From NCBI GenBank assembly GCA_013335115.1, contig JAAXWQ010000002.1, forward strand, positions 248,001 to 312,000: a stretch of DNA of 64,000 nt, in the 5' to 3' direction. Shown one piece after another: positions 1 to 64,000 of this stretch. The notes under the pieces were generated by a model that saw nothing but the letters and a program-made list of their open reading frames with translations, was not told the DNA's origin and ran no database searches. The stretch is from Chlorobiaceae bacterium (GTDB lineage Bacteria; Bacteroidota; Chlorobiia; Chlorobiales; Chlorobiaceae). Within the stretch, counting starts at the first letter, position 1. Each line of letters starts with the position of its first letter. The position numbers were made by a program, and so were the translations under genes.

Positions 1-411
1 ACCGCAGGCTTGACTGACGAGACCGGCTGGTGCCCGGTGAATCCGCTCTCGTTCGAATCGACCATCCACAAGAACATCCATGTGATCGGTGACGCCTGCA
101 AGGCCGGTGCGATGCCGAAGTCGGGATTTGCCGCCAGCAGCCAGGGCAAGGTGACCGCAGCAGCCATCATCAGGCTACTGAAGGGGCAGGAGCCTGTGCA
201 GCCATCCCTGGTCAATACCTGCTACAGCCTCATCGGGACGGACTACGGCGTTTCGGTCGCGGGCGTCTACCAGCTCTCTCCGACCGGTATCATCGATATT
301 CCCGGCGCGGGAGGGCTGACCCCCATCGATGCTTCGGATGACCAGCTTGCGCAGGAGGCGATGTTTGCTGAATCCTGGTACAACAACATCGTCAGGGATA
401 TCTGGGGTTGA
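1..411 (+). CDS. fccB: Flavocytochrome c sulfide dehydrogenase, flavoprotein subunit (C-terminal part)
   Basis: The reading frame is open from the first base of the window, so only the last 136 codons are seen. The fragment has the second FAD-binding strand of the family ([25 protein letters not shown]) followed by the C-terminal FCSD-type domain ([18 protein letters not shown]). FccB oxidises sulfide at a covalently bound FAD and passes electrons to the cytochrome subunit FccA in the periplasm. Its cytochrome partner would lie upstream, outside the window. A strong hairpin follows 16 bp after the stop, so this is the last gene of its operon. A SoxF-type paralogue cannot be excluded from this fragment. 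Confidence 0.85.
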
Positions 412-426
412 CCCGGAGGACTTCGA

Positions 427-463
427 GCTGAACCCCGGTCCGTAACCGGGGTTCAGCCGTTTT
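427..463 (+). terminator. Intrinsic terminator after fccB
   Basis: Perfect 13-bp stem (427-439 with 445-457) closed by a 5-nt loop, followed by CCGTTTT. It lies 16 bp after the fccB stop codon. Confidence 0.85.
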
Positions 464-499
464 GCCCCACCTTCCTCTCCTTCGGCGCCCTCATCATGA

Positions 500-519
500 T
501 TTATCGAAATCGAAATAGC
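500..519. repeat. TTTATCGAAATCG-type short repeat
   Basis: The 13-mer TTTATCGAAATCG starts here and recurs exactly at 26051-26063, where it is part of a long hairpin. The rest of 464-653 holds no gene. It contains the secD ribosome binding site TAAAGG at 638-643. Confidence 0.45.
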
Positions 520-653
520 CCTCGGGTGCGTTGTTGATGATTCCTGCTCCTGATGGAGCCCCCACCTCATCCTCCTTTCGCGTTCATTGTTAATCGGGAC
601 CGGTTTCCTATATTTAGCCAACTTTCCCAATTATGCGTAAAGGCCAATTTTTC

Positions 654-2489
654 ATGAAAAATAACCGGTTCAAACTTATTCTCATCGCCGTCGTCGCGCT
701 GGTGTCGGTGTGGTCGATATGGCCGACCTATCGGGACCATGAGCTGTCCCGGACACTGTCGGCTTTCCGATCAAGCGAGGACAGCCTCAAGTTTGCCATC
801 GACCATCGTGCCGAAATCGAGCAGGCCCGCGACAAGAGCCTCAAGCTTGGCCTCGATCTCCGCGGCGGCATGCATCTGGTGATGGAGGTCGACCTGTTCG
901 ACCTGATCGAGCAGAAGGCGTGGAACAAGGATGCCCGTTTCCAGCAGATTATGGCGAGCGTCAGGAGCTCGGCGGCCACCTCGGGCGACAGCCCGGTCGA
1001 ACTGCTGGCCGCAGAATTCAAGAAGCAGGGCATCCCGCTCAGCCGTTATTTCTACGATATCCGGAACAGCGACCGGGAAATCGTGGACAAGCTCAACAAG
1101 GAGTCCCAGGATGCCCTGGTTCGTGCCAAGGAGATCATCAGGAACCGCATCGACCAGTACGGCGTTGCCGAGCCCCTCATCCAGACCCAGGGGGCTCGAA
1201 GGATCATCATTGAACTTTCCGGCGTTACTGACGAGACTCGCGTCCGCAAGCTCCTGAAGGGGTCCGCCAAGCTTGAATTCAGGTTGGTGAAGGACCATGA
1301 ATCGCTGCTCAGGGCCATTGACACCATCAATTCCATGCCTGCGCAGGGCCAGGTGGTGACGGCTCCCGCGGATTCTTCCGTTGCCCCGGCATTACTTGCA
1401 GGCCAGGCCGGCGCGAAGGTCGCCACCGCTCCCGCTCCAGGCCGCAAGCTCTCCGATATGATCGGCGTCATGAAGAATGGGCTCGTGTTCACCCCGGAGT
1501 ATGCGCGTGACTATGTCTCGGCCATGTTCAAGCGCGAAGATGTCCAGGCGAGGCTTCCGCAGGATACCGAGCTGCTGATTGCCGCCAAGCCCGAACTGAC
1601 CGAGAAGGGGGAGAAGTTCTTCCCGATCTACCTGGTCAAGAAGAGCCCCGAACTGACTGGCGGCGTCATCACCGAGGCGAAGGCGACCTTCGGGACAGAG
1701 AATGTCCAGCCTGAGGTGAGTATGTCGATGAACGACGAGGGCACCTCGAAATGGGCCCGCATCACCGGTGCGAACATCGGCAAGCAGATCGCCATCGTGC
1801 TTGATGGCGCAGTCTACAGCGCCCCGGTCGTGCAGTCGCGAATTCCCAACGGCAATTCGGTAATCAATGGCATTTCGGGCCTCGAAGAGGCCAAGGACCT
1901 CGAGATCATCCTCAAGGCCGGTGCGCTCCCCGCTCCGGTCAGGATCCTCGAAGAGCGGACCGTTGGCCCGTCACTCGGATCCGACTACATCCAGGCAGGC
2001 TTGATGTCCATGATCTGGGGATTTGCCGCCGTGGCGATCTTCATGGTCTTCTATTACAACAAGGCGGGCCTTGCCGCGGACTTTGCGCTCGTTCTCAATA
2101 TCCTGATCGTGATTTCGGTGCTCGCCGGGTTCAAGGCTTCACTTTCGCTGCCGGGCATTGCCGGTATCGTGCTGACCATGGGCATGGCCGTCGACGCGAA
2201 CGTGCTGATCTACGAGCGCATCCGGGAGGAGCTTGCCGAGGGCAAGATGCTCAAGTCGGCGGTGGATGCGGGGTACAGCCGTGCATTTTCGTCGATTCTC
2301 GACTCGCATGTGACGACCCTTGCCGCGGCGTTCCTGCTGTCACAGTTTGGGGTCGGCCCGGTCCAGGGCTTTGCCGTGACGCTCATGATCGGCACCGGCG
2401 CCAGCCTCTTCACGGCCATCGTTGTGACAAGGGTGATTTTTGACCTGCTGGTAGGCAGCGGGTTCATGGATGAGAAAAGTTTCGGATAA
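654..2489 (+). CDS. secD: Protein translocase subunit SecD
   Basis: SecD with SecF uses the proton-motive force to help complete protein export through SecYEG. The 611-residue product has one N-terminal membrane helix, the family motif [16 protein letters not shown] near residue 65, a large periplasmic domain, and a C-terminal block of membrane helices with the typical [18 protein letters not shown] segment. An upstream in-frame ATG at 633 exists, but the TAAAGG at 638-643 is spaced 10 bases from the ATG at 654, so 654 is preferred. secF follows after 20 bp, forming the usual secD-secF pair. Family assignment is certain; only the start is uncertain. Confidence 0.97.
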
Positions 2490-2509
2490 ATTTCAACACA
2501 CACGCGAGT

Positions 2510-3439
2510 ATGCGCCTGTTCCAGAAGACCAATTTCAATTTCATCAAGCATCGCAAGATCGCCTATGCAATCTCGCTGTTGCTGATGGTGGCCGGCATCG
2601 TATCCCTTCTGGTCAGGGGGCTGAACTATGGCATCGATTTCAAGGGAGGGTCCGAGGTCGTCATCAGGTTCTCGAAGTCGGTTGATGTCAGCTCGGTGCG
2701 TTCCATCATCGGCCAGGCCGGTGTCCGAGGTTCAGTCAAGCAGTACGGCATGGAGCGAGCGGTGCTGCTCAGCACCGATTACCACGGGGAGACGGCAGAC
2801 CTCAAAGGGCTCATTACGCGAGCCCTGGCCGACCGCATGCCCGGAAACCCCGGTGAGGTGGTCAGCGTCCAGGCTGTCGGGCCGAGCATCGCCTCGGACA
2901 TGAAGTGGGCCGCCATGAAGGCGCTTGGCGCTGCGCTCGTCGGCATCCTCCTGTATGTGAGCGTCCGGTTCGAAATCAAGTTCGCCACGGCCGGCGTGCT
3001 CGCCATCTTCCACGACGTACTGACGGTACTCGGGTTGTTCAGCCTCCTTGGCGGCATCTTTGACTTCATGCCCCTCGAAGTCGACCAGAGCATCATTGCC
3101 GCGTTCCTGACCATCGCCGGTTACTCGATCACGGATACGGTCGTGGTCTACGATCGTATCCGTGAGCGCCTCCGCGGCCAGAAGCCTTCCGAATACGAGC
3201 GGATCTTCAACGAGAGCATGAACCAGACGTTGTCCAGGACCATTATCACTTCGGGTACCCTGATGATCTCGGTGTTGGTGCTTTTCATTTTTGCCGGCCC
3301 GGCCATTCGCGGGTTCGCTTTCGCCATGTTCGCCGGCATCGTCGTCGGGACCTACTCATCGATCTTCGTGGCGGCCCCGATCGTGTTCGACTGGCAACAG
3401 CGCTCGAAGACCGCCATCAAGCTCAGGGGGGCCTCCTGA
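2510..3439 (+). CDS. secF: Protein translocase subunit SecF
   Basis: Partner of SecD in the inner-membrane export complex. The 309-residue protein has an N-terminal helix, the GLNYGIDFKGGSEVVIRF motif near residue 40, and five C-terminal membrane helices including the conserved TDTVVVYDRIRERLR stretch. The length is normal for SecF. It begins 20 bp after secD and is almost surely cotranscribed with it. The following foldase gene, 103 bp on, may belong to the same transcript, which would group inner-membrane export with periplasmic folding. Confidence 0.97.
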   Translation: MRLFQKTNFNFIKHRKIAYAISLLLMVAGIVSLLVRGLNYGIDFKGGSEVVIRFSKSVDVSSVRSIIGQAGVRGSVKQYGMERAVLLSTDYHGETADLKGLITRALADRMPGNPGEVVSVQAVGPSIASDMKWAAMKALGAALVGILLYVSVRFEIKFATAGVLAIFHDVLTVLGLFSLLGGIFDFMPLEVDQSIIAAFLTIAGYSITDTVVVYDRIRERLRGQKPSEYERIFNESMNQTLSRTIITSGTLMISVLVLFIFAGPAIRGFAFAMFAGIVVGTYSSIFVAAPIVFDWQQRSKTAIKLRGAS

Positions 3440-3542
3440 GCCTGATCAGAGGCCTGTCCCCCTGGCCGGCACATTCATCCGTCAGTTATATGGTTGCACG
3501 ACACTCGTTCAGGTATGCCGGTAAACAGCTCAAGCAAACCCC

Positions 3543-4862
3543 ATGGATATGAAAAAAGCACTCAGTACCATCCTCACGGCATTCGCCATGTTGACCTCCG
3601 GCTTTACGACGGCCATCGCTGCCGATGTTTCAGACCGGATTGTCGCTGTCGTGGGCAACGAGGTCATCCTCAAGTCTGAAGTCGACGAGCGTGAACTGAT
3701 GGTCCACGCACAGTTTCCCGATTCCCGAAAGGATCCCGAACTCCGCAAGCACTTGCTCGAAAACCTCGTCGACCAGAAAATCCTGCTCACGAAAGCCAAG
3801 ATAGACAGTGTGAAGGTGGACGATAGCGCCATCAACTCCATGGTTACCGACCGGTTCGCTTCGATCAGGGCCGGGTTTCCCTCCGCCAGGGACATGGAGG
3901 TCCGCTTCGGCAAGCCCGTCAGCCGGATCAAGCAGGACATCCGTGACGATATCCGCGAACAGCAGATGGTCGACAGCCTCCGTCGGAAGCATATCAAGGA
4001 TGTGACGGTCAGCTACGAAGAAGTCATGGAGTTTTACCGCAAGGAGAAGGATCAGTTGCCGATGATGCCCGAAGCGGTATCGGTTTCACAGATCATCAAG
4101 TATCCACTCTATTCCGACGCAGCGAGGGCCGATGCCCTGACCCGGATCCGCGATGTGCAGCGGCGCCTCCAGGCTGGCGAGGACTTTGCCTCGTTGGCGA
4201 ATTCGCTCTCTGACGACCCCGGTTCAAGGTCCCTGGGTGGCGATCTCGGCTTCGTCCAGAAAGGGGAGCTGGTGCCGAGTTTCGAGGCCGCGGCTTATGC
4301 CCTCAAGCCTGGGCAGGTCTCTGCCCCTGTCGAGACCAGATTCGGCTTCCACATCATCCAGACGCTTGAAAAGGAGGGGACCTCTGTCCATGTGCGTCAT
4401 ATCCTTGCGATGTTCGACCGCAACCAACGCGACGTCTCCAAGACGCTGGAGTTGCTCAAGGGGCTGAGGGGCGAGATCCTTGCAGGGAAGACGACTTTTG
4501 CCGCCATAGCTGAAAAGTATTCGGACGATCCCATGTCTGCCAAGCTCGGGGGACTGCTCAAGTCGGCAGGTCCCGGAGGCTCGATGTTCGAGATCTCATC
4601 GCTCAAGCCCGATCTGCAGAAGATCATCTCTTCGCTGAAAAAAGCGGGCGAAGTCAGCGTGCCCGAGCCGATAACCCCGGAGAAGGGCGATCCGTTCGTT
4701 GCCATGTTCCAGTTGAATTCGAGGACTCCTGCCCACCGGTTGACACCCGAACAGGACTTTACGAAGCTTGAGGAGCTTGCGGGCGACGAAAAGCGGAAAC
4801 AGCTGTTCACCGGGTGGCTCGACCAACTGAAGAAAGAGGTTTTGGTCAGGATCATGCCCTGA
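3543..4862 (+). CDS. Periplasmic peptidyl-prolyl isomerase, SurA-like with two parvulin domains
   Basis: The 439-residue protein starts with a signal peptide (hydrophobic run to about residue 28, TTAIAADVS) and a SurA-type N-terminal helical domain (VAVVGNEVILKSEVDERELM). Two parvulin domains follow. The first is near residues 180-285, with LSDDPGSRSLGGDLGFVQKGELVPSFE and RFGFHIIQ. The second is near 290-390, with YSDDPMSAKLGG and a more divergent end. This layout is that of SurA, the chaperone that escorts outer-membrane proteins, which fits its place behind secDF. No clear Shine-Dalgarno is seen. A second in-frame ATG lies two codons downstream at 3549. A strong bidirectional terminator separates it from gyrB. 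Confidence 0.9.
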   Translation: MDMKKALSTILTAFAMLTSGFTTAIAADVSDRIVAVVGNEVILKSEVDERELMVHAQFPDSRKDPELRKHLLENLVDQKILLTKAKIDSVKVDDSAINSMVTDRFASIRAGFPSARDMEVRFGKPVSRIKQDIRDDIREQQMVDSLRRKHIKDVTVSYEEVMEFYRKEKDQLPMMPEAVSVSQIIKYPLYSDAARADALTRIRDVQRRLQAGEDFASLANSLSDDPGSRSLGGDLGFVQKGELVPSFEAAAYALKPGQVSAPVETRFGFHIIQTLEKEGTSVHVRHILAMFDRNQRDVSKTLELLKGLRGEILAGKTTFAAIAEKYSDDPMSAKLGGLLKSAGPGGSMFEISSLKPDLQKIISSLKKAGEVSVPEPITPEKGDPFVAMFQLNSRTPAHRLTPEQDFTKLEELAGDEKRKQLFTGWLDQLKKEVLVRIMP

Positions 4863-4878
4863 GCAGACCTGAAGCAGC

Positions 4879-4928
4879 AAAAAGCAGAAAGCCGGGCAAA
4901 GATGACTTTACCCGGCTTTCTGCTTTTT
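4879..4928. terminator. Bidirectional terminator between surA-like gene and gyrB
   Basis: Perfect 18-bp stem (4879-4896 with 4911-4928) with A5 on one side and T5 on the other, so it works on both strands. It lies between two convergent genes. The 14-nt loop contains a further 4-bp pairing. Confidence 0.92.
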
Positions 4929-4945
4929 CAGATTCCGTTCAGGCG

Positions 4946-6976
<2,031 letters not shown>

Positions 6977-7354
6977 TCAAGCCATGAATGCGGACTGGAT
7001 GTGTTCGAGTCCGAACTCGATGATGGAGCCGTCGGCGAGGCCGCGGGCAAGGATGGCGATAACGTCGAAACGGCAGTCCGGCGGTGGGCCGTCGAGTCGG
7101 GAGATGTAGCCCGAAGCCGCCCTGATGATCTCCTTCTGTTTTCGGGGCGTGACCGCTTCGGCGGGGTGACCCTTGTCGAGCGATGCCCGCGTCTTCACCT
7201 CGATGAAGCAGATCTCCCTGCCGTCAGCCGCAATGATGTCGATCTCGTTGCGCATGAACCGGAAGTTCCTTTCGAGGATGCGGTACCCCTTGCCGGCGAG
7301 GTACCTGGCGGCGATCCTCTCGCCTTCGGCTCCGAGGGTATGGGGGGCGTTCAT
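6977..7354 (-). CDS. YraN/UPF0102 family endonuclease-like protein
   Basis: A 125-residue protein with the restriction-endonuclease-like fold signature of the UPF0102 family: GEGERIAARYLAGKGYRILERNFR-type N-terminus, EIDIIAADGREICFIEVKTR (the E-D-ExK nuclease-like core), and CRFDVIAI near the end. The exact role of the family is not settled; a link to DNA processing or recombination is assumed from the fold. It follows rnhB with a 9-bp gap. The rnhB-yraN pairing is common in bacteria and supports an operon. The length is typical. Confidence 0.9.
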   Translation of the reverse strand: MNAPHTLGAEGERIAARYLAGKGYRILERNFRFMRNEIDIIAADGREICFIEVKTRASLDKGHPAEAVTPRKQKEIIRAASGYISRLDGPPPDCRFDVIAILARGLADGSIIEFGLEHIQSAFMA

Positions 7355-7363
7355 GGGAAGGGG

Positions 7364-7981
7364 TTATTTTTCTCCTAATTTGCGTAACTTGAAACTCTTC
7401 CGGTGGATTGCGCAACGACCGTGGGTGGCAATGGCCTCCACGTGCCGGCCTGTCGGGTAGCCGAAATGCCCGTCGAAGCCGTATTCCGGGTACTCCTGTG
7501 CATAGCCGGCCATGATCCCGTCCCTCCTGGTTTTCGCCAGCACCGACGCCGCGGCGATGGAAAAGACCTTCGAGTCCCCCTTGACGATGGTTTGGTAGGG
7601 TAAGGGAAGCGCCGGGCTGAACCGGTTCCCGTCCACCAGCAGCAGCTCCGGCATGGATTCCAGGGATTCGACGGCCAGGTTCATGGCAAGCATGGTCGCC
7701 TGGAGGATGTTGATCCGGTCGATCGTTTCGGCGTCGACCAGGCTGACCGCCCAACCTTCGGCCGCCTCCATGATGGCAGGGGCCAGGGCTTCCCGCAGTT
7801 TCGCCGGGAGCTTCTTCGAGTCGTCGAGCCGTTCGAGGATGCCTGATGGCCTGAAGTGGCGGGGAAAGACCACGGCCGCAGCCACGACCGGCCCGGCGAG
7901 CGGTCCCCTTCCGGCTTCGTCGATGCCGCAGATTCGTGCATGTTCCGCCCAAAGCGGCTGTTCCCATGAGGTATCGAGCAT
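7364..7981 (-). CDS. rnhB: Ribonuclease HII
   Basis: Removes ribonucleotides and RNA strands from RNA-DNA hybrids. The product (205 residues from this start) has the defining [20 protein letters not shown] motif with the first two acidic catalytic residues, [12 protein letters not shown], and the later acidic residues in [10 protein letters not shown] and the [21 protein letters not shown] block. The frame is open for 33 more codons to an ATG at 8080, but that segment looks non-conserved and lies in the promoter region of the divergent rng gene, so ATG 7981 was chosen. No clear ribosome binding site decides the start. Confidence 0.93.
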
Positions 7982-8131
7982 GTCCGGGCGCGTTTTGAGG
8001 GTCCCTTGCGAGTGTCGATATCCCAAGTTGCGAAAAATCGGGCGCCCACCAAAAATGTTGGCATGATAAGGCGCCGACATGGCCCCGAAGTGTTATATTT
8101 TTGCAGGAATAACCATTAATAGCAGGCGTGT

Positions 8132-9841
8132 ATGAAGAAGAATGTGAAGAAGCAGCTCCTGATGAACAAGACCGGCGACGAAATCCAGGTCGCGCTGGTC
8201 GAGGAGGGCCGTCTTGCGGAGCTGATCATCGAGCGCCCCGAGAGCATGAGGAGCATCGGGGACATCTATCTCGGCAGGGTTCATAAAGTGGTCGAGGGGC
8301 TGAAGGCCGCCTTCGTCGATATCGGCCAGAAGTCCGACGGCTTCCTCCATTTTTCGGATGTCGGTACGACCAGCGAGGATTACCGGGCGCTGATCGAGGA
8401 CGACGACGACGAGTCGGGCGCCGAGGATGGGGATGTGGCGGATGATGGCGACGAGGATGGCGATGACCTGCCCGCTGCCGCCGCTCCTGCAGCGACGAGG
8501 GAACCTGCAAGGGAATCGGCAAGGCCGTCCGGCCCTGGCAAGGGCGAACCCCGCCCCGCTTCGGCGAAGGAGGCTGCCGAGCGCCGGCAGTCCTACACCC
8601 AGATGATCGCCAGCAAGCTCAAGCCGAACGACTCCATCCTGGTCCAGGTCATCAAGGAGCCTATCGGCACCAAGGGCTCACGCCTCACCTCGGACATCAC
8701 CATTGCCGGCCGGTTCATGGTGTTACTGCCCTTCGGCGGCGGACAGATCGCCGTCTCCCGGCGGGTCGTGTCCCGCAAGGAGCGCGTCAGGCTGAAAAAG
8801 CTTGTTCGTTCGATGCTTCCCGAAGGGTTCGGCGCGATCATCCGCACGGTCGCCGAAGACCAGGAGGAGACGCTGCTCAAGCAGGATCTCGAGAAGCTGC
8901 TTGCCAAGTGGACGCAGATCGAAGAGAAGCTGCAGGACGCGACGCCGCCCCAGCTGATCTTCAAGGAAGACACCATCATTTCGAGCGTGCTCCGCGACTC
9001 GCTCACCTCCGACGTCACGGAGATCGTGGCCAATTCGAACTCGATCTATACCGAGACGCTGAACTACATCCAGTGGGCTGCGCCCGAGATGGTGAGGAAC
9101 GTCTCATTGCATCAGGGAAAGCTGCCGCTCTTTGAAGGATACGGTATCGCCAAGGATGTCGAATCGATCTTCTCCCGCAAGGTCTGGCTCAAGTCTGGAG
9201 GCTACATCATCATCGAGCACACCGAGGCGATGGTGGTGGTCGACGTCAACAGCGGCCGCTACGCCGCCAAGCGCGAGCAGGAGGAGAACTCCCTGAAGAC
9301 CAACCTCGAGGCGGCCCGCGAGGTCGTCCGCCAGCTCAGGCTGCGCGACATCGGCGGTATCATCGTGGTCGATTTCATCGACATGATCGACCCGAAGAAC
9401 TCCAAGAAGGTCTACGAATCCATGAAGACGGAGTTGCGCAACGACCGGGCCAAATCCAACATCCTGCCGCTTTCCGACTTCGGCATCATGCAGATCACCC
9501 GTGAGCGCATCCGCCCGAGCCTCATGCAGCGCATGGGCGACCAGTGCCCGGCCTGTGGCGGTACCGGCGTGGTGCAGGCGCGCTTTACGACCATCAACCA
9601 GATCGAGCGGTGGCTCAGGAAGTACGCCCTGCAGCCGAAGGCCAGATTCCAGCAGCTCGACCTGCACGTCAGCCCGACCGTGCTCGAGCCCATGCGCAAC
9701 AGCGACATGAAGACCGAGCTGAAGTGGTTCCTGCAGCACCTGGTCTTCGTCAGCCTTAAAGCCGACGAAAGCCTTCGCAGCGACGACTTCCGCTTCTACA
9801 CCCGGAAGTCCGGCACCGACATCACCGCAGAATTCAACTGA
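8132..9841 (+). CDS. rng: Ribonuclease E/G family endoribonuclease
   Basis: Endoribonuclease for rRNA and mRNA processing. The 569-residue product has an N-terminal S1-like RNA-binding domain ([35 protein letters not shown]), the 5-prime sensor and RNase-H-like region, and the catalytic DNase-I-like part ([27 protein letters not shown] with the metal-binding Asp residues). The zinc-link motif CPACGGTG follows near residue 470. It lacks the long C-terminal scaffold of E. coli RNase E, so it is of RNase G length. Odd feature: an acidic and Ala/Pro-rich insert near residues 85-150 splits the S1 domain. dapD follows 18 bp later. Confidence 0.93.
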
Positions 9842-9859
9842 CAAAGAAAACGAAGCAGC

Positions 9860-10723
9860 ATGGAATACCAGCAGGTTAAAGAAGCAATCCTCGAATACGC
9901 ATCGCTCGGCGCCGACCAGCTCAAGGCCGATCCGAAGGCCCGTGAGCTCTTCGGGAGTTTCAAGGCACTCCTCAACAAGGGTGTGGTCCGCGCGGCCGAA
10001 CCCGACTCGTCGGGAAGCGGCTGGAAAGTCAACCAATGGGTCAAGCAGGGCATCCTGGTGGGTATGCGGCTCGGCGTGCTCGTCGAGGGGCGGGTCGACG
10101 CCGGCAGTGTCGGCAGTTTTCCCTTCATCGACAAGGATACCTACCCGCTCCGCCGGTTCAGTGTCGGGGACAACGTCCGTATCGTGCCCGGTGGCTCATC
10201 GGTGCGCGATGGCGCCTGGCTTGCCCCCTCGGTGGTCATGATGCCCCCCTCTTACGTCAATGTCGGCGGTTGGGTCGATGAAGGAACCATGATCGATTCA
10301 CACGCACTGGTCGGCAGCTGTGCCCAGGTCGGTAAAAAGGTGCACCTTTCGGCAGGCGTCCAGGTCGGCGGCGTGCTCGAACCGATCGGCGCCATGCCGG
10401 TCATCATCGAGGACGAGGTCATGGTCGGCGGCAACTGCGGCATCTACGAAGGGACGATCGTCAGGAGGCGTTCTGTGATCGGGACCGGCGTCATCCTGAA
10501 CGGGTCCACTCCGGTCTACGACCTGGTCAACGGTACGATCCTGAGGAAAACGGCCGAATCCCCGCTCATCATCCCCGAAGGGGCGGTCGTGGTCGCGGGC
10601 TCCCGCAAGGTGAAGGGTGACTTCGCGGCCGAACACGGGCTTTCCATCTACACCCCGCTCATCGTCAAGTACCGCGACGATCGGACCGACAGCGCCACGG
10701 CGCTTGAAAGCGCACTCAGGTAA
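9860..10723 (+). CDS. dapD: 2,3,4,5-tetrahydropyridine-2,6-dicarboxylate N-succinyltransferase
   Basis: Transfers succinyl from succinyl-CoA to tetrahydrodipicolinate in the succinylase branch of diaminopimelate and lysine synthesis. The 287-residue protein shows the DapD pattern: helical N-terminus, then left-handed beta-helix hexapeptide repeats with [34 protein letters not shown] and [32 protein letters not shown]. Its stop codon shares one base with the start of the protease gene (TAATG), so the two are translationally coupled. The length is normal. DapH-type acetyltransferases differ in the N-terminal part, so DapD is preferred. Confidence 0.92.
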
Positions 10724-12435
10724 TGACAGTCATCCGCCTCAACCTCATCCCCGTTCGGCTCCGGGGGCTCACCGCGGCGGCACTTGCCGCCGCGGCCATG
10801 TTCACCGGTATGCCCGCAGTCCATGCCGCCGCGGCCGTGCCTGCCAAGCCCGACTGGTTTGCCGCAGGACGGAGCATCGAGCTGCTCGGTGAGGTCTACC
10901 GCGAGGTGGCGGAGAACTATGTCGATCCCGTCGATGTCAGCGAGCTCATGGCTGCCGGTATCGACGGCATGCTTGAAAAACTCGACCCCTACACGGACTT
11001 CCTCGACGAATCGGGGACCCAGGAGCTCGATGAGCTTACGACCGGCCATTATGCGGGCATCGGGATCACGATCAGCATCATTTCCGGTGATCTTTGCATC
11101 ACCTCGGTCATTGAAGGCAACGCGGCATCGAAGGCCGGCCTGCTCATTGGCGACCGGATCGTCTCGGTCAACGGCGTCCGGGTCCGTAACCGTTCCATCG
11201 ACGATGTCCGTGCGGCAATCAAGGGTGCCGTCGGATCGAACGTCAGGCTCGGCATCGAACGACCCGGCAGGCGCGGGAGTCGCGAGTACCTGCTCAGGCG
11301 CGCGGAGGTCAGGGTCGACACCGTGGGCTATGCGGGCCTGTTCGGCGCCATCGGTTACATCGGCATGAACAGCTTCGCGGAGCACTCGTGCGACGAACTT
11401 CGTGGCGCCCTGCAGTCCCTCCTGCAGCAGGCGGCGGCCGGCAACGGCCCACTGAAGGGCATCGTGCTCGACCTCAGGGGGAATCCAGGCGGGCTGCTCA
11501 ATGCTGCCGTCGACGTGGCCGCTGTTTTCCTGGAAAAGGGCAGCAAGGTTGTCTCGACCATCGGAAGGGGAGCGGAAAACAGCCAGGTGTACCTGACCGG
11601 CACCGAGCCGCTTGTCCCCTTGCTCCCGTTTGCCGTACTTATCGACGGTGACAGCGCTTCCGCATCGGAAATCGTTGCCGGGGCCATCCAGGAGCACGAT
11701 CGGGGCCTCATCATCGGCGAGGTTTCGTTCGGCAAGGGGCTTGTCCAGTCGATCGTCAACCTGCCCTACGACCATGTCCTCAAGCTGACGACATCAAAGT
11801 ACCATACCCCGTCGGGAAGGCTCATCCAGAAGCCGTTGCCGCATCAGGAAGGCGGTCGCAAGGTTGTCATCGGCCCGTCGGGCGTCGATTCGACCAGGGC
11901 CTACTACACCGACCGGCACCGTAAGGTCTTCGGTGGCGGCGGGATCAGGCCGGATGTCATCGTCCGCGCCACGGAGCATTCTGCATACGAACACGCCCTG
12001 GACCGGAAAGGGCTCTTCTTCAAGTATGCCAGCCGCTACCGGGCAAGCCATGACCGGGCGGACGTGCAGGACCTGCAGCAGGGGCGGCTGCTGGCCGATT
12101 TCGGCCGCTTTGTCGACAGTGAGCGCTTTACCTACAGGTCACGTTCGCAACAGACCCTTGACAGCCTGAAGGTGATCATCAGAAAGGAGTACGGGCGGGA
12201 TGGCGACGGGCTCGCTTTGCGGCTCGGCGATCTTGAAAAGGAGTTGACGGCGAAGTCATCGAAAGGCTTGGCCGGGGACTCTGTCCGCGTCGCGACGGCC
12301 GTCAGGCAGGAGCTGCTCCGCCATTTTGACGAGAAGCGTGCCCGCAAGGCAGCAATCGAAGCGGACCCCGTCGCCGCGAAAGCCTTCTCCCTGCTCTCCG
12401 ACCCTGCAGCCTACCGGTCATTGCTGGGGAGGTGA
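10723..12435 (+). CDS. Carboxyl-terminal processing peptidase (S41 family, CtpA/Prc-like)
   Basis: A serine protease of the cell envelope that trims or degrades proteins from their C-terminus. The 570-residue protein has a signal peptide (hydrophobic to about residue 38, AVHAAAAVPA), a tail-binding N-terminal part (DPYTDFLDESG), a PDZ domain near residues 105-175 (GIGITISIISGDLCITSVIEGNAASKAGLLIGDRIVSVNG), and the S41 core. The core has GIVLDLRGNPGGLL, the nucleophile serine in GDSASASEIVAGAIQ near 310, and the lysine of SFGKGLVQS near 337. It starts within the dapD stop codon. It is convergent with the minus-strand membrane protein gene, and a hairpin spans the junction. Confidence 0.93.
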   Translation: MTVIRLNLIPVRLRGLTAAALAAAAMFTGMPAVHAAAAVPAKPDWFAAGRSIELLGEVYREVAENYVDPVDVSELMAAGIDGMLEKLDPYTDFLDESGTQELDELTTGHYAGIGITISIISGDLCITSVIEGNAASKAGLLIGDRIVSVNGVRVRNRSIDDVRAAIKGAVGSNVRLGIERPGRRGSREYLLRRAEVRVDTVGYAGLFGAIGYIGMNSFAEHSCDELRGALQSLLQQAAAGNGPLKGIVLDLRGNPGGLLNAAVDVAAVFLEKGSKVVSTIGRGAENSQVYLTGTEPLVPLLPFAVLIDGDSASASEIVAGAIQEHDRGLIIGEVSFGKGLVQSIVNLPYDHVLKLTTSKYHTPSGRLIQKPLPHQEGGRKVVIGPSGVDSTRAYYTDRHRKVFGGGGIRPDVIVRATEHSAYEHALDRKGLFFKYASRYRASHDRADVQDLQQGRLLADFGRFVDSERFTYRSRSQQTLDSLKVIIRKEYGRDGDGLALRLGDLEKELTAKSSKGLAGDSVRVATAVRQELLRHFDEKRARKAAIEADPVAAKAFSLLSDPAAYRSLLGR

Positions 12436-12481
12436 GACGAATCGGGTCGTCACGCGTTACGCGTTACTACCCGATTCGTCT
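12435..12481. terminator. Hairpin terminator shared by convergent genes, inside coding sequence
   Basis: Perfect 13-bp stem (12435-12447 with 12469-12481). The 21-nt loop itself carries two head-to-tail copies of a 7-mer (ACGCGTT). The left arm begins at the protease stop codon, and the right arm encodes the last residues of the minus-strand membrane protein. Confidence 0.65.
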
Positions 12482-13121
12482 GCTGGTGGATGCCGAGCAC
12501 GATCATCAGGTTGCTCACGCTCAGCAGGCTTTCGGCGAGCCCGTGTAGCAGGTCGTCGTGCGAGAGCGTCGGATAGCCGCGCACTTCGGTGGCCAGGTAC
12601 ATGCAGAAGATGGTCACCGAGATGAACACCAGCACGAACCAGAACCCGCCGACGGTCAGCGCCGAGAAGACCTCGGGATCCTTTTTTCTCACCTTCAGCA
12701 GCAGGACCAGGAACGCCAGGTACACGACGCTCGAGACCTGCAGGATGGCATCGAACACGTTGTTGCCCATCCAGGACTGCGGGCGGCCGCTGACGACGAG
12801 GCCGCAGAACAGCGCCCCCATGATGCCCGGCGCCAAGGGCTTGCCGCGCCTGAGGATAGATATCGTGGCGTAGAGGAGCGAGATGCTTCCGAACAGGTTC
12901 ACCAGTTCGGACATGTCGAGCATGAGGGGGATGCGGTCCCCGGAGATGTGGTAGCCGAGCACGAACCAGCTTCCGATCCAGTGCGGGATCATCAGGAGCG
13001 CAAACCGCTGCACGTCCCGGCGTCCGATGAGCCCGCCGTAGCGGTAGAGCATCGCGACGGCCACGCCCCACTCCAGGGATGAAAAGAGGTGGACCACCCA
13101 GTTGAGGGGCGACAGCAGCAT
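12450..13121 (-). CDS. Multi-spanning membrane protein, apparent DUF2499-DUF3593 fusion
   Basis: 223 residues with about six hydrophobic membrane segments. The first half (LSPLNWVVHLFSSLEWGVAVAMLYRYGG, then a ...YHISGD... and an NLFGSISLLYATI segment) resembles the small DUF2499 family. The second half (GGFWFVLVFISVTIFCMYLATEV, then DDLLHGLAESLLSVSNLMIVLG) resembles DUF3593. I know both from cyanobacteria and plastid-bearing eukaryotes as separate proteins. That match is from memory of family patterns, not a search. The start ATG directly abuts the TGA of the geranylgeranyl reductase gene (TGAATG on the minus strand), so translation is coupled. Function unknown; a membrane partner in chlorophyll or quinone tail metabolism is a guess from context. 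Confidence 0.7.
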   Translation of the reverse strand: MLLSPLNWVVHLFSSLEWGVAVAMLYRYGGLIGRRDVQRFALLMIPHWIGSWFVLGYHISGDRIPLMLDMSELVNLFGSISLLYATISILRRGKPLAPGIMGALFCGLVVSGRPQSWMGNNVFDAILQVSSVVYLAFLVLLLKVRKKDPEVFSALTVGGFWFVLVFISVTIFCMYLATEVRGYPTLSHDDLLHGLAESLLSVSNLMIVLGIHQQTNRVVTRNA

Positions 13122-14261
13122 TCAGCTCCCCTTTGCCATGTGGTAGATGTTCTTGGCCATGATCTTCATTTGCACGCTCCATGGCGCAGGAACCATCTTC
13201 TTGTACAGGTAGGAGTCGAAGGTGATCCCCTGGACGTCCCGGTCCTCGCAGATCGCTACGAAGCTTTCCCGAAGGCGGTCGTTGCGGTAGTAGACCGATT
13301 GCAGCGCCTGAAGGCCGAAGAAGATTGGCGCGTAGAGGCTGCGGAACTTCTGTTCGTAAGCCTGGAGTGGTTTCTGGTAGCGGATCCTGTCGATCATCGC
13401 CTGGGCGCCGAGCTTGCCTGAGCGCATGGCGAAGAAGATGCCTTCGCCATTGGCCGGTGTCACCAGACCCGCGGCGTCGCCGACCAGGATGGCCCGATCC
13501 TGGCTGAAGGAGCGTCGCGGCTTCATCGGGATCTTCGCCGCCTCATCCATGTAGGGTGTTTCGGTGATGCCGATCTTCTCCACGAACCGCCGCTGCAACT
13601 GTTTCACGTTGTGCCGGTTTTCCTCGGTGCCGGTCCCGATGGCGATGTGGTCGGCCTTGGGGAATATCCAGCCGTAGAAGTCCGGAGAGACCTCCCCGTC
13701 GAACCAGATCTCCACCAGATCCTCGTATGGCTTCAGCGCGTCGGCGTAGTGGAAGCGCTGCTGCATGGCGATCACTTTCAGGTCGTTCTTCGGAAATCCG
13801 AGCTCGTCGGCGGTTTTCGAATTCGCCCCGTCGGCGCCGATGACGTAGGATGCCACCACCGGAGGAAGGTCCCTGGAGAGGTGGAGGGTGAACCGGTCGG
13901 CCGAGCGGTCGATCTTTTTTACGAGGGCTTCGGTGACGGTTGCCCCCGCCCTGGACGCCTCGTTACGCAGCCAGCTGTCGAACCGTTCCCTGCGCACCAT
14001 GCCGACGTAGCCGTTCGGCATGCGCATCGAAATGGTCCGCCCTTTCGGGGATCGCACGCTCATCTTCGACAGCTTTTTTTCGACCAGTTGGTCGGGGATG
14101 GAGAACTCCTCGATCAGCCCCAGGGGGATTGCCCCTCCGCACGGCTTGACGTTGGAGAGGTTCCTCTCGATGAGGATGGTCGACAGGCCGGCCTTCGCCA
14201 ACATGGCGGCAGCCACGGCACCTGAAGGGCCTCCCCCTATGACAGCGACATCGTAACGCAT
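13122..14261 (-). CDS. bchP: Geranylgeranyl reductase family protein (BchP/ChlP type)
   Basis: FAD-dependent reductase of the family that saturates three double bonds of the geranylgeranyl group on (bacterio)chlorophyll or its diphosphate. The 379-residue protein has the N-terminal Rossmann motif [19 protein letters not shown], the family signature KPCGGAIP near residue 40, VIGADGANS in the middle, and the FAD motif [26 protein letters not shown]. In green sulfur bacteria this family could act on chlorophyll a, bacteriochlorophyll a or menaquinone tails, so the substrate is inferred. The gene runs directly into the DUF2499-DUF3593-like gene. It lies 28 bp downstream of glyQS on the same strand. 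Confidence 0.85.
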
Positions 14262-14289
14262 GGTACTCGACGGTGGTGATAATGGTTGA

Positions 14290-15795
14290 TCATGCCTTCA
14301 TGAGGCTTGCCGACAGGAACTCCGACGCCTTCGACATGTCGATACGCTCCTGCGACGCCGTGTCGCGGTGCCTGACCGTCATCGTGCCGTCCTCAAGCGT
14401 CTGGTGGTCGACCGTGAAGCAGAATGGCGTGCCGATCTCGTCCTGGCGGCGGTAGCGCTTGCCGATCGATGCCGCGTCGTCCTGCTGCACAAGGAAGTTC
14501 CGTGAAAGCTCCGCGCAGAGCTTTTCGGCCATCTCGCCCATCCCCCCCTTCTTCATCAGCGGGAGCACGGCCGCCTTGACCGGGGCAACCTTTGGCGACA
14601 GCTTCAGCATCACGCGCGGTTCGCCGTCCACCACATCCTCGCGGTAGGCGTCCGAAAGCAGGGCGAGGAACAGCCGGTCAGCGCCGGCGGAGGTCTCCAC
14701 CACGTAAGGGATGTAGCGTTCGTTGGTGGTCTGGTCGATGTACTCCATGTTCTTGCCCGAGTACTGCTGGTGCTGGCTCAGGTCGAAATCGGTCCTCGAG
14801 TGGATCCCCTCGATCTCCTCGATGCCGAACGGGAACTCGAACTTGATGTCGTAGGCCAGGTCGGCGTAGTGGGCAAGCTTGTCGTGCTTGTACCAGTGCA
14901 GCTTTTCCCGGCTGATGCCGAGGCTCTCCGTATACCAGTTGAACCGCTCCTCCCTCCAGGCTTCGAACGCCTCGATCTGGGTGCCTGGCTTGACAAAGTA
15001 CTGCATCTCCATCTGTTCGAACTCCACCATGCGGAAGATGAAGTTCCCCTTCACGATCTCATTCCGGAACGCCTTGCCGATCTGTGCGATGCCGAACGGC
15101 ACCTTCATGCGTGAGGACTCGCGGACGTTGTGGAAGTTCACGAAGATGCCCTGCGCGGTCTCGGGCCTGAGGTAGACGATGCCTGCCGTATCGGCCACGG
15201 CACCCATGTTGCACTGGAACATCAGGTTGAACTGCCTGACCTCGGTCCAGTCGCCCGACCCGGTGTCTGGCGCCTTGATCCCCTCGGTCGTGATAATTTC
15301 GTAAAGCGTGCGGTTGGGGTCCTCGGTGCCCGCGGCGGCTTCGTAAGCCACCTTCACGGCGGCGGCCCGGTCCTCCTTGCCGTCTCGCACGAGTTTGCCG
15401 ATATGGTTTTCGATCAGGTGGTCGGCGCGGTAGCGGCGCTTGGTGGTGCGGTCGTCGATCATCGGGTCGTTGAAGCTCGACACATGGCCTGATGCCTCCC
15501 AGACGGTCGGGTTCATCATGATCGAGGCGTCGATGCCCACGATGTTCTGGTGGCGTCGCGTCATCGATGTCCACCAGAGGTCCTTGACGTTCTTCTTCAT
15601 CTCGCTGCCGAGCGGACCGTAATCGAAGCACGACGACAGGCCGCCGTAGATCTCCGAGGATGGAAAGATGAATCCGCGGCGCTTTGCCAGGGAGACCAGT
15701 TTGTGCATCACTTTATCGGGGGAGAGGTTCTGCTCCTGCACCCTTGCCTGATCGGAATTGCTCATGATCGTATCGAGAGGTTTGACGGAATCCAC
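14290..15795 (-). CDS. glyQS: Glycyl-tRNA synthetase (dimeric, single-chain type)
   Basis: Charges tRNA-Gly. The 501-residue protein is the alpha2 form, with class II motifs: [25 protein letters not shown] near the N-terminus, [12 protein letters not shown] and [13 protein letters not shown] (motif 2 region), and [25 protein letters not shown]. Motif 3 and the anticodon-binding domain are at the C-terminus ([23 protein letters not shown]). The start chosen is a GTG at 15795, because a GGAAGG lies 7 bases before it. An internal ATG at 15765 is the alternative and would shorten the protein by 10 residues. Upstream DNA to 16055 holds no other gene. Confidence 0.95.
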
Positions 15796-16055
15796 ATTGA
15801 GGCCTTCCGGGCGGGAAGACCTTTAAATAACTTGACTTTAAATATAACAAAGAAAGCGGATTTCATTTGCGTCGTTGCGCGCCTGGTCGTAATGGCAAAA
15901 GGGGCATGTGCCCCCGATCCCGGACAGGATTGCGGTTCATCCTGCCTACAGATGGATTTTCCCGTAATTTCCGGATATATTGAATGGTGCGGCCGAATGC
16001 CGCGATAATCGCCAACATTCTTATCCGCCTTGCCTGTACGGGGGCCCTCACTCCC

Positions 16056-16640
16056 ATGAAAAAGAACATCCTCATCATCCTCGGCCATCCTGATAGTGCC
16101 AGCTTTTGCGGGGCGCTGGCTGGGGCTTATGAACAAGGCGCGAAAGCCGCCGGGCACGAGGTCCGGCGTATCGACCTGGGCCGCCTCAGCTTCGACCCGG
16201 TGCTGCACAAGGGCTATGCCGAGATTCAGCCGCTCGAGCCCGACCTTCTCGAGGTGCAGGCGGCTATCACCCGCGCCGACCATCTGGTCTTTGTCTATCC
16301 CATCTGGTGGGGCGCTCCGCCGTCCCTTTTGAAGGGCTTCTTCGACCGGTCATTCCTTCCCGGATTTGCCTTCAGGTTCAAGGACAGTTCATCATCGTCA
16401 TGGGAACGCCTTCTTGCCAAAAGGACAGCAAGGCTCATCGTGACGATGGACACCCCGCCTTGGTACTATCGGTTAGTATTCCGTATGCCTGGGCACAACC
16501 AGATGCGACGGACCATTCTTGAGTTCTGCGGCGTGAAGCCGGTTTCGATATCGGAGTACGGCCCGGTAAAGTCATCGAGTCCCGAAGAGCGGCGGAAATG
16601 GCTGACGCAGGTATCCTTGCTTGGTGAGGCTGGCCGGTGA
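16056..16640 (+). CDS. NAD(P)H:quinone reductase-like flavodoxin-fold protein
   Basis: 194 residues with the flavodoxin-2 fold of the quinone reductase/MdaB/KefF group: KKNILIILGHPDSASFCGALAGAYEQGAKAAGHEVRRIDL at the N-terminus, the FVYPIWWGAPPSLLKGFFDRSFLPGFAF signature near residues 75-105, and a C-terminal ILEFCGVKPV strand. Such enzymes bind FMN or FAD and carry out two-electron reduction of quinones. The actual substrate is not readable. The frame is open back to 15984, but the conserved part starts at the ATG at 16056. It stands alone, divergent from glyQS and convergent with clpS. Confidence 0.8.
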   Translation: MKKNILIILGHPDSASFCGALAGAYEQGAKAAGHEVRRIDLGRLSFDPVLHKGYAEIQPLEPDLLEVQAAITRADHLVFVYPIWWGAPPSLLKGFFDRSFLPGFAFRFKDSSSSSWERLLAKRTARLIVTMDTPPWYYRLVFRMPGHNQMRRTILEFCGVKPVSISEYGPVKSSSPEERRKWLTQVSLLGEAGR

Positions 16641-16685
16641 AAGCTGCCCGGGGGTGCTTGGGACTTGCGTTGTCACCGATACTCC

Positions 16686-17030
16686 TTATCCTGTCTGTAT
16701 TTCCGTCTTGAGCGCGATCTCTTCGAGGACGGCGCTGACCCGGAGGCATTCGGTGATGCCTCCGGAATAGACGATGGAGCTGCCGTTGTTGTGCACCTCC
16801 CAGGTGTGCTTTTCCGCTTTTACGCGAGTGCAGCGGACCGCTTTGATGATCTGGAAGATTACCTCGTCGAAGGTGTGCACTTCGTCGTTGAAGAGCACCA
16901 CGCGATAGGCGTCGAGGGTATCGGTGCCGGAAACGGCCTGTTCGGCCCGGACTTCCGGATTCTGCTGTGCGTCAAGCCTCGTCGTATCCATGGCGGTCGT
17001 TACGTTCATCGTGTTCATCGTGTTCGGCAT
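16686..17030 (-). CDS. clpS: ATP-dependent Clp protease adaptor ClpS
   Basis: ClpS delivers N-degron substrates to ClpAP or ClpCP. The conserved core of about 80 residues is clear: [24 protein letters not shown], then [37 protein letters not shown]. This core is the ClpS fold, with the NDE/H substrate-binding pocket residues. The variable N-terminal extension is about 42 residues here. It begins with a 9-nt tandem repeat giving MNT-MN repeats, and the true start could be the ATG 13 codons in. The gene lies 47 bp downstream of the LD-carboxypeptidase gene, possibly in the same transcript. Confidence 0.85.
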
Positions 17031-17077
17031 CCCGTCAATCTATCGATCCTTGTTGAATCTGGCAAGCTCCTGAGGGT

Positions 17078-18025
17078 TCAGGCTTCGACGACCGGGTCGA
17101 TGGCGCCGAACGACAGGGCTCCTTCGGAAAGTTCGATACGGCATTTCGCCCCGACCGGCATGGTCATCAGCTCAGGGATATGGCCGTACGAAAGTCCCGT
17201 CATGACCGGGGTCCCTTCGGCCATCCGGTTGGCATAGTAGGCGAACATCTTGTCGAACCGGTAGTCCCGGTCCTCGTCCGAAGGGTTCTTGCAGAACTGC
17301 CCGAACACCAGGCCCCTGCATTTCTGCACGAGCCCGGCGTTGAACAGGTGCGAAAGCATCCGGTCGATGCGGTAGGCTGGTTCGTTGATGTCCTCGGCGA
17401 AGAGCAGGGTGCCCCTGAACGACGGAAGGAACGGCGTGCCGATCAAGGACGAGAGTACCGACAGGTTCCCTCCGATCAGTCGACCGATTGCCGTTCCCGG
17501 CTTCAGGCACCTGACGGGGTGATCGGGAAAATTCCTCAATGAACGCCCGTAAGCCGGATCGGTCAGCATGCCCCAGAAGTGCTCTTCAGTGTAGGTGCTC
17601 GGGGCATAGAGTTCCGTGGCGACCATCGGCCCCGAGAAGTTGACCAGGCCGGTTTTGGCGAAGACGGAGAGCGAGAGCGCCGTGATGTCGGAATAGCCGA
17701 CGAGAATCTTGGGGTTTGCCGCGATGAGGTCGTAATCTATCCGGTCGAGCAACCTCGTCGCCCCGGCGCCACCCCGCAGGCAGAAGACTGCCTTCACGTC
17801 GGCGTCGGAAAACATCTGGTGGATGTCGTGCAGTTTGTAACGATCGGTATGCGCGGGGTCGTGTTCGGCCTGGTTCAGGTAACGCGATAGCTTGACCCGG
17901 TAGCCGTTGCGCTCAAGGTAATCGATCGCCAGGCCGATCTTTTCCGGTTCGGCACAGGTCGAAGAAGGGGAGATCAGGCCGATAACGTCTCCCTTGCGAA
18001 GGGCTTTTGGTATCAGGATCCTCAT
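17078..18025 (-). CDS. LD-carboxypeptidase (S66 family)
   Basis: Cytoplasmic enzyme of peptidoglycan recycling that removes the terminal D-Ala from tetrapeptides. The 315-residue protein shows the S66 pattern: GDVIGLISPSS at the N-terminus, AVFCLRGGAGATRLLD, the serine nucleophile in VGYSDITAL near residue 110, GRLIGGNLSVLSSLIGTPF, the catalytic Glu in LLFAEDINEPAYRIDRML, and the catalytic His in SYGHIPELMTMPVGAKCRI. Full length. A terminator for the preceding atpDC genes lies just upstream of its start, so it is transcribed separately, perhaps with clpS. MccF-type members of the family are the alternative. Confidence 0.88.
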   Translation of the reverse strand: MRILIPKALRKGDVIGLISPSSTCAEPEKIGLAIDYLERNGYRVKLSRYLNQAEHDPAHTDRYKLHDIHQMFSDADVKAVFCLRGGAGATRLLDRIDYDLIAANPKILVGYSDITALSLSVFAKTGLVNFSGPMVATELYAPSTYTEEHFWGMLTDPAYGRSLRNFPDHPVRCLKPGTAIGRLIGGNLSVLSSLIGTPFLPSFRGTLLFAEDINEPAYRIDRMLSHLFNAGLVQKCRGLVFGQFCKNPSDEDRDYRFDKMFAYYANRMAEGTPVMTGLSYGHIPELMTMPVGAKCRIELSEGALSFGAIDPVVEA

Positions 18026-18030
18026 GGGCG

Positions 18031-18071
18031 AAAAAAAACATCAGCAGCACTTGTCGGCACTGCTGATGTTT
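18031..18071 (-). terminator. Intrinsic terminator after atpDC
   Basis: 12-bp perfect stem (18036-18047 with 18060-18071), followed on the minus strand by a run of T residues (A-run 18031-18035 on the given strand). It lies 30 bp downstream of atpC. Confidence 0.9.
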
Positions 18072-18101
18072 CAGGTTGGTTACGCTTCCGGGGCCTCTCC
18101 C

Positions 18102-18368
18102 TCAGGAGACGTCCTCGGTAAGCAGGATCGCCTTGTTGTTGCTCACTTCGAAAAACCCGTCGGCAATCTGGAAGGATTGCGTGGACTTGTCGGGAAGCGA
18201 GAGCTTCACCTTGCCGTTCTTCAGTGCGGCAAGCAGCGGCGCATGACCTTTCAGGACCTGGAAAAGTCCGTCCTGGCCGGGAGCGATGATGCTATTGACC
18301 TCACCCGAGAAGAACAGCTTCTGCGGCGTGACGATGTCGATCGTTAAGGCTTTGTCGGAACTGGCCAT
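18102..18368 (-). CDS. atpC: ATP synthase F1 epsilon subunit
   Basis: 88-residue epsilon subunit of the F1 sector, which couples rotation to ATP synthesis. It has the N-terminal beta-sandwich only: [49 protein letters not shown]. The C-terminal helical hairpin present in the longer 130-residue forms is absent, as in some short bacterial epsilons. It follows atpD after 14 bp. The atpD-atpC pair stands apart from other ATP synthase genes, which are not in this window. Confidence 0.93.
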
Positions 18369-18382
18369 GTCTTCCCGTTGGT

Positions 18383-19960
<1,578 letters not shown>

Positions 19961-20147
19961 TTGGAAACGGCAGCCCGACAGGCGAGCCACAAAATCAAAG
20001 CCAAAATATACTCTAATTGTTTTCAAAACACAAAGCAATTGTGAGGGTTCAGAAGGGTTGAAAAATATCCTGGATTCATCTATTATTCTTGGCTTGCGCG
20101 TCGTCAACAATCGTCCTGTTTCATTACATTGATATCAAGGATTCCAC

Positions 20148-20675
20148 ATGAAAACCACCAAGTTCCGCTTACCGGCCATCTGTGCCGCCCTGCTGATCCT
20201 TTTCGCAGGCATGACGCTTTCCCGGAGCGCTTCGGCGGCACCGGTCAAGGCCCCGACATTCTCCGGCATCACCATCGACGGCAAGTCCTTCTCTTCCGCC
20301 TCGCTCGCCGGGAAGCCCTACATTGTCAACTTCTTCGCCACCTGGTGCCCCCCGTGCCGCGCTGAAATCCCCGACATGGTTGCCGTCCAGAAGGCATGGG
20401 CCCCCAAAGGCTTCACCTTCGTCGGCATCGCCGTCAACGAAACCGTTCCTGCGGTACAAGGGTTCATGAAAAGCAACGGCATGAGTTATCCGGTGCTCAT
20501 GGCCACCCCCGCCCTTGTGCAGTCCTTCAACCGTTATGTCGACGGCGGCATCAGCGGTATCCCGACCACCTTCGTCGTCGATGCCTCGGGAAACCTGACC
20601 GGCGTCATCATCGGCCCGCGCGACAAGGCGACGTTCGAGCAGCTCATCAAGGCTTCGTTCCCGAAGAAAAAGTGA
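20148..20675 (+). CDS. TlpA/ResA-like periplasmic thioredoxin-fold protein
   Basis: 175 residues: an N-terminal signal peptide (hydrophobic residues 8-24, then SRSASAAPVKAP), followed by a thioredoxin-like fold with FFATWCPPCRAEIPDM. The redox cysteines are at 67 and 70, and the cis-Pro is in GISGIPTTFVVD. This CPPC type usually reduces disulfides in the periplasm, for example during cytochrome c maturation. No cytochrome biogenesis genes are adjacent, so the client is unknown. It is a single-gene unit, followed by a terminator. Confidence 0.88.
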   Translation: MKTTKFRLPAICAALLILFAGMTLSRSASAAPVKAPTFSGITIDGKSFSSASLAGKPYIVNFFATWCPPCRAEIPDMVAVQKAWAPKGFTFVGIAVNETVPAVQGFMKSNGMSYPVLMATPALVQSFNRYVDGGISGIPTTFVVDASGNLTGVIIGPRDKATFEQLIKASFPKKK

Positions 20676-20752
20676 AATGAGCCAAGCCGCCATGTTCCCG
20701 GCCGACGCGCCTGCCGCAAGAGACGACAGGCATCAGGCATCAAAACCATGTT

Positions 20753-20789
20753 CGCCCCGGAGGACCAACTCGCCGGGGCGTGTTTTTTT
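20753..20789 (+). terminator. Intrinsic terminator after the TlpA-like gene
   Basis: 8-bp GC-rich stem (20753-20760 with 20773-20780) followed by TG and a run of seven T. Confidence 0.88.
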
Positions 20790-20841
20790 CTTTCCTTTTT
20801 TCTGTTAACCCGTCCTTATCAACTGATCATTCATCATCATT

Positions 20842-22704
20842 ATGGAATCGATCCCTCTCAACGCACCTGCATACGTCAGGAACCGTAAGCTTTTACAATG
20901 GGTCAAGGAGACTGCGGAGCTGTGCCTGCCTGATTCCGTTTACTGGTGTGACGGTTCGCAGGAGGAGTACGACCGCCTTTGCGTCGAAATGGTGGACAGC
21001 GGCACCTTCATCAAGCTCTCGGAGGAGAAGCGCCCGAACAGCTTCCTTTGCCGCTCCGACCCGAGCGATGTCGCCAGGGTCGAGGACCGTACCTTCATCT
21101 GCAGCATCCGCAAGCAGGATGCCGGGCCGACCAACAACTGGGTGGCGCCAAAGGAGATGAAGGCGACCATGAACAAGCTCTTCTCCGGCTGCATGAAGGG
21201 ACGGACCATGTATGTCATCCCCTTCAGCATGGGGCCGCTTGGTTCGCACATCTCCCACATCGGCGTGGAGATCTCCGATTCGCCCTACGTGGTGACCAAC
21301 ATGCGCATCATGACCAGGATGGGACGTGCCGCCATGGAGCTCCTTGGTGAGGAGTCCGAATACGTCCCCTGCCTGCACTCGGTCGGCGCACCGCTCGAAC
21401 CCGGCCAGCAGGATGTGCCGTGGCCCTGCAACGATACCAAGTATATCGTCCACTTCCCCGAAGAGCGCGCCATCGTCTCCTACGGCAGCGGCTACGGCGG
21501 CAATGCCCTGCTTGGCAAGAAGTGCTTCGCCCTGCGCATCGCCTCGTCGATGGCCCGTGACGAAGGCTGGCTCGCCGAGCACATGCTGATTCTCGGCGTC
21601 GAGTCGCCGGAGGGTGAAAAAGACTATGTGGCGGCGGCTTTCCCGAGCGCCTGCGGCAAGACCAACTTCGCCATGATGATCCCGCCGGCTGAAATGGACG
21701 GCTGGAAGATCACCACCATCGGCGACGACATCGCCTGGATCAAGCCAGGCAAGGACGGCCGCCTGCACGCGATCAACCCCGAGTACGGCTTCTTTGGTGT
21801 CGCCCCGGGCACTTCGGTAAAGAGCAACCCGAACGCCATGGCCACCCTGTATGCCAACTGCATCTTCACCAACGTGGCGATGACTCCCGACGGCGACGTC
21901 TGGTGGGAGGATATGACCAAGGAGGCTCCGCCGTCGCTCATCGACTGGCAGGGAAAGCCCTGGACCCCGGATTGTGGCCGCCCGGCCGCCCATCCCAACG
22001 CCCGGTTCACCTCTCCGGCGAGCCAGTGCCCCTCGATCGATGCCGGCTGGGAGAACCCCGACGGTGTGCCGATCGCGGCCTTCATCTTCGGCGGCCGCCG
22101 CGGCGACACCATCCCGCTGGTCTACCAGTCGGCGAACTGGTATTACGGCGTCTACCTTGCTGCAACGATGGGCTCCGAGAAGACCGCGGCTGCAGCCGGC
22201 AAGATCGGCGACGTCCGGCGCGACCCCTTCGCCATGATCCCGTTCTGCGGCTACCACATGGGCGATTATTTCAACCACTGGCTGCAGATTGGCCGCACCC
22301 TGTCCGAGCCGCCGAGGATCTTCGGCGTGAACTGGTTCCGCAAGGATGAGAACGGCAAGTTCCTCTGGCCGGGCTTTGGCGACAACATGCGGGTGCTCAA
22401 ATGGATCATCGGCAGGGTGCATGGCCGCTCGGCTGCGGTCGAAAGCCCGCTCGGCTGGATGCCCAAATACGAGTCCCTCGACTGGAGCGGGCTTGAGGAC
22501 TTCACCTTCGAGAAGTTCACCAAGCTCATGTCGGTCGACCGCGAGGCATGGAAGCAGGAGCTCTTCTCACATGAGGAGCTGCTCGAGAAGCTCTATGACA
22601 AGCTGCCCAAGGAGTTCAACCACATCCGCGAGCTGATGCTCTCGACGCTCTGGATGTCGCCCGAGCACTGGGCGCTGGCTCCCGAGCGCTACTCGGAGCA
22701 GTGA
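20842..22704 (+). CDS. pckG: Phosphoenolpyruvate carboxykinase (GTP)
   Basis: Interconverts oxaloacetate and phosphoenolpyruvate with GTP/GDP, linking the C4 acids of the reductive TCA cycle to sugar synthesis. The 620-residue protein is of the GTP-type family: [32 protein letters not shown], the kinase P-loop with its reactive cysteine ([15 protein letters not shown] near residue 270), [16 protein letters not shown], and [21 protein letters not shown]. The start ATG at 20842 directly precedes the conserved N-terminus. Monocistronic; two hairpins follow the stop. Confidence 0.97.
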
Positions 22705-22708
22705 GGAG

Positions 22709-22742
22709 ACCGTAGGGGCACGACACGCCGTGCCCCTACGGT
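22709..22742 (+). terminator. Palindromic hairpin after pckG
   Basis: Perfect 14-bp stem (22709-22722 with 22729-22742), 6-nt loop, followed by TTGTCACTTTG. It starts 5 bp after the pckG stop. The T tract is poor, and the symmetrical GTAGGGGCACG arms could instead be a dispersed palindromic repeat. Confidence 0.6.
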
Positions 22743-22766
22743 TTGTCACTTTGTCGTGACTTGCCC

Positions 22767-22815
22767 AAAACAGAAGAGGCTGGCCCGGAACGTCCGGGCC
22801 AGCCTCTTCTGTTTT
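22767..22815. terminator. Bidirectional terminator between pckG and dodecin
   Basis: Perfect 23-bp stem (22767-22789 with 22793-22815) and a 3-nt loop, with A4 and T4 at the ends. Serves the convergent pckG and dodecin genes. Confidence 0.9.
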
Positions 22816-22848
22816 GATGAGCTTCGCTTCCCCTGTCAGGCGGTCGGC

Positions 22849-23061
22849 TCAGTTCCCGTCGAGCGTGAAGCCGATCTTGACCGTGACCTGCCAGTAGGCG
22901 ACCTTCTGCTCCTCGACGTGGCAGCGGGTTTCGACGACCTCTACCCACCGGATGTTCCTGACCGACTCGGCGGCTTTGGCGACGGCATTATTCACCGCCT
23001 CTTCGATGCTGGTCGGGGAGGATCCGACGACTTCGATCTTCTTATAGATATGTGCGCTCAT
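22849..23061 (-). CDS. Dodecin family flavin-binding protein
   Basis: A 70-residue protein with the dodecin pattern: [65 protein letters not shown]. The Trp in RWVEVVE and the Gln in YWQV are the residues that stack on and contact flavins in the family. Dodecins form dodecamers that store or buffer flavin. The frame is open 12 codons further up to 23097, but the conserved start is the ATG at 23061. Stands alone, ending at the 23-bp bidirectional terminator. Confidence 0.9.
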
Positions 23062-23149
23062 GATGGATGATGTTTGAGAGTTATGGGATGATGCCATTCA
23101 GGTCCGCCGGGCGGTTATTCTATTAGGATAACGAAAAATAGGATTCGCG

Positions 23150-23185
23150 GGCGGAAAAAATTCCCGGTGTGCGATTTTTTCTGCC
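23150..23185 (-). other. Hairpin downstream of the acetate transporter-like gene
   Basis: 11-bp stem with one G-U pair (23150-23160 with 23175-23185) containing A6/T6. It could end transcription from the gene at 23321-23866. A second 9-bp stem lies at 23276-23304. The rest of 23062-23320 shows no gene. Confidence 0.4.
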
Positions 23186-23320
23186 GTCGGCGTCAGGGGT
23201 ATGGAGGAGTCTCTGGTAGGGCGGTGCCTGGGCGAATCGTCGGATTTGAACGGGGTATGGAGATGTGTGCCTCGAGGCCTTCCCGGAGGGGGTCCGGGGA
23301 GGCCGAGGGGGCACGGCAGG

Positions 23321-23866
23321 TCAGAGGCCGAGCGAGTGGAGCAGAAGCGGGACGGCGCAGACGCCGATGGCCACGTTCAGCGCACCGCAGATCTTGGTGA
23401 TGACGTTGTTGTGCTTGTACCAGGTGAACGGCAAGAGGATGGTCAGGCCGTTGATGAGCACCAGGACGGTGCCGAGAGGCCAGATCTTGCCGAGCATGAT
23501 CGCCTTGTAGCTGAACACCGCCGTCATGAAGAAGATGCCGAGAAAGAAGTGGGCGTAAACTTTCTTGTCGCCCGGGTTGTAGAAGTGCATGGCAACGACG
23601 ACCCAGAACAAACCGTAGGTGGCGAAGATGGTCCCGATATACACGCGGGCTTCCGGAGGCATGCCGACATCGAACAGGTAGAGGCAGATTGCGGTGAACA
23701 GCTGTGCGACGCCGCCGAACCATAACGCGACGTTTGCAAGGCTCCTGAAAAGCTTCGTGTGGTCGGTTTCGCTATTCATGCCGAAGCCGAGCTGCTCGAG
23801 GCCGAATACCCAGACGGTCACCATGAGGCCGAAAACCCCAATAGCTTCCGGATTGACAACGTTCAT
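23321..23866 (-). CDS. Acetate/succinate-type transporter (GPR1/FUN34/YaaH family)
   Basis: 181 residues with six hydrophobic segments. The family marks are visible: NPEAIGVFGLMVTVWVFGLEQLG at the N-terminus in place of the usual NPAPLGL-type motif, LWFGGVAQLFTAICLY in segment 2, and ATYGLFWVVVAMHFYN in segment 3. Members such as SatP move acetate and succinate. For a green sulfur bacterium, acetate uptake for mixotrophic growth is a plausible role. The N-terminal motif is somewhat degenerate, so substrate is uncertain. It is transcribed alone. Confidence 0.8.
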   Translation of the reverse strand: MNVVNPEAIGVFGLMVTVWVFGLEQLGFGMNSETDHTKLFRSLANVALWFGGVAQLFTAICLYLFDVGMPPEARVYIGTIFATYGLFWVVVAMHFYNPGDKKVYAHFFLGIFFMTAVFSYKAIMLGKIWPLGTVLVLINGLTILLPFTWYKHNNVITKICGALNVAIGVCAVPLLLHSLGL

Positions 23867-24132
23867 CGGAAGTTCTCCTTTCTCTTTGTGTTGGTTGTTG
23901 ATTGAGTGACCGGTTCCCGGAACTTCCAGATGCGGGACGGAGCGGACTGCCGAAAACCGAGACGGAATTTACCGTTAATAAACAGCAATTTTGATTTTTT
24001 TAAATCGGCTCAAGGTTGTATTGGGGGTTAACGGCAGCAGGGCCAGGGTTTTCCGGACATTGTGTATGAAATACCGCCGTTTTTTATACCTTTTCTGCGC
24101 CAGAAACTTCCAGAGAACGATGATCACGTCAT

Positions 24133-25449
24133 ATGAGCGCAGCGACAGAGGGACCTTCCGGGCCAATCCCTTCCGGATCCGGGCATGATGACCGACCCGG
24201 CAGGGATTCGCGTTTCCTGTCGGCCTTCCCTGCATTTGCCAGCAGGAACTTCCGGCTCTACTTCATCGGGCAGATCGTTTCGATGATCGGTACCTGGCTG
24301 CAGATGGTTGCCCAGGGGTGGCTGGTGCTCGAGATGACCGGTTCGGCATTCTGGGTAGGCGTCGCGGCGGCAACCTCTACCATCCCGACACTGTTCCTCT
24401 CCCTGATCGGGGGAGTCATCGTGGACCGTTATCCCCGCAAGGTCATCCTGCTCTGGACGCAGTCGCTCTCCATGGCCCTCGCCTTCATCCTTGGTATCTT
24501 CACGCTGACCCATTCCGTGACTGTCCCGGTCATCCTGGTGCTGGCATTCCTGCTCGGGTGCGTCGGCGCCGTAGCGACCCCGGCCATCCAGGCCTTCCTG
24601 AGCGAGATGGTCGACCGCAGCCAGCTCCATTCGGCCGTTGCGCTGAACGCTTCGATCTTCAATGCTTCGCGGGTCATCGGGCCGGCCATCGCCGGCCTCA
24701 TGATCGCATGGATCGGCACTGGCGGGGCATTTGTTGCCAATGGCCTGAGCTATGTCGCCGTCATCGTCGCCCTGCAGGCGATTACGACAGCCCCCTCCCC
24801 GTCGAAGGTCGTGAACGAGCATCCTTTCGAGTCGATCCGCGACGGAGTCGCCTATACCTGGAGCCATCCGCTCCTCAGGACGATCGTGCTTTTCGTGGCC
24901 GCGGTCTCGATTTTCGGATGGTCGTTCATGGCGATGCTGCCGGTGGTGGCCAAGCAGACCTTCGGGCTCGGGGCGTCGGGCATGGGCACGCTTTTCTCGG
25001 CTTTCGGGCTGGGATCGTTGAGCGCGACCTTCTTCGTGTCGATGTCGAGCGGGCGGATCGGCGCCCCGAGGATGGTTGTCGGCGGGATACTCACCTTCAC
25101 CCTGGCGCTGATCGCGTTCACCTTTGCGACCGCCGTACCCCTCGCGCTTTTTTTCCTCTTCGTCTCCGGCCTCGGCATGCTTTCGGCATTCGCCACCATG
25201 ACCGCCACCGTGCAGCGCCTGGTAGAAGACCGCTACCGGGGTCGCGTGATGAGCATCTACCTCATGGTGCTGATGGGGCTGATGCCGGTCGGCAATTTCC
25301 TGGTCGGCATCCTCTCCGAGCGCTTCGGCACCGCGATCGCCATCCGCTTCGGCACGGTCGTCACCCTTGTGGCCACGCTGGTCCTTATCGCCTCCCGAAA
25401 CAGGATATCGGAGGCCTGGGCATCCTACAAGGCGGCCGAAGGCGCATAG
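24133..25449 (+). CDS. MFS transporter, EntS/MFS_3-like exporter
   Basis: 438 residues with about twelve membrane segments. The N-terminus AFASRNFRLYFIGQIVSMIGTWLQMVAQGWLVLEMTGSAFWVGV, then GGVIVDRYPRKVILLWTQ (the loop 2-3 MFS motif), match the MFS_3 group of exporters that includes EntS. The substrate is unknown; EntS itself exports enterobactin, but no siderophore genes are here. The divergent region upstream (23867-24132) holds no gene. msrB follows 50 bp later and may be cotranscribed. Confidence 0.85.
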   Translation: MSAATEGPSGPIPSGSGHDDRPGRDSRFLSAFPAFASRNFRLYFIGQIVSMIGTWLQMVAQGWLVLEMTGSAFWVGVAAATSTIPTLFLSLIGGVIVDRYPRKVILLWTQSLSMALAFILGIFTLTHSVTVPVILVLAFLLGCVGAVATPAIQAFLSEMVDRSQLHSAVALNASIFNASRVIGPAIAGLMIAWIGTGGAFVANGLSYVAVIVALQAITTAPSPSKVVNEHPFESIRDGVAYTWSHPLLRTIVLFVAAVSIFGWSFMAMLPVVAKQTFGLGASGMGTLFSAFGLGSLSATFFVSMSSGRIGAPRMVVGGILTFTLALIAFTFATAVPLALFFLFVSGLGMLSAFATMTATVQRLVEDRYRGRVMSIYLMVLMGLMPVGNFLVGILSERFGTAIAIRFGTVVTLVATLVLIASRNRISEAWASYKAAEGA

Positions 25450-25499
25450 CGGGAACCCTGTCGGCGACGGATGGGTTCAGATGGTGAAACGAAGGTCCC

Positions 25500-26036
25500 A
25501 TGAAACTCCCGGTACTTCTCATCCTGCTGTCGACTGCAGCCGTGTGCGCTTGTCGCGCAGGCACCCCGTCGTCGCCAACCCTGAAACACGCTGCCATGCG
25601 AGACGCTACCCATGCCTCCAATCCTTGGTACTCGAGGACGGACACCACCAGGCTCGACCTTCCGGACAGCACCTGGAAGCGGGTGCTGCCGCACGACTTG
25701 TACGAGGTCGCCAGGCACGCCGCCACCGAACGGGCGTTCACCGGAAAGTATAGTGAGTTCGAGGGGATCGGCACCTACTATTGCGCCGCCTGCGGCAACG
25801 CGCTGTTCCGTTCCGATGCTAAATTCGCGAGCACCTGCGGCTGGCCGAGCTTTTTCGAAACCGTGCGGCCGGGTAGCGTCAGCTACAGGAAAGACAGCTC
25901 GTATGGTATGGTGCGGACAGAGGTGCTGTGCGGCCGTTGCGGCGCGCACCTCGGCCACCTTTTTGACGACGGCCCTCCCCCGACGGGAAAGCGTTACTGC
26001 ATGAATTCGATCTCCCTCGAGTTCGAGCCCGATTGA
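25500..26036 (+). CDS. msrB: Peptide-methionine (R)-S-oxide reductase MsrB, probable lipoprotein
   Basis: Repairs oxidised methionine. The 178-residue protein has an N-terminal hydrophobic segment ending in VCAC, which resembles a lipobox, so it is probably anchored in the envelope. The MsrB domain shows both zinc-binding pairs (YYCAACGNALF and VLCGRCGAHLGHLFDDGP), the CGWPSF motif, and the catalytic Cys in KRYCMNSISLEF near the end. An envelope-located MsrB fits protection of exported proteins. A long hairpin lies 14 bp after the stop. Confidence 0.92.
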   Translation: MKLPVLLILLSTAAVCACRAGTPSSPTLKHAAMRDATHASNPWYSRTDTTRLDLPDSTWKRVLPHDLYEVARHAATERAFTGKYSEFEGIGTYYCAACGNALFRSDAKFASTCGWPSFFETVRPGSVSYRKDSSYGMVRTEVLCGRCGAHLGHLFDDGPPPTGKRYCMNSISLEFEPD

Positions 26037-26050
26037 AAGTGATGCTTCTC

Positions 26051-26117
26051 TTTATCGAAATCGCTATCGAAATCGAGTAACCGGGCTTCCGACCCCGATG
26101 GCGATTTTGATAGCGAT
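26051..26117. repeat. ATCGAAATCG repeat hairpin, likely terminator
   Basis: TTTATCGAAATCG (26051-26063) is followed by CTATCGAAATCG. Segment 26060-26075 pairs with 26102-26117 over 16 positions with a single G-U pair, loop 26 nt. It lies between convergent msrB and emrB-like genes. The same 13-mer occurs at 500-512. Confidence 0.6.
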
Positions 26118-26128
26118 CATTGATGGAT

Positions 26129-27736
26129 TCAATGCGCCGAAGAAAGGTCCGCCTTCTCCGACTTGTCGACCCTGATGAACAACAGGAGGGGCAGGCAGAG
26201 CAGGAAGAGCAGGGCGATCAGCATGAAGGCGTCCATATAGGCGAGATGGTGGCTCTGGACGGTCACGGTGTATTCGAGCGCTTTCAGGGAGGAGTGCTGC
26301 GCCTCCACCGGGGAGAGGGTCCTCGACCCGAAGAGCCGGTTCATCCCTTCGAGCCGCATCACGGCCGCAGGGTCGTAGGGCGACAGGTGCGAGATGATCT
26401 CGGTGCGGTGCACGGCGACCCGCCTGGCGATGTAGGTGTTGGTGATGGCGATGCCGAACGATCCGCCGAGCTGGCGCACCATGTTGTTCAGTCCGGTCGC
26501 CTGCCCGATGTCCCTGCCGTGCAGGCCGGTGACGGCGAGCATGGTGACCGGGATGAAGATGAATCCGAGGGCGAGGCCCCGTATCAGCAGCACCCAGAAG
26601 AAATTCGCGGACCCGGACTGGAGCGTCTGCTGCCCCAGTTCCCAGCAGAAGAACATGAACGCGCTCATCCCGAAGGCCATGAGGAGCTTGGGCGAGGCCC
26701 CCCGCTGCAGGGCAATGCCGAGCGGGAGCGAGATGATGCCGGTAAGCATGGCGCTCGGGAAGAGCACCTGGCCGGTCAGGAGGGCCGTGAAGCCCAGCAG
26801 GCGCTGCACGAAGACCGGGAAGACGAAGAGCGAGCCGTACAGGCCGTAGCCCACGATGAAGGTGAGCACCGCGGCGATGGCCAGGTTCTTGCTGCGGGCC
26901 AGCACGCCCAGGTCGACCGCCGGATGCTCGGTGTGCAGTTCGTGCCAGACGAAGACTGCGAGCGACACGACAGCAATGATGGTGAACCAGGTGATGTAGG
27001 GGGTCTGGAACCAGTCCTTCGATTCGCCGCGTTCGAGGATGAACTGCAGCGACCCGATGCCCACGGAGAGCAGGGCGATACCCGCCCAGTCGATCTTGGC
27101 GACCTGGTGCTTCACCTTTGGCTCCTTGACGAAGGTCAGTGCGGCCCAGGCAGCCAGCAGGCCGACCGGGATGTTCACGAAGAAGCACCACTCCCATGAG
27201 AAGTAGTCCACCAGCCAGCCGCCGAGCAGCGGTCCGATGGTCGGGCCGAGCACGAGGCCCATCGAGAAAATGCCGGTTGCCGCGCCGCGCTCTTCCGGCT
27301 TGAAGGTCTCGTAGAGGATAGCCTGCGATGTCGGCAGGAGCGCCCCGCCGCCGATCCCCTGGATGAACCTGAAGAGCACCAGCATCCAGATGTTCGTGGC
27401 CATGCCACAGAGGAGCGAGGCTGCCGTGAACAGCAGGATCGAGCCGATGAAGTAGGTGCGGCGTCCCAGGAGGTTGCCGAGAAATCCCGAGAGCGGGATG
27501 ACGATCACGTTGGCGATGGCGTAGCTGGTCACCACCCACGACACATCCTCGATGCTCGCGCCGAGGTTGCCGCTGATATGGTTGATCGCCACGTTGACGA
27601 TGGTGGTGTCGATCAGCTCGAGCATGGCCGCCACGATGACCGTCACCGTGATGATCACCTTGCGTATGCCGGTTTCGTATGCGTGCGCCGGGAGTTGGTG
27701 GCGCGGGTCGGGGATGACGGCGTTTGCTGGTGTCAT
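26129..27736 (-). CDS. emrB: Drug efflux permease, EmrB/QacA (DHA2) family
   Basis: 535 residues with about fourteen membrane segments. DHA2 marks: LIDTTIVNVAINHISGNLGASIEDVSWVVTSYAIANVIVIPLSGFL at the N-terminus, the LGRRTYFIGS loop, and GALLPTSQAILYETFKPEERGAATGIFSMGLVLGPTIGPLLGGWL. With an EmrA-like adaptor and TolC-like channel it forms a tripartite pump across both membranes, driven by protons. The ATG at 27736 overlaps the emrA stop as ATGA. The frame stays open further upstream, but that part is an overlap shadow of emrA. Substrate unknown. Confidence 0.92.
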   Translation of the reverse strand: MTPANAVIPDPRHQLPAHAYETGIRKVIITVTVIVAAMLELIDTTIVNVAINHISGNLGASIEDVSWVVTSYAIANVIVIPLSGFLGNLLGRRTYFIGSILLFTAASLLCGMATNIWMLVLFRFIQGIGGGALLPTSQAILYETFKPEERGAATGIFSMGLVLGPTIGPLLGGWLVDYFSWEWCFFVNIPVGLLAAWAALTFVKEPKVKHQVAKIDWAGIALLSVGIGSLQFILERGESKDWFQTPYITWFTIIAVVSLAVFVWHELHTEHPAVDLGVLARSKNLAIAAVLTFIVGYGLYGSLFVFPVFVQRLLGFTALLTGQVLFPSAMLTGIISLPLGIALQRGASPKLLMAFGMSAFMFFCWELGQQTLQSGSANFFWVLLIRGLALGFIFIPVTMLAVTGLHGRDIGQATGLNNMVRQLGGSFGIAITNTYIARRVAVHRTEIISHLSPYDPAAVMRLEGMNRLFGSRTLSPVEAQHSSLKALEYTVTVQSHHLAYMDAFMLIALLFLLCLPLLLFIRVDKSEKADLSSAH

Positions 27737-28674
27737 TTCACTTTCACTTCGACGATGACATTCATGCCGGCAGCAAGATGTTCCGACGGACGACGGTCGA
27801 ACACGATCTTGACGGGGACCCTCTGGGCGACCTTCACGAAGTTTCCGCTCGCGTTGTCCGGAGGCAGGAGCGTGAACCTGGCCCCCGTCCCTGCCGAAAT
27901 CGACTCGACGTGGCCCTTGAACTCCTTGCCGGGCCAGGCGTCGACGCTGATCGTCACCGGTTGGCCGGGTCGCACGTGTTCGAGCTGCGTCTCCTTGAAG
28001 TTCGCCACAACCCAGAGCTCTCCGCTGCCGACGATCGCGATGAGCTGCTGGCCAGGCGTGACGTACTGGCCCGGTTCCACGGCCTTTTTCGAGACCCGTC
28101 CCGCAGCGGGGGCCGTGATGGCCGTCCACGACAGCTGGAGCCCGGCGTTCCTCAGTTCGGCTTCACGTAGCTTTATCTGATTGCCGGCGGCGGCATGCTG
28201 TGCCGATGAGGCCGTCGCGCCGGCTGACGCCGCATCGAGTTCTGCCTTCGAGATGACGTCCTGGCGCTCCAGGTTTCGGCTCCTCTGCAGGTCTGCGCCG
28301 AGTTTCCGTTCCGTGGCTTCGGCGGCAGCCGCCTGCGACTTCGCGGTCATCAGGGCGGCCTCGGCAATGTCACGCCGTACCTGGTAATCCGACGGGTCGA
28401 GCACGACGAGCGTGTCACCCTTGGCGACGGCCTGGTTATCCTTCGCCCTCACTTCGGAGACCTTGCCCGCGACGCGCGGGATGACCGGGTAGATATTCCC
28501 CTCGATCTGGGCGTTGTCGGTCTCGACGTAGCTGAACGAATGGAAGAGAGCCTTTCCGCCCCAGACGAGGCCGACAGCCAGCACGACGCCGAACAGGGCG
28601 ATCCTGACCGGTGATGAAGGGCCGGCTTTCTCTTCTTTGTTCCCTTCCCTGCTCTGTGTCTGCGAATCTGCCAT
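27733..28674 (-). CDS. emrA: Membrane fusion protein, EmrA/HlyD family
   Basis: Periplasmic adaptor that joins the EmrB pump to the outer-membrane channel. 313 residues: a short charged N-terminus, one membrane helix (IALFGVVLAVGLVWGGKAL), then the biotinyl-lipoyl halves VETDNAQIEGNIYPVIPRVAGKVSEVRAKDNQAVAKGDTLVVLD and ITAPAAGRVSKKAVEPGQYVTPGQQL. A coiled coil lies between them, and a beta-barrel follows near the C-terminus. It follows the usp gene after 7 bp and overlaps emrB. Confidence 0.92.
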   Translation of the reverse strand: MADSQTQSREGNKEEKAGPSSPVRIALFGVVLAVGLVWGGKALFHSFSYVETDNAQIEGNIYPVIPRVAGKVSEVRAKDNQAVAKGDTLVVLDPSDYQVRRDIAEAALMTAKSQAAAAEATERKLGADLQRSRNLERQDVISKAELDAASAGATASSAQHAAAGNQIKLREAELRNAGLQLSWTAITAPAAGRVSKKAVEPGQYVTPGQQLIAIVGSGELWVVANFKETQLEHVRPGQPVTISVDAWPGKEFKGHVESISAGTGARFTLLPPDNASGNFVKVAQRVPVKIVFDRRPSEHLAAGMNVIVEVKVK

Positions 28675-28681
28675 GGTTTTT

Positions 28682-29164
28682 CTAATCGTTGGGGTTGGAC
28701 AATACTGCTAAGGCCGGTTGGCCGTCGACGATGCCGGCCCGTGCCGGTGGCGGCGACTTGAGCACCAGGACCTGGCACGGAGCCTGGCGCATGACCGCCT
28801 CGGTCGTGCTTCCCACCAACAGGCGCGAGATGTTGTTCGATCCGTGCGATCCGAGCACGATCAGCTCGGCGCCATGCCGATTCGCCTGCTCGATGATGAC
28901 TTTGGCGGGGGCGCCGTACTCGACGGAGAAACGCACATCGCACCGGTAGTCCGAAAGCATGTCGGAAAAGCGCGAAAAGTGGTGGAGGTGCTCTTTCAGG
29001 AGGGCCCCGGGGTCGCCGGTATCCGGGCTCCCGACGTGCAGGACGATCAGTTTCGCATCATCCGCGTGCCGTTCGGCGACGTGGATCAACGCACGCTCCG
29101 AGGAAGACGAGAAGTCGACCGGGCAGAGGATGGTTTTCGGTGCTGTCGAAGTTGTTGCTCTCAT
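28682..29164 (-). CDS. Universal stress protein (UspA family)
   Basis: 160 residues with the full Usp domain: KTILCPVDFSSSSERALIHVAE at the N-terminus and the ATP-binding signature GSHGSNNISRLLVGSTTEAVMRQAPCQVLVLK (G-x2-G-x9-G-S/T). It is therefore probably of the ATP-binding type. It sits inside the efflux operon, 14 bp after tolC and 7 bp before emrA, which is an unusual place. A regulatory or sensing role for the pump is only a guess. The short proline-rich tail after the domain is not conserved-looking. Confidence 0.93.
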   Translation of the reverse strand: MRATTSTAPKTILCPVDFSSSSERALIHVAERHADDAKLIVLHVGSPDTGDPGALLKEHLHHFSRFSDMLSDYRCDVRFSVEYGAPAKVIIEQANRHGAELIVLGSHGSNNISRLLVGSTTEAVMRQAPCQVLVLKSPPPARAGIVDGQPALAVLSNPND

Positions 29165-29178
29165 CGTGTCGGTATCCG

Positions 29179-30477
29179 TTAGTTGGCGATCAGGTCGCCC
29201 GAAGCGCGCCTGACGTCGTAAGCGTTGAGTACATATTCATAACGCGCCTGCAGATGGGCCAGTTCAGCCTGTGCCAGCGCGGCTTCGGCATCGAGGAGGT
29301 CGAGGGTCGTGCCCATGCCGTTCTGGTGCCGTATCCTTGCGTGCCTGGCAGCAAGCTCGGCCTGCGAAACCTGGAGGGCGGTCGTCCCGATCTTTTCGCG
29401 GTTCGTGCGTAGCGAGTTCAGCGACTGCTTCACCTCTGCCTGCGCCTGTTCTTCGGCATCGATGCGCTGCTGCTGCGCGGCGTGCATCATCGCACTTGCC
29501 TCGCTGTTCGCGGCGTTGGTCCTGAACCCGTTGAACAGCGGTACCTGGATCTGGACACCGGCCATGACGTTGGTGCGCATCTCCTTGATGTCCGGCACGT
29601 AGCCGTTCGTGGTGCCCCATGATGCGGCCCCGGTTATGGTCGGTAACCACTCCCGGGCGGCAAGGGATTTTTTTGCTTCGGCCATGCGGAGGTTTTCGCG
29701 GGAGAGTGCCACCTCCGGGCGATGGTCGAGCGCCGAAGCCGTCAGTCCGTCCGCGTTCGTATCGATCCCGTCGAATTCGAACGATCCTTTCAGCGACAGG
29801 GGACCGCTTCCCTTCAGGCCGCAAAGGCGGCGGAAGGAGATCTCCTGGTTTTCAAGCTGCGCCTGCAGGCCGATTTTCCGGTTCCTGGCCGCAGACACCC
29901 GCACCTCGGTGGTCAGGAGGTCGAAACGGGTGGCGACGCCCTCCCGGTAACGCTTCTGCATGTGCTCGAGGTTGCTGCCGAGTGCGGCGATCTCCTGTTC
30001 CTGGACCTTGACGGCCTGTTGCAGGAAGAGCACCGAATAGAACGAACGCACGGTCGCGAGCGAAAGGTCGCGGATGGTCAGTTCCCTCGAGATGCCGGCC
30101 GTCGTCCTGCCGGATTTGGCGATGTCGACCCGGCGACCGGTCCGGCCGAAATCGAGGAGCATCATTTCGGCCGTCACCTTCGCGGTGTAGTTGTTGTTGG
30201 GCATGAACTGCATTCCCTGCAGCTCGGACACGGGATCGATGTAGGTGTACCCCGCTTTCGCCGAAACCTGCGGGTACCAGGCGCTGCGGCTTTCGGTGAC
30301 CTTCGCATCCGCTGCCTTCACCTCCTCGCCGGCTTGAAGCGCCCTCGGGTTGTGGCCACGCGTGAGGCGTATTGCTTCGTCGAGCGTCATCGGGGTTTCG
30401 GCGCCGAGGCCGGGCCGTGCCATGGCGATGAGTGCGGTAAAGGCGATCAGTGCTGCTTTGCTACTGCGTATCTTCAT
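29179..30477 (-). CDS. TolC-family outer-membrane efflux channel
   Basis: 432 residues with a signal peptide ([27 protein letters not shown]) and two repeats of the outer-membrane efflux domain rich in long helices. The first has [29 protein letters not shown]; the second has [23 protein letters not shown] and VGVQ-like [19 protein letters not shown]. It is the outer-membrane exit of the EmrAB-type pump encoded downstream. An AAGGA lies just before the ATG. A sigma-54-like promoter lies about 35-50 bp upstream, and the divergent gene encodes a sigma-54 activator. Confidence 0.9.
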
Positions 30478-30510
30478 GATCCTTGACTGGTTTTTCGATT
30501 ACCGTTCATT

Positions 30511-30528
30511 ATACAACAAGCGTGCCAG
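30511..30528 (-). promoter_or_regulatory. Sigma-54 (-24/-12) promoter of tolC-usp-emrA-emrB
   Basis: On the minus strand the sequence reads CTGGCACGCTTGTTGTA. GG is at 30526-30525, there are ten bases between, and GT stands where the consensus has GC. The -24 box TGGCACG is perfect and the -12 box TTGT has one deviation. The predicted start near 30501 leaves a 24-nt leader containing the tolC ribosome binding site. Confidence 0.65.
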
Positions 30529-30624
30529 TCTCGCGGTATATTTTTTATGGCCGGAAATGATTGCATGTAAAGGGTTTGCCGGTTGTGCCCTCGCTCTTGT
30601 GCTTTGGTGGATTCTGATATATTC

Positions 30625-30661
30625 GGAATATTCTGTTATTGGTATTCCTAAAAATACAGAA
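30625..30661. promoter_or_regulatory. Palindromic cluster, candidate activator binding site
   Basis: GGAATA (30625-30630) and TATTCC (30643-30648) form an inverted repeat with a 12-nt spacer. GAATATTC (30626-30633) is a perfect palindrome, and TTCTGT/ACAGAA (30631-30636, 30656-30661) add a third pairing. The cluster is centred about 120 bp upstream of the tolC -12 element, a usual distance for an enhancer site, and directly before the activator gene. Confidence 0.5.
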
Positions 30662-30670
30662 ATTCGCCCC

Positions 30671-32776
30671 ATGAACGACCGGATCCCCTCCGAATCCCGC
30701 CAGCTGATGCAGTACATCAGTGATGCCATCGGCACCATCCGCGACCCCCAGGAGCTTTTTCGCACGGTTACGGACAAGCTTCGGCTCATCTTCTCCTTCG
30801 ATTCCGCGGTCATCGTCACGGTCGACCGGGAGCGGCGCTACCTCAGCCTCTTCTTTGAGATGCTCCGGTTCAGCCTTCCGGACAACATCAGCCGCCAGAA
30901 GCGCCTGATTGCGGGCTCCTGGTTCGAACACCGCCTCGAAGAGCGTACGGTGACGACGGTGAGCATCGAACGGGAGGTCCCGGGGCCCGAAGATCCCGAT
31001 ACGCCGGTATTCAAGACGCTCCACGAACTCGGCATGCGCCAGCTCGTGCTCGCTCCGCTGCGTGTCGGCGGACGGGTAATCGGCTTCCTGAACTTCGTTT
31101 CGAAGGAGGAGCGCGAGTGGTCCGAGGCCGACCGGGAGTTGCTCGCGGTGGTCTCGGCGCCCATCGCCATCGCCGTCAGCAACGCCCTTGCCTTCGAGGA
31201 GCTCCGCCAGCGGGAGGCGGAGACCGCCATGCAGCTCGCCGTCAACAACGCCCTGTTGACCATCCGCGACAGGAACCGCATGATGCTGGCGTTCTGCGAG
31301 CAGGTCGGCAAACTCCTGCCGTGCGCCTTCATCGGCATCAGGGCGCTCGGAGATGATGGCAAGTACCGGATTTTCGACAACTTCATTCGTGAACAGGGGA
31401 GCGGCTTCCAGTCCTTCTCGCCCCTCGAACGGCTCGATGTCGACGGCGACGAGGAGATCCTGCGGGAGACCATGGAGCTGATCTCCCGGCCGGGGGTCTA
31501 TGCCGGCAGCAGCTTCGACCGGCTTGCCGGGGAGTTTCGCCTGGTGTCGCTCGTCAAGGAGCGCTTCGGGTTCTGCTCGACCATCATCGTCCAGCTCTGG
31601 GATATTCCCGGCAGCAGGGCGGGGCTAATCATTTCTGCAACCGAAAGCGCCTTCAGCGAAACCGAGCTCACCACCGTTCGGCTCATCATGCCGCAGCTCA
31701 CGCTCGCCCTGCAGAACTTCCTCGCTTTCGAAGAGATCGACCGGCTGCGACGGAAGCTCGAAGGCGAGCGTACCTACCTGGTCGAGGAGATCCGGGCGGC
31801 GCACAACTTCGAGGAGATCATCGGCAGCAGCGGCCCGCTCGCTTCCGTGCTGCGCCGGGTGAGCCAGGTGGCGCCTACCGACGCGACGGTGCTGGTCCAG
31901 GGCGAGACCGGGACGGGCAAGGAGCTGATCGCCCGGGCGATCCACAACCTCTCCCCGAGGAAGGACCGGGTGCTGGTGAGGGTCAACTGCGCAGCCCTGC
32001 CGGCGGCGCTCATCGAGTCTGAGCTCTTCGGGCATGAAAGAGGGAGCTTCACCGGGGCGACCGAGCGTCGCATTGGCAAGTTCGAGCTGGCCGACGGCGG
32101 CACCATCTTTCTCGACGAGGTCGGGGAGATGCCGCTCGAGCTGCAGGCGAAGATGCTCAGGGTGCTCCAGGAGCGGGAGCTCGAGCGCATCGGCGGGCGG
32201 CAGGTGATCCCGGTCGACGTCCGCGTCATCGCAGCGACCAACCGGGACCTCGAACATGAGGTCGCCGAGGGGCGGTTTCGGGGCGACCTGTTCTTCCGCC
32301 TTAACGCATTCCCGCTCTCCCTTCCGCCGCTCAGGGAGCGTCGCGATGATATTCCCGTGCTGGCCATCCACTTTGCCGAAAAGCTCGCCCGGGAGTTCGG
32401 CAAGCCGTACCGGTCGATCCGTGAAGTGGATATGGCCGACCTTGCCGCCCGTCCCTGGCGGGGCAACATCCGAGAGCTTTCGCACTGCGTCGAGCAGGCG
32501 GTGATCCTGTCGGATGGGGCGTCGCTCGATTTTTCCGGCGTCCTGCCTTCGCGGATTCCCGAAACTCCCCTGCCCGACGGGAGCCGTCAGGCCACGATGA
32601 AGGAGTTCGAGGCGGAGGTGTCGAACCTGGAACGCCGGCTCATCCTCGATACCCTCGATCGATGCGGTGGACGGGTCAGCGGCGCGGGCGGCGCGGCCGA
32701 CCTGCTCAAGGTCAACGCCAAGACCCTCTACTCCCGCATCGGGAAACTGGGGATCAGGAAGCGCTACCGGGAATAG
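30671..32776 (+). CDS. Sigma-54-dependent transcriptional activator with GAF domains (FhlA-like)
   Basis: 701 residues. N-terminal part: one GAF-like domain near 25-180 ([15 protein letters not shown]...[26 protein letters not shown]) and a second, more divergent one near 200-370. Then a sigma-54 AAA+ domain with Walker [16 protein letters not shown] near 411, the loop GSFTGAT near 458 (the common form is GAFTGA), [25 protein letters not shown], and the arginine-finger region [28 protein letters not shown] Fis-type helix-turn-helix is at the C-terminus ([28 protein letters not shown]). The frame is open back to 30350, overlapping tolC; the ATG at 30671 is preferred. It is divergent from the tolC-emrB operon, its likely target. 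The signal is unknown. Confidence 0.92.
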
Positions 32777-32783
32777 GGGCCGC

Positions 32784-33977
32784 TCAGCCGCAGACGGCGC
32801 GGATGGCCTGGGCGACGATCGGGATGCCCCGTTCGATCTCCCCGGGGGTGTTGTTGCAGTAGGAGAGGCGCATGGTGTTGTTGCGCGTTCCATCAGGGTC
32901 GAAGGTGCTGCCGGTGACGAAGACCGCCCCTCCTTCGATGGCGCGCTTGAGGATGGCCGTTGCGTCGGCACCCTCGGGCAGCGTCAGCCAGATATAGAAG
33001 CCGCCTTTCGGCTCGTTCCACTGCACGTAATCCGGCAGGTGCCGCCGGAGGGCGTCGGTCATGCAGGCGGCGCGCTTTTTGTACTCCTGCCTCACCGACG
33101 CGATGTAGGTGTCGATCTTCCCGGAGCGGATGAAGGCGTCTGCGATTACCTGAGTGAAGCTCGGCGAGCAGGCGTCGGCCGACTGCTTGATCAGCTCGCA
33201 CTTCTCCCAGATCGCTTCCGGGGCGAGCATCCAGCCGAGGCGCAGCCCCGGGCCGAGTATCTTGGAGAACGAGCCGGTGTAGCAGACGTCGAGCCCCTCG
33301 GGGTCAAGCGATTTGATGGGTTTCAGGCGGTCGAGGTGCTCCTCGCTGAACCAGAGGTCGCCATAGGCATCGTCTTCGATGAGCGGGATGTCGCGCCCCT
33401 GCAGCGCCTCGATGAGCTGCTGTTTTCGCTCCGTGGTGTAGAGCATGCCCGCAGGGTTGTGGAAGTAGGGGGTGATGTACAGGAACTTTGCCGGATCTGC
33501 CCGTTCAGCCTCCTTTCGGAGCATGGCAATGTCGATTCCCTCCTCGTCGACCGGAATGGAGGCGATATCGGCGCCGCAGGACCGGAAGGCCGCGATGGCC
33601 CCGATGAAGCATGGGTACTCGGTCAGCACCCGGTCGCCGGGATCGATGAACGCTTTGGCCAGGATGCTCAGCGCCTGCTGCGAGCCGGTGGTGACCATGA
33701 GGCGGTTCGTCTTCACCGGCAGTCCCTTGCGTTCGAGGTAGCCCCCGAGCGATTCGAGCAGCGACGGCAGGCCGGGGGTTGGTCCGTACTGGAACGCTGC
33801 CCGTTTGGATTTATCGTCGAGCCCCCTGAACAGCTCTTCGACCTCAGCAACCGGAAACAGCTCGTTGCCCGGCATCCCGCCGGCAAACGAGATGATGTCG
33901 GGCCTCGAAGCGAGGCTCATGAGCTCCCTGATAGCCGAAGAGCGCAGTGCGGATACGGATTGTGAAAACCTTGGCAT
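32784..33977 (-). CDS. PLP-dependent aminotransferase (class I/II, 2-aminoadipate/aromatic type)
   Basis: 397 residues. Fold type I aminotransferase with IISFAGGMPGNELFP at the N-terminus (substrate-loop motif of the LysN/ARO8-like group), MVTTGSQQALSILAKAF, YITPYFHNPAGML, PLIEDDAYGDLWF, the PLP lysine in YTGSFSKILGPGLRLGWM near residue 235, and the C-terminal Arg in MRLSYCNN. This subgroup acts on 2-aminoadipate, aromatic and branched-chain amino acids. It neighbours IorAB and PaaK, which make and use aryl-CoA and aryl pyruvates, so an aromatic role is likely but not shown. It is 96 bp downstream of the ACT gene on the same strand. Confidence 0.88.
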   Translation of the reverse strand: MPRFSQSVSALRSSAIRELMSLASRPDIISFAGGMPGNELFPVAEVEELFRGLDDKSKRAAFQYGPTPGLPSLLESLGGYLERKGLPVKTNRLMVTTGSQQALSILAKAFIDPGDRVLTEYPCFIGAIAAFRSCGADIASIPVDEEGIDIAMLRKEAERADPAKFLYITPYFHNPAGMLYTTERKQQLIEALQGRDIPLIEDDAYGDLWFSEEHLDRLKPIKSLDPEGLDVCYTGSFSKILGPGLRLGWMLAPEAIWEKCELIKQSADACSPSFTQVIADAFIRSGKIDTYIASVRQEYKKRAACMTDALRRHLPDYVQWNEPKGGFYIWLTLPEGADATAILKRAIEGGAVFVTGSTFDPDGTRNNTMRLSYCNNTPGEIERGIPIVAQAIRAVCG

Positions 33978-33999
33978 TGATTCAGATTGCTGTTCGGTA

Positions 34000-34029
34000 C
34001 AGGAAGATCCATAAACTTCGATCTTCCTG
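34000..34029. other. Hairpin between ACT gene and aminotransferase gene
   Basis: Perfect 10-bp stem (34000-34009 with 34020-34029), loop 10 nt. On the minus strand no T run follows, so it may be a weak terminator, a processing site or a leader structure. Confidence 0.35.
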
Positions 34030-34072
34030 CCCTTTTGTCTTTGTTGTCCCTGCTGTCCTTTTGGTCCTTTTC
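34030..34072 (-). repeat. Degenerate 9-nt tandem repeat (AAAAGGACA)
   Basis: Read on the minus strand, just after the ACT gene stop: AAAAGGACC, AAAAGGACA, GCAGGGACA, ACAAAGACA, AAAGGGC. About 4.8 units of period 9, purine-rich on this strand. Confidence 0.6.
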
Positions 34073-34073
34073 T

Positions 34074-34502
34074 TCAGAGCTGGTACACATCCCCGGCCTG
34101 CAGCAGCTCCATCCTGTGCAGCTGCAGCACCTCGATGGCCTTCTGTGGTGTATCGGTCCGGATGACCGCAGTCGCGCGGTCGTCGGCCGAGGCGAAGGCG
34201 TACATGTACTCGATCGAGATGCCATTGTCTGTGAGGATCTGCAACGCCTTGTGCAGGCTGCCCGGCTTGTTGGGCATCACCATGCCGATGACGTCGGTAA
34301 TCTTGACGGCGAAACCGTTCTCCTTCAGCACCTTTTCGGCCAACTCGGGCTTGCCGGTGATGACGCGCAGGATGCCGAAGTCGGTCGTGTCGGCGATGCT
34401 GAAGGCCGAGATGTTGATGTCGTTGTCGGCCAGGATGCCGGTCAGCTCGGTCAGTCGGCCGGCACGGTTCTCCAGAAACACCGAGAGTTGCTTGATGATC
34501 AT
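34074..34502 (-). CDS. Two-domain ACT protein linked to PaaK
   Basis: 142 residues made of two ACT domains: IKQLSVFLENRAGRLTELTGILADNDINISAFSIADTTDFGILRVI (residues 3-50) and IGMVMPNKPGSLHKALQILTDNGISIEYMYAFASADDRATAVIRTD (about 72-118). ACT domains bind amino acids or related ligands. Stand-alone double-ACT proteins next to phenylacetate-CoA ligase and IorAB are a recurrent arrangement in anaerobes, so it probably senses an aromatic amino acid and adjusts the pathway. No DNA-binding or catalytic domain is present. It lies 18 bp after paaK. Confidence 0.88.
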   Translation of the reverse strand: MIIKQLSVFLENRAGRLTELTGILADNDINISAFSIADTTDFGILRVITGKPELAEKVLKENGFAVKITDVIGMVMPNKPGSLHKALQILTDNGISIEYMYAFASADDRATAVIRTDTPQKAIEVLQLHRMELLQAGDVYQL

Positions 34503-34520
34503 GGTGGATCCTCCTTGCGA

Positions 34521-35822
34521 TTACGAGAGTTTTCGTTTGTCCACGACGCGCTGCGCCTTGCCCTGGCTGCGCTCGATCGTTCCGGGCTCGACCAGCCTGA
34601 CGGTCGCGTGCAGGCCGAGGAGGCTGGTCAGCTTGTCGCTGATGCGCTTGCGGAGGCCTTCGAGCTCCTTGACTTCGTCGGAGAAGAACTGGTCTTCGAC
34701 CTCGACCTGGATCTCGAGCGTGTCGAGGTTGTTCTGGCGGTCGACCACCAGCAGGTAGTGCGGCTTGGTTTCGCTCATCTCGAGCAGCACCGACTCGACC
34801 TGCGACGGGAAGACATTCACACCCCGGATGATCAGCATGTCGTCCGAACGGCCGACGCACTTCTCCATGCGCACCAGCGTCCGGCCGCACTCGCAGATGT
34901 CGACGTGCAGGCGGGTGAGGTCGCGCGTGCGGTAGCGCAACAGTGGCAGCGCCTCTTTGGTGACGGCCGTGAAGACCAGCTCACCGAGCTCGCCGTAGGG
35001 GAGTACCTCGCCGGTGTCGGGGTTGATGATCTCCGGGATGAAGTGGTCCTCGAAGACGTGCATGCCCTTCTGCATGCCGCACTCCATCGAAACGCCGGGC
35101 CCGATCACCTCGGAAAGCCCGTAGATGTCGTAAGCCTTGAGGCCGAGCAGCTGCTGGATCTGGTTGCGCATCTCCTCGGTCCACGGTTCGGCGCCGAAAA
35201 TGCCCGCCTTGAGCTTGATCTTCGAGGGGTCGAGCTTCGCCTCCTGGATCGATTCGCCGAGGAATGCGGCGTAGGATGGGGTGCAGGCGATGGCCGTCGA
35301 CCCGAAGTCCTCGAGGAGCTGGAGCTGCTTCATGGTGTTGCCGCCGGAGATCGGGATGACCGATGCGCCGACCTTCTCGGCGCCGTAGTGCAGGCCCAGG
35401 CCGCCGGTGAAGAGCCCGTAGCCGTAGGCCACCTGGATGATGTCATGCTTCGTCACGCCGGCCATGGTGAGCGAACGGGCGACCACCTCCGACCACATCA
35501 TGATGTCATTGTGGGTGTAGCCCACCACCGTCGACTTTCCGGTGGTGCCGCTGGAGGCGTGGAACCGGACGATGTCTTCCTGGGGCACGGCGAAGAGGCC
35601 GAACGGGTAGTTGTCGCGCAGGTCCTGCTTGGTGGTGAACGGCAGCTTCCCCAGGTCGTCGACGGTGCGGATGTCGCCCGGCTCGATGCCCGCCTCCTGC
35701 AGCTTGTTCCGGTAGAACGGGACGTTGAAGTAGATCCGCTCGACCATTTGGCGGAGCCGTTCCCCCTGAAGCGAGGCCAGCTGATCGCGGCCCATGCACT
35801 CGTGATGCTCGTTCCAGATCAT
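34521..35822 (-). CDS. paaK: Phenylacetate-CoA ligase
   Basis: Adenylate-forming enzyme that makes phenylacetyl-CoA from phenylacetate, ATP and CoA. 433 residues: [41 protein letters not shown], the P-loop-like [17 protein letters not shown] near residue 90, [42 protein letters not shown], and the C-terminal domain with [16 protein letters not shown]. Full length. It sits between iorB and the ACT gene. The IorB stop is 12 bp upstream, so all four genes from iorA to the ACT gene read as one operon. Confidence 0.95.
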
Positions 35823-35833
35823 GGATGATGGTG

Positions 35834-36409
35834 TTAGGTGTTTGAGAGCTCCAGTCCCTTGCGGAACGCCCTGATGTTGATGTCGACGATCTCGCGGCCC
35901 TTGGCCCCGAACAGGGCCTCGATGCCCGCTTCGAGCTTTTCCGGGGCAATGCCGGTGAAGGGCGCGCCCGCACCGAGCATGACCATGTTCGAGGCTCGCG
36001 TGCTCCCGGCCTCCCTGGCGATCTCGGCAGCATGCACCAGCACCGGCCGGCCTGATTTGCGCAACTCCGCGAGGAGCTCATCCATCGGAGGATAGCCGGG
36101 CATGTTGATGAATGGCTCGAGCGCGGTGGCCATGTGGCCGTCGGGAGCGAGGTAGGGCAGGTAGCGGAGGGCCTCCAGCGGTTCGACCGAGAGGATGAGG
36201 TCCGCCGTGCCGAGCGCGATCAGGTCGGCGAAAATTTCGTGGTCCGCGATGCGCAGGTGCGACTGCACGGCACCGCCGCGCTGGCTCATGCCGTGCACCT
36301 CGGCCTGACGGATCTCGAGCCCCTCATTGAGGGCTGCCCAGTCGATGACTGCGGCGATGCTGAGGATTCCCTGGCCGCCGACGCCGGCGAGTATGATGTT
36401 CTTCTGCAT
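35834..36409 (-). CDS. iorB: Indolepyruvate:ferredoxin oxidoreductase beta subunit
   Basis: 191 residues, the gamma-domain subunit of the 2-oxoacid:ferredoxin oxidoreductase family: [51 protein letters not shown], then [18 protein letters not shown] and [14 protein letters not shown]. With IorA it converts aryl pyruvates to aryl-acetyl-CoA, CO2 and reduced ferredoxin, or the reverse. It starts 6 bp after iorA. Normal length. Confidence 0.95.
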
Positions 36410-36415
36410 GTCCGG

Positions 36416-38020
36416 TTACTTCCCTGTGGCCGCGGTGCGGCGTTTCTCCTTGGCTGCCTTCTCGAGGCAGTCGCGCTTGGCGATGACGATCGAGACCCCC
36501 TCGTAAGCGAACTCCTCGCCCAGGACGGCGATGTTCTCCTCGAGGTTTTTCCTGAGCGGCACGATGGTCCGGATATGGTGCTCCTCCACGCCGAGCCCGA
36601 GGCAGATCCTGACCAGTTTCGAGCCTGAAGCCGACGAGTGCTGGCCTCCGGTCATGGCGGTGGTGTCGTTGTCCGCGATCACGACCGTCAGCGGCGAGCG
36701 GTCGTTGACCGCATCGAGCAGGCCGGTCATGCCGGAGTGGGCGAACGTCGAGTCGCCGATGACGCACACGGCAGGCCGGAGCCCGGCATCGGCAGCACCC
36801 TTGGCCATGGTGATGGACGCTCCCATGTCCACGCAGGTGTGGATGGCTCTGTATGGCGGTAGGGCGCCGAGCGTGTAGCAGCCGATATCCGAAAAGACGT
36901 GGTGGTCTGCATGCTTCCCGATCGCGATGTTGATCGCGTCGAACATGTCCCGGTGGCCGCACCCCTTGCAGAGCTCCGGCGGACGGTTGACCACCATCGA
37001 GGGGACGGCGGCGGTTTCCGGCAGCGGGACGCCGAGCGCCGAGGCGAGCAGGTCGGTGGTGAGCTCGCCGGTGCGGGGCAGGGCCCCGTCCATGCGTCCT
37101 CTCACCTTTGGCGAACCGAAATAGCCCCTGAACAGCTCCTCGTAGACCGGGTACCCCTCCTCGACGACGAGCACTTCGGCGCATGCGTCGAAAAGTTCGT
37201 TCACCATCTTCCTCGGGAGCGGATACTGGCCGATTTTGAGTACCCGGCAATCGAGCCCGTGTGCGACGCGGGCCTCCATCGTGTAGTTATAGCCGATGCC
37301 GAAGGCGATCACCCCGACGGGGCCCTTCCCCTCGACCGGGCGGTTCAGGAACGACGACTCCGAAAGCTCTTCGAGCGTCGGCTGGAGGTCGAGCAGGTGG
37401 CGGTACTGCGAGCGTGCGTTGTGCGGCATGAGCACGAACCGCTCGGGGGCGTATTCGGCGTGCAGCGGGTTCTGCCCGACGGCCGTACGCTGTTCGACGC
37501 CGGCACGCGAGTGGGAGAGGCGCGTGGTGATCCTGACGATGACCGGCAGGCGCATCGCCTCGGAGAGCTCGAAAGCATGGAGCATCGAATCGTAAAGCTC
37601 CTGCTGCGAGGCCGGTTCGAGCACCGGCCCCATGGCGAACCGCCCGTAGACGCGGCTGTCCTGCTCGTTCTGCGACGAGTGCATCGACGGGTCGTCGGCC
37701 ACGGCGAGCACCAGGCCCCCATTGACGCCGGTGATGGCCGAGTTCATGAAGGCGTCGGCAGCGACGTTCAGCCCCACGTGCTTCATGCACACCAGGCTGC
37801 GCTTTCCGGCATAGGACATGCCGAGCGCGGCTTCGTATGCCGTCTTCTCGTTGGTCGACCATGAGGAGCGGACTCCGCCTTCGCGGGCCGCCTTCGAACG
37901 CTGGATGTATTCGGTGATTTCGGTGGATGGTGTCCCGGGGTAGGCGTATACGCCCGATATTCCGGCATCGAGGGCGCCCTGTGCGACGGCCTCTGCACCG
38001 AGGAGTAGTTGTCGGTTCAT
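36416..38020 (-). CDS. iorA: Indolepyruvate:ferredoxin oxidoreductase alpha subunit, without C-terminal ferredoxin domain
   Basis: 534 residues. N-terminal pyrimidine-binding domain (LLLGAEAVAQGALDAGISGVYAYPGTPSTEI), domain with YEAALGMSYAGKRSLVCMKHVGLNVAADAFMNS, and a TPP-binding domain with CKGCGHRDMFDAINIA and GDSTFAHSGMTGLLDAV...IADNDTTAMTGGQH. The protein stops after GVSIVIAKRDCLEKAAKEKRR. Known IorA proteins continue there for about 70 residues with two CxxCxxCxxxC clusters, and iorB starts only 6 bp later. The start at 38020 was chosen by homology (MNRQLLLGAEAV); open frame continues to 38227. Electron transfer must use another route. Confidence 0.9.
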   Translation of the reverse strand: MNRQLLLGAEAVAQGALDAGISGVYAYPGTPSTEITEYIQRSKAAREGGVRSSWSTNEKTAYEAALGMSYAGKRSLVCMKHVGLNVAADAFMNSAITGVNGGLVLAVADDPSMHSSQNEQDSRVYGRFAMGPVLEPASQQELYDSMLHAFELSEAMRLPVIVRITTRLSHSRAGVEQRTAVGQNPLHAEYAPERFVLMPHNARSQYRHLLDLQPTLEELSESSFLNRPVEGKGPVGVIAFGIGYNYTMEARVAHGLDCRVLKIGQYPLPRKMVNELFDACAEVLVVEEGYPVYEELFRGYFGSPKVRGRMDGALPRTGELTTDLLASALGVPLPETAAVPSMVVNRPPELCKGCGHRDMFDAINIAIGKHADHHVFSDIGCYTLGALPPYRAIHTCVDMGASITMAKGAADAGLRPAVCVIGDSTFAHSGMTGLLDAVNDRSPLTVVIADNDTTAMTGGQHSSASGSKLVRICLGLGVEEHHIRTIVPLRKNLEENIAVLGEEFAYEGVSIVIAKRDCLEKAAKEKRRTAATGK

Positions 38021-38270
38021 TCTCGCTCTGTACTGATTCGCCCCTTCCGGGGCTCGGTTGCTATGGGTAAAGATCATAAAATTTTCCTTCCCGAGAGAGT
38101 GAAAAATATCGGTTTCGCCACCCACTCCGTGAGGAGCGCCTTGGTTCTCTCGTTTCCTGTTGTTAACTTTTAAAAGCAAAGCCGCCTTGTGCCTCTCTTG
38201 GTATCGTTGGTGCCAGACGGCCGGCATGAGGTTTCACACAAAAGGGTTACCCCGCTGAAGGAGGGATACT

Positions 38271-39029
38271 ATGGCCAGGGAGATGCAGGTCGGCGATCTC
38301 CGCCCATGCGACGTGCTGCTCTACCACGGGGATTCGGCCGTATCGCAGATCATCCAGTGGTTCGACGGTTCCGAGTACAGCCACGCATCAATCTACGACG
38401 GTTCGATGGTCGTCGAGGCCCTCGCCGGCGGTGTGGTCTCGAACGAAGTCGGCGCCTCGGTCACCGGCAGCAGCTTCGTGGATGTCTGGCGGATGAAGAA
38501 AGGTGGGGATTTCATCGGCTCACCCGAACTGCCCGATAGGCCCGTGCTCGACGTCGTCGCGAAGTACTCCGCCGAGGGCGGCCGCTACGCCGCCGGGGAG
38601 TTGCTCCTGCTCGCGTTGCTTTGCACCACGCGTCGCCTGCCGCTGCCGTTCCTGAGGTGGGCGCTCGACGGCGCGGCTTCATGGCTCGAGGAGCTGATCG
38701 ACGAAGAGCGTGAACCGATGGTCTGCTCCGAGCTGGTCTTCCGCAGCTTTTCGGAAGCTGAAGGGGATTACTATCCGCGCATCAGGGGCGTGGATATCAG
38801 GGCAAAGGTAGAAACACTGCACATGCCGGGACGTGCGATGCGGAGGATGCTTCCTGCGGACCGTGCGGTCGCGGAGTTCTTCGACCGGTATGCCACCGCC
38901 CGGCGCAAGGCGTCGAGGGACGAACTGCTCATGGCCGCCATCGAGGCTGACCCGAACTTCATCACGCCCGGCGACCTGAAGAGGAGCCCGGATTTTACGA
39001 AAGCCGGCAGGCTGCAGCTGCCGTCATGA
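38271..39029 (+). CDS. Permuted NlpC/P60 (YiiX/C92-type papain-like) hydrolase
   Basis: 252 residues. The order of catalytic residues is that of the circularly permuted NlpC/P60 group: [37 protein letters not shown] with His38, followed much later by [17 protein letters not shown] with Cys152. Members are lipases, amidases or acyltransferases of unclear role. No signal peptide. The start ATG has a strong AAGGAGGG just upstream. The 250 bp before it, shared with the iorA start region, hold no gene. Its 3-prime end overlaps the convergent ArsA-like gene by 6 bp. Confidence 0.8.
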
Positions 39030-40232
39030 CGCCGCCGGCGGTGCCGCCTCCCTTTTCCTGAACTCGATGACCAGCCATTGCTCCTCATAGCCGGCACTGG
39101 CGACCCTCATGCCGGCCAGGAAGGTCGGTAGCACCACCCCTTTCTGGTAGTTGCCGATCCTGATGGTCATCGAGTCGCCGATCTGCGTGACGTTCGCCTC
39201 CATGCGGTTGTCCGACACGAACGGCAGCCGCAGCTTCATCAGGTAGTGCCCTTCGCCGGCCTTGCTGATCTCGACATGTTCCTCGTGGTAGAAGATGTCG
39301 AGGGGGTTCCGCCCGCCGTACAGCGTCTCGCCGACCTTGGCGAGCATCTCCAGGCCGAGCACCTCGGTGCGGAACAGCGGTACCTTAATGATCGGGATCG
39401 GTGCGAACGAGGTTTCGATCTGCTCGATATACTTCTTCTGGATCTCCTTCCAGCCGGCGAAATACTCGCCGTCCACCTCATCCATGTAGACCCGGTTGAT
39501 GACGACCTGGTCGACGGTGATGTTGTAGAGGTTCAGGTAGGTCAGCGCCCGCATCGACTCCTTGATCACCATCTTCTCAGGGTTCATGACCAGCCGTACC
39601 GTCGTTTTCGATCCGTCCGAAAGTAGCTCGATGATTCCTTCAATCGACGAGAAAAGGTGGTCCACCTGGTCGTATACCTCGGTTTCGGGCACGAAATCGT
39701 GCAGCCGGCCGATCCGTTTCGAGAGCGGACGGATCACCGGCTTGACCACATACTTTTCAAGGTTGCGCATCAGCTTGAGCATCCAGCCGAAGGTCTCCGG
39801 GATGGAGAGCAGGCGAAGCGTTTCGCCCGTGGGGGCACAGTCGACCACCAGCAGGTCATACGCATTCGACTCGTTGTAGCGCTTGATATAGGAGAGCGAG
39901 AAGAGTTCCTCCATGCCTGGAAGCACCCCCATCTCCTCGACGTAGATGCCCTGGATGCCCTGCATCTCCATCAAGTGTGCGAAGTGCTCGCGCACGATCT
40001 CCCAGTTGAGCGACAGGTCGCCGTAGACGCTCACCTCCTGGCCCCAGAGGTTCTCGGCGATCTTTACCGGAGAGGGCCCCAGGGCGATATCGAAGGAGTC
40101 CCCCAGGCTGTGTGCCGGGTCGGTCGAGATCACCAGCGTCCGGTACCCCATGGCTGCGGCCCTGACTGCCGTAGCCGCCGCAATGGAGGTCTTGCCCACG
40201 CCCCCCTTGCCCGTGAACACGATGTTCCTCAT
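39024..40232 (-). CDS. ArsA/Get3-like anion-transporting ATPase
   Basis: 402 residues. The N-terminal ATPase has the deviant Walker [26 protein letters not shown] with its signature lysine, [17 protein letters not shown] (switch I), and [22 protein letters not shown] (switch II). The C-terminal 80 residues form an alpha-crystallin-like Hsp20 domain ([47 protein letters not shown]), as in bacterial ArsA-family proteins of phototrophs. Bona fide arsenite pumping is unlikely: no arsB nearby and only one ATPase domain. Handling of membrane or tail-anchored clients is inferred from Get3. An ATG at 40313 would add 27 non-conserved residues. Confidence 0.88.
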
Positions 40233-40577
40233 GATGCCTCCTGACGGGGGGATGGTTGCATTCGATGTCGCAACTACCTGATTCCTAACCGACAGGGCAG
40301 CCTGATAATTCATCAGCCGGCAAGTTCGGACCCGCTCATTTTTTTATAAAATTTATACGTGCACCTGTTGCTTTATTATGGGCTTATGCTTAAAATTATG
40401 AAGAGCCGATTTTTCTCCATGTACGGGTCATCCCTTACATGGACCGGCCATGCGGGCTCGCTCTCCCATTTTCTTCCCTTTTTTCCTTAACAGGCAATCC
40501 CGTCGTGTGCAGTTGCCGGCGTCCAGGACCGCAACTGAAAGAGTGCCAGTATTAACAATTGAAAACCCTGATTCCTT
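40233..40577. other. Divergent regulatory region between ArsA-like gene and sulfide:quinone reductase gene
   Basis: 345 bp with no coding potential seen. AT-rich stretches at 40340-40400 are probable promoter material. A two-stem structure is possible: GAGCC/GGCTC (40403-40407 with 40455-40459) enclosing a 7-bp stem (40417-40423 with 40436-40442). It would lie in the leader of the sulfide:quinone reductase mRNA. No known riboswitch recognised. Confidence 0.4.
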
Positions 40578-42035
40578 ATGGCAAAGGTCGTCGTCTTAGG
40601 GGCCGGTGTTGCAGGCCATACCTGTGCCTCGTTTCTCAAGAAGAAACTGGGCAAGCATCATGAGGTCGTCGTTGTCAGCCCGAACAGCTACTACCAGTGG
40701 ATTCCGTCGAACATCTGGGTCGGTGTCGGACAGATGACCATCGATCAAGTCCGCTTCAAGCTACAGAAAGTCTATGACCGCTGGGGCATCGTCTTCAAGC
40801 AGGCAAAGGCCGTTTCCATCCATCCGGAAGGAGGCAGCGGGTACGAAAGAGGTTATGTCACCATTGAATACACCGACGAGCAGCACGCCGGGCAGACCGA
40901 GATTGTCGATTACGACTACCTCGTCAACGCCACAGGCCCCAAGCTGAACTTCGAGGCAACCGAGGGGCTCGGGCCCGACAAGAACAGCCTCTCAGTCTGC
41001 ACCTACAGCCACGCCGCACACGCATGGGGAAAGCTGCAGGAGAGCATCGCGAAGATGCAGGCCGGACAGAAGCAGCACTTCGTCATCGGTACCGGCCATG
41101 CCATGGCCACCTGCCAGGGTGCGGCCTTCGAGTATATCCTGAACGTCGCCTACGAGATATCCAAGCTCGGCCTGAGCAAGATGGCCCAGATTACCTGGAT
41201 TTCGAACGAGTACGAACTCGGCGACTTCGGCATGGCCGGCGCCTTCATCAAGCGCGGAGGCTACATCACCCCGACCAAGGTCTTCACCGAATCGCTCCTG
41301 GCCGAGTATGGCATCAACTGGATCCGCCGAGCCGGCGTCTACAAGGTCGAACCTGGAGTTGTCCATTACGAGAACCTTGACGGCGAGATGAAGACCGAGC
41401 AGTTTGATTTCGCCATGCTGATCCCCTCGTTCTCCGGAGTCGGCATGACCGCCTTCGACAAGGGCGGCGCTGACATCACCGACCAGATGTTCCTTCCGAA
41501 CAAGTTCATGAAAGTCGATGCGAACTACAACGCCAAGCCTTTCGACGAGTGGTCCGCCGACGACTGGCCCACGATCTACCAGGCACCGAAGTACGACAAT
41601 ATCTACGCCGCGGGAATCGCCTTCGCGCCGCCGCATCCGATCTCCAAGCCCCAGGCGAGCCCCAACGGGCGCCAGATCTTCCCGACACCGCCTCGTACCG
41701 GCATGCCGTCCGGCGTTATCGGCAAGATCGTCGCACTCAACATCGCCGAACAGATCAAGGGCGGCCACAAGGAGCATCACCACAAGGCCTCGATGGCTCG
41801 AATGGGCGCTGCCTGCATCGTTTCCGGCGGCTTCGGATCCTTCGACGGGCTGGGTGCCTCGATGACCATCTTCCCGATCGTGCCCGACTGGGAGAAATAC
41901 CCCGAATGGGGCCGCGACATGACCTATTCTGTCGGCGAAGCAGGCCTTGCAGGCCATTGGCTGAAGTTCATCCTGCACTACCTCTTCTTCCACAAGGCAA
42001 AAGGGTATCCGTTCTGGTACCTGATTCCCGAGTAA
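40578..42035 (+). CDS. sqr: Sulfide:quinone oxidoreductase
   Basis: Oxidises sulfide and reduces the quinone pool at the membrane. 485 residues: N-terminal FAD motif VVVLGAGVAGHTCASFL, YLVNATGPKLNFEA, the three redox-active cysteines expected in this family at Cys141 (SVCTYSHAAHAW), Cys179 (MATCQGAAFEYI) and Cys413 (AACIVS), and the second FAD contact YAAGIAFAPPHP. The C-terminus (GHWLKFILHYLFFHKAKGYPFW) is amphipathic and fits membrane association. It looks closest to the longer, green-sulfur-bacterial types, perhaps SqrD; the subtype was not checked. A 52-codon gene follows 48 bp later before a terminator. Confidence 0.9.
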   Translation: MAKVVVLGAGVAGHTCASFLKKKLGKHHEVVVVSPNSYYQWIPSNIWVGVGQMTIDQVRFKLQKVYDRWGIVFKQAKAVSIHPEGGSGYERGYVTIEYTDEQHAGQTEIVDYDYLVNATGPKLNFEATEGLGPDKNSLSVCTYSHAAHAWGKLQESIAKMQAGQKQHFVIGTGHAMATCQGAAFEYILNVAYEISKLGLSKMAQITWISNEYELGDFGMAGAFIKRGGYITPTKVFTESLLAEYGINWIRRAGVYKVEPGVVHYENLDGEMKTEQFDFAMLIPSFSGVGMTAFDKGGADITDQMFLPNKFMKVDANYNAKPFDEWSADDWPTIYQAPKYDNIYAAGIAFAPPHPISKPQASPNGRQIFPTPPRTGMPSGVIGKIVALNIAEQIKGGHKEHHHKASMARMGAACIVSGGFGSFDGLGASMTIFPIVPDWEKYPEWGRDMTYSVGEAGLAGHWLKFILHYLFFHKAKGYPFWYLIPE

Positions 42036-42083
42036 GCAGCAACCGGATCCAAGACACTGATTTCAAACTAAAACTCATGACCA

Positions 42084-42242
42084 ATGGGTAACTACAAGAT
42101 CAAGGCGTACTACGACGAAGCCTATCCCCCGGTACCGGATTCAGCCACGCTCTTCTGGCGCAAGTTCGTGCCGTGGCAGATCATCCGGTTCTTCATCCTG
42201 AACTTCAAGATGATCCGCATCGTCGCCGGCGGCCACTCCTGA
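42084..42242 (+). CDS. Small conserved-looking protein downstream of sqr (52 residues)
   Basis: Begins MGNYKIKAYYDEAYPPVPDS and continues with a hydrophobic, amphipathic half (FWRKFVPWQIIRFFILNF, then KMIRIVAGGHS). It is too short to be found by length filters, but the codon choice matches sqr (CTC, ATC, AAG, GCC), and it lies between the sqr stop and a clear terminator. The second half resembles a membrane-surface helix, much like the sqr C-terminus. I do not recognise the family. It could anchor or modulate the sulfide:quinone reductase. Confidence 0.7.
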   Translation: MGNYKIKAYYDEAYPPVPDSATLFWRKFVPWQIIRFFILNFKMIRIVAGGHS

Positions 42243-42279
42243 TTCGATCCAGGGAGCTCCTGCCCGCCATCAACGCAAC

Positions 42280-42315
42280 ACAAAAAGGCTAACCTTCACC
42301 GGATAGCCTTTTTGT
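42280..42315 (+). terminator. Intrinsic terminator after sqr and its small gene
   Basis: 12-bp stem (42280-42291 with 42304-42315) with A5/T5 next to GGCTA/TAGCC, 12-nt loop, 37 bp after the small gene. Confidence 0.88.
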
Positions 42316-42338
42316 TGTTCAGTCCTTCGCGAATATCT

Positions 42339-42355
42339 GGGGACGTTCCTGACTG
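42339..42355 (+). repeat. Left inverted repeat of the transposase unit
   Basis: GGGGACGTTCCTGACTG, exact inverse of 43421-43437. Confidence 0.9.
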
Positions 42356-42429
42356 GTTGTATTAATCAGTTAGGAATTGCTAAATTTCAATAGCAAGTTG
42401 TTACAGGCTGTTACAGCATCAGCAATTCA

Positions 42430-43410
42430 ATGAACACTACCATGCCGAGAGGACCAAGGCTTGATGCGCCGGGCGCACTCCATCATGTGATGGTGCGAGG
42501 AATTGAGGGAAGCCCGATCATAACGGACGATGATGACCGCAATCTGTTTCTGCGGCGTATGGGCATGGCGGCGACTGGCACCGGGACAACCATCTTTGCG
42601 TGGGCGTTGATGACGAATCATGCACATTTGCTTTTGCGAAGTGGTGCGGCAGGGTTGTCGACATTCATGCGTAAATTTCTTACAGGATATGCGTCGCTCT
42701 ATAATCGGCGCCATCAACGCCAGGGCCATCTATTTCAGAACCGGTACAAATCGGTTCTCTGCGAAGAGGATGCGTATTTCCTTAAACTTGTCAGCTACAT
42801 ACACCTGAATCCATTCAGGGCGGGGCTGGTTGGATCGCTGGATGAGCTGAGTGGTTATCCTTGGAGCGGTCATGCTTCATTGATCAATGGTACGGAAGCC
42901 GACTGGCAGGATCGTGATTATGTGCTTGGACATTTTGGTGACCGTGAGGGGAGCGCACTGAAAGCCTATCTGGCGTTTGTCAGCGAGCAGATGAAGCTTG
43001 GCAAGCAGGATGAACTGTCCGGTGGTGGTTTGATCCGTTCAGCCGGCGGATGGTCAGAGGTGCTTTCTTTGAGGCAACGCGGAGAGTTGCAGTTCAGTGA
43101 CCAGCGGATTTTAGGAAGCGGAGATTTTGTTGAGGAGGCTCTCAAAGCGGCGGATGAAATTATAAAATCAAGGGTTACGGTATTATCGGGTAAAACGGAG
43201 GCATTCCGGGATCTTGATCGAATGTGCAAGGATGCAGGGGTTTCCGTGACCGTGCTACAGTCGGGAAGTCGACGCCGGGGGTATTCGGAAATTCGAAAAG
43301 TGCTTGTCAGGGAGTTTGTGATGGAAAGAGGGTTGACGTTGGCTGAAACGGCAAGGCTGCTTGGAATATCGGCATCTGCGGTGAATCAGATTCTTCGGCG
43401 GATTGCGTGA
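42430..43410 (+). CDS. REP-associated tyrosine transposase-like protein (Y1/HUH family)
   Basis: 326 residues. N-terminal Y1 transposase domain: RGPRLDAPGALHHVMVRGIEGSPI, the HUH pair in FAWALMTNHAHLLLR (His64, His66), and a downstream Tyr in FMRKFLTGYASLYNRRHQRQGHLFQNRYKS (Tyr87 or Tyr91 is the likely nucleophile), then YIHLNPFRAGLV. The C-terminal region adds a helix-turn-helix (EIRKVLVREFVMERGLTLAETARLLGISASAVNQILRR) like the DnaA C-terminal fold found in this transposase subgroup. Full length and apparently intact. Codon use is more AT-rich and less biased than its neighbours, which suggests acquisition. Confidence 0.88.
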   Translation: MNTTMPRGPRLDAPGALHHVMVRGIEGSPIITDDDDRNLFLRRMGMAATGTGTTIFAWALMTNHAHLLLRSGAAGLSTFMRKFLTGYASLYNRRHQRQGHLFQNRYKSVLCEEDAYFLKLVSYIHLNPFRAGLVGSLDELSGYPWSGHASLINGTEADWQDRDYVLGHFGDREGSALKAYLAFVSEQMKLGKQDELSGGGLIRSAGGWSEVLSLRQRGELQFSDQRILGSGDFVEEALKAADEIIKSRVTVLSGKTEAFRDLDRMCKDAGVSVTVLQSGSRRRGYSEIRKVLVREFVMERGLTLAETARLLGISASAVNQILRRIA

Positions 43411-43420
43411 TATGTGTGTT

Positions 43421-43437
43421 CAGTCAGGAACGTCCCC
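43421..43437 (-). repeat. Right inverted repeat of the transposase unit
   Basis: Exact reverse complement of 42339-42355; begins 10 bp after the transposase stop. Confidence 0.9.
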
Positions 43438-43478
43438 TAGGAGGGAATGCCCGTGCGGGAGCGGCCTGAAGATATGTT

Positions 43479-43994
43479 TTACAGAAACTCTACGACTTCG
43501 TCGAACGGCTTGCGGGACTTGGGACGGGTTTCGGCGTCAGGTGAGGCGTAGCCGAGGGGGGTGAGGGCGAAGACCTCTTCGTCGGGGGTGAGGTTGAGCA
43601 CTTTTTGCAGGAGGACGGGGTCGAAGGCCGATATCCAGCAGGTGGCGACGCCTTCCGACTGGGCGGCGAGCACGATGTGGTCCATGGCGATGGCCAGGTC
43701 GGTTTCGAGGGAGTTCCAGCTGTCGGAGTCGCGGACCCAGGCGGCGTTGCGGTCGCCTTTGACGATAAGGATCACCGGGGCCTGCCGGAACCACTCGCGG
43801 CCGTAGCAGGGGCGGACGGTGTCGAGCATCCCGGGGGACCGGACAATGAGGAACTTCCACGGCTGGAGGTTCTTGGCCGATGGGGCGAGCCGTCCGGCGT
43901 CGAGGATTCGGGTGAGCACTTCCATGGGGAGCGGCCTGGACGGGTCGTATCCCCTGACGCTTTTGCGCGATGCGACGAGCTGGTGGAAGTCCAT
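43479..43994 (-). CDS. Nitroreductase family protein
   Basis: 171 residues with the FMN-binding nitroreductase fold: FHQLVASRKSVRGYDPSRPLPMEVLTRILDAGRLAPSAKNLQPWKFLIV, then DLAIAMDHIVLAAQSEGVATCWISAFDPVLLQKVLNLTPDEEVFALTPLGY. Acts as an NAD(P)H-dependent reductase; the physiological acceptor is unknown. A GGAGG lies 9 bases before ATG 43994. The ATG at 44000 (overlapping the channel gene stop as ATGA) is only 3 bases after it, so 43994 was chosen. Translationally coupled to the K+ channel gene. Confidence 0.87.
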   Translation of the reverse strand: MDFHQLVASRKSVRGYDPSRPLPMEVLTRILDAGRLAPSAKNLQPWKFLIVRSPGMLDTVRPCYGREWFRQAPVILIVKGDRNAAWVRDSDSWNSLETDLAIAMDHIVLAAQSEGVATCWISAFDPVLLQKVLNLTPDEEVFALTPLGYASPDAETRPKSRKPFDEVVEFL

Positions 43995-43996
43995 GG

Positions 43997-45022
43997 TCAT
44001 TTTCCTCCCTGGGCGAGGCTGTTGAGGATTTCCAGGTCGCCGCCACGGCCGATGGCGATGATGGTGCCGTTCTTCTGGATGATCTCTGCCGGCCTGGGGG
44101 TGGTGTGCAGCTCGCCGCCGGGGAGCTTGTAGCCGACGACGTTGATCCTGTGGTTGTTGTAGAGGTCCACCTCCTGGAAGGATTTGCCGATGAGCGGCGA
44201 GGTCTCGCTGATGAGGAACTGGGCGATCCTGAGGTTGAGGTTGCTGGCGTCGCTGAGCTCGTCGAGGTACTCTTCGAGCTCGGGTTCGATCAGGAGGTTC
44301 GCCATCCGCTTGCCGGCCGACCGGTAGAGCATGACCACTTTTTCGGCGCCTGCCCGGAGCAGCTTGCTTTCGGACTCTTCGCAGTCTGCCCTGGCGACGA
44401 TGTGCAGGTCGGGCTTGAGGTTCTTTGCGGTGAGCACGATGAAGACGTTCTCGGCGTCGGTGCCTGCGGCCGCGATGAGCCCGTTGGCCCGGTGGAGCCC
44501 GGCGTCGACCAGCACGCTCTCGTCTGCGGCGTTGCCCTTGATGGCGAGGTCGCCGTTGTCTCGTGCCCTGAGTACCGGCTCGATGGTGTTGTCGATGACG
44601 ACGAAGGGGATGCCTTTCGCCTTGAGTTCCTCGGCCACGTTGCCGCCGAGGCGGCCGTAGCCGCAAACGATGAAATGGTCGTTGAGCTTCCGGAGCATGC
44701 GTTGGTTGAGTTGTTGTTCCCAGTGCGCTCGCCACTCGCCCGAGAGGAGGAAGACGGCGACGTTGGTCAGGGTGAAGAAAAAGATGCCGGTGCCCCCCAT
44801 GATCAGGAGGATGGTGAACAGCTTGCCGGCGTCGCTGAGCGGGTGGACTTCGCTGAATCCGACCGTCGCCACGGTGATGACCGTCATGTAGACGGCGTTG
44901 AGCGGCGACATCTGCTCGATGATCATGTAGCCTGCCGTGCCGGTCGCGAGCAGGAGCGCCACGCTGATGATCGAGAGCGAGAAGATCCTGATGGCGGAGA
45001 GCTGTTGCGGGTCCTTGGTCAA
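43997..45022 (-). CDS. Two-TM potassium channel with RCK domains (MthK-like)
   Basis: 341 residues: two membrane helices flanking a pore loop with selectivity filter TVATVGFSEV (TVGF at 53-56), then an RCK_N Rossmann domain (HFIVCGYGRLGGNVAEELKAKGIPFVVIDN near 115) and an RCK_C/TrkA_C domain near 255-335 (TSPLIGKSFQEVDLYNNHRINVVGYK). The GYGRLGG motif binds nucleotide. Acts as a ligand-gated K+ channel in the cytoplasmic membrane. The filter TVGF rather than TVGY is a known variant. Its stop overlaps the nitroreductase start region. Confidence 0.9.
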   Translation of the reverse strand: MTKDPQQLSAIRIFSLSIISVALLLATGTAGYMIIEQMSPLNAVYMTVITVATVGFSEVHPLSDAGKLFTILLIMGGTGIFFFTLTNVAVFLLSGEWRAHWEQQLNQRMLRKLNDHFIVCGYGRLGGNVAEELKAKGIPFVVIDNTIEPVLRARDNGDLAIKGNAADESVLVDAGLHRANGLIAAAGTDAENVFIVLTAKNLKPDLHIVARADCEESESKLLRAGAEKVVMLYRSAGKRMANLLIEPELEEYLDELSDASNLNLRIAQFLISETSPLIGKSFQEVDLYNNHRINVVGYKLPGGELHTTPRPAEIIQKNGTIIAIGRGGDLEILNSLAQGGK

Positions 45023-45052
45023 TGGGCGATGGTCATGATGGTTGGGGATGTG

Positions 45053-45664
45053 TCACACCGGGCGGACTGTCCCGAAATCGTTCGAGATGCTCTGGAACAT
45101 CTTGTTGGTGGCCGTCTGCATGATGAACGACATGCCGGCGTTGGTCATGGAGCGGATGATCTGTTCCGGGATGATGCGGAACGCCGGGTAGAGGATGAAC
45201 TTTACGTCGATCTTCAGGTCGAAGTCGACCATGGTCTTTGCTTCCTCAAGGGGCGTGAACAGCATGTCGGCGGTGGCCTTGCCTTCGAACTTGTAGTTCT
45301 GGGGGTCTTCTGCCGATTCACCGACAGGGTGGTGGCGCCAGGTGATCTTCCTTCCGACCGTGTACTGGCTGATCATCTCGTCAGTCAGCTTCTCGATGCC
45401 GATGCCGGCGATGTCCGGCGGGACTTCCAGCAGCAGTTCGTCATCCTGCCTGACGTTGAAGATTACATCGAAAGGGTTCTTCTGCGGGTCGGTTACCCGG
45501 AACAGCCAGCGGTACGCGTTCTCGTCTCCGAGTGCTTCGACACTGTGGCAGAACGGGTTGAACCCGAGGATTTTCTTCTGGTCAGACAGGTACCTGACGG
45601 TCCTTTCGAAATCGCCGTGGAATATCCATTGACCTCGGCTTTTGCCGGTGGCTTCCATTTCCAT
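45053..45664 (-). CDS. SRPBCC-like protein, possibly DUF1997 family
   Basis: 203 residues, no membrane helix or signal peptide. Layout resembles the DUF1997/SRPBCC lipid-binding fold: [43 protein letters not shown], then [34 protein letters not shown], and a long C-terminal helix [30 protein letters not shown]1997 is known to me from cyanobacteria, plants and green sulfur bacteria, without a firm function. The assignment is from pattern memory and weak. It lies 30 bp upstream of the channel gene on the same strand. Confidence 0.5.
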
Positions 45665-45783
45665 GTTCGCATTCCCTCCGGATCGTCCGGCTGCCGTGGC
45701 GCCGGATGCTTGTGGTGTCGATTAAAAAAATATACGCACTACCGGGTAAAAAGCATGGCTTGAGGATCGAAACCGGAGCGGGT

Positions 45784-46857
45784 TCAGGTGGTTTCGGCCT
45801 GCAGTCGTTCGGCCTGGTCGTGCAGCCTGAGTGCTTCGATGACGCCGTCGAGTTCGCCCTGCATGATCTGCGGGAGGGCGTGGCTCGTGTAGCCGATGCG
45901 ATGGTCCGTAACCCTCGACTGGGGGAAGTTGTAGGTCCTGATCTTTGCACTGCGGTCGCCGGTGGTGACCATCGATCGTCGCAGGTCGGCGCGCTGCTTC
46001 TGCTGTTCGGCGAGCTGGATGTCGTAGAGCTTCGAGCGCAGCATCTTCATGGCCCGCTCACGGTTCTGGAGCTGGGAGCGCTCCTCCTGGCAGGCGACCA
46101 CGATGCCGCTGGGCATGTGGGTGATCCTGACGGCGGTCTCGACCTTGTTGACGTTCTGGCCTCCTTTGCCTCCGCTGCGGAAGGTGTCGACGTGGAGGTC
46201 GTCCTTGCGGATTTCCACGTCGACCTCTTCGGCTTCGGGCAGCACGGCGACGCTGGCGGCCGAGGTGTGGATGCGCCCCTGGGTTTCGGTGTCGGGCACG
46301 CGCTGTACGCGGTGTACGCCGCTCTCGAACTTGAGGGTTCCGTAGACGTCGTTGCCGCTGATTTCGAGCACGGCCTCCTTGAGGCTGCCGGGCACCGAGC
46401 CTTCATTGGCGTCAAGGAGCTGGCAGCGCCACCCCAGCCGTTCAGCATAGCGCTGGTACATGCGCATGAGATCGGCCGCGAACAGCCCGGCTTCGTCGCC
46501 GCCGGTGCCGGCACGGATCTCCATGATGATGTTGCGCGAGTCGGCTTCCTCCCTGGGCAGCAGCAGCACCTTCAACTCCTGTTCGAGCTGCGGCAGCCGT
46601 TCCTGCAGTTCGTCGACCTCGGCTTGCGCGAGTTCCTTCATCCCGGGGTCCTGCTCGCCCTTCAGCATCTGCAGGGCCTCCTCGAGCTGCCGCTTTACCC
46701 TGGACCATGCATCGTAACCCAGCACGATCTCCTTCAGCGCGCTGTACTCTTTGTTCAGCTTCCTGAACCGGGCCTGATCGGAGGCCGCCTCGGGGTCGGA
46801 GAGCTGCTGCTCGAGGTTCAGGTACTTGTCCTTGAGGGACTGAAGCTTGTCAAACAT
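45784..46857 (-). CDS. prfA: Peptide chain release factor 1
   Basis: Recognises UAA and UAG and triggers peptide release. 357 residues: coiled N-terminal domain, domain 2 with [25 protein letters not shown] (the PxT anticodon motif as PDT), the catalytic GGQ in [26 protein letters not shown] near 232, and the RF1-specific [20 protein letters not shown]. The RF1/RF2 choice rests on this last segment and on the PxT motif. It follows the site-2 protease gene by 21 bp in the same direction. Confidence 0.95.
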
Positions 46858-46878
46858 GGTCGTTCGTTCTTCCGGGCC

Positions 46879-48240
46879 TCATTTGTTGATGATGTCGTTG
46901 ATCATGAAGAAGGCGAACATCGCCAGCAGGATGGCCATGCCGACCTGCTGGATGCGCATCTTGACCTCGAATGGGAGCTCCCGGCCGATAATCCCTTCGA
47001 TGGCGTTGATCACGAACTGGCCGCCATCCAGCGCCGGTATGGGCAGGATGTTGATGACGGCAAGCGAGATGGAGAGCACCGCGACGAAATAGAGGAAGCT
47101 GATTGGGCCCTGGCTGGCGCTCTGGTTGGCCATGCGGGCGATCTTGATCGGGCCGCCGACCGACTTGCGGATGTCCTCCTGGCCGGAGAAGAGCTTCGTA
47201 AAGCCCTGGATGGTCATGGTGGTCGTCTTCCAGGTCTGTTTCAGGCCGCTGGACACCGATTCGACCGCTCCGAGCTTGCGGCGCTCCGTGGCGATGGTTT
47301 GCTTGAGCGAGATGCCGATCTTTCCGGTTTTGTTCGGTACGACTTCGGTGGTGACGCTCTGGCCCTGGTTTCGGATCAGCTCCGCCGTGAGCGGTCCGGC
47401 GACTGGAGAGGGCAGCTGCATCCAGGTGACGGCGAGCTTCCGCCCCTTGCTTTTCGAGATGATGCCGACCACTTCCGTCCAGTCGATGACGGGTTTGCCG
47501 TCGATCGCGGTGATGAGTGCGCCGCTCCTGATGCCGGCTTTTGATGCGGGTTCCCCTGCGAGCACCTGGTCGACGATCGGGGGCATGACCGGCCTGATGC
47601 CGATCGACTGATCCTCATTGACCCTGGTCAGGATGTCCGCCGGCGCTTTCAGCGTAACGATGTTCCCGTTGTGCTCGACGGTGTACTGCAACCCCTTCAC
47701 GGTGAGCTGCTCAGGATCGATGGCCTCTTCCCAGTAGGTGAGCCGGTATCCGTTGACTGCAACCAGCCGGTCGCCGGTGGCCAGGCCCATGCTGGCGAAG
47801 ACCGATCCCTGTTCGACGAATGCGGGAGCGGTGACCGGTGTGCGTGATTCTCCGAAGATGGCCGTGATGCCGATGAATACGGCTGCGGCGAGCACCATGT
47901 TCATGCCGACGCCACCGGCGAGGACGATGAGGCGCTGCCAGGCGGGCTTGGCCCTGAACTCCCATGGCTGGGGGGGGGTGGCGGAGAAATTGGTGTCGAG
48001 GCTTTCATCCACCATGCCGGCGATCTTGACGTATCCTCCGACCGGGAATGCCCCGATGCCGTATTCGGTGTCGCCGATCTGCTTCTTCCAGAGCTTGATG
48101 CCGAAGAAGTCGAAACCGATGAAGAACCTGTCGACCCTCATGCCGAAGATCCGCGCCGTGATAAAGTGGCCGAATTCATGTGCCGTCACCAGGATGAAGA
48201 TGGCGACGATGAAATAGAAAATGGTGTTGATGAGGTCCAT
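46879..48240 (-). CDS. rseP: Site-2 zinc metalloprotease, RseP family
   Basis: Intramembrane protease that cleaves anti-sigma factors or signal peptide remnants. 453 residues: first membrane helix with the zinc motif [16 protein letters not shown] (HEFGH at 21-25), two PDZ domains ([20 protein letters not shown] and [22 protein letters not shown]), and the second active-site helix [20 protein letters not shown], which provides the metal-binding Asp. Lies between dxr and prfA on the same strand; the dxr-rseP order is common in bacteria. Confidence 0.95.
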
Positions 48241-48337
48241 ATCGTTGCTTTTCCGGAAGCGCGGTCCCGACGTGTCGGGACGGCATCTTTATGTTAGATA
48301 AGAGTAATCATGGGGACGCGGCAATGCGTGGTCGGCT

Positions 48338-49486
48338 TCACGCGATGAGCTGTTCGGCCATCCGCCGGGCCCAGCGGTCGGCCTCGAGGTACTCGTCGAG
48401 TTCGACCGGTTCCCAGGCTTCGTGTGCCTGCATGGTCATATCGACCAGTTCCGGGATGCCCGTGAAGCTGATCCTGCCGTCGAGGAATGCCGCGACAGCA
48501 ATTTCGTTGGCGGCGTTCAGGACCGCCGGAAAGGTTTTTGCTGCCCGAAGCGCATCGTAGGCGAGGCGCAGGCTGGGGAACCTTTCGGTGTCGGGCTCCT
48601 GGAAGGTGAGGTTCCCGGTTTTGGTGAGGTCGAGGCGCTCGATGCCGCTCTGGCATCGTTCGGGCCAGGCCATGGCATAGGCGATCGGGGCGCGCATGTC
48701 GGGCACGCCGAGCTGGGCCATCACGCAGCCGTCGATGTATTCGACCATCGAGTGGATGATGCTCTGGGGGTGGACCACCACGCCGATCCTGTCGGCAGGC
48801 ATGTTGAACAGCCAGTGCGCCTCGATCACTTCGAGCCCTTTGTTCATCAGGGTGGCCGAGTCGATGGTAATCTTCGCCCCCATGTTCCATTTCGGGTGCT
48901 TGAGGGCCTGGGTGGGGGTGACCTTGAGGATCTCCTCAGCGGGCGTGTTCAGGAACGGGCCGCCGGAGGCCGTAAGGATGACGCGCAGGACATCCTCGTG
49001 GCGGTGGCCGACGAGCGACTGGTAGATGGCCGAGTGCTCGCTGTCGACCGGGATGATCTCGACGCCGTGCTTGCGGGCGAGGTCCGAGACGAGGCGGCCG
49101 GCGACCACCATGGTCTCCTTGTTGGCCAGACCGATATGCTTGCCTGCCTTGATCGCGGTGACGGTGGGTACGAGTCCGGCCGCGCCGACGATGGCCGAAA
49201 TCACCAGCTCCGCCTCTTCCGACGCGGCGACCGCACAGGCCCCTTGCGTGCCGTGGAGGATCTCCGGGCATTCGCCCCCGAGGGCAGCCTTCAGCGAGTC
49301 GACCGACGATGCGTCCCTGACCGAGACCACCCCGGGCCGGAACTCCCTGACCTGGTCGGCGAGGAGCGCGATGTTGTTTCCGGCGGCAAGGCCGGAGACC
49401 TTGAAGCGTTCCGGGTGCTGCCTGACGACGTCGAGGGTGCTGACGCCGATCGAGCCGGTGCTGCCGAGGATGGAGATGGATTTCAT
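48338..49486 (-). CDS. dxr: 1-deoxy-D-xylulose-5-phosphate reductoisomerase
   Basis: Second enzyme of the MEP isoprenoid pathway; supplies precursors for bacteriochlorophyll tails, carotenoids and quinones. 382 residues: [18 protein letters not shown] (NADPH motif), [15 protein letters not shown], the metal site [52 protein letters not shown], and [18 protein letters not shown]. Full length. First gene of a likely dxr-rseP-prfA run on the minus strand. Confidence 0.96.
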
Positions 49487-49636
49487 GCTGGTTGGGACGT
49501 GGTTGCCGGTTTGTATCGGGCTGAATTTATGCTTTTTACGGACGGCTTACAAGCTGGCGCCCCCACGGTGCGCATGAAAATGGGGCGCGCCGTTTGTTAT
49601 CTCTCGAAAATGTGTTATACTGATGCCCTTTTAGAT

Positions 49637-49710
49637 GGGTCTCTAGCTCAGCTGGTTAGAGCGACTGGTTTACACCCAGTAGGTCGGGGGTTCGAATCCC
49701 TCGGGACCCA
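49637..49710 (+). tRNA. tRNA-Val (anticodon TAC)
   Basis: Acceptor GGGTCTC/GGGACCC with discriminator A, D arm GCTC/GAGC, anticodon stem ACTGG/CCAGT with loop TTTACAC (anticodon TAC, GTA and GTG codons), T arm GGGGGTTCGAATCCC. CCA is not encoded. Confidence 0.95.
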
Positions 49711-49719
49711 CGCTTATCT

Positions 49720-49733
49720 CCCCCCCCCCCCCC
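49720..49733 (+). repeat. Run of 14 C residues after tRNA-Val
   Basis: Uninterrupted C14, nine bases after the tRNA end. No reading frame crosses it. Length could be misread by sequencing. The rest of 49711-49831 shows no gene, only ATCG-rich short repeats. Confidence 0.85.
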
Positions 49734-49831
49734 ATATTTCCTTTCCAAATCGACATTGAATTTGATCGCTCACGGCCGATAACGGCCACGATGCCGATTT
49801 CGATGACGATGAAAAAAGAGAACTTGATTTG

Positions 49832-50107
49832 CTAAGAGAGGATCCGGAACCCTCCAGACTCTTGCCCTACGGCTATTTCCCGGACGGTGACCGACGTCAC
49901 CTTCGACCTCGACGGGCCGACCCGTGCCATCTTCACCAGCTCCCCGACCATCCCCGGGGGACCCTGGGCTTCCATCTCCACCGTGCCGTCCGGCAGGTTG
50001 CGCGTCCATCCCGAAAGGTTTCGGAGCGAGGCTTCGCGCACGATGAACATGCGGAAGCCTACCCCCTGGACCAGCCCCTTGACCCTGGCGTTGATCCGCT
50101 TTTCCAT
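49832..50107 (-). CDS. acyP: Acylphosphatase
   Basis: 91 residues: RINARVKGLVQGVGFRMFIVREASLRNLSGWTRNLPDGTVEMEAQGPPGMVGELVKMARVGP. The catalytic Arg is in GVGFR and the Asn in GWTRNLPDG, as in the family. Hydrolyses acyl phosphates in the cytoplasm. The ATG at 50107 lies 4 bp after the ftsH stop, so it is expressed with ftsH. The longer open frame to 50224 is inside ftsH and was rejected. Confidence 0.93.
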   Translation of the reverse strand: MEKRINARVKGLVQGVGFRMFIVREASLRNLSGWTRNLPDGTVEMEAQGPPGMVGELVKMARVGPSRSKVTSVTVREIAVGQESGGFRILS

Positions 50108-50111
50108 TCCC

Positions 50112-52232
<2,121 letters not shown>

Positions 52233-52533
52233 CAAAAACGCTCGTGATTGAATAATTCACCATTGTGGACCATCGATGTGGACTCCGGCCTTCCGGCCCC
52301 CGCACGTGAATCCGGTTCATGGGGTGCAAATATGCATTGATTCGGGTCGTTATACAATATAGATAACCCAATCGAAAAATGTATTCTCAGGCTTAATAGT
52401 TTCAATCTCCCCTTATCCCCGAAGCCATTCACTCCCGGCGGGCGCAGCGCCGACGAATTTGTCGGGTAGTGTCAAGCCGTGGATGTTATATTTGACATTC
52501 CAGGACAGAAGAAAACATTTGCCGATATTTTTC
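52233..52533. other. Divergent promoter region of ftsH and pyrF
   Basis: 301 bp without a convincing gene. AT-rich stretches near 52340-52390 and 52480-52530 fit promoters for the two divergent genes. No distinct operator or RNA motif recognised. Confidence 0.4.
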
Positions 52534-53358
52534 ATGAGTTCAGCAAGGAACAAGACAAACGACCGGATCGCCGCACTGAAATCGATGCTTTGCGTGGGGC
52601 TCGACAGTGATCCGTCCAAAATTCCGACGCTCTTCAGGTCTATGGACCGGCCGGTGCTCGAATTCAACCGTGCGGTCATCAGGGCCACCCGGGATCACGC
52701 CGCAGCCTACAAGGTGAACACCGCATTCTACGAATCGCGTGGCATGTCCGGTATGCGGGACCTCGGCGACACGCTCGAGTCGCTGCCGCCGGAGTGCCTC
52801 AGCATCGCCGACGCCAAACGCGCCGACATCGGCAACACCAGCCGCCAGTACGCGAAAGCCTTTTTCGAGTCGTGGCCGTTCGATTCAATTACGGTGGCGC
52901 CGTACATGGGGTTCGACTCGCTCGAGCCCTTTTTCGAGTATGACGACAAACTGGTCTTCGTCTTGTGCCTGACCTCGAATCCCGGATCAAAGGATTTCGA
53001 GGAGCAGCTCCTGAAGGACGGCCGTCCGCTCTACCGTACCGTGCTCGACCGCGTCCTCCAGTGGCAACGTAACGGGAACGCCGGCATCGTGGTCGGTGCG
53101 ACCAAGCCTGGGCTCCTGGAGGAGATCCGCCGTGATGCGCCCGACCTCTTTTTCCTGATCCCTGGCGTGGGGGCCCAGGGCGGATCGATGCACGACGCCG
53201 TGACGCAGGGCGCCGATGCCACTCGCCGCAGTGCCGTGGTCAATGTCAGCAGGGCGCTGATCTTCCCCGAAGGAGAGTTCAGGAGCGTCGGGGAGTTCGA
53301 GGCTGCCGTCGGCAGGGAAGCGCGGAACATGCATGATGGAATGAAAGGAATTTTGTAG
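52534..53358 (+). CDS. pyrF: Orotidine 5-phosphate decarboxylase (type 2)
   Basis: Last step of UMP synthesis. 274 residues, the longer type 2 form: MLCVGLDSDPSKIP near 18, AAYKVNTAFYESRG near 58, the catalytic ADAKRADIGNT with Asp93, Lys95 and Asp98, VAPYMGFDSLEPF, FFLIPGVGAQGG, and VVNVSRALIFP. The frame is open upstream to 52459, but the conserved part starts at ATG 52534. Transcribed alone; glmS follows after 109 bp. Confidence 0.94.
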   Translation: MSSARNKTNDRIAALKSMLCVGLDSDPSKIPTLFRSMDRPVLEFNRAVIRATRDHAAAYKVNTAFYESRGMSGMRDLGDTLESLPPECLSIADAKRADIGNTSRQYAKAFFESWPFDSITVAPYMGFDSLEPFFEYDDKLVFVLCLTSNPGSKDFEEQLLKDGRPLYRTVLDRVLQWQRNGNAGIVVGATKPGLLEEIRRDAPDLFFLIPGVGAQGGSMHDAVTQGADATRRSAVVNVSRALIFPEGEFRSVGEFEAAVGREARNMHDGMKGIL

Positions 53359-53467
53359 TATTTCGTATTATATCTTGACGTACATGAATGATAGGGTGCA
53401 GCTGCCGATGCTGATGGCGCGGAAGATGCATGGTTCAATGAAATAGTATCCATAAGGGATTGCCATT

Positions 53468-55306
53468 ATGTGTGGAATTGTCGGTTACATCGGCAAGCGT
53501 GAAGCGGCGCCGATTCTGCTCAACGGCCTGAAGCGGCTCGAGTATCGGGGTTACGATTCGGCCGGCATCGCCGTGGTCAATGGAGAGATGCAGGTGCTGA
53601 AGCGGAAAGGAAGTGTCAGCAACCTCGAGGAGTTCATGTCGGGCACCGTGATGATCGGCGCCACGGCAGGCATCGCCCATACTCGCTGGGCCACCCACGG
53701 CTCTCCGAGCGACCGGAACGCCCACCCGCACATGAACGTTTCAGGGGACATCGCCCTGATCCACAACGGCATCGTCGAAAACTATACCAGCCTGAAGAAG
53801 GACCTGATAGGGCAGGGATACGCGTTCACCAGCGAAACCGATTCCGAGGTGCTGGTACACCTGATCGACCGTATCTGGAAAGCAGATCCGTCGCTCGACC
53901 TCGAAGGTGCCGTGCGCCAGGCGCTCCGCCATGTCGAAGGCGCTTACGGCCTTTGCATCGTCTCATCGCGCGAGCCCGACAAGATCGTCGTGGCGCGCAA
54001 GGGAAGCCCGCTGGTGATCGGTATCGGCGAGGGTGAGTATTTCATCGCTTCCGATGCGGCCCCTATCGTTGAACACACCAACAAGGTGGTCTACCTCTCC
54101 GACGGCGAGATGGCGGTCGTCACCCGCAACAACTACACGGTCAAGACGATTGAGAACGTCGAGCAGGAGAAGCGGATCACGGAGCTCGATTTCAGCCTCG
54201 AAAAGATCGAAAAGGGCGGTTACGAGCACTTCATGCTCAAAGAGATCTTCGAGCAGCCGGAAGTGATGCGCGACGTGATGCGCGGCAGGGTCCGCCTCGA
54301 CGAAGGGCGGATACAGCTCGGCGGCATCGAGGACTACCTCGACCGGCTGAAGCAGGCAAAGCGCATCGTCATTTGCGCCTGCGGCACCAGCTGGCATGCC
54401 GGCCTGATCGGCGAGTACCTGATCGAGGAGTTCGCCCGCATACCGGTCGAGGTAGACTATGCCTCCGAGTTCAGGTACCGCAACCCCATCGTCACCTCCG
54501 ACGACGTGGTGATCGTCATCTCCCAGTCCGGAGAAACCGCTGATACACTGGCTGCACTGAGGCTCGCCAAGGAGAAGGGCGCCATGGTGATGGGTATCTG
54601 CAACGTGGTCGGGTCGACCATCGCCCGCGAGACCCTCTGCGGCATGTACACCCATGCCGGACCCGAGGTCGGCGTGGCCTCCACCAAGGCCTTCACGGCC
54701 CAGGTGATCGTGCTCTTCATGCTGGCCATGGCCCTGAGCAAGGGGCGCACCATCTCACACGACGAGATCCGCCTCTACCTGCGCGACCTGGCCGATGTGC
54801 CCGACAAGGTCGCGAGGATCCTCGAACAGAACGATGCCATCAAAGAGATCGCCGCCGAGTTCAAGGACGCGAAGAACGCGCTCTACCTCGGCAGGGGCTT
54901 CAACTTCCCCGTCGCGCTCGAAGGGGCGCTCAAGCTGAAGGAGATCTCCTACATCCACGCCGAAGGCTACCCGGCAGCCGAGATGAAGCACGGGCCGATC
55001 GCCCTCATCGACGAGGATATGCCGGTCTTCTTCATCGCCACCAGGGACAACACCTACACCAAGATCATCAGCAACATCGAGGAGGTCCGCAGCCGCAAAG
55101 GGCGCGTGATCGCCATCGCGAGCGAGGGGGACAGCGAGATCGGACGCCTCGCCGAGCATGTGATCTACATTCCCCAGGCCTCCGGGCCGGTGATGCCGCT
55201 CCTGACCGTCATCCCGATGCAGCTCCTCGCCTACCACATTGCCACGCTCCGCGGCTGCAACGTCGACCGTCCCCGAAACCTCGCCAAGTCGGTCACCGTG
55301 GAGTGA
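53468..55306 (+). CDS. glmS: Glucosamine-fructose-6-phosphate aminotransferase (isomerising)
   Basis: Makes glucosamine-6-phosphate from fructose-6-phosphate and glutamine, the entry to amino-sugar and cell-wall synthesis. 612 residues: N-terminal glutaminase with Cys2 (MCGIVGYIGKREAAPILLNGLKRLEYRGYDSAGIAVV) and HTRWATHGSPSDRNAHPH, then two SIS isomerase domains (CACGTSWHAGLIGEYLIEEFARIPVEVDYASEFRYR, SQSGETADTLAALRLAKEKG, YPAAEMKHGPIALIDEDMPV) and the C-terminal NVDRPRNLAKSVTVE. AAGGGA precedes the ATG. Confidence 0.97.
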   Translation: MCGIVGYIGKREAAPILLNGLKRLEYRGYDSAGIAVVNGEMQVLKRKGSVSNLEEFMSGTVMIGATAGIAHTRWATHGSPSDRNAHPHMNVSGDIALIHNGIVENYTSLKKDLIGQGYAFTSETDSEVLVHLIDRIWKADPSLDLEGAVRQALRHVEGAYGLCIVSSREPDKIVVARKGSPLVIGIGEGEYFIASDAAPIVEHTNKVVYLSDGEMAVVTRNNYTVKTIENVEQEKRITELDFSLEKIEKGGYEHFMLKEIFEQPEVMRDVMRGRVRLDEGRIQLGGIEDYLDRLKQAKRIVICACGTSWHAGLIGEYLIEEFARIPVEVDYASEFRYRNPIVTSDDVVIVISQSGETADTLAALRLAKEKGAMVMGICNVVGSTIARETLCGMYTHAGPEVGVASTKAFTAQVIVLFMLAMALSKGRTISHDEIRLYLRDLADVPDKVARILEQNDAIKEIAAEFKDAKNALYLGRGFNFPVALEGALKLKEISYIHAEGYPAAEMKHGPIALIDEDMPVFFIATRDNTYTKIISNIEEVRSRKGRVIAIASEGDSEIGRLAEHVIYIPQASGPVMPLLTVIPMQLLAYHIATLRGCNVDRPRNLAKSVTVE

Positions 55307-55353
55307 TTTCGTCAGGGGGTATCGGGGCGGTTTTGCCTCGTCTTTTCATGGGT

Positions 55354-55391
55354 ACGCTGATCTGAAGGTTCTTCTGACCTTCGATCAGCGT
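55354..55391 (+). terminator. Terminator hairpin after glmS
   Basis: 9-bp outer stem (55354-55362 with 55383-55391) and 6-bp inner stem (55364-55369 with 55377-55382) with one bulged T, followed by a CT-rich tract. Confidence 0.65.
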
Positions 55392-55552
55392 CTCCCCTCT
55401 TGCCCTTCTTCGTTCCTTTCCAGGCCCCGTCGCCTCCCCCTTTTGCTTTGCCCCAAGAGTTCGCCCCTTCGTCGTGCGGCGACGGACTACGCTCGCACTC
55501 ATGCAGCAGGCCCGGGATTACGCCGCTGAATCCATTTTTCTCCTTTTTATGC

Positions 55553-55582
55553 TTGAGACGTCTCAAAATGAGAATTATTCTC
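55553..55582. promoter_or_regulatory. Two adjacent palindromes, candidate enhancer site
   Basis: TTGAGACGTCTCAA (55553-55566) is a perfect 14-bp palindrome, and GAGAATTATTCTC (55570-55582) is a perfect 6-1-6 inverted repeat. Both lie about 93-122 bp upstream of the -12 element of the sigma-54-type promoter at 55660, a usual distance for bound activators. Confidence 0.6.
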
Positions 55583-55659
55583 GGTTTGAGCACCATTCGC
55601 GCGTGCTGGCAGGGTGTCTTTTACGCTTTTGCGTACCTCTTTTTCGTACTTAGATGGCT

Positions 55660-55677
55660 TTGGCACGCGTCTTGCAG
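55660..55677 (+). promoter_or_regulatory. Sigma-54 (-24/-12) promoter of the flp-tad operon
   Basis: TTGGCACGCGTCTTGCA matches the -24/-12 consensus TTGGCACG-N4-TTGCA at all fixed positions. GG is at 55662-55663 and GC at 55674-55675 with ten bases between. The predicted start is near 55687, giving a 150-nt leader to flp. Confidence 0.8.
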
Positions 55678-55839
55678 TAAATACTTCGAGGCGTAGTCCT
55701 GAGCTGCTCCATTCTCATGGATGATTCAGGAAAATGTCTTAACCGATCTGATTCCAGAGGCCTGAACGGCTTGCCCGGGAAGGCTTTTGGGAGAGGAAAT
55801 CATAGCTGATCATCATTCTAACCATCTGGAGAAAAAATC

Positions 55840-56130
55840 ATGAAAAAGATGCTTGATACCCTTGTTTCCTTTGCGGCATTTGGTTTTGGCGGCACGGCTA
55901 CGGACGACTCTGGTGCGTATGACGACTTGCTGTTACCAGCTCAGCCCGACAAGGTATTCTCCATCAAATCACAGAAAGGCGTCACCATGATCGAGTATGC
56001 CTTGATTGCCGGTTTGATTTCTGTTGTCGCGATTGGATTTCTTACTAGCGCAGGACAACATGTGACCAGTATTTTTACGGACATCAGTACTGCCCTGGGT
56101 ACTGCTGCGGGTACTGGTGGTGCAGACTGA
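55840..56130 (+). CDS. flp: Flp/Fap type IVb pilin with long leader
   Basis: Major subunit of the Tad pilus. 96 residues. The class signature is KG-VTMIEYALIAGLISVVAIGFLTSAG: cleavage after Gly47 gives a mature pilin of 49 residues with Glu at +5 and Tyr at +6, as required in Flp pilins. The leader is 47 residues, much longer than the 10-25 usual in Flp pilins. It contains an acidic stretch (TDDSGAYDD) and a hydrophobic N-terminus. The start is supported by GGAG eight bases before ATG 55840. It is the first gene after the sigma-54-type promoter. Confidence 0.88.
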   Translation: MKKMLDTLVSFAAFGFGGTATDDSGAYDDLLLPAQPDKVFSIKSQKGVTMIEYALIAGLISVVAIGFLTSAGQHVTSIFTDISTALGTAAGTGGAD

Positions 56131-56165
56131 ACGTAATTGCCAAGAACTCTTTTACACCCAAAGCA

Positions 56166-56975
56166 GTGAAACTACCACTCTTTGCTGCCATCGCACTCAC
56201 TCTGGGGGCGATGGCAGCATTCGCCGCCGCCCGCCTGGTGGGCGTCGCCCAAACAGGGCCCAGGGTCGTCATCGTTGAGCAGCCCATCGAAGCAGGAAAA
56301 GCCATTAGAGCAGATCAAATCAAGGCCATCGATTGGTCAGGCTCGACCGTACCGCACGAAGCATCCGCTCGCACCACCGACGTGGTCGGTCGAATTGCCA
56401 TCGTGTCCATGATCCCGGGTGAGCCGGTCCTGCCAGGCAAATTGGCCCCGAAAAACGCCACTGGCGGGTTATCATCGATCATCCCCGAGGGCAAACGCGC
56501 CATTACGGTTCGGGTGAACGAGGTGATTGCGGTTGCCGGATTTGCCCTGCCGGGGAGCTTTGTGGATGTGTTGGCCAGCGGCAAGGACGCCGACAACCAG
56601 CCGTTTTCGCGAACCGTGCTGTCGCGCGTCAAGGTATTGGCCGTGGCCCAGGAAACCACGGCAGACCAGGCCAAGCCAAAAGTGGTCAATGCCGTAACCC
56701 TCGAGCTGACGCCGCTCGAATCTGAAAAGCTCGACCTGGCCCGCAACATCGGGGTGCTTTCCCTGGTCTTGCGCAACGAGCTCGACACCAGCGAAATAAA
56801 CTCCGCAGGTGTCCGCCTGCCCGACATCGTCAATCCGCAGTCCACTCGTGCAGCCTCCGCTTCGCCGGCGGCACCGGCGGTGCCGGCTACGCATACGGTA
56901 AGGGCATCTTCGCGTCAAAGCCGTGGACCTGAAGAGATCCGTGGCACCAGTCGCCAAACCGTTGCCATCCCCTAA
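56166..56975 (+). CDS. cpaB: Flp pilus assembly protein CpaB (RcpC)
   Basis: 269 residues, probable GTG start at 56166. A membrane helix (LPLFAAIALTLGAMAAFAAARLVG) is followed by a SAF-like domain (VVIVEQPIEAGKAIRADQIKAIDWSGSTVPHEA) and the RcpC domain (ITVRVNEVIAVAGFALPGSFVDVLASG, then TLELTPLESEKLDLARNIGVLSLVLRNELD). CpaB helps the secretin assemble in the periplasm. The C-terminus is Pro/Ala rich. It follows flp by 35 bp; the prepilin peptidase gene often found between them is absent here. Confidence 0.88.
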   Translation: MKLPLFAAIALTLGAMAAFAAARLVGVAQTGPRVVIVEQPIEAGKAIRADQIKAIDWSGSTVPHEASARTTDVVGRIAIVSMIPGEPVLPGKLAPKNATGGLSSIIPEGKRAITVRVNEVIAVAGFALPGSFVDVLASGKDADNQPFSRTVLSRVKVLAVAQETTADQAKPKVVNAVTLELTPLESEKLDLARNIGVLSLVLRNELDTSEINSAGVRLPDIVNPQSTRAASASPAAPAVPATHTVRASSRQSRGPEEIRGTSRQTVAIP

Positions 56976-56986
56976 CCAACACGAAC

Positions 56987-58735
56987 ATGACTTTACCATG
57001 CTTCATGCGTTCGGCCTGCAGGATGAGTGCCCTGGTGGCGCTTGCCGGCACCGTGCCTGTGGCCGCCAAGGCCGCTCCTGAATCCTTGCCCACCAAGTCC
57101 TCTCCGGCTCCTGTGGTCGCCAAGGCGGCCCCTGAATCGATGCCTGCCAAGGCCTCCCTGGTGCTCGCGGGCCCCAAGGCTTCCCCGGTACCCGGGTCCG
57201 CCAGGGCCACAGTACCCACAGCCGGCAAGTCATCCCGGGTAGCGGTGGCCACCAGGTCCTTGCCGGTACCCGCGACCGCGAACGCCTCGCCGGTACGCCT
57301 GGCCTCCAGGAACCCGGTACCTGTTACCGCCAACTCCTCTCCGGTGCCCGTGGCCGCAATGGCCCCACCCACGGCCTACCTTGTGCCTGTGGGCGAATCC
57401 AGGGTCTATCGGCTCGAGCGCCCCGTTAAACGTGTTGCCGTGGGTAACCCCGAGGTGGCCGACTACCTTATGCTCAATGCCTCCGAGCTTTATCTGCTTG
57501 GCAAGAAACCTGGCACAACCAATCTTGTCGTCTGGGACCAACAGGGAAACTTCATCTCCACGCCGCTGCAGGTCAGCCGCAACATGAGCCCCGTAAAGGC
57601 CTTGTTGAAAGTCGTCTTGCCGAAAGAGAACGACGTTCGGATCTTTGCCTCGGGGCCGGCGGTGGTACTGGAGGGCTCCGTATCTGACGCCATGGCTGCT
57701 GAGACCGTCACGCGCCTGGTAAAAGCGTATCTGGGTGGCACGGTCCCGGGTGTCAACCCCGAATCAACCCTGGCGAACAGTGCCGCCGCCCCTGCCTATG
57801 CGACGCCAACCAGTTTGTCTGGCTTGGCCACTGGTGCCTCGGGCTCTGCGGCATCGGCCAGCACGCAGGGTGCGGCCAACAGTGCGGCTTCTGCCGGCAT
57901 ACCCGGCCTGGTCAACCTCCTCAAGGTCCGCGATCCGCAGCAGGTCCGGCTCGAAGTCCGCATTGCCGAAGTTTCCAGGTCCTACATCGAAAGCTTGGGC
58001 CTCGGCTGGCAGCAAGGCTTGGGCACTACCCAGGGCAGCCTCATGACCGGTTTTGTCAGCAACGCAACGCTCGACCTCCTGCTGCAGGCTAAGTACGACC
58101 CCATTACCAAGACCACTGTAGGCAACCGTCTCCTGGCGGACGCCGAGCGCAAGACCAGTTTGTTTAAAATCCTGGCTGAGCCCACCATTGTCGCCATGAG
58201 TGGCCAGGAAGGGTACTTCCTGGTTGGCGGTAAGATTTACACGCCTACCGTCACCTCCAACGGAGCAATCGACTACGTCGAGCGGACCTATGGCGTGGGT
58301 TTGCGATTTACGCCCACCGTGCTGGATGCCGGCCGTATTTCGCTGAGGGTTGCCCCTGAGGTTTCCGAGCCCCTCAAGGATGCCGTTTTTTCGGGAACGA
58401 CTACCGGCACGTTGCTGCCCGCCTTTAAAACCAGTTACGCTTCCACCACCGTCCAGATGAACGAAGGGGAAAACCTGGTGATTGGCGGCCTGTTGCGCGA
58501 CAATCTCAACGACGTCATCCGGGCAGTGCCTTTGCTGGGTGACATCCCCATCCTCGGCGCGCTGTTCCGGCATACCGAGATGAGTTCTGAAACAACCGAG
58601 CTCATGGTCATCATTCGCCCCGTCCTGGTCAAAGCCAGTGCCTCCGCACCGGAGCTTCCTACCGACAGGGTCGCATCGCCGACACGCAAAGAGCTGTTCA
58701 TCGACGGAAAGATTCACGGTTCACGGGTAAAATGA
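56987..58735 (+). CDS. cpaC: Tad pilus secretin (CpaC/RcpA)
   Basis: Outer-membrane channel of the Tad machine. 582 residues: signal peptide (to about residue 28), a low-complexity Pro/Ala/Val/Ser region near 28-124, the pilus N-terminal domain (YLVPVGESRVYRLERPVKRVAVGNPEVADYLMLNASELYLLGKKPGTTNLVVWD), a BON-like stretch, and the secretin core from about 310 (QVRLEVRIAEVSRSYIESLGLGWQ, FKILAEPTIVAMSGQEGYFLVGGKI, VGLRFTPTVLDAGRISLRVAPEVSE, ENLVIGGLLRDN...PLLGDIPILGALFR). The Pro/Ala-rich segment is an addition to the usual layout. Its stop overlaps tadE as ATGA. Confidence 0.92.
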   Translation: MTLPCFMRSACRMSALVALAGTVPVAAKAAPESLPTKSSPAPVVAKAAPESMPAKASLVLAGPKASPVPGSARATVPTAGKSSRVAVATRSLPVPATANASPVRLASRNPVPVTANSSPVPVAAMAPPTAYLVPVGESRVYRLERPVKRVAVGNPEVADYLMLNASELYLLGKKPGTTNLVVWDQQGNFISTPLQVSRNMSPVKALLKVVLPKENDVRIFASGPAVVLEGSVSDAMAAETVTRLVKAYLGGTVPGVNPESTLANSAAAPAYATPTSLSGLATGASGSAASASTQGAANSAASAGIPGLVNLLKVRDPQQVRLEVRIAEVSRSYIESLGLGWQQGLGTTQGSLMTGFVSNATLDLLLQAKYDPITKTTVGNRLLADAERKTSLFKILAEPTIVAMSGQEGYFLVGGKIYTPTVTSNGAIDYVERTYGVGLRFTPTVLDAGRISLRVAPEVSEPLKDAVFSGTTTGTLLPAFKTSYASTTVQMNEGENLVIGGLLRDNLNDVIRAVPLLGDIPILGALFRHTEMSSETTELMVIIRPVLVKASASAPELPTDRVASPTRKELFIDGKIHGSRVK

Positions 58736-59208
58736 CTCCAATGTGCACAGATATCGCCAGGTTTCAGGTCCCGGCAACGGAAGGCGCCCAATCCCAAAAG
58801 GGCAATGTGCTGATCGAATTTGCGCTTATCCTGCCCTTGTTCCTGCTTCTCCTTTTCGGGGTGGTTACGTTTTCCGTAGCCTTGTACGATAAAACCATGC
58901 TCACCATGGCCACCCGTGAGGGCGCTCGTGCCGGAGCCATGTACGTTGCCACCTCCGCTGCCGACATGACGGCCACCAACACCGCAGCAGCCACTGCCGC
59001 CAAAGGCAAAACCGAAGCGCTCCTTAATAATAATATCAAACTCATCTCCTTTGCGTCTGGAAGCGTTACGCCCACGGTCACGGCTAGCGTTGATACAGGC
59101 ACCAAGAACATCAATGTCAAAGCCAGCATCTCGTTCACTGGACTCTATGTTCTTCCTGATGCAATGCAGATCGCAGCTGAATCTACGATGAGGACCGAAT
59201 ACCAATGA
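58732..59208 (+). CDS. tadE: TadE-like minor pseudopilin
   Basis: 158 residues. An N-terminal leader of about 24 residues ends in QKGNVLIEFALILPLFLLLLFG; the Gly before N and the Glu at +5 match the prepilin-peptidase site of TadE/TadF pseudopilins. A single membrane helix follows, then a soluble periplasmic part (TMATREGARAGAMYVATS is the usual TadE continuation). Overlaps cpaC and the following tadG-like gene by 4 bp each, so the three are translationally coupled. Confidence 0.85.
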   Translation: MTPMCTDIARFQVPATEGAQSQKGNVLIEFALILPLFLLLLFGVVTFSVALYDKTMLTMATREGARAGAMYVATSAADMTATNTAAATAAKGKTEALLNNNIKLISFASGSVTPTVTASVDTGTKNINVKASISFTGLYVLPDAMQIAAESTMRTEYQ

Positions 59209-60224
59209 CAAGGTCACACTACATCATCAAATGGTTGCCCGGACAGCGTGGCAGTGCCTCTATCTGGTTTGTCTTGTGCTTGCCGGTGTTGCTGGGATTT
59301 GCCGCTTTGTCGGTTGACCTGGCTCGCCTCAACCTCATCAAGGTCGAACTTCAAAACGCGGCCGACGCTGCTGCCCTGGGCGGTGCTTATGCCATCAGCG
59401 TCCCCTCTTCTTCGAAGAAGGACCAGCCTTACAACTGGACAGCGGCCATAGACAGGGCGACCAAGGTGGCAACATCCAACTTTGCCAACGGCGCGAAGAT
59501 TACGGATGCGACTGTTGAAACGGGTTACTGGAACCTTAAAGCCAGTGCCGTCGACGGCAAAAGCTGTGGAACCGGATGCGTCCCTTACGTCCGGGCAACG
59601 GTAACAATCTCCAGCACCGAAAACAACGGGCCCGTGAAGTTTTTTTTCGCCCCCATTTTTCATGTTGCCCAAAGTAACATTCAAGCCAGTGCCACTGCCG
59701 TGACAGGCCCACCCTCGGGCGGTACGGGCATGTTTCCCTGGGCCATCGATGAAAGTTTCCTGTTAAAAAACTGGAAAGCATATAAGCAAGGCAAAAGCCT
59801 GACTATCGCTTCCGTCTACAAAGGCGGCCATGGCCAATGGAGCAGCTTAATGGGAAATACCTCAGCGGACTCATACATAGATGGATTGATGACGAAAGGA
59901 AACTCAAACTATTTAGCTATAAACAGCTCCGACACCAAGATTTATATAGCAAATGGCGCAATGTCTAACCTGTATGGCGATGCGGCAGGCTTAATCGGTT
60001 CAGGCAAAATTTTTGCCGTACCCGTTGTTCAAACTCTTGCTCAAGGTTCCTCGGTACCAATCCTTGAGATTGCCGCTTTTCAAATTGACTCCGTTAAAAA
60101 GAACGGTGCCAACAGCACGGTTACGGGTCATTTCATCGATGGATATACTTTCCCCGGCCTCACCCTGGGCGATGGCCACGGGAAGTTATACGGCGCCTTC
60201 ACTGCACCAGTACTGGTCCAATAA
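59205..60224 (+). CDS. TadG-like pilus assembly protein
   Basis: 339 residues. The N-terminus GQRGSASIWFVLCLPVLLGFAALSVDLARLNLIKVELQNAADAAALGGAYAIS is the TadG/TadE membrane-anchor region. The rest is a soluble periplasmic domain without the von Willebrand A motif seen in classical TadG, so it is a shorter relative. The last third (59760-60060) is notably AT-rich compared with its surroundings. Role in the pilus base or tip is inferred. Lies between tadE and cpaE in the operon. Confidence 0.75.
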   Translation: MTRSHYIIKWLPGQRGSASIWFVLCLPVLLGFAALSVDLARLNLIKVELQNAADAAALGGAYAISVPSSSKKDQPYNWTAAIDRATKVATSNFANGAKITDATVETGYWNLKASAVDGKSCGTGCVPYVRATVTISSTENNGPVKFFFAPIFHVAQSNIQASATAVTGPPSGGTGMFPWAIDESFLLKNWKAYKQGKSLTIASVYKGGHGQWSSLMGNTSADSYIDGLMTKGNSNYLAINSSDTKIYIANGAMSNLYGDAAGLIGSGKIFAVPVVQTLAQGSSVPILEIAAFQIDSVKKNGANSTVTGHFIDGYTFPGLTLGDGHGKLYGAFTAPVLVQ

Positions 60225-60230
60225 ACACCC

Positions 60231-61382
60231 ATGAACATTACTCTTTACTCTCCCCGGCCATGGGAGGTCCCCGACACCCAGCTTGACCTGGGTCAGCACC
60301 AGCTGGTCCGACTGGTGGGCGAGCCTGGGGTTATGGTGCGCCAACTCAACGCGCAAGCCGCCGATCTCGTTTTTCTGGTGGGCTTTGACCCTGCCGAGCC
60401 CCGCTACATCCAAGAGGTTGAGAAACTCTGCCTCTCGCTGCCGCAAGCAGCCATCGTGGCCGTGCACCCACAGGCACAGCCCGAACTGTTGTTGACCCTT
60501 ATGCGCGCCGGTGTGCGTGAAGTCATCGTCGACAGCACCCCCGAAACCCTGCGACAGGTTATCGAGCGCGCCCGCCTTCGTGCCAAAGGCGCCAGCATCA
60601 GCCGGGGACGGGTTTTTGGGTTTGTCGCTTCCAAAGGGGGGGATGGCTGCTCCTGCATCGCGGCCAACCTGGCCTATGCGCTCGCACAAGTGCCCGAAAC
60701 CCGCGTGCTGGCCGTCGATCTTTCTTTACCTTTTGGCGACCTCGACATGTACCTCACCGGAGATAACCACCCGCAAGACCTGGCCGACATCTCCGGTCAA
60801 TCCGACAGGATCGACCAGTCGCTGCTCGACAGCATGGTGCAGCACCTCAACCCCACGCTCGACCTCATCCCCTCGCCCACGACGTTTGAAAAAATCGTTC
60901 AGATCGAACCCGAGCGCGTGAGCCAGCTGATTCAGCTTGCTACAAATTTTTACGACTACATCCTGGTTGACTTCGGCTCATCTTTTGACCAGGTCGGCAT
61001 CTGGGTCCTGGAGCACCTGAACGAACTCTGCATCGTATCCACCCCGTCGTTGCCGTCGCTGCGCAGGGCGGGCCAACTGCTCAAGCTCTGGAAAGAATTT
61101 GAAAAACCCATGTCGCGCGTCGAAATCATCCTCAACCGTGACGACACGAGCGCTCCCGTTTCCATTGCCGAAATCGAAAAAGTCATCGGCAGGCCCATTG
61201 ACAGACGCCTCCCCTCCGACGCCGAAGCCGTGCAGCAATCCCTTTTGATTGGTCAGCCTTTCCTGCACGTGGAACCCAGGTCCGAACTTTCCAAAACCAT
61301 CGTTGACTGGGCCGCGCAACTCACCGGCAACAGTCATCGTCATCGTAAACGCTCGCTATGGGAACGCTTAAAGATCAAATAG
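60231..61382 (+). CDS. cpaE: Pilus localisation ATPase CpaE/TadZ
   Basis: 383 residues: a receiver-like N-terminal domain (LVFLVGFDPAEPRYIQEVEKLCLSLPQAAIVAVHPQAQPELLLTLMRAGVREVI) and a ParA/MinD-like ATPase domain from about residue 125. The P-loop reads FVASKGGDGCSCIAANLAYAL, so the usual GK[ST] is replaced and the second lysine is absent; the switch regions LAVDLSLPFGDLDMYL and YILVDFGSSFDQVG remain. TadZ proteins position the Tad machine at a pole. Overlaps cpaF by 25 bp. Confidence 0.87.
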   Translation: MNITLYSPRPWEVPDTQLDLGQHQLVRLVGEPGVMVRQLNAQAADLVFLVGFDPAEPRYIQEVEKLCLSLPQAAIVAVHPQAQPELLLTLMRAGVREVIVDSTPETLRQVIERARLRAKGASISRGRVFGFVASKGGDGCSCIAANLAYALAQVPETRVLAVDLSLPFGDLDMYLTGDNHPQDLADISGQSDRIDQSLLDSMVQHLNPTLDLIPSPTTFEKIVQIEPERVSQLIQLATNFYDYILVDFGSSFDQVGIWVLEHLNELCIVSTPSLPSLRRAGQLLKLWKEFEKPMSRVEIILNRDDTSAPVSIAEIEKVIGRPIDRRLPSDAEAVQQSLLIGQPFLHVEPRSELSKTIVDWAAQLTGNSHRHRKRSLWERLKIK

Positions 61383-62797
61383 CCCGCTGGAACCTTTCCA
61401 CCAAACGGGTTACGGTTCCCCCGACATCGGTGCCTGGCGCCGCCGATGCGCCGGCACGACCTCAGGTCGTTGAGGCTCAGGCTTCGCCAGCACCATCGCC
61501 GGCGATAAAAGCCAAGGCTACCCCGGGGGTTGACTATTGCGCAACCAAAATGAAGTTGCACCAACAGCTGCTCACCCGCATCGATCTCAACTCCATCGAA
61601 AGCCTGACCCCCGAGCAGCTGCGCAACCAGCTTGGGGCTTTGCTGGTCGAGTTCATCGAAGAGGACTCCATCCCCCTCAATGATCGGGAACGCGCCAGGC
61701 TGGTGGCCGACCTCAAAAACGAGATCATGGGCCTTGGCCCTTTGGAGCCCTTGCTTGCCGACCCCGCCATTTCTGAAATCATGGTCAACGGCCATCAAAA
61801 CATCTTTGTCGAAAAAGGCGGATGCATTGAGAGTACCGACATCCGCTTCAACGACGATGCACACCTCATGAAAATCATCGACAAGATCGTCTCCCGTGTG
61901 GGACGGCGCATCGATGAATCCAGCCCCATGGCTGATTCACGCCTGCCCGATGGGGCCCGCGTCAACGCCATCATTCCGCCATTGGCCCTCGACGGCCCGG
62001 TCCTCACCATTCGGCGCTTTTCGGTGGTTCCGCTGCTCATGCACGACCTCATTGAAAAACACACACTGACGCCAGCCATGGCCGAACTGCTCTCGGCCCT
62101 GGTTAAGGTCAAGTGCAACATCATCATTTCCGGGGGGACCGGTACGGGCAAGACCACGCTGCTCAACATCCTCTCAAGCTTCATTCCAAGCAGCGAACGC
62201 ATCGTCACCATTGAAGACACTGCCGAACTGCAGCTTCAGCAGGACCATGTTATCCGCCTGGAAACGCGCCCGCCGAACATTGAAGGCAAAGGCGAAATCA
62301 CCATGCGCGCACTGGTGAAAAACTCCTTGCGCATGCGGCCCGACCGCATCGTGCTGGGCGAGATCCGCAGCGCCGAGGTGATCGACATGCTCCAGGCCAT
62401 GAACACCGGGCACGAGGGCTCGCTCACCACCATTCACGCCAACACCCCGCGGGATGCACTGAGCCGGCTCGAAAACCTGGTGGGGATGGGTGGCATCAGC
62501 CTTCCCGGCAAAGCCCTCCGGCAGCTCATTACCTCGTCGATTCACTTTATCGTCCAGGTCACCAGGCTGGATGACGGTAGCCGCAAGCTTACGAGCATCC
62601 AGGAAATCATCGGCATGGAGGGCGACATCATCACCACCCAGGAAATCTATTGCTACAAGCGCACCGGCACCAACCCGGACGGATCCGTGCAGGGAATGTT
62701 CAGCGCTACGGGCGTGCGTCCCAGGGTGTATGAAAAAATATGCACTTACGGTATTCGCCTCAGTGACGGCATGTTCGACCCCGGCGTCAACGATTAA
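61358..62797 (+). CDS. cpaF: Tad pilus motor ATPase (CpaF/TadA)
   Basis: Secretion ATPase that drives pilus polymerisation. 479 residues: N-terminal helical domain, ADPAISEIMVNGHQNIFVEKGG, RRIDESSPMADSRLPDGARVNAIIPPLALDGPVLTIRRF, Walker A IISGGTGTGKTTLLNILSSFIP near 260, the Asp box ERIVTIEDTAELQL, and Walker B with RPDRIVLGEIRSAEVIDMLQAMNTGHEGSLTTIHANTP. All catalytic motifs are intact. Starts inside the end of cpaE. Confidence 0.94.
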   Translation: MGTLKDQIARWNLSTKRVTVPPTSVPGAADAPARPQVVEAQASPAPSPAIKAKATPGVDYCATKMKLHQQLLTRIDLNSIESLTPEQLRNQLGALLVEFIEEDSIPLNDRERARLVADLKNEIMGLGPLEPLLADPAISEIMVNGHQNIFVEKGGCIESTDIRFNDDAHLMKIIDKIVSRVGRRIDESSPMADSRLPDGARVNAIIPPLALDGPVLTIRRFSVVPLLMHDLIEKHTLTPAMAELLSALVKVKCNIIISGGTGTGKTTLLNILSSFIPSSERIVTIEDTAELQLQQDHVIRLETRPPNIEGKGEITMRALVKNSLRMRPDRIVLGEIRSAEVIDMLQAMNTGHEGSLTTIHANTPRDALSRLENLVGMGGISLPGKALRQLITSSIHFIVQVTRLDDGSRKLTSIQEIIGMEGDIITTQEIYCYKRTGTNPDGSVQGMFSATGVRPRVYEKICTYGIRLSDGMFDPGVND

Positions 62798-62811
62798 CCC
62801 GCGAGCACATC

Positions 62812-63783
62812 ATGAACAAGGTTTTACTCCCGTTCCTGGCTTTTGTGGCCGTCATGCTGATCATGTTGCTCCTCTATGGGGTGTGGGTCTACGTTTTCGA
62901 CCGCAGCAACCAGGCCAGGAAAAAACAGCGCTTGCAGACTATCCACAACGCCGTTCAGCCGGGCGGGCACAACCTGGACAGCGTGCAAGCCAGCCGGCAG
63001 GAGCGTGCACTCGAAACCTGGCTGCGCTCACGCTCCAGGACATTTGAACTACTTGAAAACCTGGCCAGGCAAGCCCACAGCCCGATCTCTGCCGGGCGCT
63101 TGGTGGGCATCATGCTCGCCTTTTTTACGGTGGTTGTGGTGCTTGGACTGCTGCGCCAGGCAAACCCTTTGCTCATGCTGGTGCTTGCGGTCGCCATCGC
63201 CGGTACGCCGGTCCTGTGGTTACGTCGAAAGGCCAGTCGACGCCGCCAGGCCTTCGGAGACAAGCTCCCGGAAGCGATCGACTACATTTCGCGGGCACTG
63301 CGCGCCGGCCACAGCCTCAGCACGGCCATCGGCATGCTTGGCAAGGAGTTCCCAGACCCCATAGGCCATGAATTCAAAGCCGTCTCCGATGAAATCCTCT
63401 TCAGCATCCCGTTCAAAGACGCCATGGGCCAACTCGCCGATCGCGTGCAAAGCAATGACCTCAATTTCTTTGTCATCTCGCTCATGATCCAGCACGAAAC
63501 CGGCGGCAACCTCACCGAACTGCTTGACGGGCTGGCCAAAACCATGCGCGAACGTGTCAAGCTGCGCGGCAAGATCCGCACGCTCTCATCCGAAGGGCGC
63601 GTATCAGCGCTGATACTTGGTGGCATGCCGTTTGTGCTCACCGGCATCCTCCTGTTCATCAACCCCGTCTACATCTCGACGCTCTGGACCACTCCCCAGG
63701 GCCAGAATCTCATTTCCATCGGTGGCGGGCTCATGGTTGTTGGCTTCCTCCTGCTCAACCGCATCATCCAGATCAAGGTTTAA
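62812..63783 (+). CDS. tadB: Tad inner-membrane platform protein TadB
   Basis: 323 residues with N-terminal membrane helix, central helices, and the T2SSF domain of pilus platform proteins: RQAFGDKLPEAIDYISRALRAGHSLSTAIGMLGKEFPDPIGHEFKAVSDEI, then QSNDLNFFVISLMIQHETGGNLTELLDGLAKTMRERVKLRGKIRTLSSEGRVSA and two C-terminal helices. Partner of TadC. Follows cpaF by 14 bp. Confidence 0.92.
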   Translation: MNKVLLPFLAFVAVMLIMLLLYGVWVYVFDRSNQARKKQRLQTIHNAVQPGGHNLDSVQASRQERALETWLRSRSRTFELLENLARQAHSPISAGRLVGIMLAFFTVVVVLGLLRQANPLLMLVLAVAIAGTPVLWLRRKASRRRQAFGDKLPEAIDYISRALRAGHSLSTAIGMLGKEFPDPIGHEFKAVSDEILFSIPFKDAMGQLADRVQSNDLNFFVISLMIQHETGGNLTELLDGLAKTMRERVKLRGKIRTLSSEGRVSALILGGMPFVLTGILLFINPVYISTLWTTPQGQNLISIGGGLMVVGFLLLNRIIQIKV

Positions 63784-63802
63784 CCCTAGCCGCTCCCACA
63801 CC

Positions 63803-64000
63803 ATGCTTGCAACATTGCAAATCCTGACGATCGTGCTCACGGGGGCTGCTGCCGCCTCGCTTGCGCTTGCGTCGTACGGTTGGGCGATCGACAACGCCCT
63901 CAAAAAACGCTTTACCCGAGTCGTTCGCCAAGGCTGGGCCACGGCTGACGCATCCTTGACCAAGACGGCCAATCCCCGCAAGGTGGCCGCCGTCATCGAT
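63803..64000 (+). CDS. tadC: TadC-like platform protein (N-terminal part, cut by window end)
   Basis: Open frame of 66 codons from ATG 63803 to the last base of the window, starting MLATLQILTIVLTGAAAASLALASYG with an N-terminal membrane helix followed by basic residues (NALKKRFTRVVRQGW). Position directly after tadB is that of tadC in Tad operons. The T2SSF domain itself lies beyond the window, so the call rests mostly on gene order. Confidence 0.65.
   Translation, partial: MLATLQILTIVLTGAAAASLALASYGWAIDNALKKRFTRVVRQGWATADASLTKTANPRKVAAVID

What the first reader, a model, noticed from the sequence alone, without database searches (positions are those of the whole stretch)
12450..14261. Fusion of DUF2499-like and DUF3593-like domains coupled to geranylgeranyl reductase
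The 223-residue membrane protein reads as two small families of oxygenic phototrophs joined in one chain. Its ATG directly follows the TGA of the reductase gene. A fusion suggests the two families work together, and the coupling suggests the work concerns prenyl-tail reduction in chlorophyll or quinone synthesis. This would extend a so far unexplained pair to anoxygenic phototrophs. Domain matches are from memory of consensus patterns.
Basis: partly seen in the sequence, partly recalled or inferred. Interest (0 to 1): 0.75.

Follow-up and report, generated by a model that had tools for sequence, protein, structure and literature searches.

The report
Fused phototroph membrane protein beside bchP
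In a green sulfur bacterium, two small membrane proteins of unknown function that are separate in cyanobacteria form one chain made together with a chlorophyll-tail reductase; the two parts almost always occur together, so they probably form one working unit of photosynthesis whose exact task is still open.

Summary
The 223-residue protein (12450-13121, minus) matches DUF2499 (84.6 bits) and DUF3593 (102.9 bits), far above Pfam cut-offs; its ATG directly follows the TGA of a BchP-type reductase (544 bits). The two families belong together: of 244 cyanobacterial genomes drawn, all 110 with DUF2499 also have DUF3593, adjacent in 82 and apart in 28. Fused forms occur in Chlorobiales, Chloracidobacterium-type Acidobacteriota and some Chromatiaceae. 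AlphaFold gives confident helical bundles of seven main helices; near-invariant H11, E17, H58, D190, H193, E197 are inferred to share one membrane face. In cyanobacteria the pair follows chlorophyll synthesis (107 of 108 ChlP-positive genomes). The prenyl-tail reading is weaker: bchP coupling is nearly fixed only in family f1 (82 of 83), with no pair within 10 kb on one contig in 107 cyanobacteria or 23 Chromatiales; 50 of 73 BchP-positive Chromatiales lack DUF3593; green sulfur bchP genes restore phytylation in Rhodobacter, incompletely (PMC6166724 passages). Best reading: a two-part membrane protein of the late (bacterio)chlorophyll or photosystem-building branch with a His/carboxylate pocket. 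Reaction and ligand are not shown.

The parts
12450..13121 (-). DUF2499-DUF3593 fusion gene, 223 aa
12861..13115 (-). DUF2499 (Ycf49-type) half, residues 3-87; predicted helices 5-31, 35-42, 45-59, 65-91; invariant S4, H11, E17, W18, P46, H58 (59 of 59 rows each)
12753..12860 (-). linker, residues 88-123, with a short fourth helix (98-109) of lower confidence and a low-confidence stretch (111-116); no counterpart in the split cyanobacterial genes
12477..12752 (-). DUF3593 half, residues 124-215; predicted helices 120-147, 154-180, 190-222; conserved F137, G159, F166, D190, H193, E197, N204, G210
13119..13124 (-). TGAATG junction: stop of bchP directly followed by the start of the fusion gene
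13122..14261 (-). bchP, geranylgeranyl reductase of (bacterio)chlorophyll synthesis, 379 aa
   Evidence: TIGR02023 544 bits
12435..12481 (.). 23-nt inverted repeat (91% complementary, 1 nt between arms) over the 3' end of the fusion gene, between convergent genes; terminator-like or palindromic element
   Evidence: single copy in the window

Best explanation
The gene encodes a single-chain version of a two-subunit membrane protein of phototrophs. The DUF2499 half gives helices 1-3 and the DUF3593 half helices 5-7 of one helical bundle; in cyanobacteria two separate proteins of about 100 residues probably pair to make the same bundle without helix 4. Conserved H11 and E17 (helix 1), H58 (end of helix 2) and D190, H193 and E197 (start of helix 7) come together on one membrane face and bind a metal or a pigment/prenyl ligand. 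The unit works in the membrane-bound end of (bacterio)chlorophyll synthesis or its hand-over to photosynthetic proteins; in green sulfur bacteria it is translated together with BchP so that tail-finished pigment is made and handled at one place. Shown: the two domains, their co-occurrence, the coupling in Chlorobiales, occurrence in phototroph groups in the genomes searched. Predicted: the fold. Inferred: heterodimer, pocket, ligand, role in pigment handling.
For: Both domains far over cut-off. Cyanobacteria, 244 genomes drawn: 110 of 110 DUF2499 genomes have DUF3593, genes adjacent in 82 and apart in 28; 107 of 108 ChlP-positive genomes have the pair; 3 of 110 pair-positive genomes lack a ChlP hit over cut-off. 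In G555 DUF3593 and ChlP both carry stops; G591 has a broken DUF3593 and no ChlP over cut-off. Order of the window: 93 of 98, and 0 of the other 296 genomes drawn from the phylum. Fused in Acidobacteriota and Chromatiaceae. The pair lies beside or near pigment, photosystem or isoprenoid genes in several unrelated places: bchP (Chlorobi), bchE with psbA near (Pseudanabaena plasmid), bchE (Oculatella), psaK and dxs (small-genome cyanobacteria), chlD (one Gloeobacterales contig). The three cyanobacterial genomes seen with a second pair (G394, G395, G469) all hold bchE. Models: mean pLDDT 91.7 and 90.7. Residues conserved across four lineages.
Against: No biochemical datum. The profile fits any protein needed for phototrophy, not pigment handling in particular. 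The recurrent cyanobacterial neighbours that I identified are mostly not pigment genes (csaB, hisA), and most neighbours, including those in Chromatiaceae, were not identified. None of the 12 bchE-positive genomes among the 244 has its pair beside bchE (coordinates). 50 of 73 BchP-positive Chromatiales do without it. The S. elongatus control rings for DUF2499 but not DUF3593, and G495 has ChlP without the pair. Model coordinates could not be read, so the pocket is inferred from helix boundaries.
Confidence: 0.35

Rival explanations
1. One reading: a dedicated membrane partner of BchP/ChlP that anchors the reductase or steers prenyl-tail reduction, as LIL3 is thought to do for ChlP in plants.
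For: Directly downstream of bchP in 82 of 83 f1 genomes and in 3 of 10 other members of the order; 39 of 47 scored loci have a 0 or -1 nt gap. Heterologous green sulfur BchP gave incomplete reduction in Rhodobacter (PMC6166724, passages). Plant LIL3 interacts with ChlP and POR (PMC9066304, passages).
Against: No linkage in Chromatiales (0 of 23) or cyanobacteria (0 of 107) within 10 kb on one contig, nor a BchP-like ORF in the three Acidobacteriota loci. 50 of 73 BchP-positive Chromatiales have no DUF3593. Green sulfur BchP works without it in Rhodobacter.
Confidence: 0.2
2. A membrane metal-dependent hydrolase that works like CREST enzymes (alkaline ceramidase, PAQR, Per1), acting on a lipid or prenyl ester of the photosynthetic membrane.
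For: Both models match human alkaline ceramidase ACER3 (Z 10.4, rmsd 4.3, 189 aligned; Z 11.0, rmsd 5.5, 217 aligned). The invariant His at the end of helix 2 and H-x3-E at the start of helix 7 sit where CREST has SxxxH and HxxxH (motifs from passages of PMC3146951; residues).
Against: GPCR chains score as high or higher, and Z is below the level that means much for helical bundles. The motif Ser is missing, the second helix-7 His is Glu, and profile comparison with ten HlyIII proteins gives probability 0.15.
Confidence: 0.15
3. An assembly factor for photosystems, mainly of type I reaction centres, with the bchP coupling a Chlorobi accident.
For: The carriers Cyanobacteria, Chlorobi and Chloracidobacterium have type I centres (recalled); a psaK-type gene lies among the nearest genes in 11 of 20 small-genome loci (one cluster member was identified); duplicated pairs lie near psbA.
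Against: Chromatiaceae carry it but have no type I centre (recalled). Conserved acidic and His residues suggest a ligand site rather than a scaffold.
Confidence: 0.2

Closest known systems
Ycf49 / DUF2499 (PF10693), plastid ycf49 and plant YCF49-like AT4G22830 (PMC4603697, PMC3999925, PMC13358223, passages read)
   Same: N-terminal half is a clear member (84.6 bits)
   Different: a separate protein of about 100 residues in cyanobacteria and some plastids; here fused to DUF3593 and coupled to bchP
DUF3593 (PF12159), cyanobacterial
   Same: C-terminal half is a clear member (102.9 bits)
   Different: fused; has HDD..LHG where the cyanobacterial rows mostly have VDWLHG
Thalassiosira pseudonana protein 38514 (table line in PMC3478156)
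   Same: both DUFs in one protein with several TM domains
   Different: eukaryotic; sequence not compared; the table names DUF3593 first
CREST superfamily (ACER3, PAQR, HlyIII)
   Same: seven-helix arrangement; His at the end of helix 2 and at the start of helix 7
   Different: SxxxH and HxxxH motifs not met; no profile similarity to HlyIII
LIL3 as partner of ChlP in plants (PMC9066304, passages)
   Same: membrane protein tied to geranylgeranyl reductase
   Different: LIL3 is a light-harvesting-like protein; no resemblance was tested

Membership tests
DUF2499 (PF10693) | profile match over gathering score | tested here: met
   84.6 vs 22.1 bits, profile 2-88 of 89
DUF3593 (PF12159) | profile match over gathering score | tested here: met
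   102.9 vs 25 bits, profile 2-87 of 88
BchP-ChlP (TIGR02023), the upstream gene | score over curated cut-off | tested here: met
   544.1 vs 343.3 bits; below the ChlP equivalog cut-off (329.1 vs 505.3)
CREST superfamily | seven core helices | tested here: inconclusive
   both models show seven main helices plus short ones, but helix 4 of the window protein has only 12 residues and lower confidence; it is long in the Acidobacteriota model
CREST superfamily | SxxxH at end of helix 2 | tested here: not met
   H58 in 59 of 59 rows, but residue 54 of the window protein is Val
CREST superfamily | HxxxH at start of helix 7 | tested here: not met
   H193-x3-E197: Glu in 61 of 61 rows
CREST superfamily | sequence-profile similarity to a member family | tested here: not met
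   hhalign vs 10 HlyIII proteins probability 0.15; only HlyIII was tried
CREST superfamily | bound Zn and hydrolase activity | not testable with these tools
   needs protein
7TM GPCR/rhodopsin-like fold | structural match well above the background of helical bundles | tested here: inconclusive
   best Z 12.3 and 12.9, no Foldseek E <= 0.001
BchP partner protein | conserved linkage to bchP/chlP across carriers | tested here: not met
   seen in Chlorobiales only; 0 of 107 cyanobacteria and 0 of 23 Chromatiales within 10 kb on one contig; contig breaks hide some cases
BchP partner protein | physical interaction or pigment phenotype | not testable with these tools
   needs mutant

The most novel reading that the evidence does not exclude
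DUF2499 and DUF3593 are the two halves of one overlooked membrane enzyme or pigment carrier with a His/carboxylate site, shared by nearly all chlorophyll-making cyanobacteria and Chlorobiales sampled and present in two further groups of anoxygenic phototrophs; it carries out a missing late step (finishing, checking or handing over of prenylated chlorophyll).
Probability: 0.25. Interest if true: 0.82.

Novelty: new variant of a known kind. Interest (0 to 1): 0.55.

Why it matters
Two unexplained small families of oxygenic phototrophs turn out to be near-obligate partners (110 of 110 in the cyanobacteria sampled), joined in one chain in three anoxygenic lineages. That turns two 'unknowns' into one unit with a structural model, six candidate site residues, a genetically tractable host in each camp (Synechocystis and Chlorobaculum tepidum) and a direct pigment read-out.

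Tried and rejected
Internal duplication (DUF2499 and DUF3593 as repeats of each other): hhalign of the halves gave probability 1.1, so no sequence relationship was found. CREST membership: two motifs and the HlyIII profile not met. Solved relatives by sequence: none at E <= 10. Weak Pfam hits shared by a few members (Peptidase_U4 in 10, DUF2244 in 9, DUF6962 in 5 of 71; best E 0.00024, 0.034, 0.019) were taken as TM noise and not pursued. True co-loss of bchP and the fusion gene in the five genomes of the order that lack both: of the three f1 genomes, two have no match to the neighbouring ctp gene better than 36% identity and one has only a fragment at a contig edge besides paralogues, so an assembly gap is likelier; the two f3 genomes stay open. 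A general bchE link: 12 of 244 cyanobacteria have bchE over cut-off and none has its pair beside it; the bchE adjacency was seen only in Pseudanabaena and Oculatella. Phage carriage: no match. The palindrome as a repeated element: single in the window; the rest of the genome was not searched for it. Lycopene cyclase, SWEET and rhodopsin families were not compared by profile; no SWEET or lycopene-cyclase entry stood among the printed PDB rows, which excludes nothing. The genome-contig scan kept the best 80 of 133 relatives, so absence from other phyla (Chloroflexota, heliobacteria, Gemmatimonadota) and from Alphaproteobacteria is not established.

Full report
What is there. The ORF at 12450-13121 (minus) encodes 223 residues. 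Pfam finds DUF2499 at residues 3-87 and DUF3593 at 124-215, both several times over the gathering score. The gene upstream, 13122-14261, is a BchP-type geranylgeranyl reductase (TIGR02023, 544 bits). The stop of bchP and the start of the fusion gene touch (TGAATG). The fusion gene ends against the convergent S41 peptidase gene (10723-12435), with a 23-nt inverted repeat over its last codons.

How conserved is the coupling. In the order (98 genomes) 93 have DUF3593; the other 296 genomes drawn from the phylum have none. All 98 hit the BchP model and 91 pass its cut-off; the seven that do not are the five without DUF3593 and two with BchP fragments. The fusion gene lies directly downstream of bchP in 82 of 83 family-f1 genomes (the exception, G153, has it at a contig edge) and in 3 of 10 genomes of families f2-f4; one more has it 5.4 kb away and six have it elsewhere. 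In the f2 genome G087 the same genes stand in the same order (glyS-like, bchP, fusion, ctp-, dapD- and rng-like; labels by eye), with one gene inserted between bchP and the fusion and others between glyS and bchP, so the linkage looks old in the order. Of 58 distinct Chlorobi-type proteins my script recognised the bchP tail upstream of 47; 39 have a gap of 0 or -1 nt and 8 a gap of 31-86 nt.

The two families belong together. A tblastn search found a Pseudanabaena plasmid with DUF2499 and DUF3593 as neighbouring separate genes, followed by bchE. A scan of genome contigs kept the best 80 of 133 relatives: 34 cyanobacterial loci, three Acidobacteriota (two titled Chloracidobacterium, one Blastocatellia), eight that I group as Chromatiaceae (one is titled only Gammaproteobacteria), and 35 Chlorobi. 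In 244 cyanobacterial genomes DUF2499 occurs in 110 and DUF3593 in 114; every DUF2499 genome has DUF3593. The four DUF3593-only genomes are G555, G591 and G632, whose frames carry stops, and G615. Genes are adjacent in 82 and apart in 28 of the 110. The control S. elongatus rings for DUF2499 only. A FastTree tree of 112 thinned pairs or fusions, midpoint-rooted, splits cyanobacterial pairs (support 1.0) from fused proteins (0.95), with Chlorobi (0.985) and Chromatiaceae (0.998) each one clade and the two Acidobacteriota proteins beside them. This fits one fusion or one splitting; the direction is not known.

Link to chlorophyll. In the same 244 genomes ChlP passes its cut-off in 108; 107 of them have the pair, the exception being G495. 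Three of the 110 pair-positive genomes (G403, G473, G567) have no ChlP over cut-off. This is what any protein needed for oxygenic phototrophy would show, so it does not single out tail reduction; and in none of the 107 genomes are ChlP and either half within 10 kb on one contig (58 can be compared on one contig; closest 74 kb). In Chromatiales (195 genomes) 24 have DUF3593, two of them as partial hits, and 73 have BchP over cut-off; 23 of the 24 are BchP-positive and 50 BchP-positive genomes lack DUF3593. In none of the 23 are both within 10 kb on one contig (six can be compared on one contig; closest 52 kb).

Neighbours elsewhere. Among 54 cyanobacterial loci (some the same place fetched twice) a hisA-type gene is near the pair in 18 and a csaB-type gene in 17; among 20 loci of small-genome cyanobacteria a psaK-type gene is near in 11, dxs in 14 and csaB in 7, and a GGR-superfamily gene in 4 (cluster counts; one member of each cluster identified). 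Four of the 20, and one of the 54, gave no DUF call in that script. One Gloeobacterales contig has chlD directly upstream of DUF3593. Second-type pairs form their own clade (0.989): Pseudanabaena, beside bchE and near psbA; a further Pseudanabaena and Oculatella, beside bchE, the latter near feoB; Scytolyngbya, near psbA and an ArsR-type regulator. The three cyanobacterial genomes in which I saw two pairs (G394, G395, G469) all hold bchE, while bchE passes cut-off in only 12 of the 244 genomes and is not beside the pair in any of them. PMC4500134 (passages read) finds bchE in two of 37 cyanobacterial species. The second pairs look like part of a low-oxygen cassette; that is inference.

Structure. 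AlphaFold2 on a 71-row alignment gave mean pLDDT 91.7; a second model, of an Acidobacteriota protein (L082), gave 90.7. Both are bundles of seven main helices, 1-3 from DUF2499, a fourth from the linker (short and of lower confidence in the window protein), 5-7 from DUF3593. Foldseek found no PDB match at E <= 0.001; the highest VIA-align Z values go to a class C GPCR (12.3 and 12.9), with ACER3 at 10.4 and 11.0. Such Z values may mean only a shared arrangement. Across Chlorobi, Chromatiaceae, Acidobacteriota and cyanobacteria H11, E17, W18, P46 and H58 are invariant (59 of 59), E197 61 of 61, H193 60 of 62 and D190 60 of 64; the misses include tails of DUF2499-only rows that the aligner placed there (by eye) and one Chlorobi row with Asn at 190. 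From helix boundaries the six charged or His residues H11, E17, H58, D190, H193 and E197 fall at one membrane face on helices 1, 2 and 7; I could not read coordinates, so this is inference. The arrangement resembles CREST hydrolases (PMC3146951 passages), but the CREST motifs are not met and HlyIII profiles do not match.

Literature. DUF2499 or DUF3593 occurs in three held papers and the search for ycf49 lists eight, nine papers in all; I read passages of seven. In one of these (PMC6015050) the passages shown hold Ycf4 followed by a citation number, not ycf49. None gives a function. PMC3478156 lists a diatom protein with both DUFs, so the combination is on record. PMC13358223 lists a YCF49-like gene with a substitution outside its main domain among six candidates in a soybean chlorosis locus; this is weak but points the same way. 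Searches for AT4G22830 and for sll0608, AT1G64355 (recalled as a DUF3593 gene), IPR021995, PF12159 and PF10693 gave nothing functional in what was shown; one passage was read. PMC6166724 (passages): green sulfur bchP genes in a Rhodobacter sphaeroides bchP mutant restored phytylated BChl a, with incomplete conversion. PMC9066304: passages only.

Verdict. The prenyl-tail interpretation is possible for Chlorobi but is weakened by the wider distribution. The best reading is a two-part membrane protein of the late chlorophyll or photosystem-building branch with a His/carboxylate ligand site; this is testable but not shown.

Noticed in passing
L031 7992-13257, L048, L049, L050, L052: A second type of DUF2499-DUF3593 pair sits beside bchE (Pseudanabaena, Oculatella) or near psbA and an ArsR-type regulator (Scytolyngbya): probably a low-oxygen photosynthesis cassette.
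   Followed up: partly
L175-L192 (small-genome cyanobacteria): Recurrent order DUF2499-DUF3593-psaK with dxs on the other strand, in a few loci with a GGR-superfamily flavoprotein gene near.
   Followed up: partly
G555 and G591 (cyanobacterial phylum): DUF3593 is broken by stops; in G555 ChlP is broken too, and G591 has no ChlP over cut-off.
   Followed up: no
window 12435-12481: 23-nt inverted repeat with 1 nt between the arms, one arm encoding the last residues of the fusion protein, between convergent genes.
   Followed up: partly
L164, L165, L167-L169 (G737, G738): Two Chromatiales genomes hold two and three copies of the fusion gene; in three of the five loci the same two genes (one 5'-nucleotidase-like by eye) follow.
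   Followed up: no
Synechococcus elongatus control: Rings for DUF2499 but not DUF3593, the one DUF2499 carrier without DUF3593 seen here.
   Followed up: no
L035 and L041 (family f3 of the order) versus L054, L056, L063 and others: The fusion gene lies beside hisA- and hisH-like genes (by eye) in some genomes of the order, and the split pair is near hisA in many cyanobacteria; chance or old linkage is unclear.
   Followed up: no

Follow-up and report, generated by a model that had tools for sequence, protein, structure and literature searches.

The Tad pilus operon of this Chlorobiaceae genome is probably one output of a shared sigma-54 cell-surface regulon that has the response regulator encoded at C25:146416-147861 as its activator. 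A promoter match, a site motif, the genome-wide pairing of the two, and their partial conservation in a relative were all seen in the sequence. The window, the whole 64,000-nucleotide stretch that was analyzed (C1:248001-312000), belongs to a genome of 2.1 Mb in 29 contigs that is 99.6% complete, and the relatives with the same Tad genes are Chlorobiaceae. By Pfam, the locus is a full Tad/Flp locus, with genes in the order Flp pilin, RcpC/CpaB, secretin, TadE/G, TadZ-like and TadA ATPases, two TadB/C proteins, and prepilin peptidase. It is preceded by glmS (53468-55306) and runs on the plus strand from the Flp/Fap pilin gene flp (55840-56130; PF04964, 54 bits) through rcpC/cpaB (56166-56975; PF16976, PF08666), the rcpA/cpaC secretin gene (56987-58735; PF00263, PF13629), tadE (58732-59208; PF07811), a tadG-like gene (59205-60224; PF13400, PF09977), a tadZ/cpaE-like gene named by its operon position (60231-61382; PF13614), the tadA ATPase gene (61358-62797; PF00437, 224 bits), and tadB (62812-63783; PF00482). 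The genes for TadC and the prepilin peptidase follow past the window end (L010:1-750 and 747-1460; PF00482, PF01478). Convergent with the end of the operon, on the minus strand, is a gene for a PAS-PAS hybrid histidine kinase (L010:1457-3433), a possible partner of an orphan response regulator.

Upstream of flp lies a sigma-54 -24/-12 element, TGGCACGCGTCTTGCA (55661-55676, plus strand), that is a perfect consensus. Read from one base earlier, TTGGCACGCGTCTTGCA (55660-55676) has zero mismatches to TGGCACG-N4-TTGCW with its GG and GC 10 bp apart, and it is the sole perfect match in the window. The original prediction of a full consensus fit was therefore borne out, and we obtained the same predicted start from the element, 55687. 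The predicted 5' leader of flp would be 153 nt long (55687-55839, plus strand); it has a fold z-score of -1.9 and matched no Rfam family. In the 2.1-Mb genome, TGGCACGN4TTGCA occurs perfectly twice, at the flp promoter and at the nifH promoter, the latter adjoining a nifA-like gene (517 bits against a NifA cut-off of 528.9). The same genome has just one rpoN gene and codes for five activators in which the sigma-54 interaction domain is strong. Because about 0.65 perfect matches to TGGCACGN4TTGCW are expected from the composition of a genome this size, the element and the palindromes near it could be chance matches. That reading has very little to recommend it, given the position before a pilin gene, the retention of the site in a relative, and the pairing of a recurrent motif with such elements at nine promoters. 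We conclude that the flp sigma-54 promoter exists at the sequence level and very probably works as one. Elsewhere in the genome, a sigma-54-like site, TGGCACGCATTTTGCT, stands shortly upstream of an hsp20-like gene (L007; G000:C16:36853-36868, minus strand).

The putative activator sites at flp form an array of dyads of the form TCTCA-N3-TGAGA. The central one, TCTCA-AAA-TGAGA (TCTCAAAATGAGA; 55561-55573, plus strand), matches at 10/10 positions and is one of 11 such sites in the genome. A second dyad, TCTCG-GTT-TGAGC (8/10; 55579-55591, plus strand), stands 18 bp downstream of it, and the relative G006 has a site, TATCATTTTGAGC, at the matching position of its flp region (L053). The third, TTTAT-GCT-TGAGA (55546-55558, plus strand), 15 bp upstream of the central dyad, is weak at 7/10, a grade that chance produces fairly often (0.29 expected per 135 positions). 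This anatomy revises an earlier reading in which two palindromes were themselves the activator sites. Both palindromes exist and are perfect, and activator sites are present, but the 14-bp palindrome TTGAGACGTCTCAA (55553-55566) is the junction of the upstream weak and central dyads, and the 6-1-6 palindrome GAGAATTATTCTC (55570-55582) is the junction of the central and downstream dyads. Their given distance of 93 to 122 bp upstream holds when counted to the -12 position. Singly, neither type is rare, with 9 perfect 14-bp and 27 perfect 6-1-6 palindromes in the 64-kb window; both types within 40 bp of each other were found in 0 of 5,000 shuffles of the flp intergenic stretch.

It had also been proposed that tolC and flp might have one activator in common, the GAF-domain protein encoded at 30671, acting through a GAAT..ATTC core present at both. 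The protein is a true member of the sigma-54 activators, and tolC, divergent from the activator gene, is preceded by a -24/-12 element with one mismatch (30512-30527, minus strand). However, the core arises at flp because the halves of two dyads abut, and the match to the flp motif never exceeds 6/10 in the intergenic stretch between tolC and the 30671 gene. Sharing the core is thus not meaningful, joint control by this activator is most improbable, and the C25:146416 regulator is favored instead.

Alternatively, the palindromes could be an operator of the Fur type overlying a sigma-70 promoter, TTGAGA-17-TATTCT (55553-55581), that would drive or repress transcription toward flp or toward a short RNA ending near 55645. 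TGAGAATTATTCTC does resemble a proteobacterial Fur box, two Fur-family proteins are present, and the flp upstream region holds a weak sigma-70 match, with its -35-like hexamer inside the 14-bp palindrome, and a terminator-like hairpin. Against this, no such box was found at the 30 feoA and 2 fur loci examined, save for three weak 10/12 matches in other families, and the feoA genes of relatives have, by eye, another common motif. Those near-matches elsewhere in the genome that we inspected lie inside coding sequence or beside non-iron genes, and the dyad array accounts for the letters better than a Fur box does. We consider this alternative highly unlikely, and the Fur-box reading of the 6-1-6 palindrome was dropped on account of the absence of the box from the feoA and fur loci examined in the family. 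As a separate observation, the common motif upstream of several Chlorobi feoA genes (L119-L133) is of the form TTATTTATATTnAnTCTAATTA and is perhaps the iron operator of the Chlorobi lineage.

The dyad motif itself was found by comparing the regions upstream of other good sigma-54 sites in the same genome, two of which are preceded by TCTCAGAATGAGA and TCTCAGGGTGAGA. In its perfect form, TCTCANNNTGAGA, the motif occurs 11 times genome-wide, where about 1 occurrence is expected and the reversed control gives 0. Of the 11 perfect dyads, 9 have a -24/-12 element 87 to 145 bp downstream on one strand, compared with 4.8% of background positions (binomial probability of about 7e-11, with a threshold that is post hoc, having been set after the data were seen). 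As for the remaining dyads, the one at C8:70284 (DUF4402 secreted protein) is 344 bp from its -24/-12 element, and the one at C20:30369 is paired with no such element. Five promoters have a second dyad 18 to 21 or 39 bp from the first, some of these matching at only 7-8/10. This spacing, together with a triple array before the Chlorobi-1 RNA, is expected of activator dimers sitting side by side. The flp promoter has the arrangement sought of upstream activator sites at sigma-54 promoters, namely, dyads about 80 to 200 bp upstream and often in tandem. Taken together, the perfect element and the recurrent paired sites give good support to the prediction that the Tad operon has a sigma-54 promoter and activator sites upstream of it.

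Beyond flp, the predicted targets include genes for a 46-residue membrane peptide (C17:21514), an outer membrane beta-barrel (C17:44445), an SLBB protein resembling exopolysaccharide export proteins (C25:15007), a secreted glycine-rich protein (C25:52445), a secreted protein with no Pfam match (C25:61271), and a secreted protein beside the activator that is chaperone-like by eye and has no Pfam match (C25:147991). Another is rfbA, for glucose-1-phosphate thymidylyltransferase (C25:388493), a name read from the sequence without a database search. Two more promoters, at C25:241755 and C25:242187, both face Chlorobi-1 RNA (RF01696), which is present in three tandem copies (L179; G000:C25:241478-242190) 3' of a malate dehydrogenase-like gene. 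The copies score 61.4, 58.3, and 48.5 bits, the last just below the gathering score of 50. The C25:242187 promoter has three dyads of 9/10 each, at intervals of 20 and 19 bp. From its predicted start (C25:242161), it is 11 nt to the first Chlorobi-1 match (C25:242150-242085), which is the 48.5-bit copy. No Chlorobi-1 RNA was found in the sample of G006, which covers about one-third of that genome. The RNA was reportedly published in 2010 as a candidate with no role assigned.

Next to the evidence from this genome stands a more limited conservation among relatives. On a matrix built from the sites of this genome, 8 of 33 Chlorobiaceae flp upstream regions score at least 13.5, a score seen in under 1% of shuffled regions; the majority of the 33 are without any sigma-54 element. 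Predicted sigma-54-type sites before Tad loci therefore recur in the family, in a subset only. The nearest parallel is the second flp gene of L053 in G006, which has TGGCACGCATCTTGCA and a similar leader; this flp is followed directly by a second tadA and has its own sigma-54-type promoter (L053:18900-20800). In the contig stretches sampled from G006, there are 84 sigma-54-like sites, 5 of which are preceded by a dyad that matches at 9/10 or better when G/T and A/C are allowed at the ends. These five are at the SLBB ortholog (50% identity), flp, a secreted-protein pair (L238), and two weaker elements. Of the TGGCAY promoters sampled in G006, those paired with a good site are at flp, the SLBB ortholog, and a secreted-protein gene, and just one dyad in the sample is exact, that of the L238 pair. 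At the Tad locus of L055, a 9/10 dyad lies 225 bp upstream, and no dyad was found at the other sigma-54-type Tad promoters examined in the family. Likewise, the second Tad locus of this genome (L076; G000:C10:56001-74000), whose TadA is 87% identical, has neither a sigma-54 element nor dyads. At the DNA level, a search of 86 family genomes with the flp promoter region gave only short matches outside its own genome. Because most Tad promoters in the family are without a dyad or a sigma-54 element, this control does not hold for Chlorobi Tad loci in general. In G016, flp plus cpaB occurs three times at 732-bp intervals (L079:3495-5200), with two copies holding only the start of cpaB; this is a tandem duplication of the pilin region, and L081 (G003) is similar.

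Which activator would bind the flp array? The response regulator encoded at C25:146416-147861 has a receiver domain (PF00072), a sigma-54 domain with GAFTGA (PF00158), and a Fis-type helix-turn-helix (HTH) (PF02954) and is thus of the NtrC type. Between its gene and the next one stand a perfect dyad and CGGCATGATTTTTGCA, and because this perfect site and -24/-12 element follow its gene, we regard this regulator as the likeliest candidate. Its ortholog in G006 is 74% identical with neighbors kept, and the dyad beside that ortholog is missing. Of the other activator genes, the nifA-like one adjoins nifH, and that at 30671 lies across from tolC. It is possible, though rather unlikely, that the same promoter and sites are served by another activator, either the single-domain protein encoded at C25:228438 or the two-component regulator encoded at C25:196435-197844, as both have a sigma-54 domain and a Fis-type HTH. 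In G106 (L105), moreover, GCTCATGATGAGA and a -24/-12 element come after the gene for a 68% identical ortholog of the latter. On the other hand, no TCTCA-N3-TGAGA was found in the stretches examined around either gene, and the palindrome that comes after C25:196435-197844 is another one, TTCGACCAAGTGGTCGAA, with a matching CGACC-N4-GGTCG also in G106 (L105). The presence of these palindromes at both orthologs suggests that this regulator owns a separate site, a conclusion on which GCTCATGATGAGA in L105 leaves some doubt. The histidine kinase/sigma-54 response regulator pair to which this gene belongs (G000:C25:196435-199861) and its counterpart in L105 each have downstream of them both CGACC-N4-GGTCG palindromes and a -24/-12 element, TGGTACGATTCTTGA here and TGGCATGTTATTTGCT in L105; the pair perhaps marks a second small sigma-54 regulon.

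With the C25:146416 regulator as the preferred activator, the system would work as follows. The regulator, most likely the GAFTGA protein of G000:C25:146416-147861, would bind the tandem TCTCA-N3-TGAGA dyads about 70 to 115 bp upstream of the -24 element, and RpoN-RNA polymerase would transcribe the Tad operon from a +1 near 55687. The same unit of array and promoter would drive about nine other promoters, those of the outer membrane barrel, the SLBB protein, rfbA, the secreted proteins, and the chaperone-like gene and the two facing Chlorobi-1. Here, we infer binding, RpoN dependence, activator identity, signal, and physiological role from the DNA.

Several known systems resemble this one. 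Tad loci were fairly described in the original prediction as mostly known with other controls, though in Desulfovibrio vulgaris pili operons are reportedly under the sigma-54 response regulator DVU2114 (PMC4641369). The likeness, drawn without a comparison of site motifs, is that of a response-regulator sigma-54 activator over pili. DVU2114 has a locus number next to one of the pili operons under it, whereas the Tad cluster here holds no activator, and the regulon here is spread over the genome and includes a small RNA. In the PrsK-PrsR/RpoN system, PEP-CTERM surface genes for aggregation are driven by RpoN, probably together with a response regulator of the Fis type, and a predicted enhancer is upstream (PMC9850573). 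RpoN, a Fis-type regulator, surface genes, and an upstream enhancer would be features in common; the gene set differs, and the regulator here scores 370 bits against the PrsR cut-off of 502.6 (TIGR02915). At 369.8 bits, below that equivalog cut-off, the C25:146416 regulator is without PrsR status, and the C25:196435 regulator is also below it (389.8 bits). Within the same genome, NifA-nifH has the same -24/-12 class with its activator gene beside the target and is without TCTCA-N3-TGAGA (best match upstream of nifH, 6/10). The literature gives a weak sigma-54 enrichment of nitrogen-fixation genes in Chlorobiia, and a limited search of open-access papers found no description of a sigma-54 regulon beyond nitrogen fixation for Chlorobi. 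The Chlorobi regulon and its link to Chlorobi-1 would thus be new predictions, whereas sigma-54 control of pili already has its Desulfovibrio precedent.

In Vibrio, the sigma-54 response regulator LuxO drives the Qrr small-RNA genes along with surface behavior. The predicted Chlorobi circuit is similar in that it has a sigma-54 regulator over both small-RNA and surface genes, and we know of no relation of Chlorobi-1 to Qrr. As a speculative extension, one response regulator may, via sigma-54, switch on both surface genes (Tad pili, exopolysaccharide export, and secreted proteins) and Chlorobi-1 RNAs, which would adjust surface or metabolic mRNAs in a Qrr-like attachment or aggregation circuit. 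The predicted regulon comprises about ten promoters and has both a defined site and a candidate activator. It would link the Tad pili with genes for exopolysaccharide and secreted proteins and would provide a first handle on when Chlorobi-1 RNA is made, in a group of green sulfur phototrophs whose mats and consortia are underlain by surface attachment.
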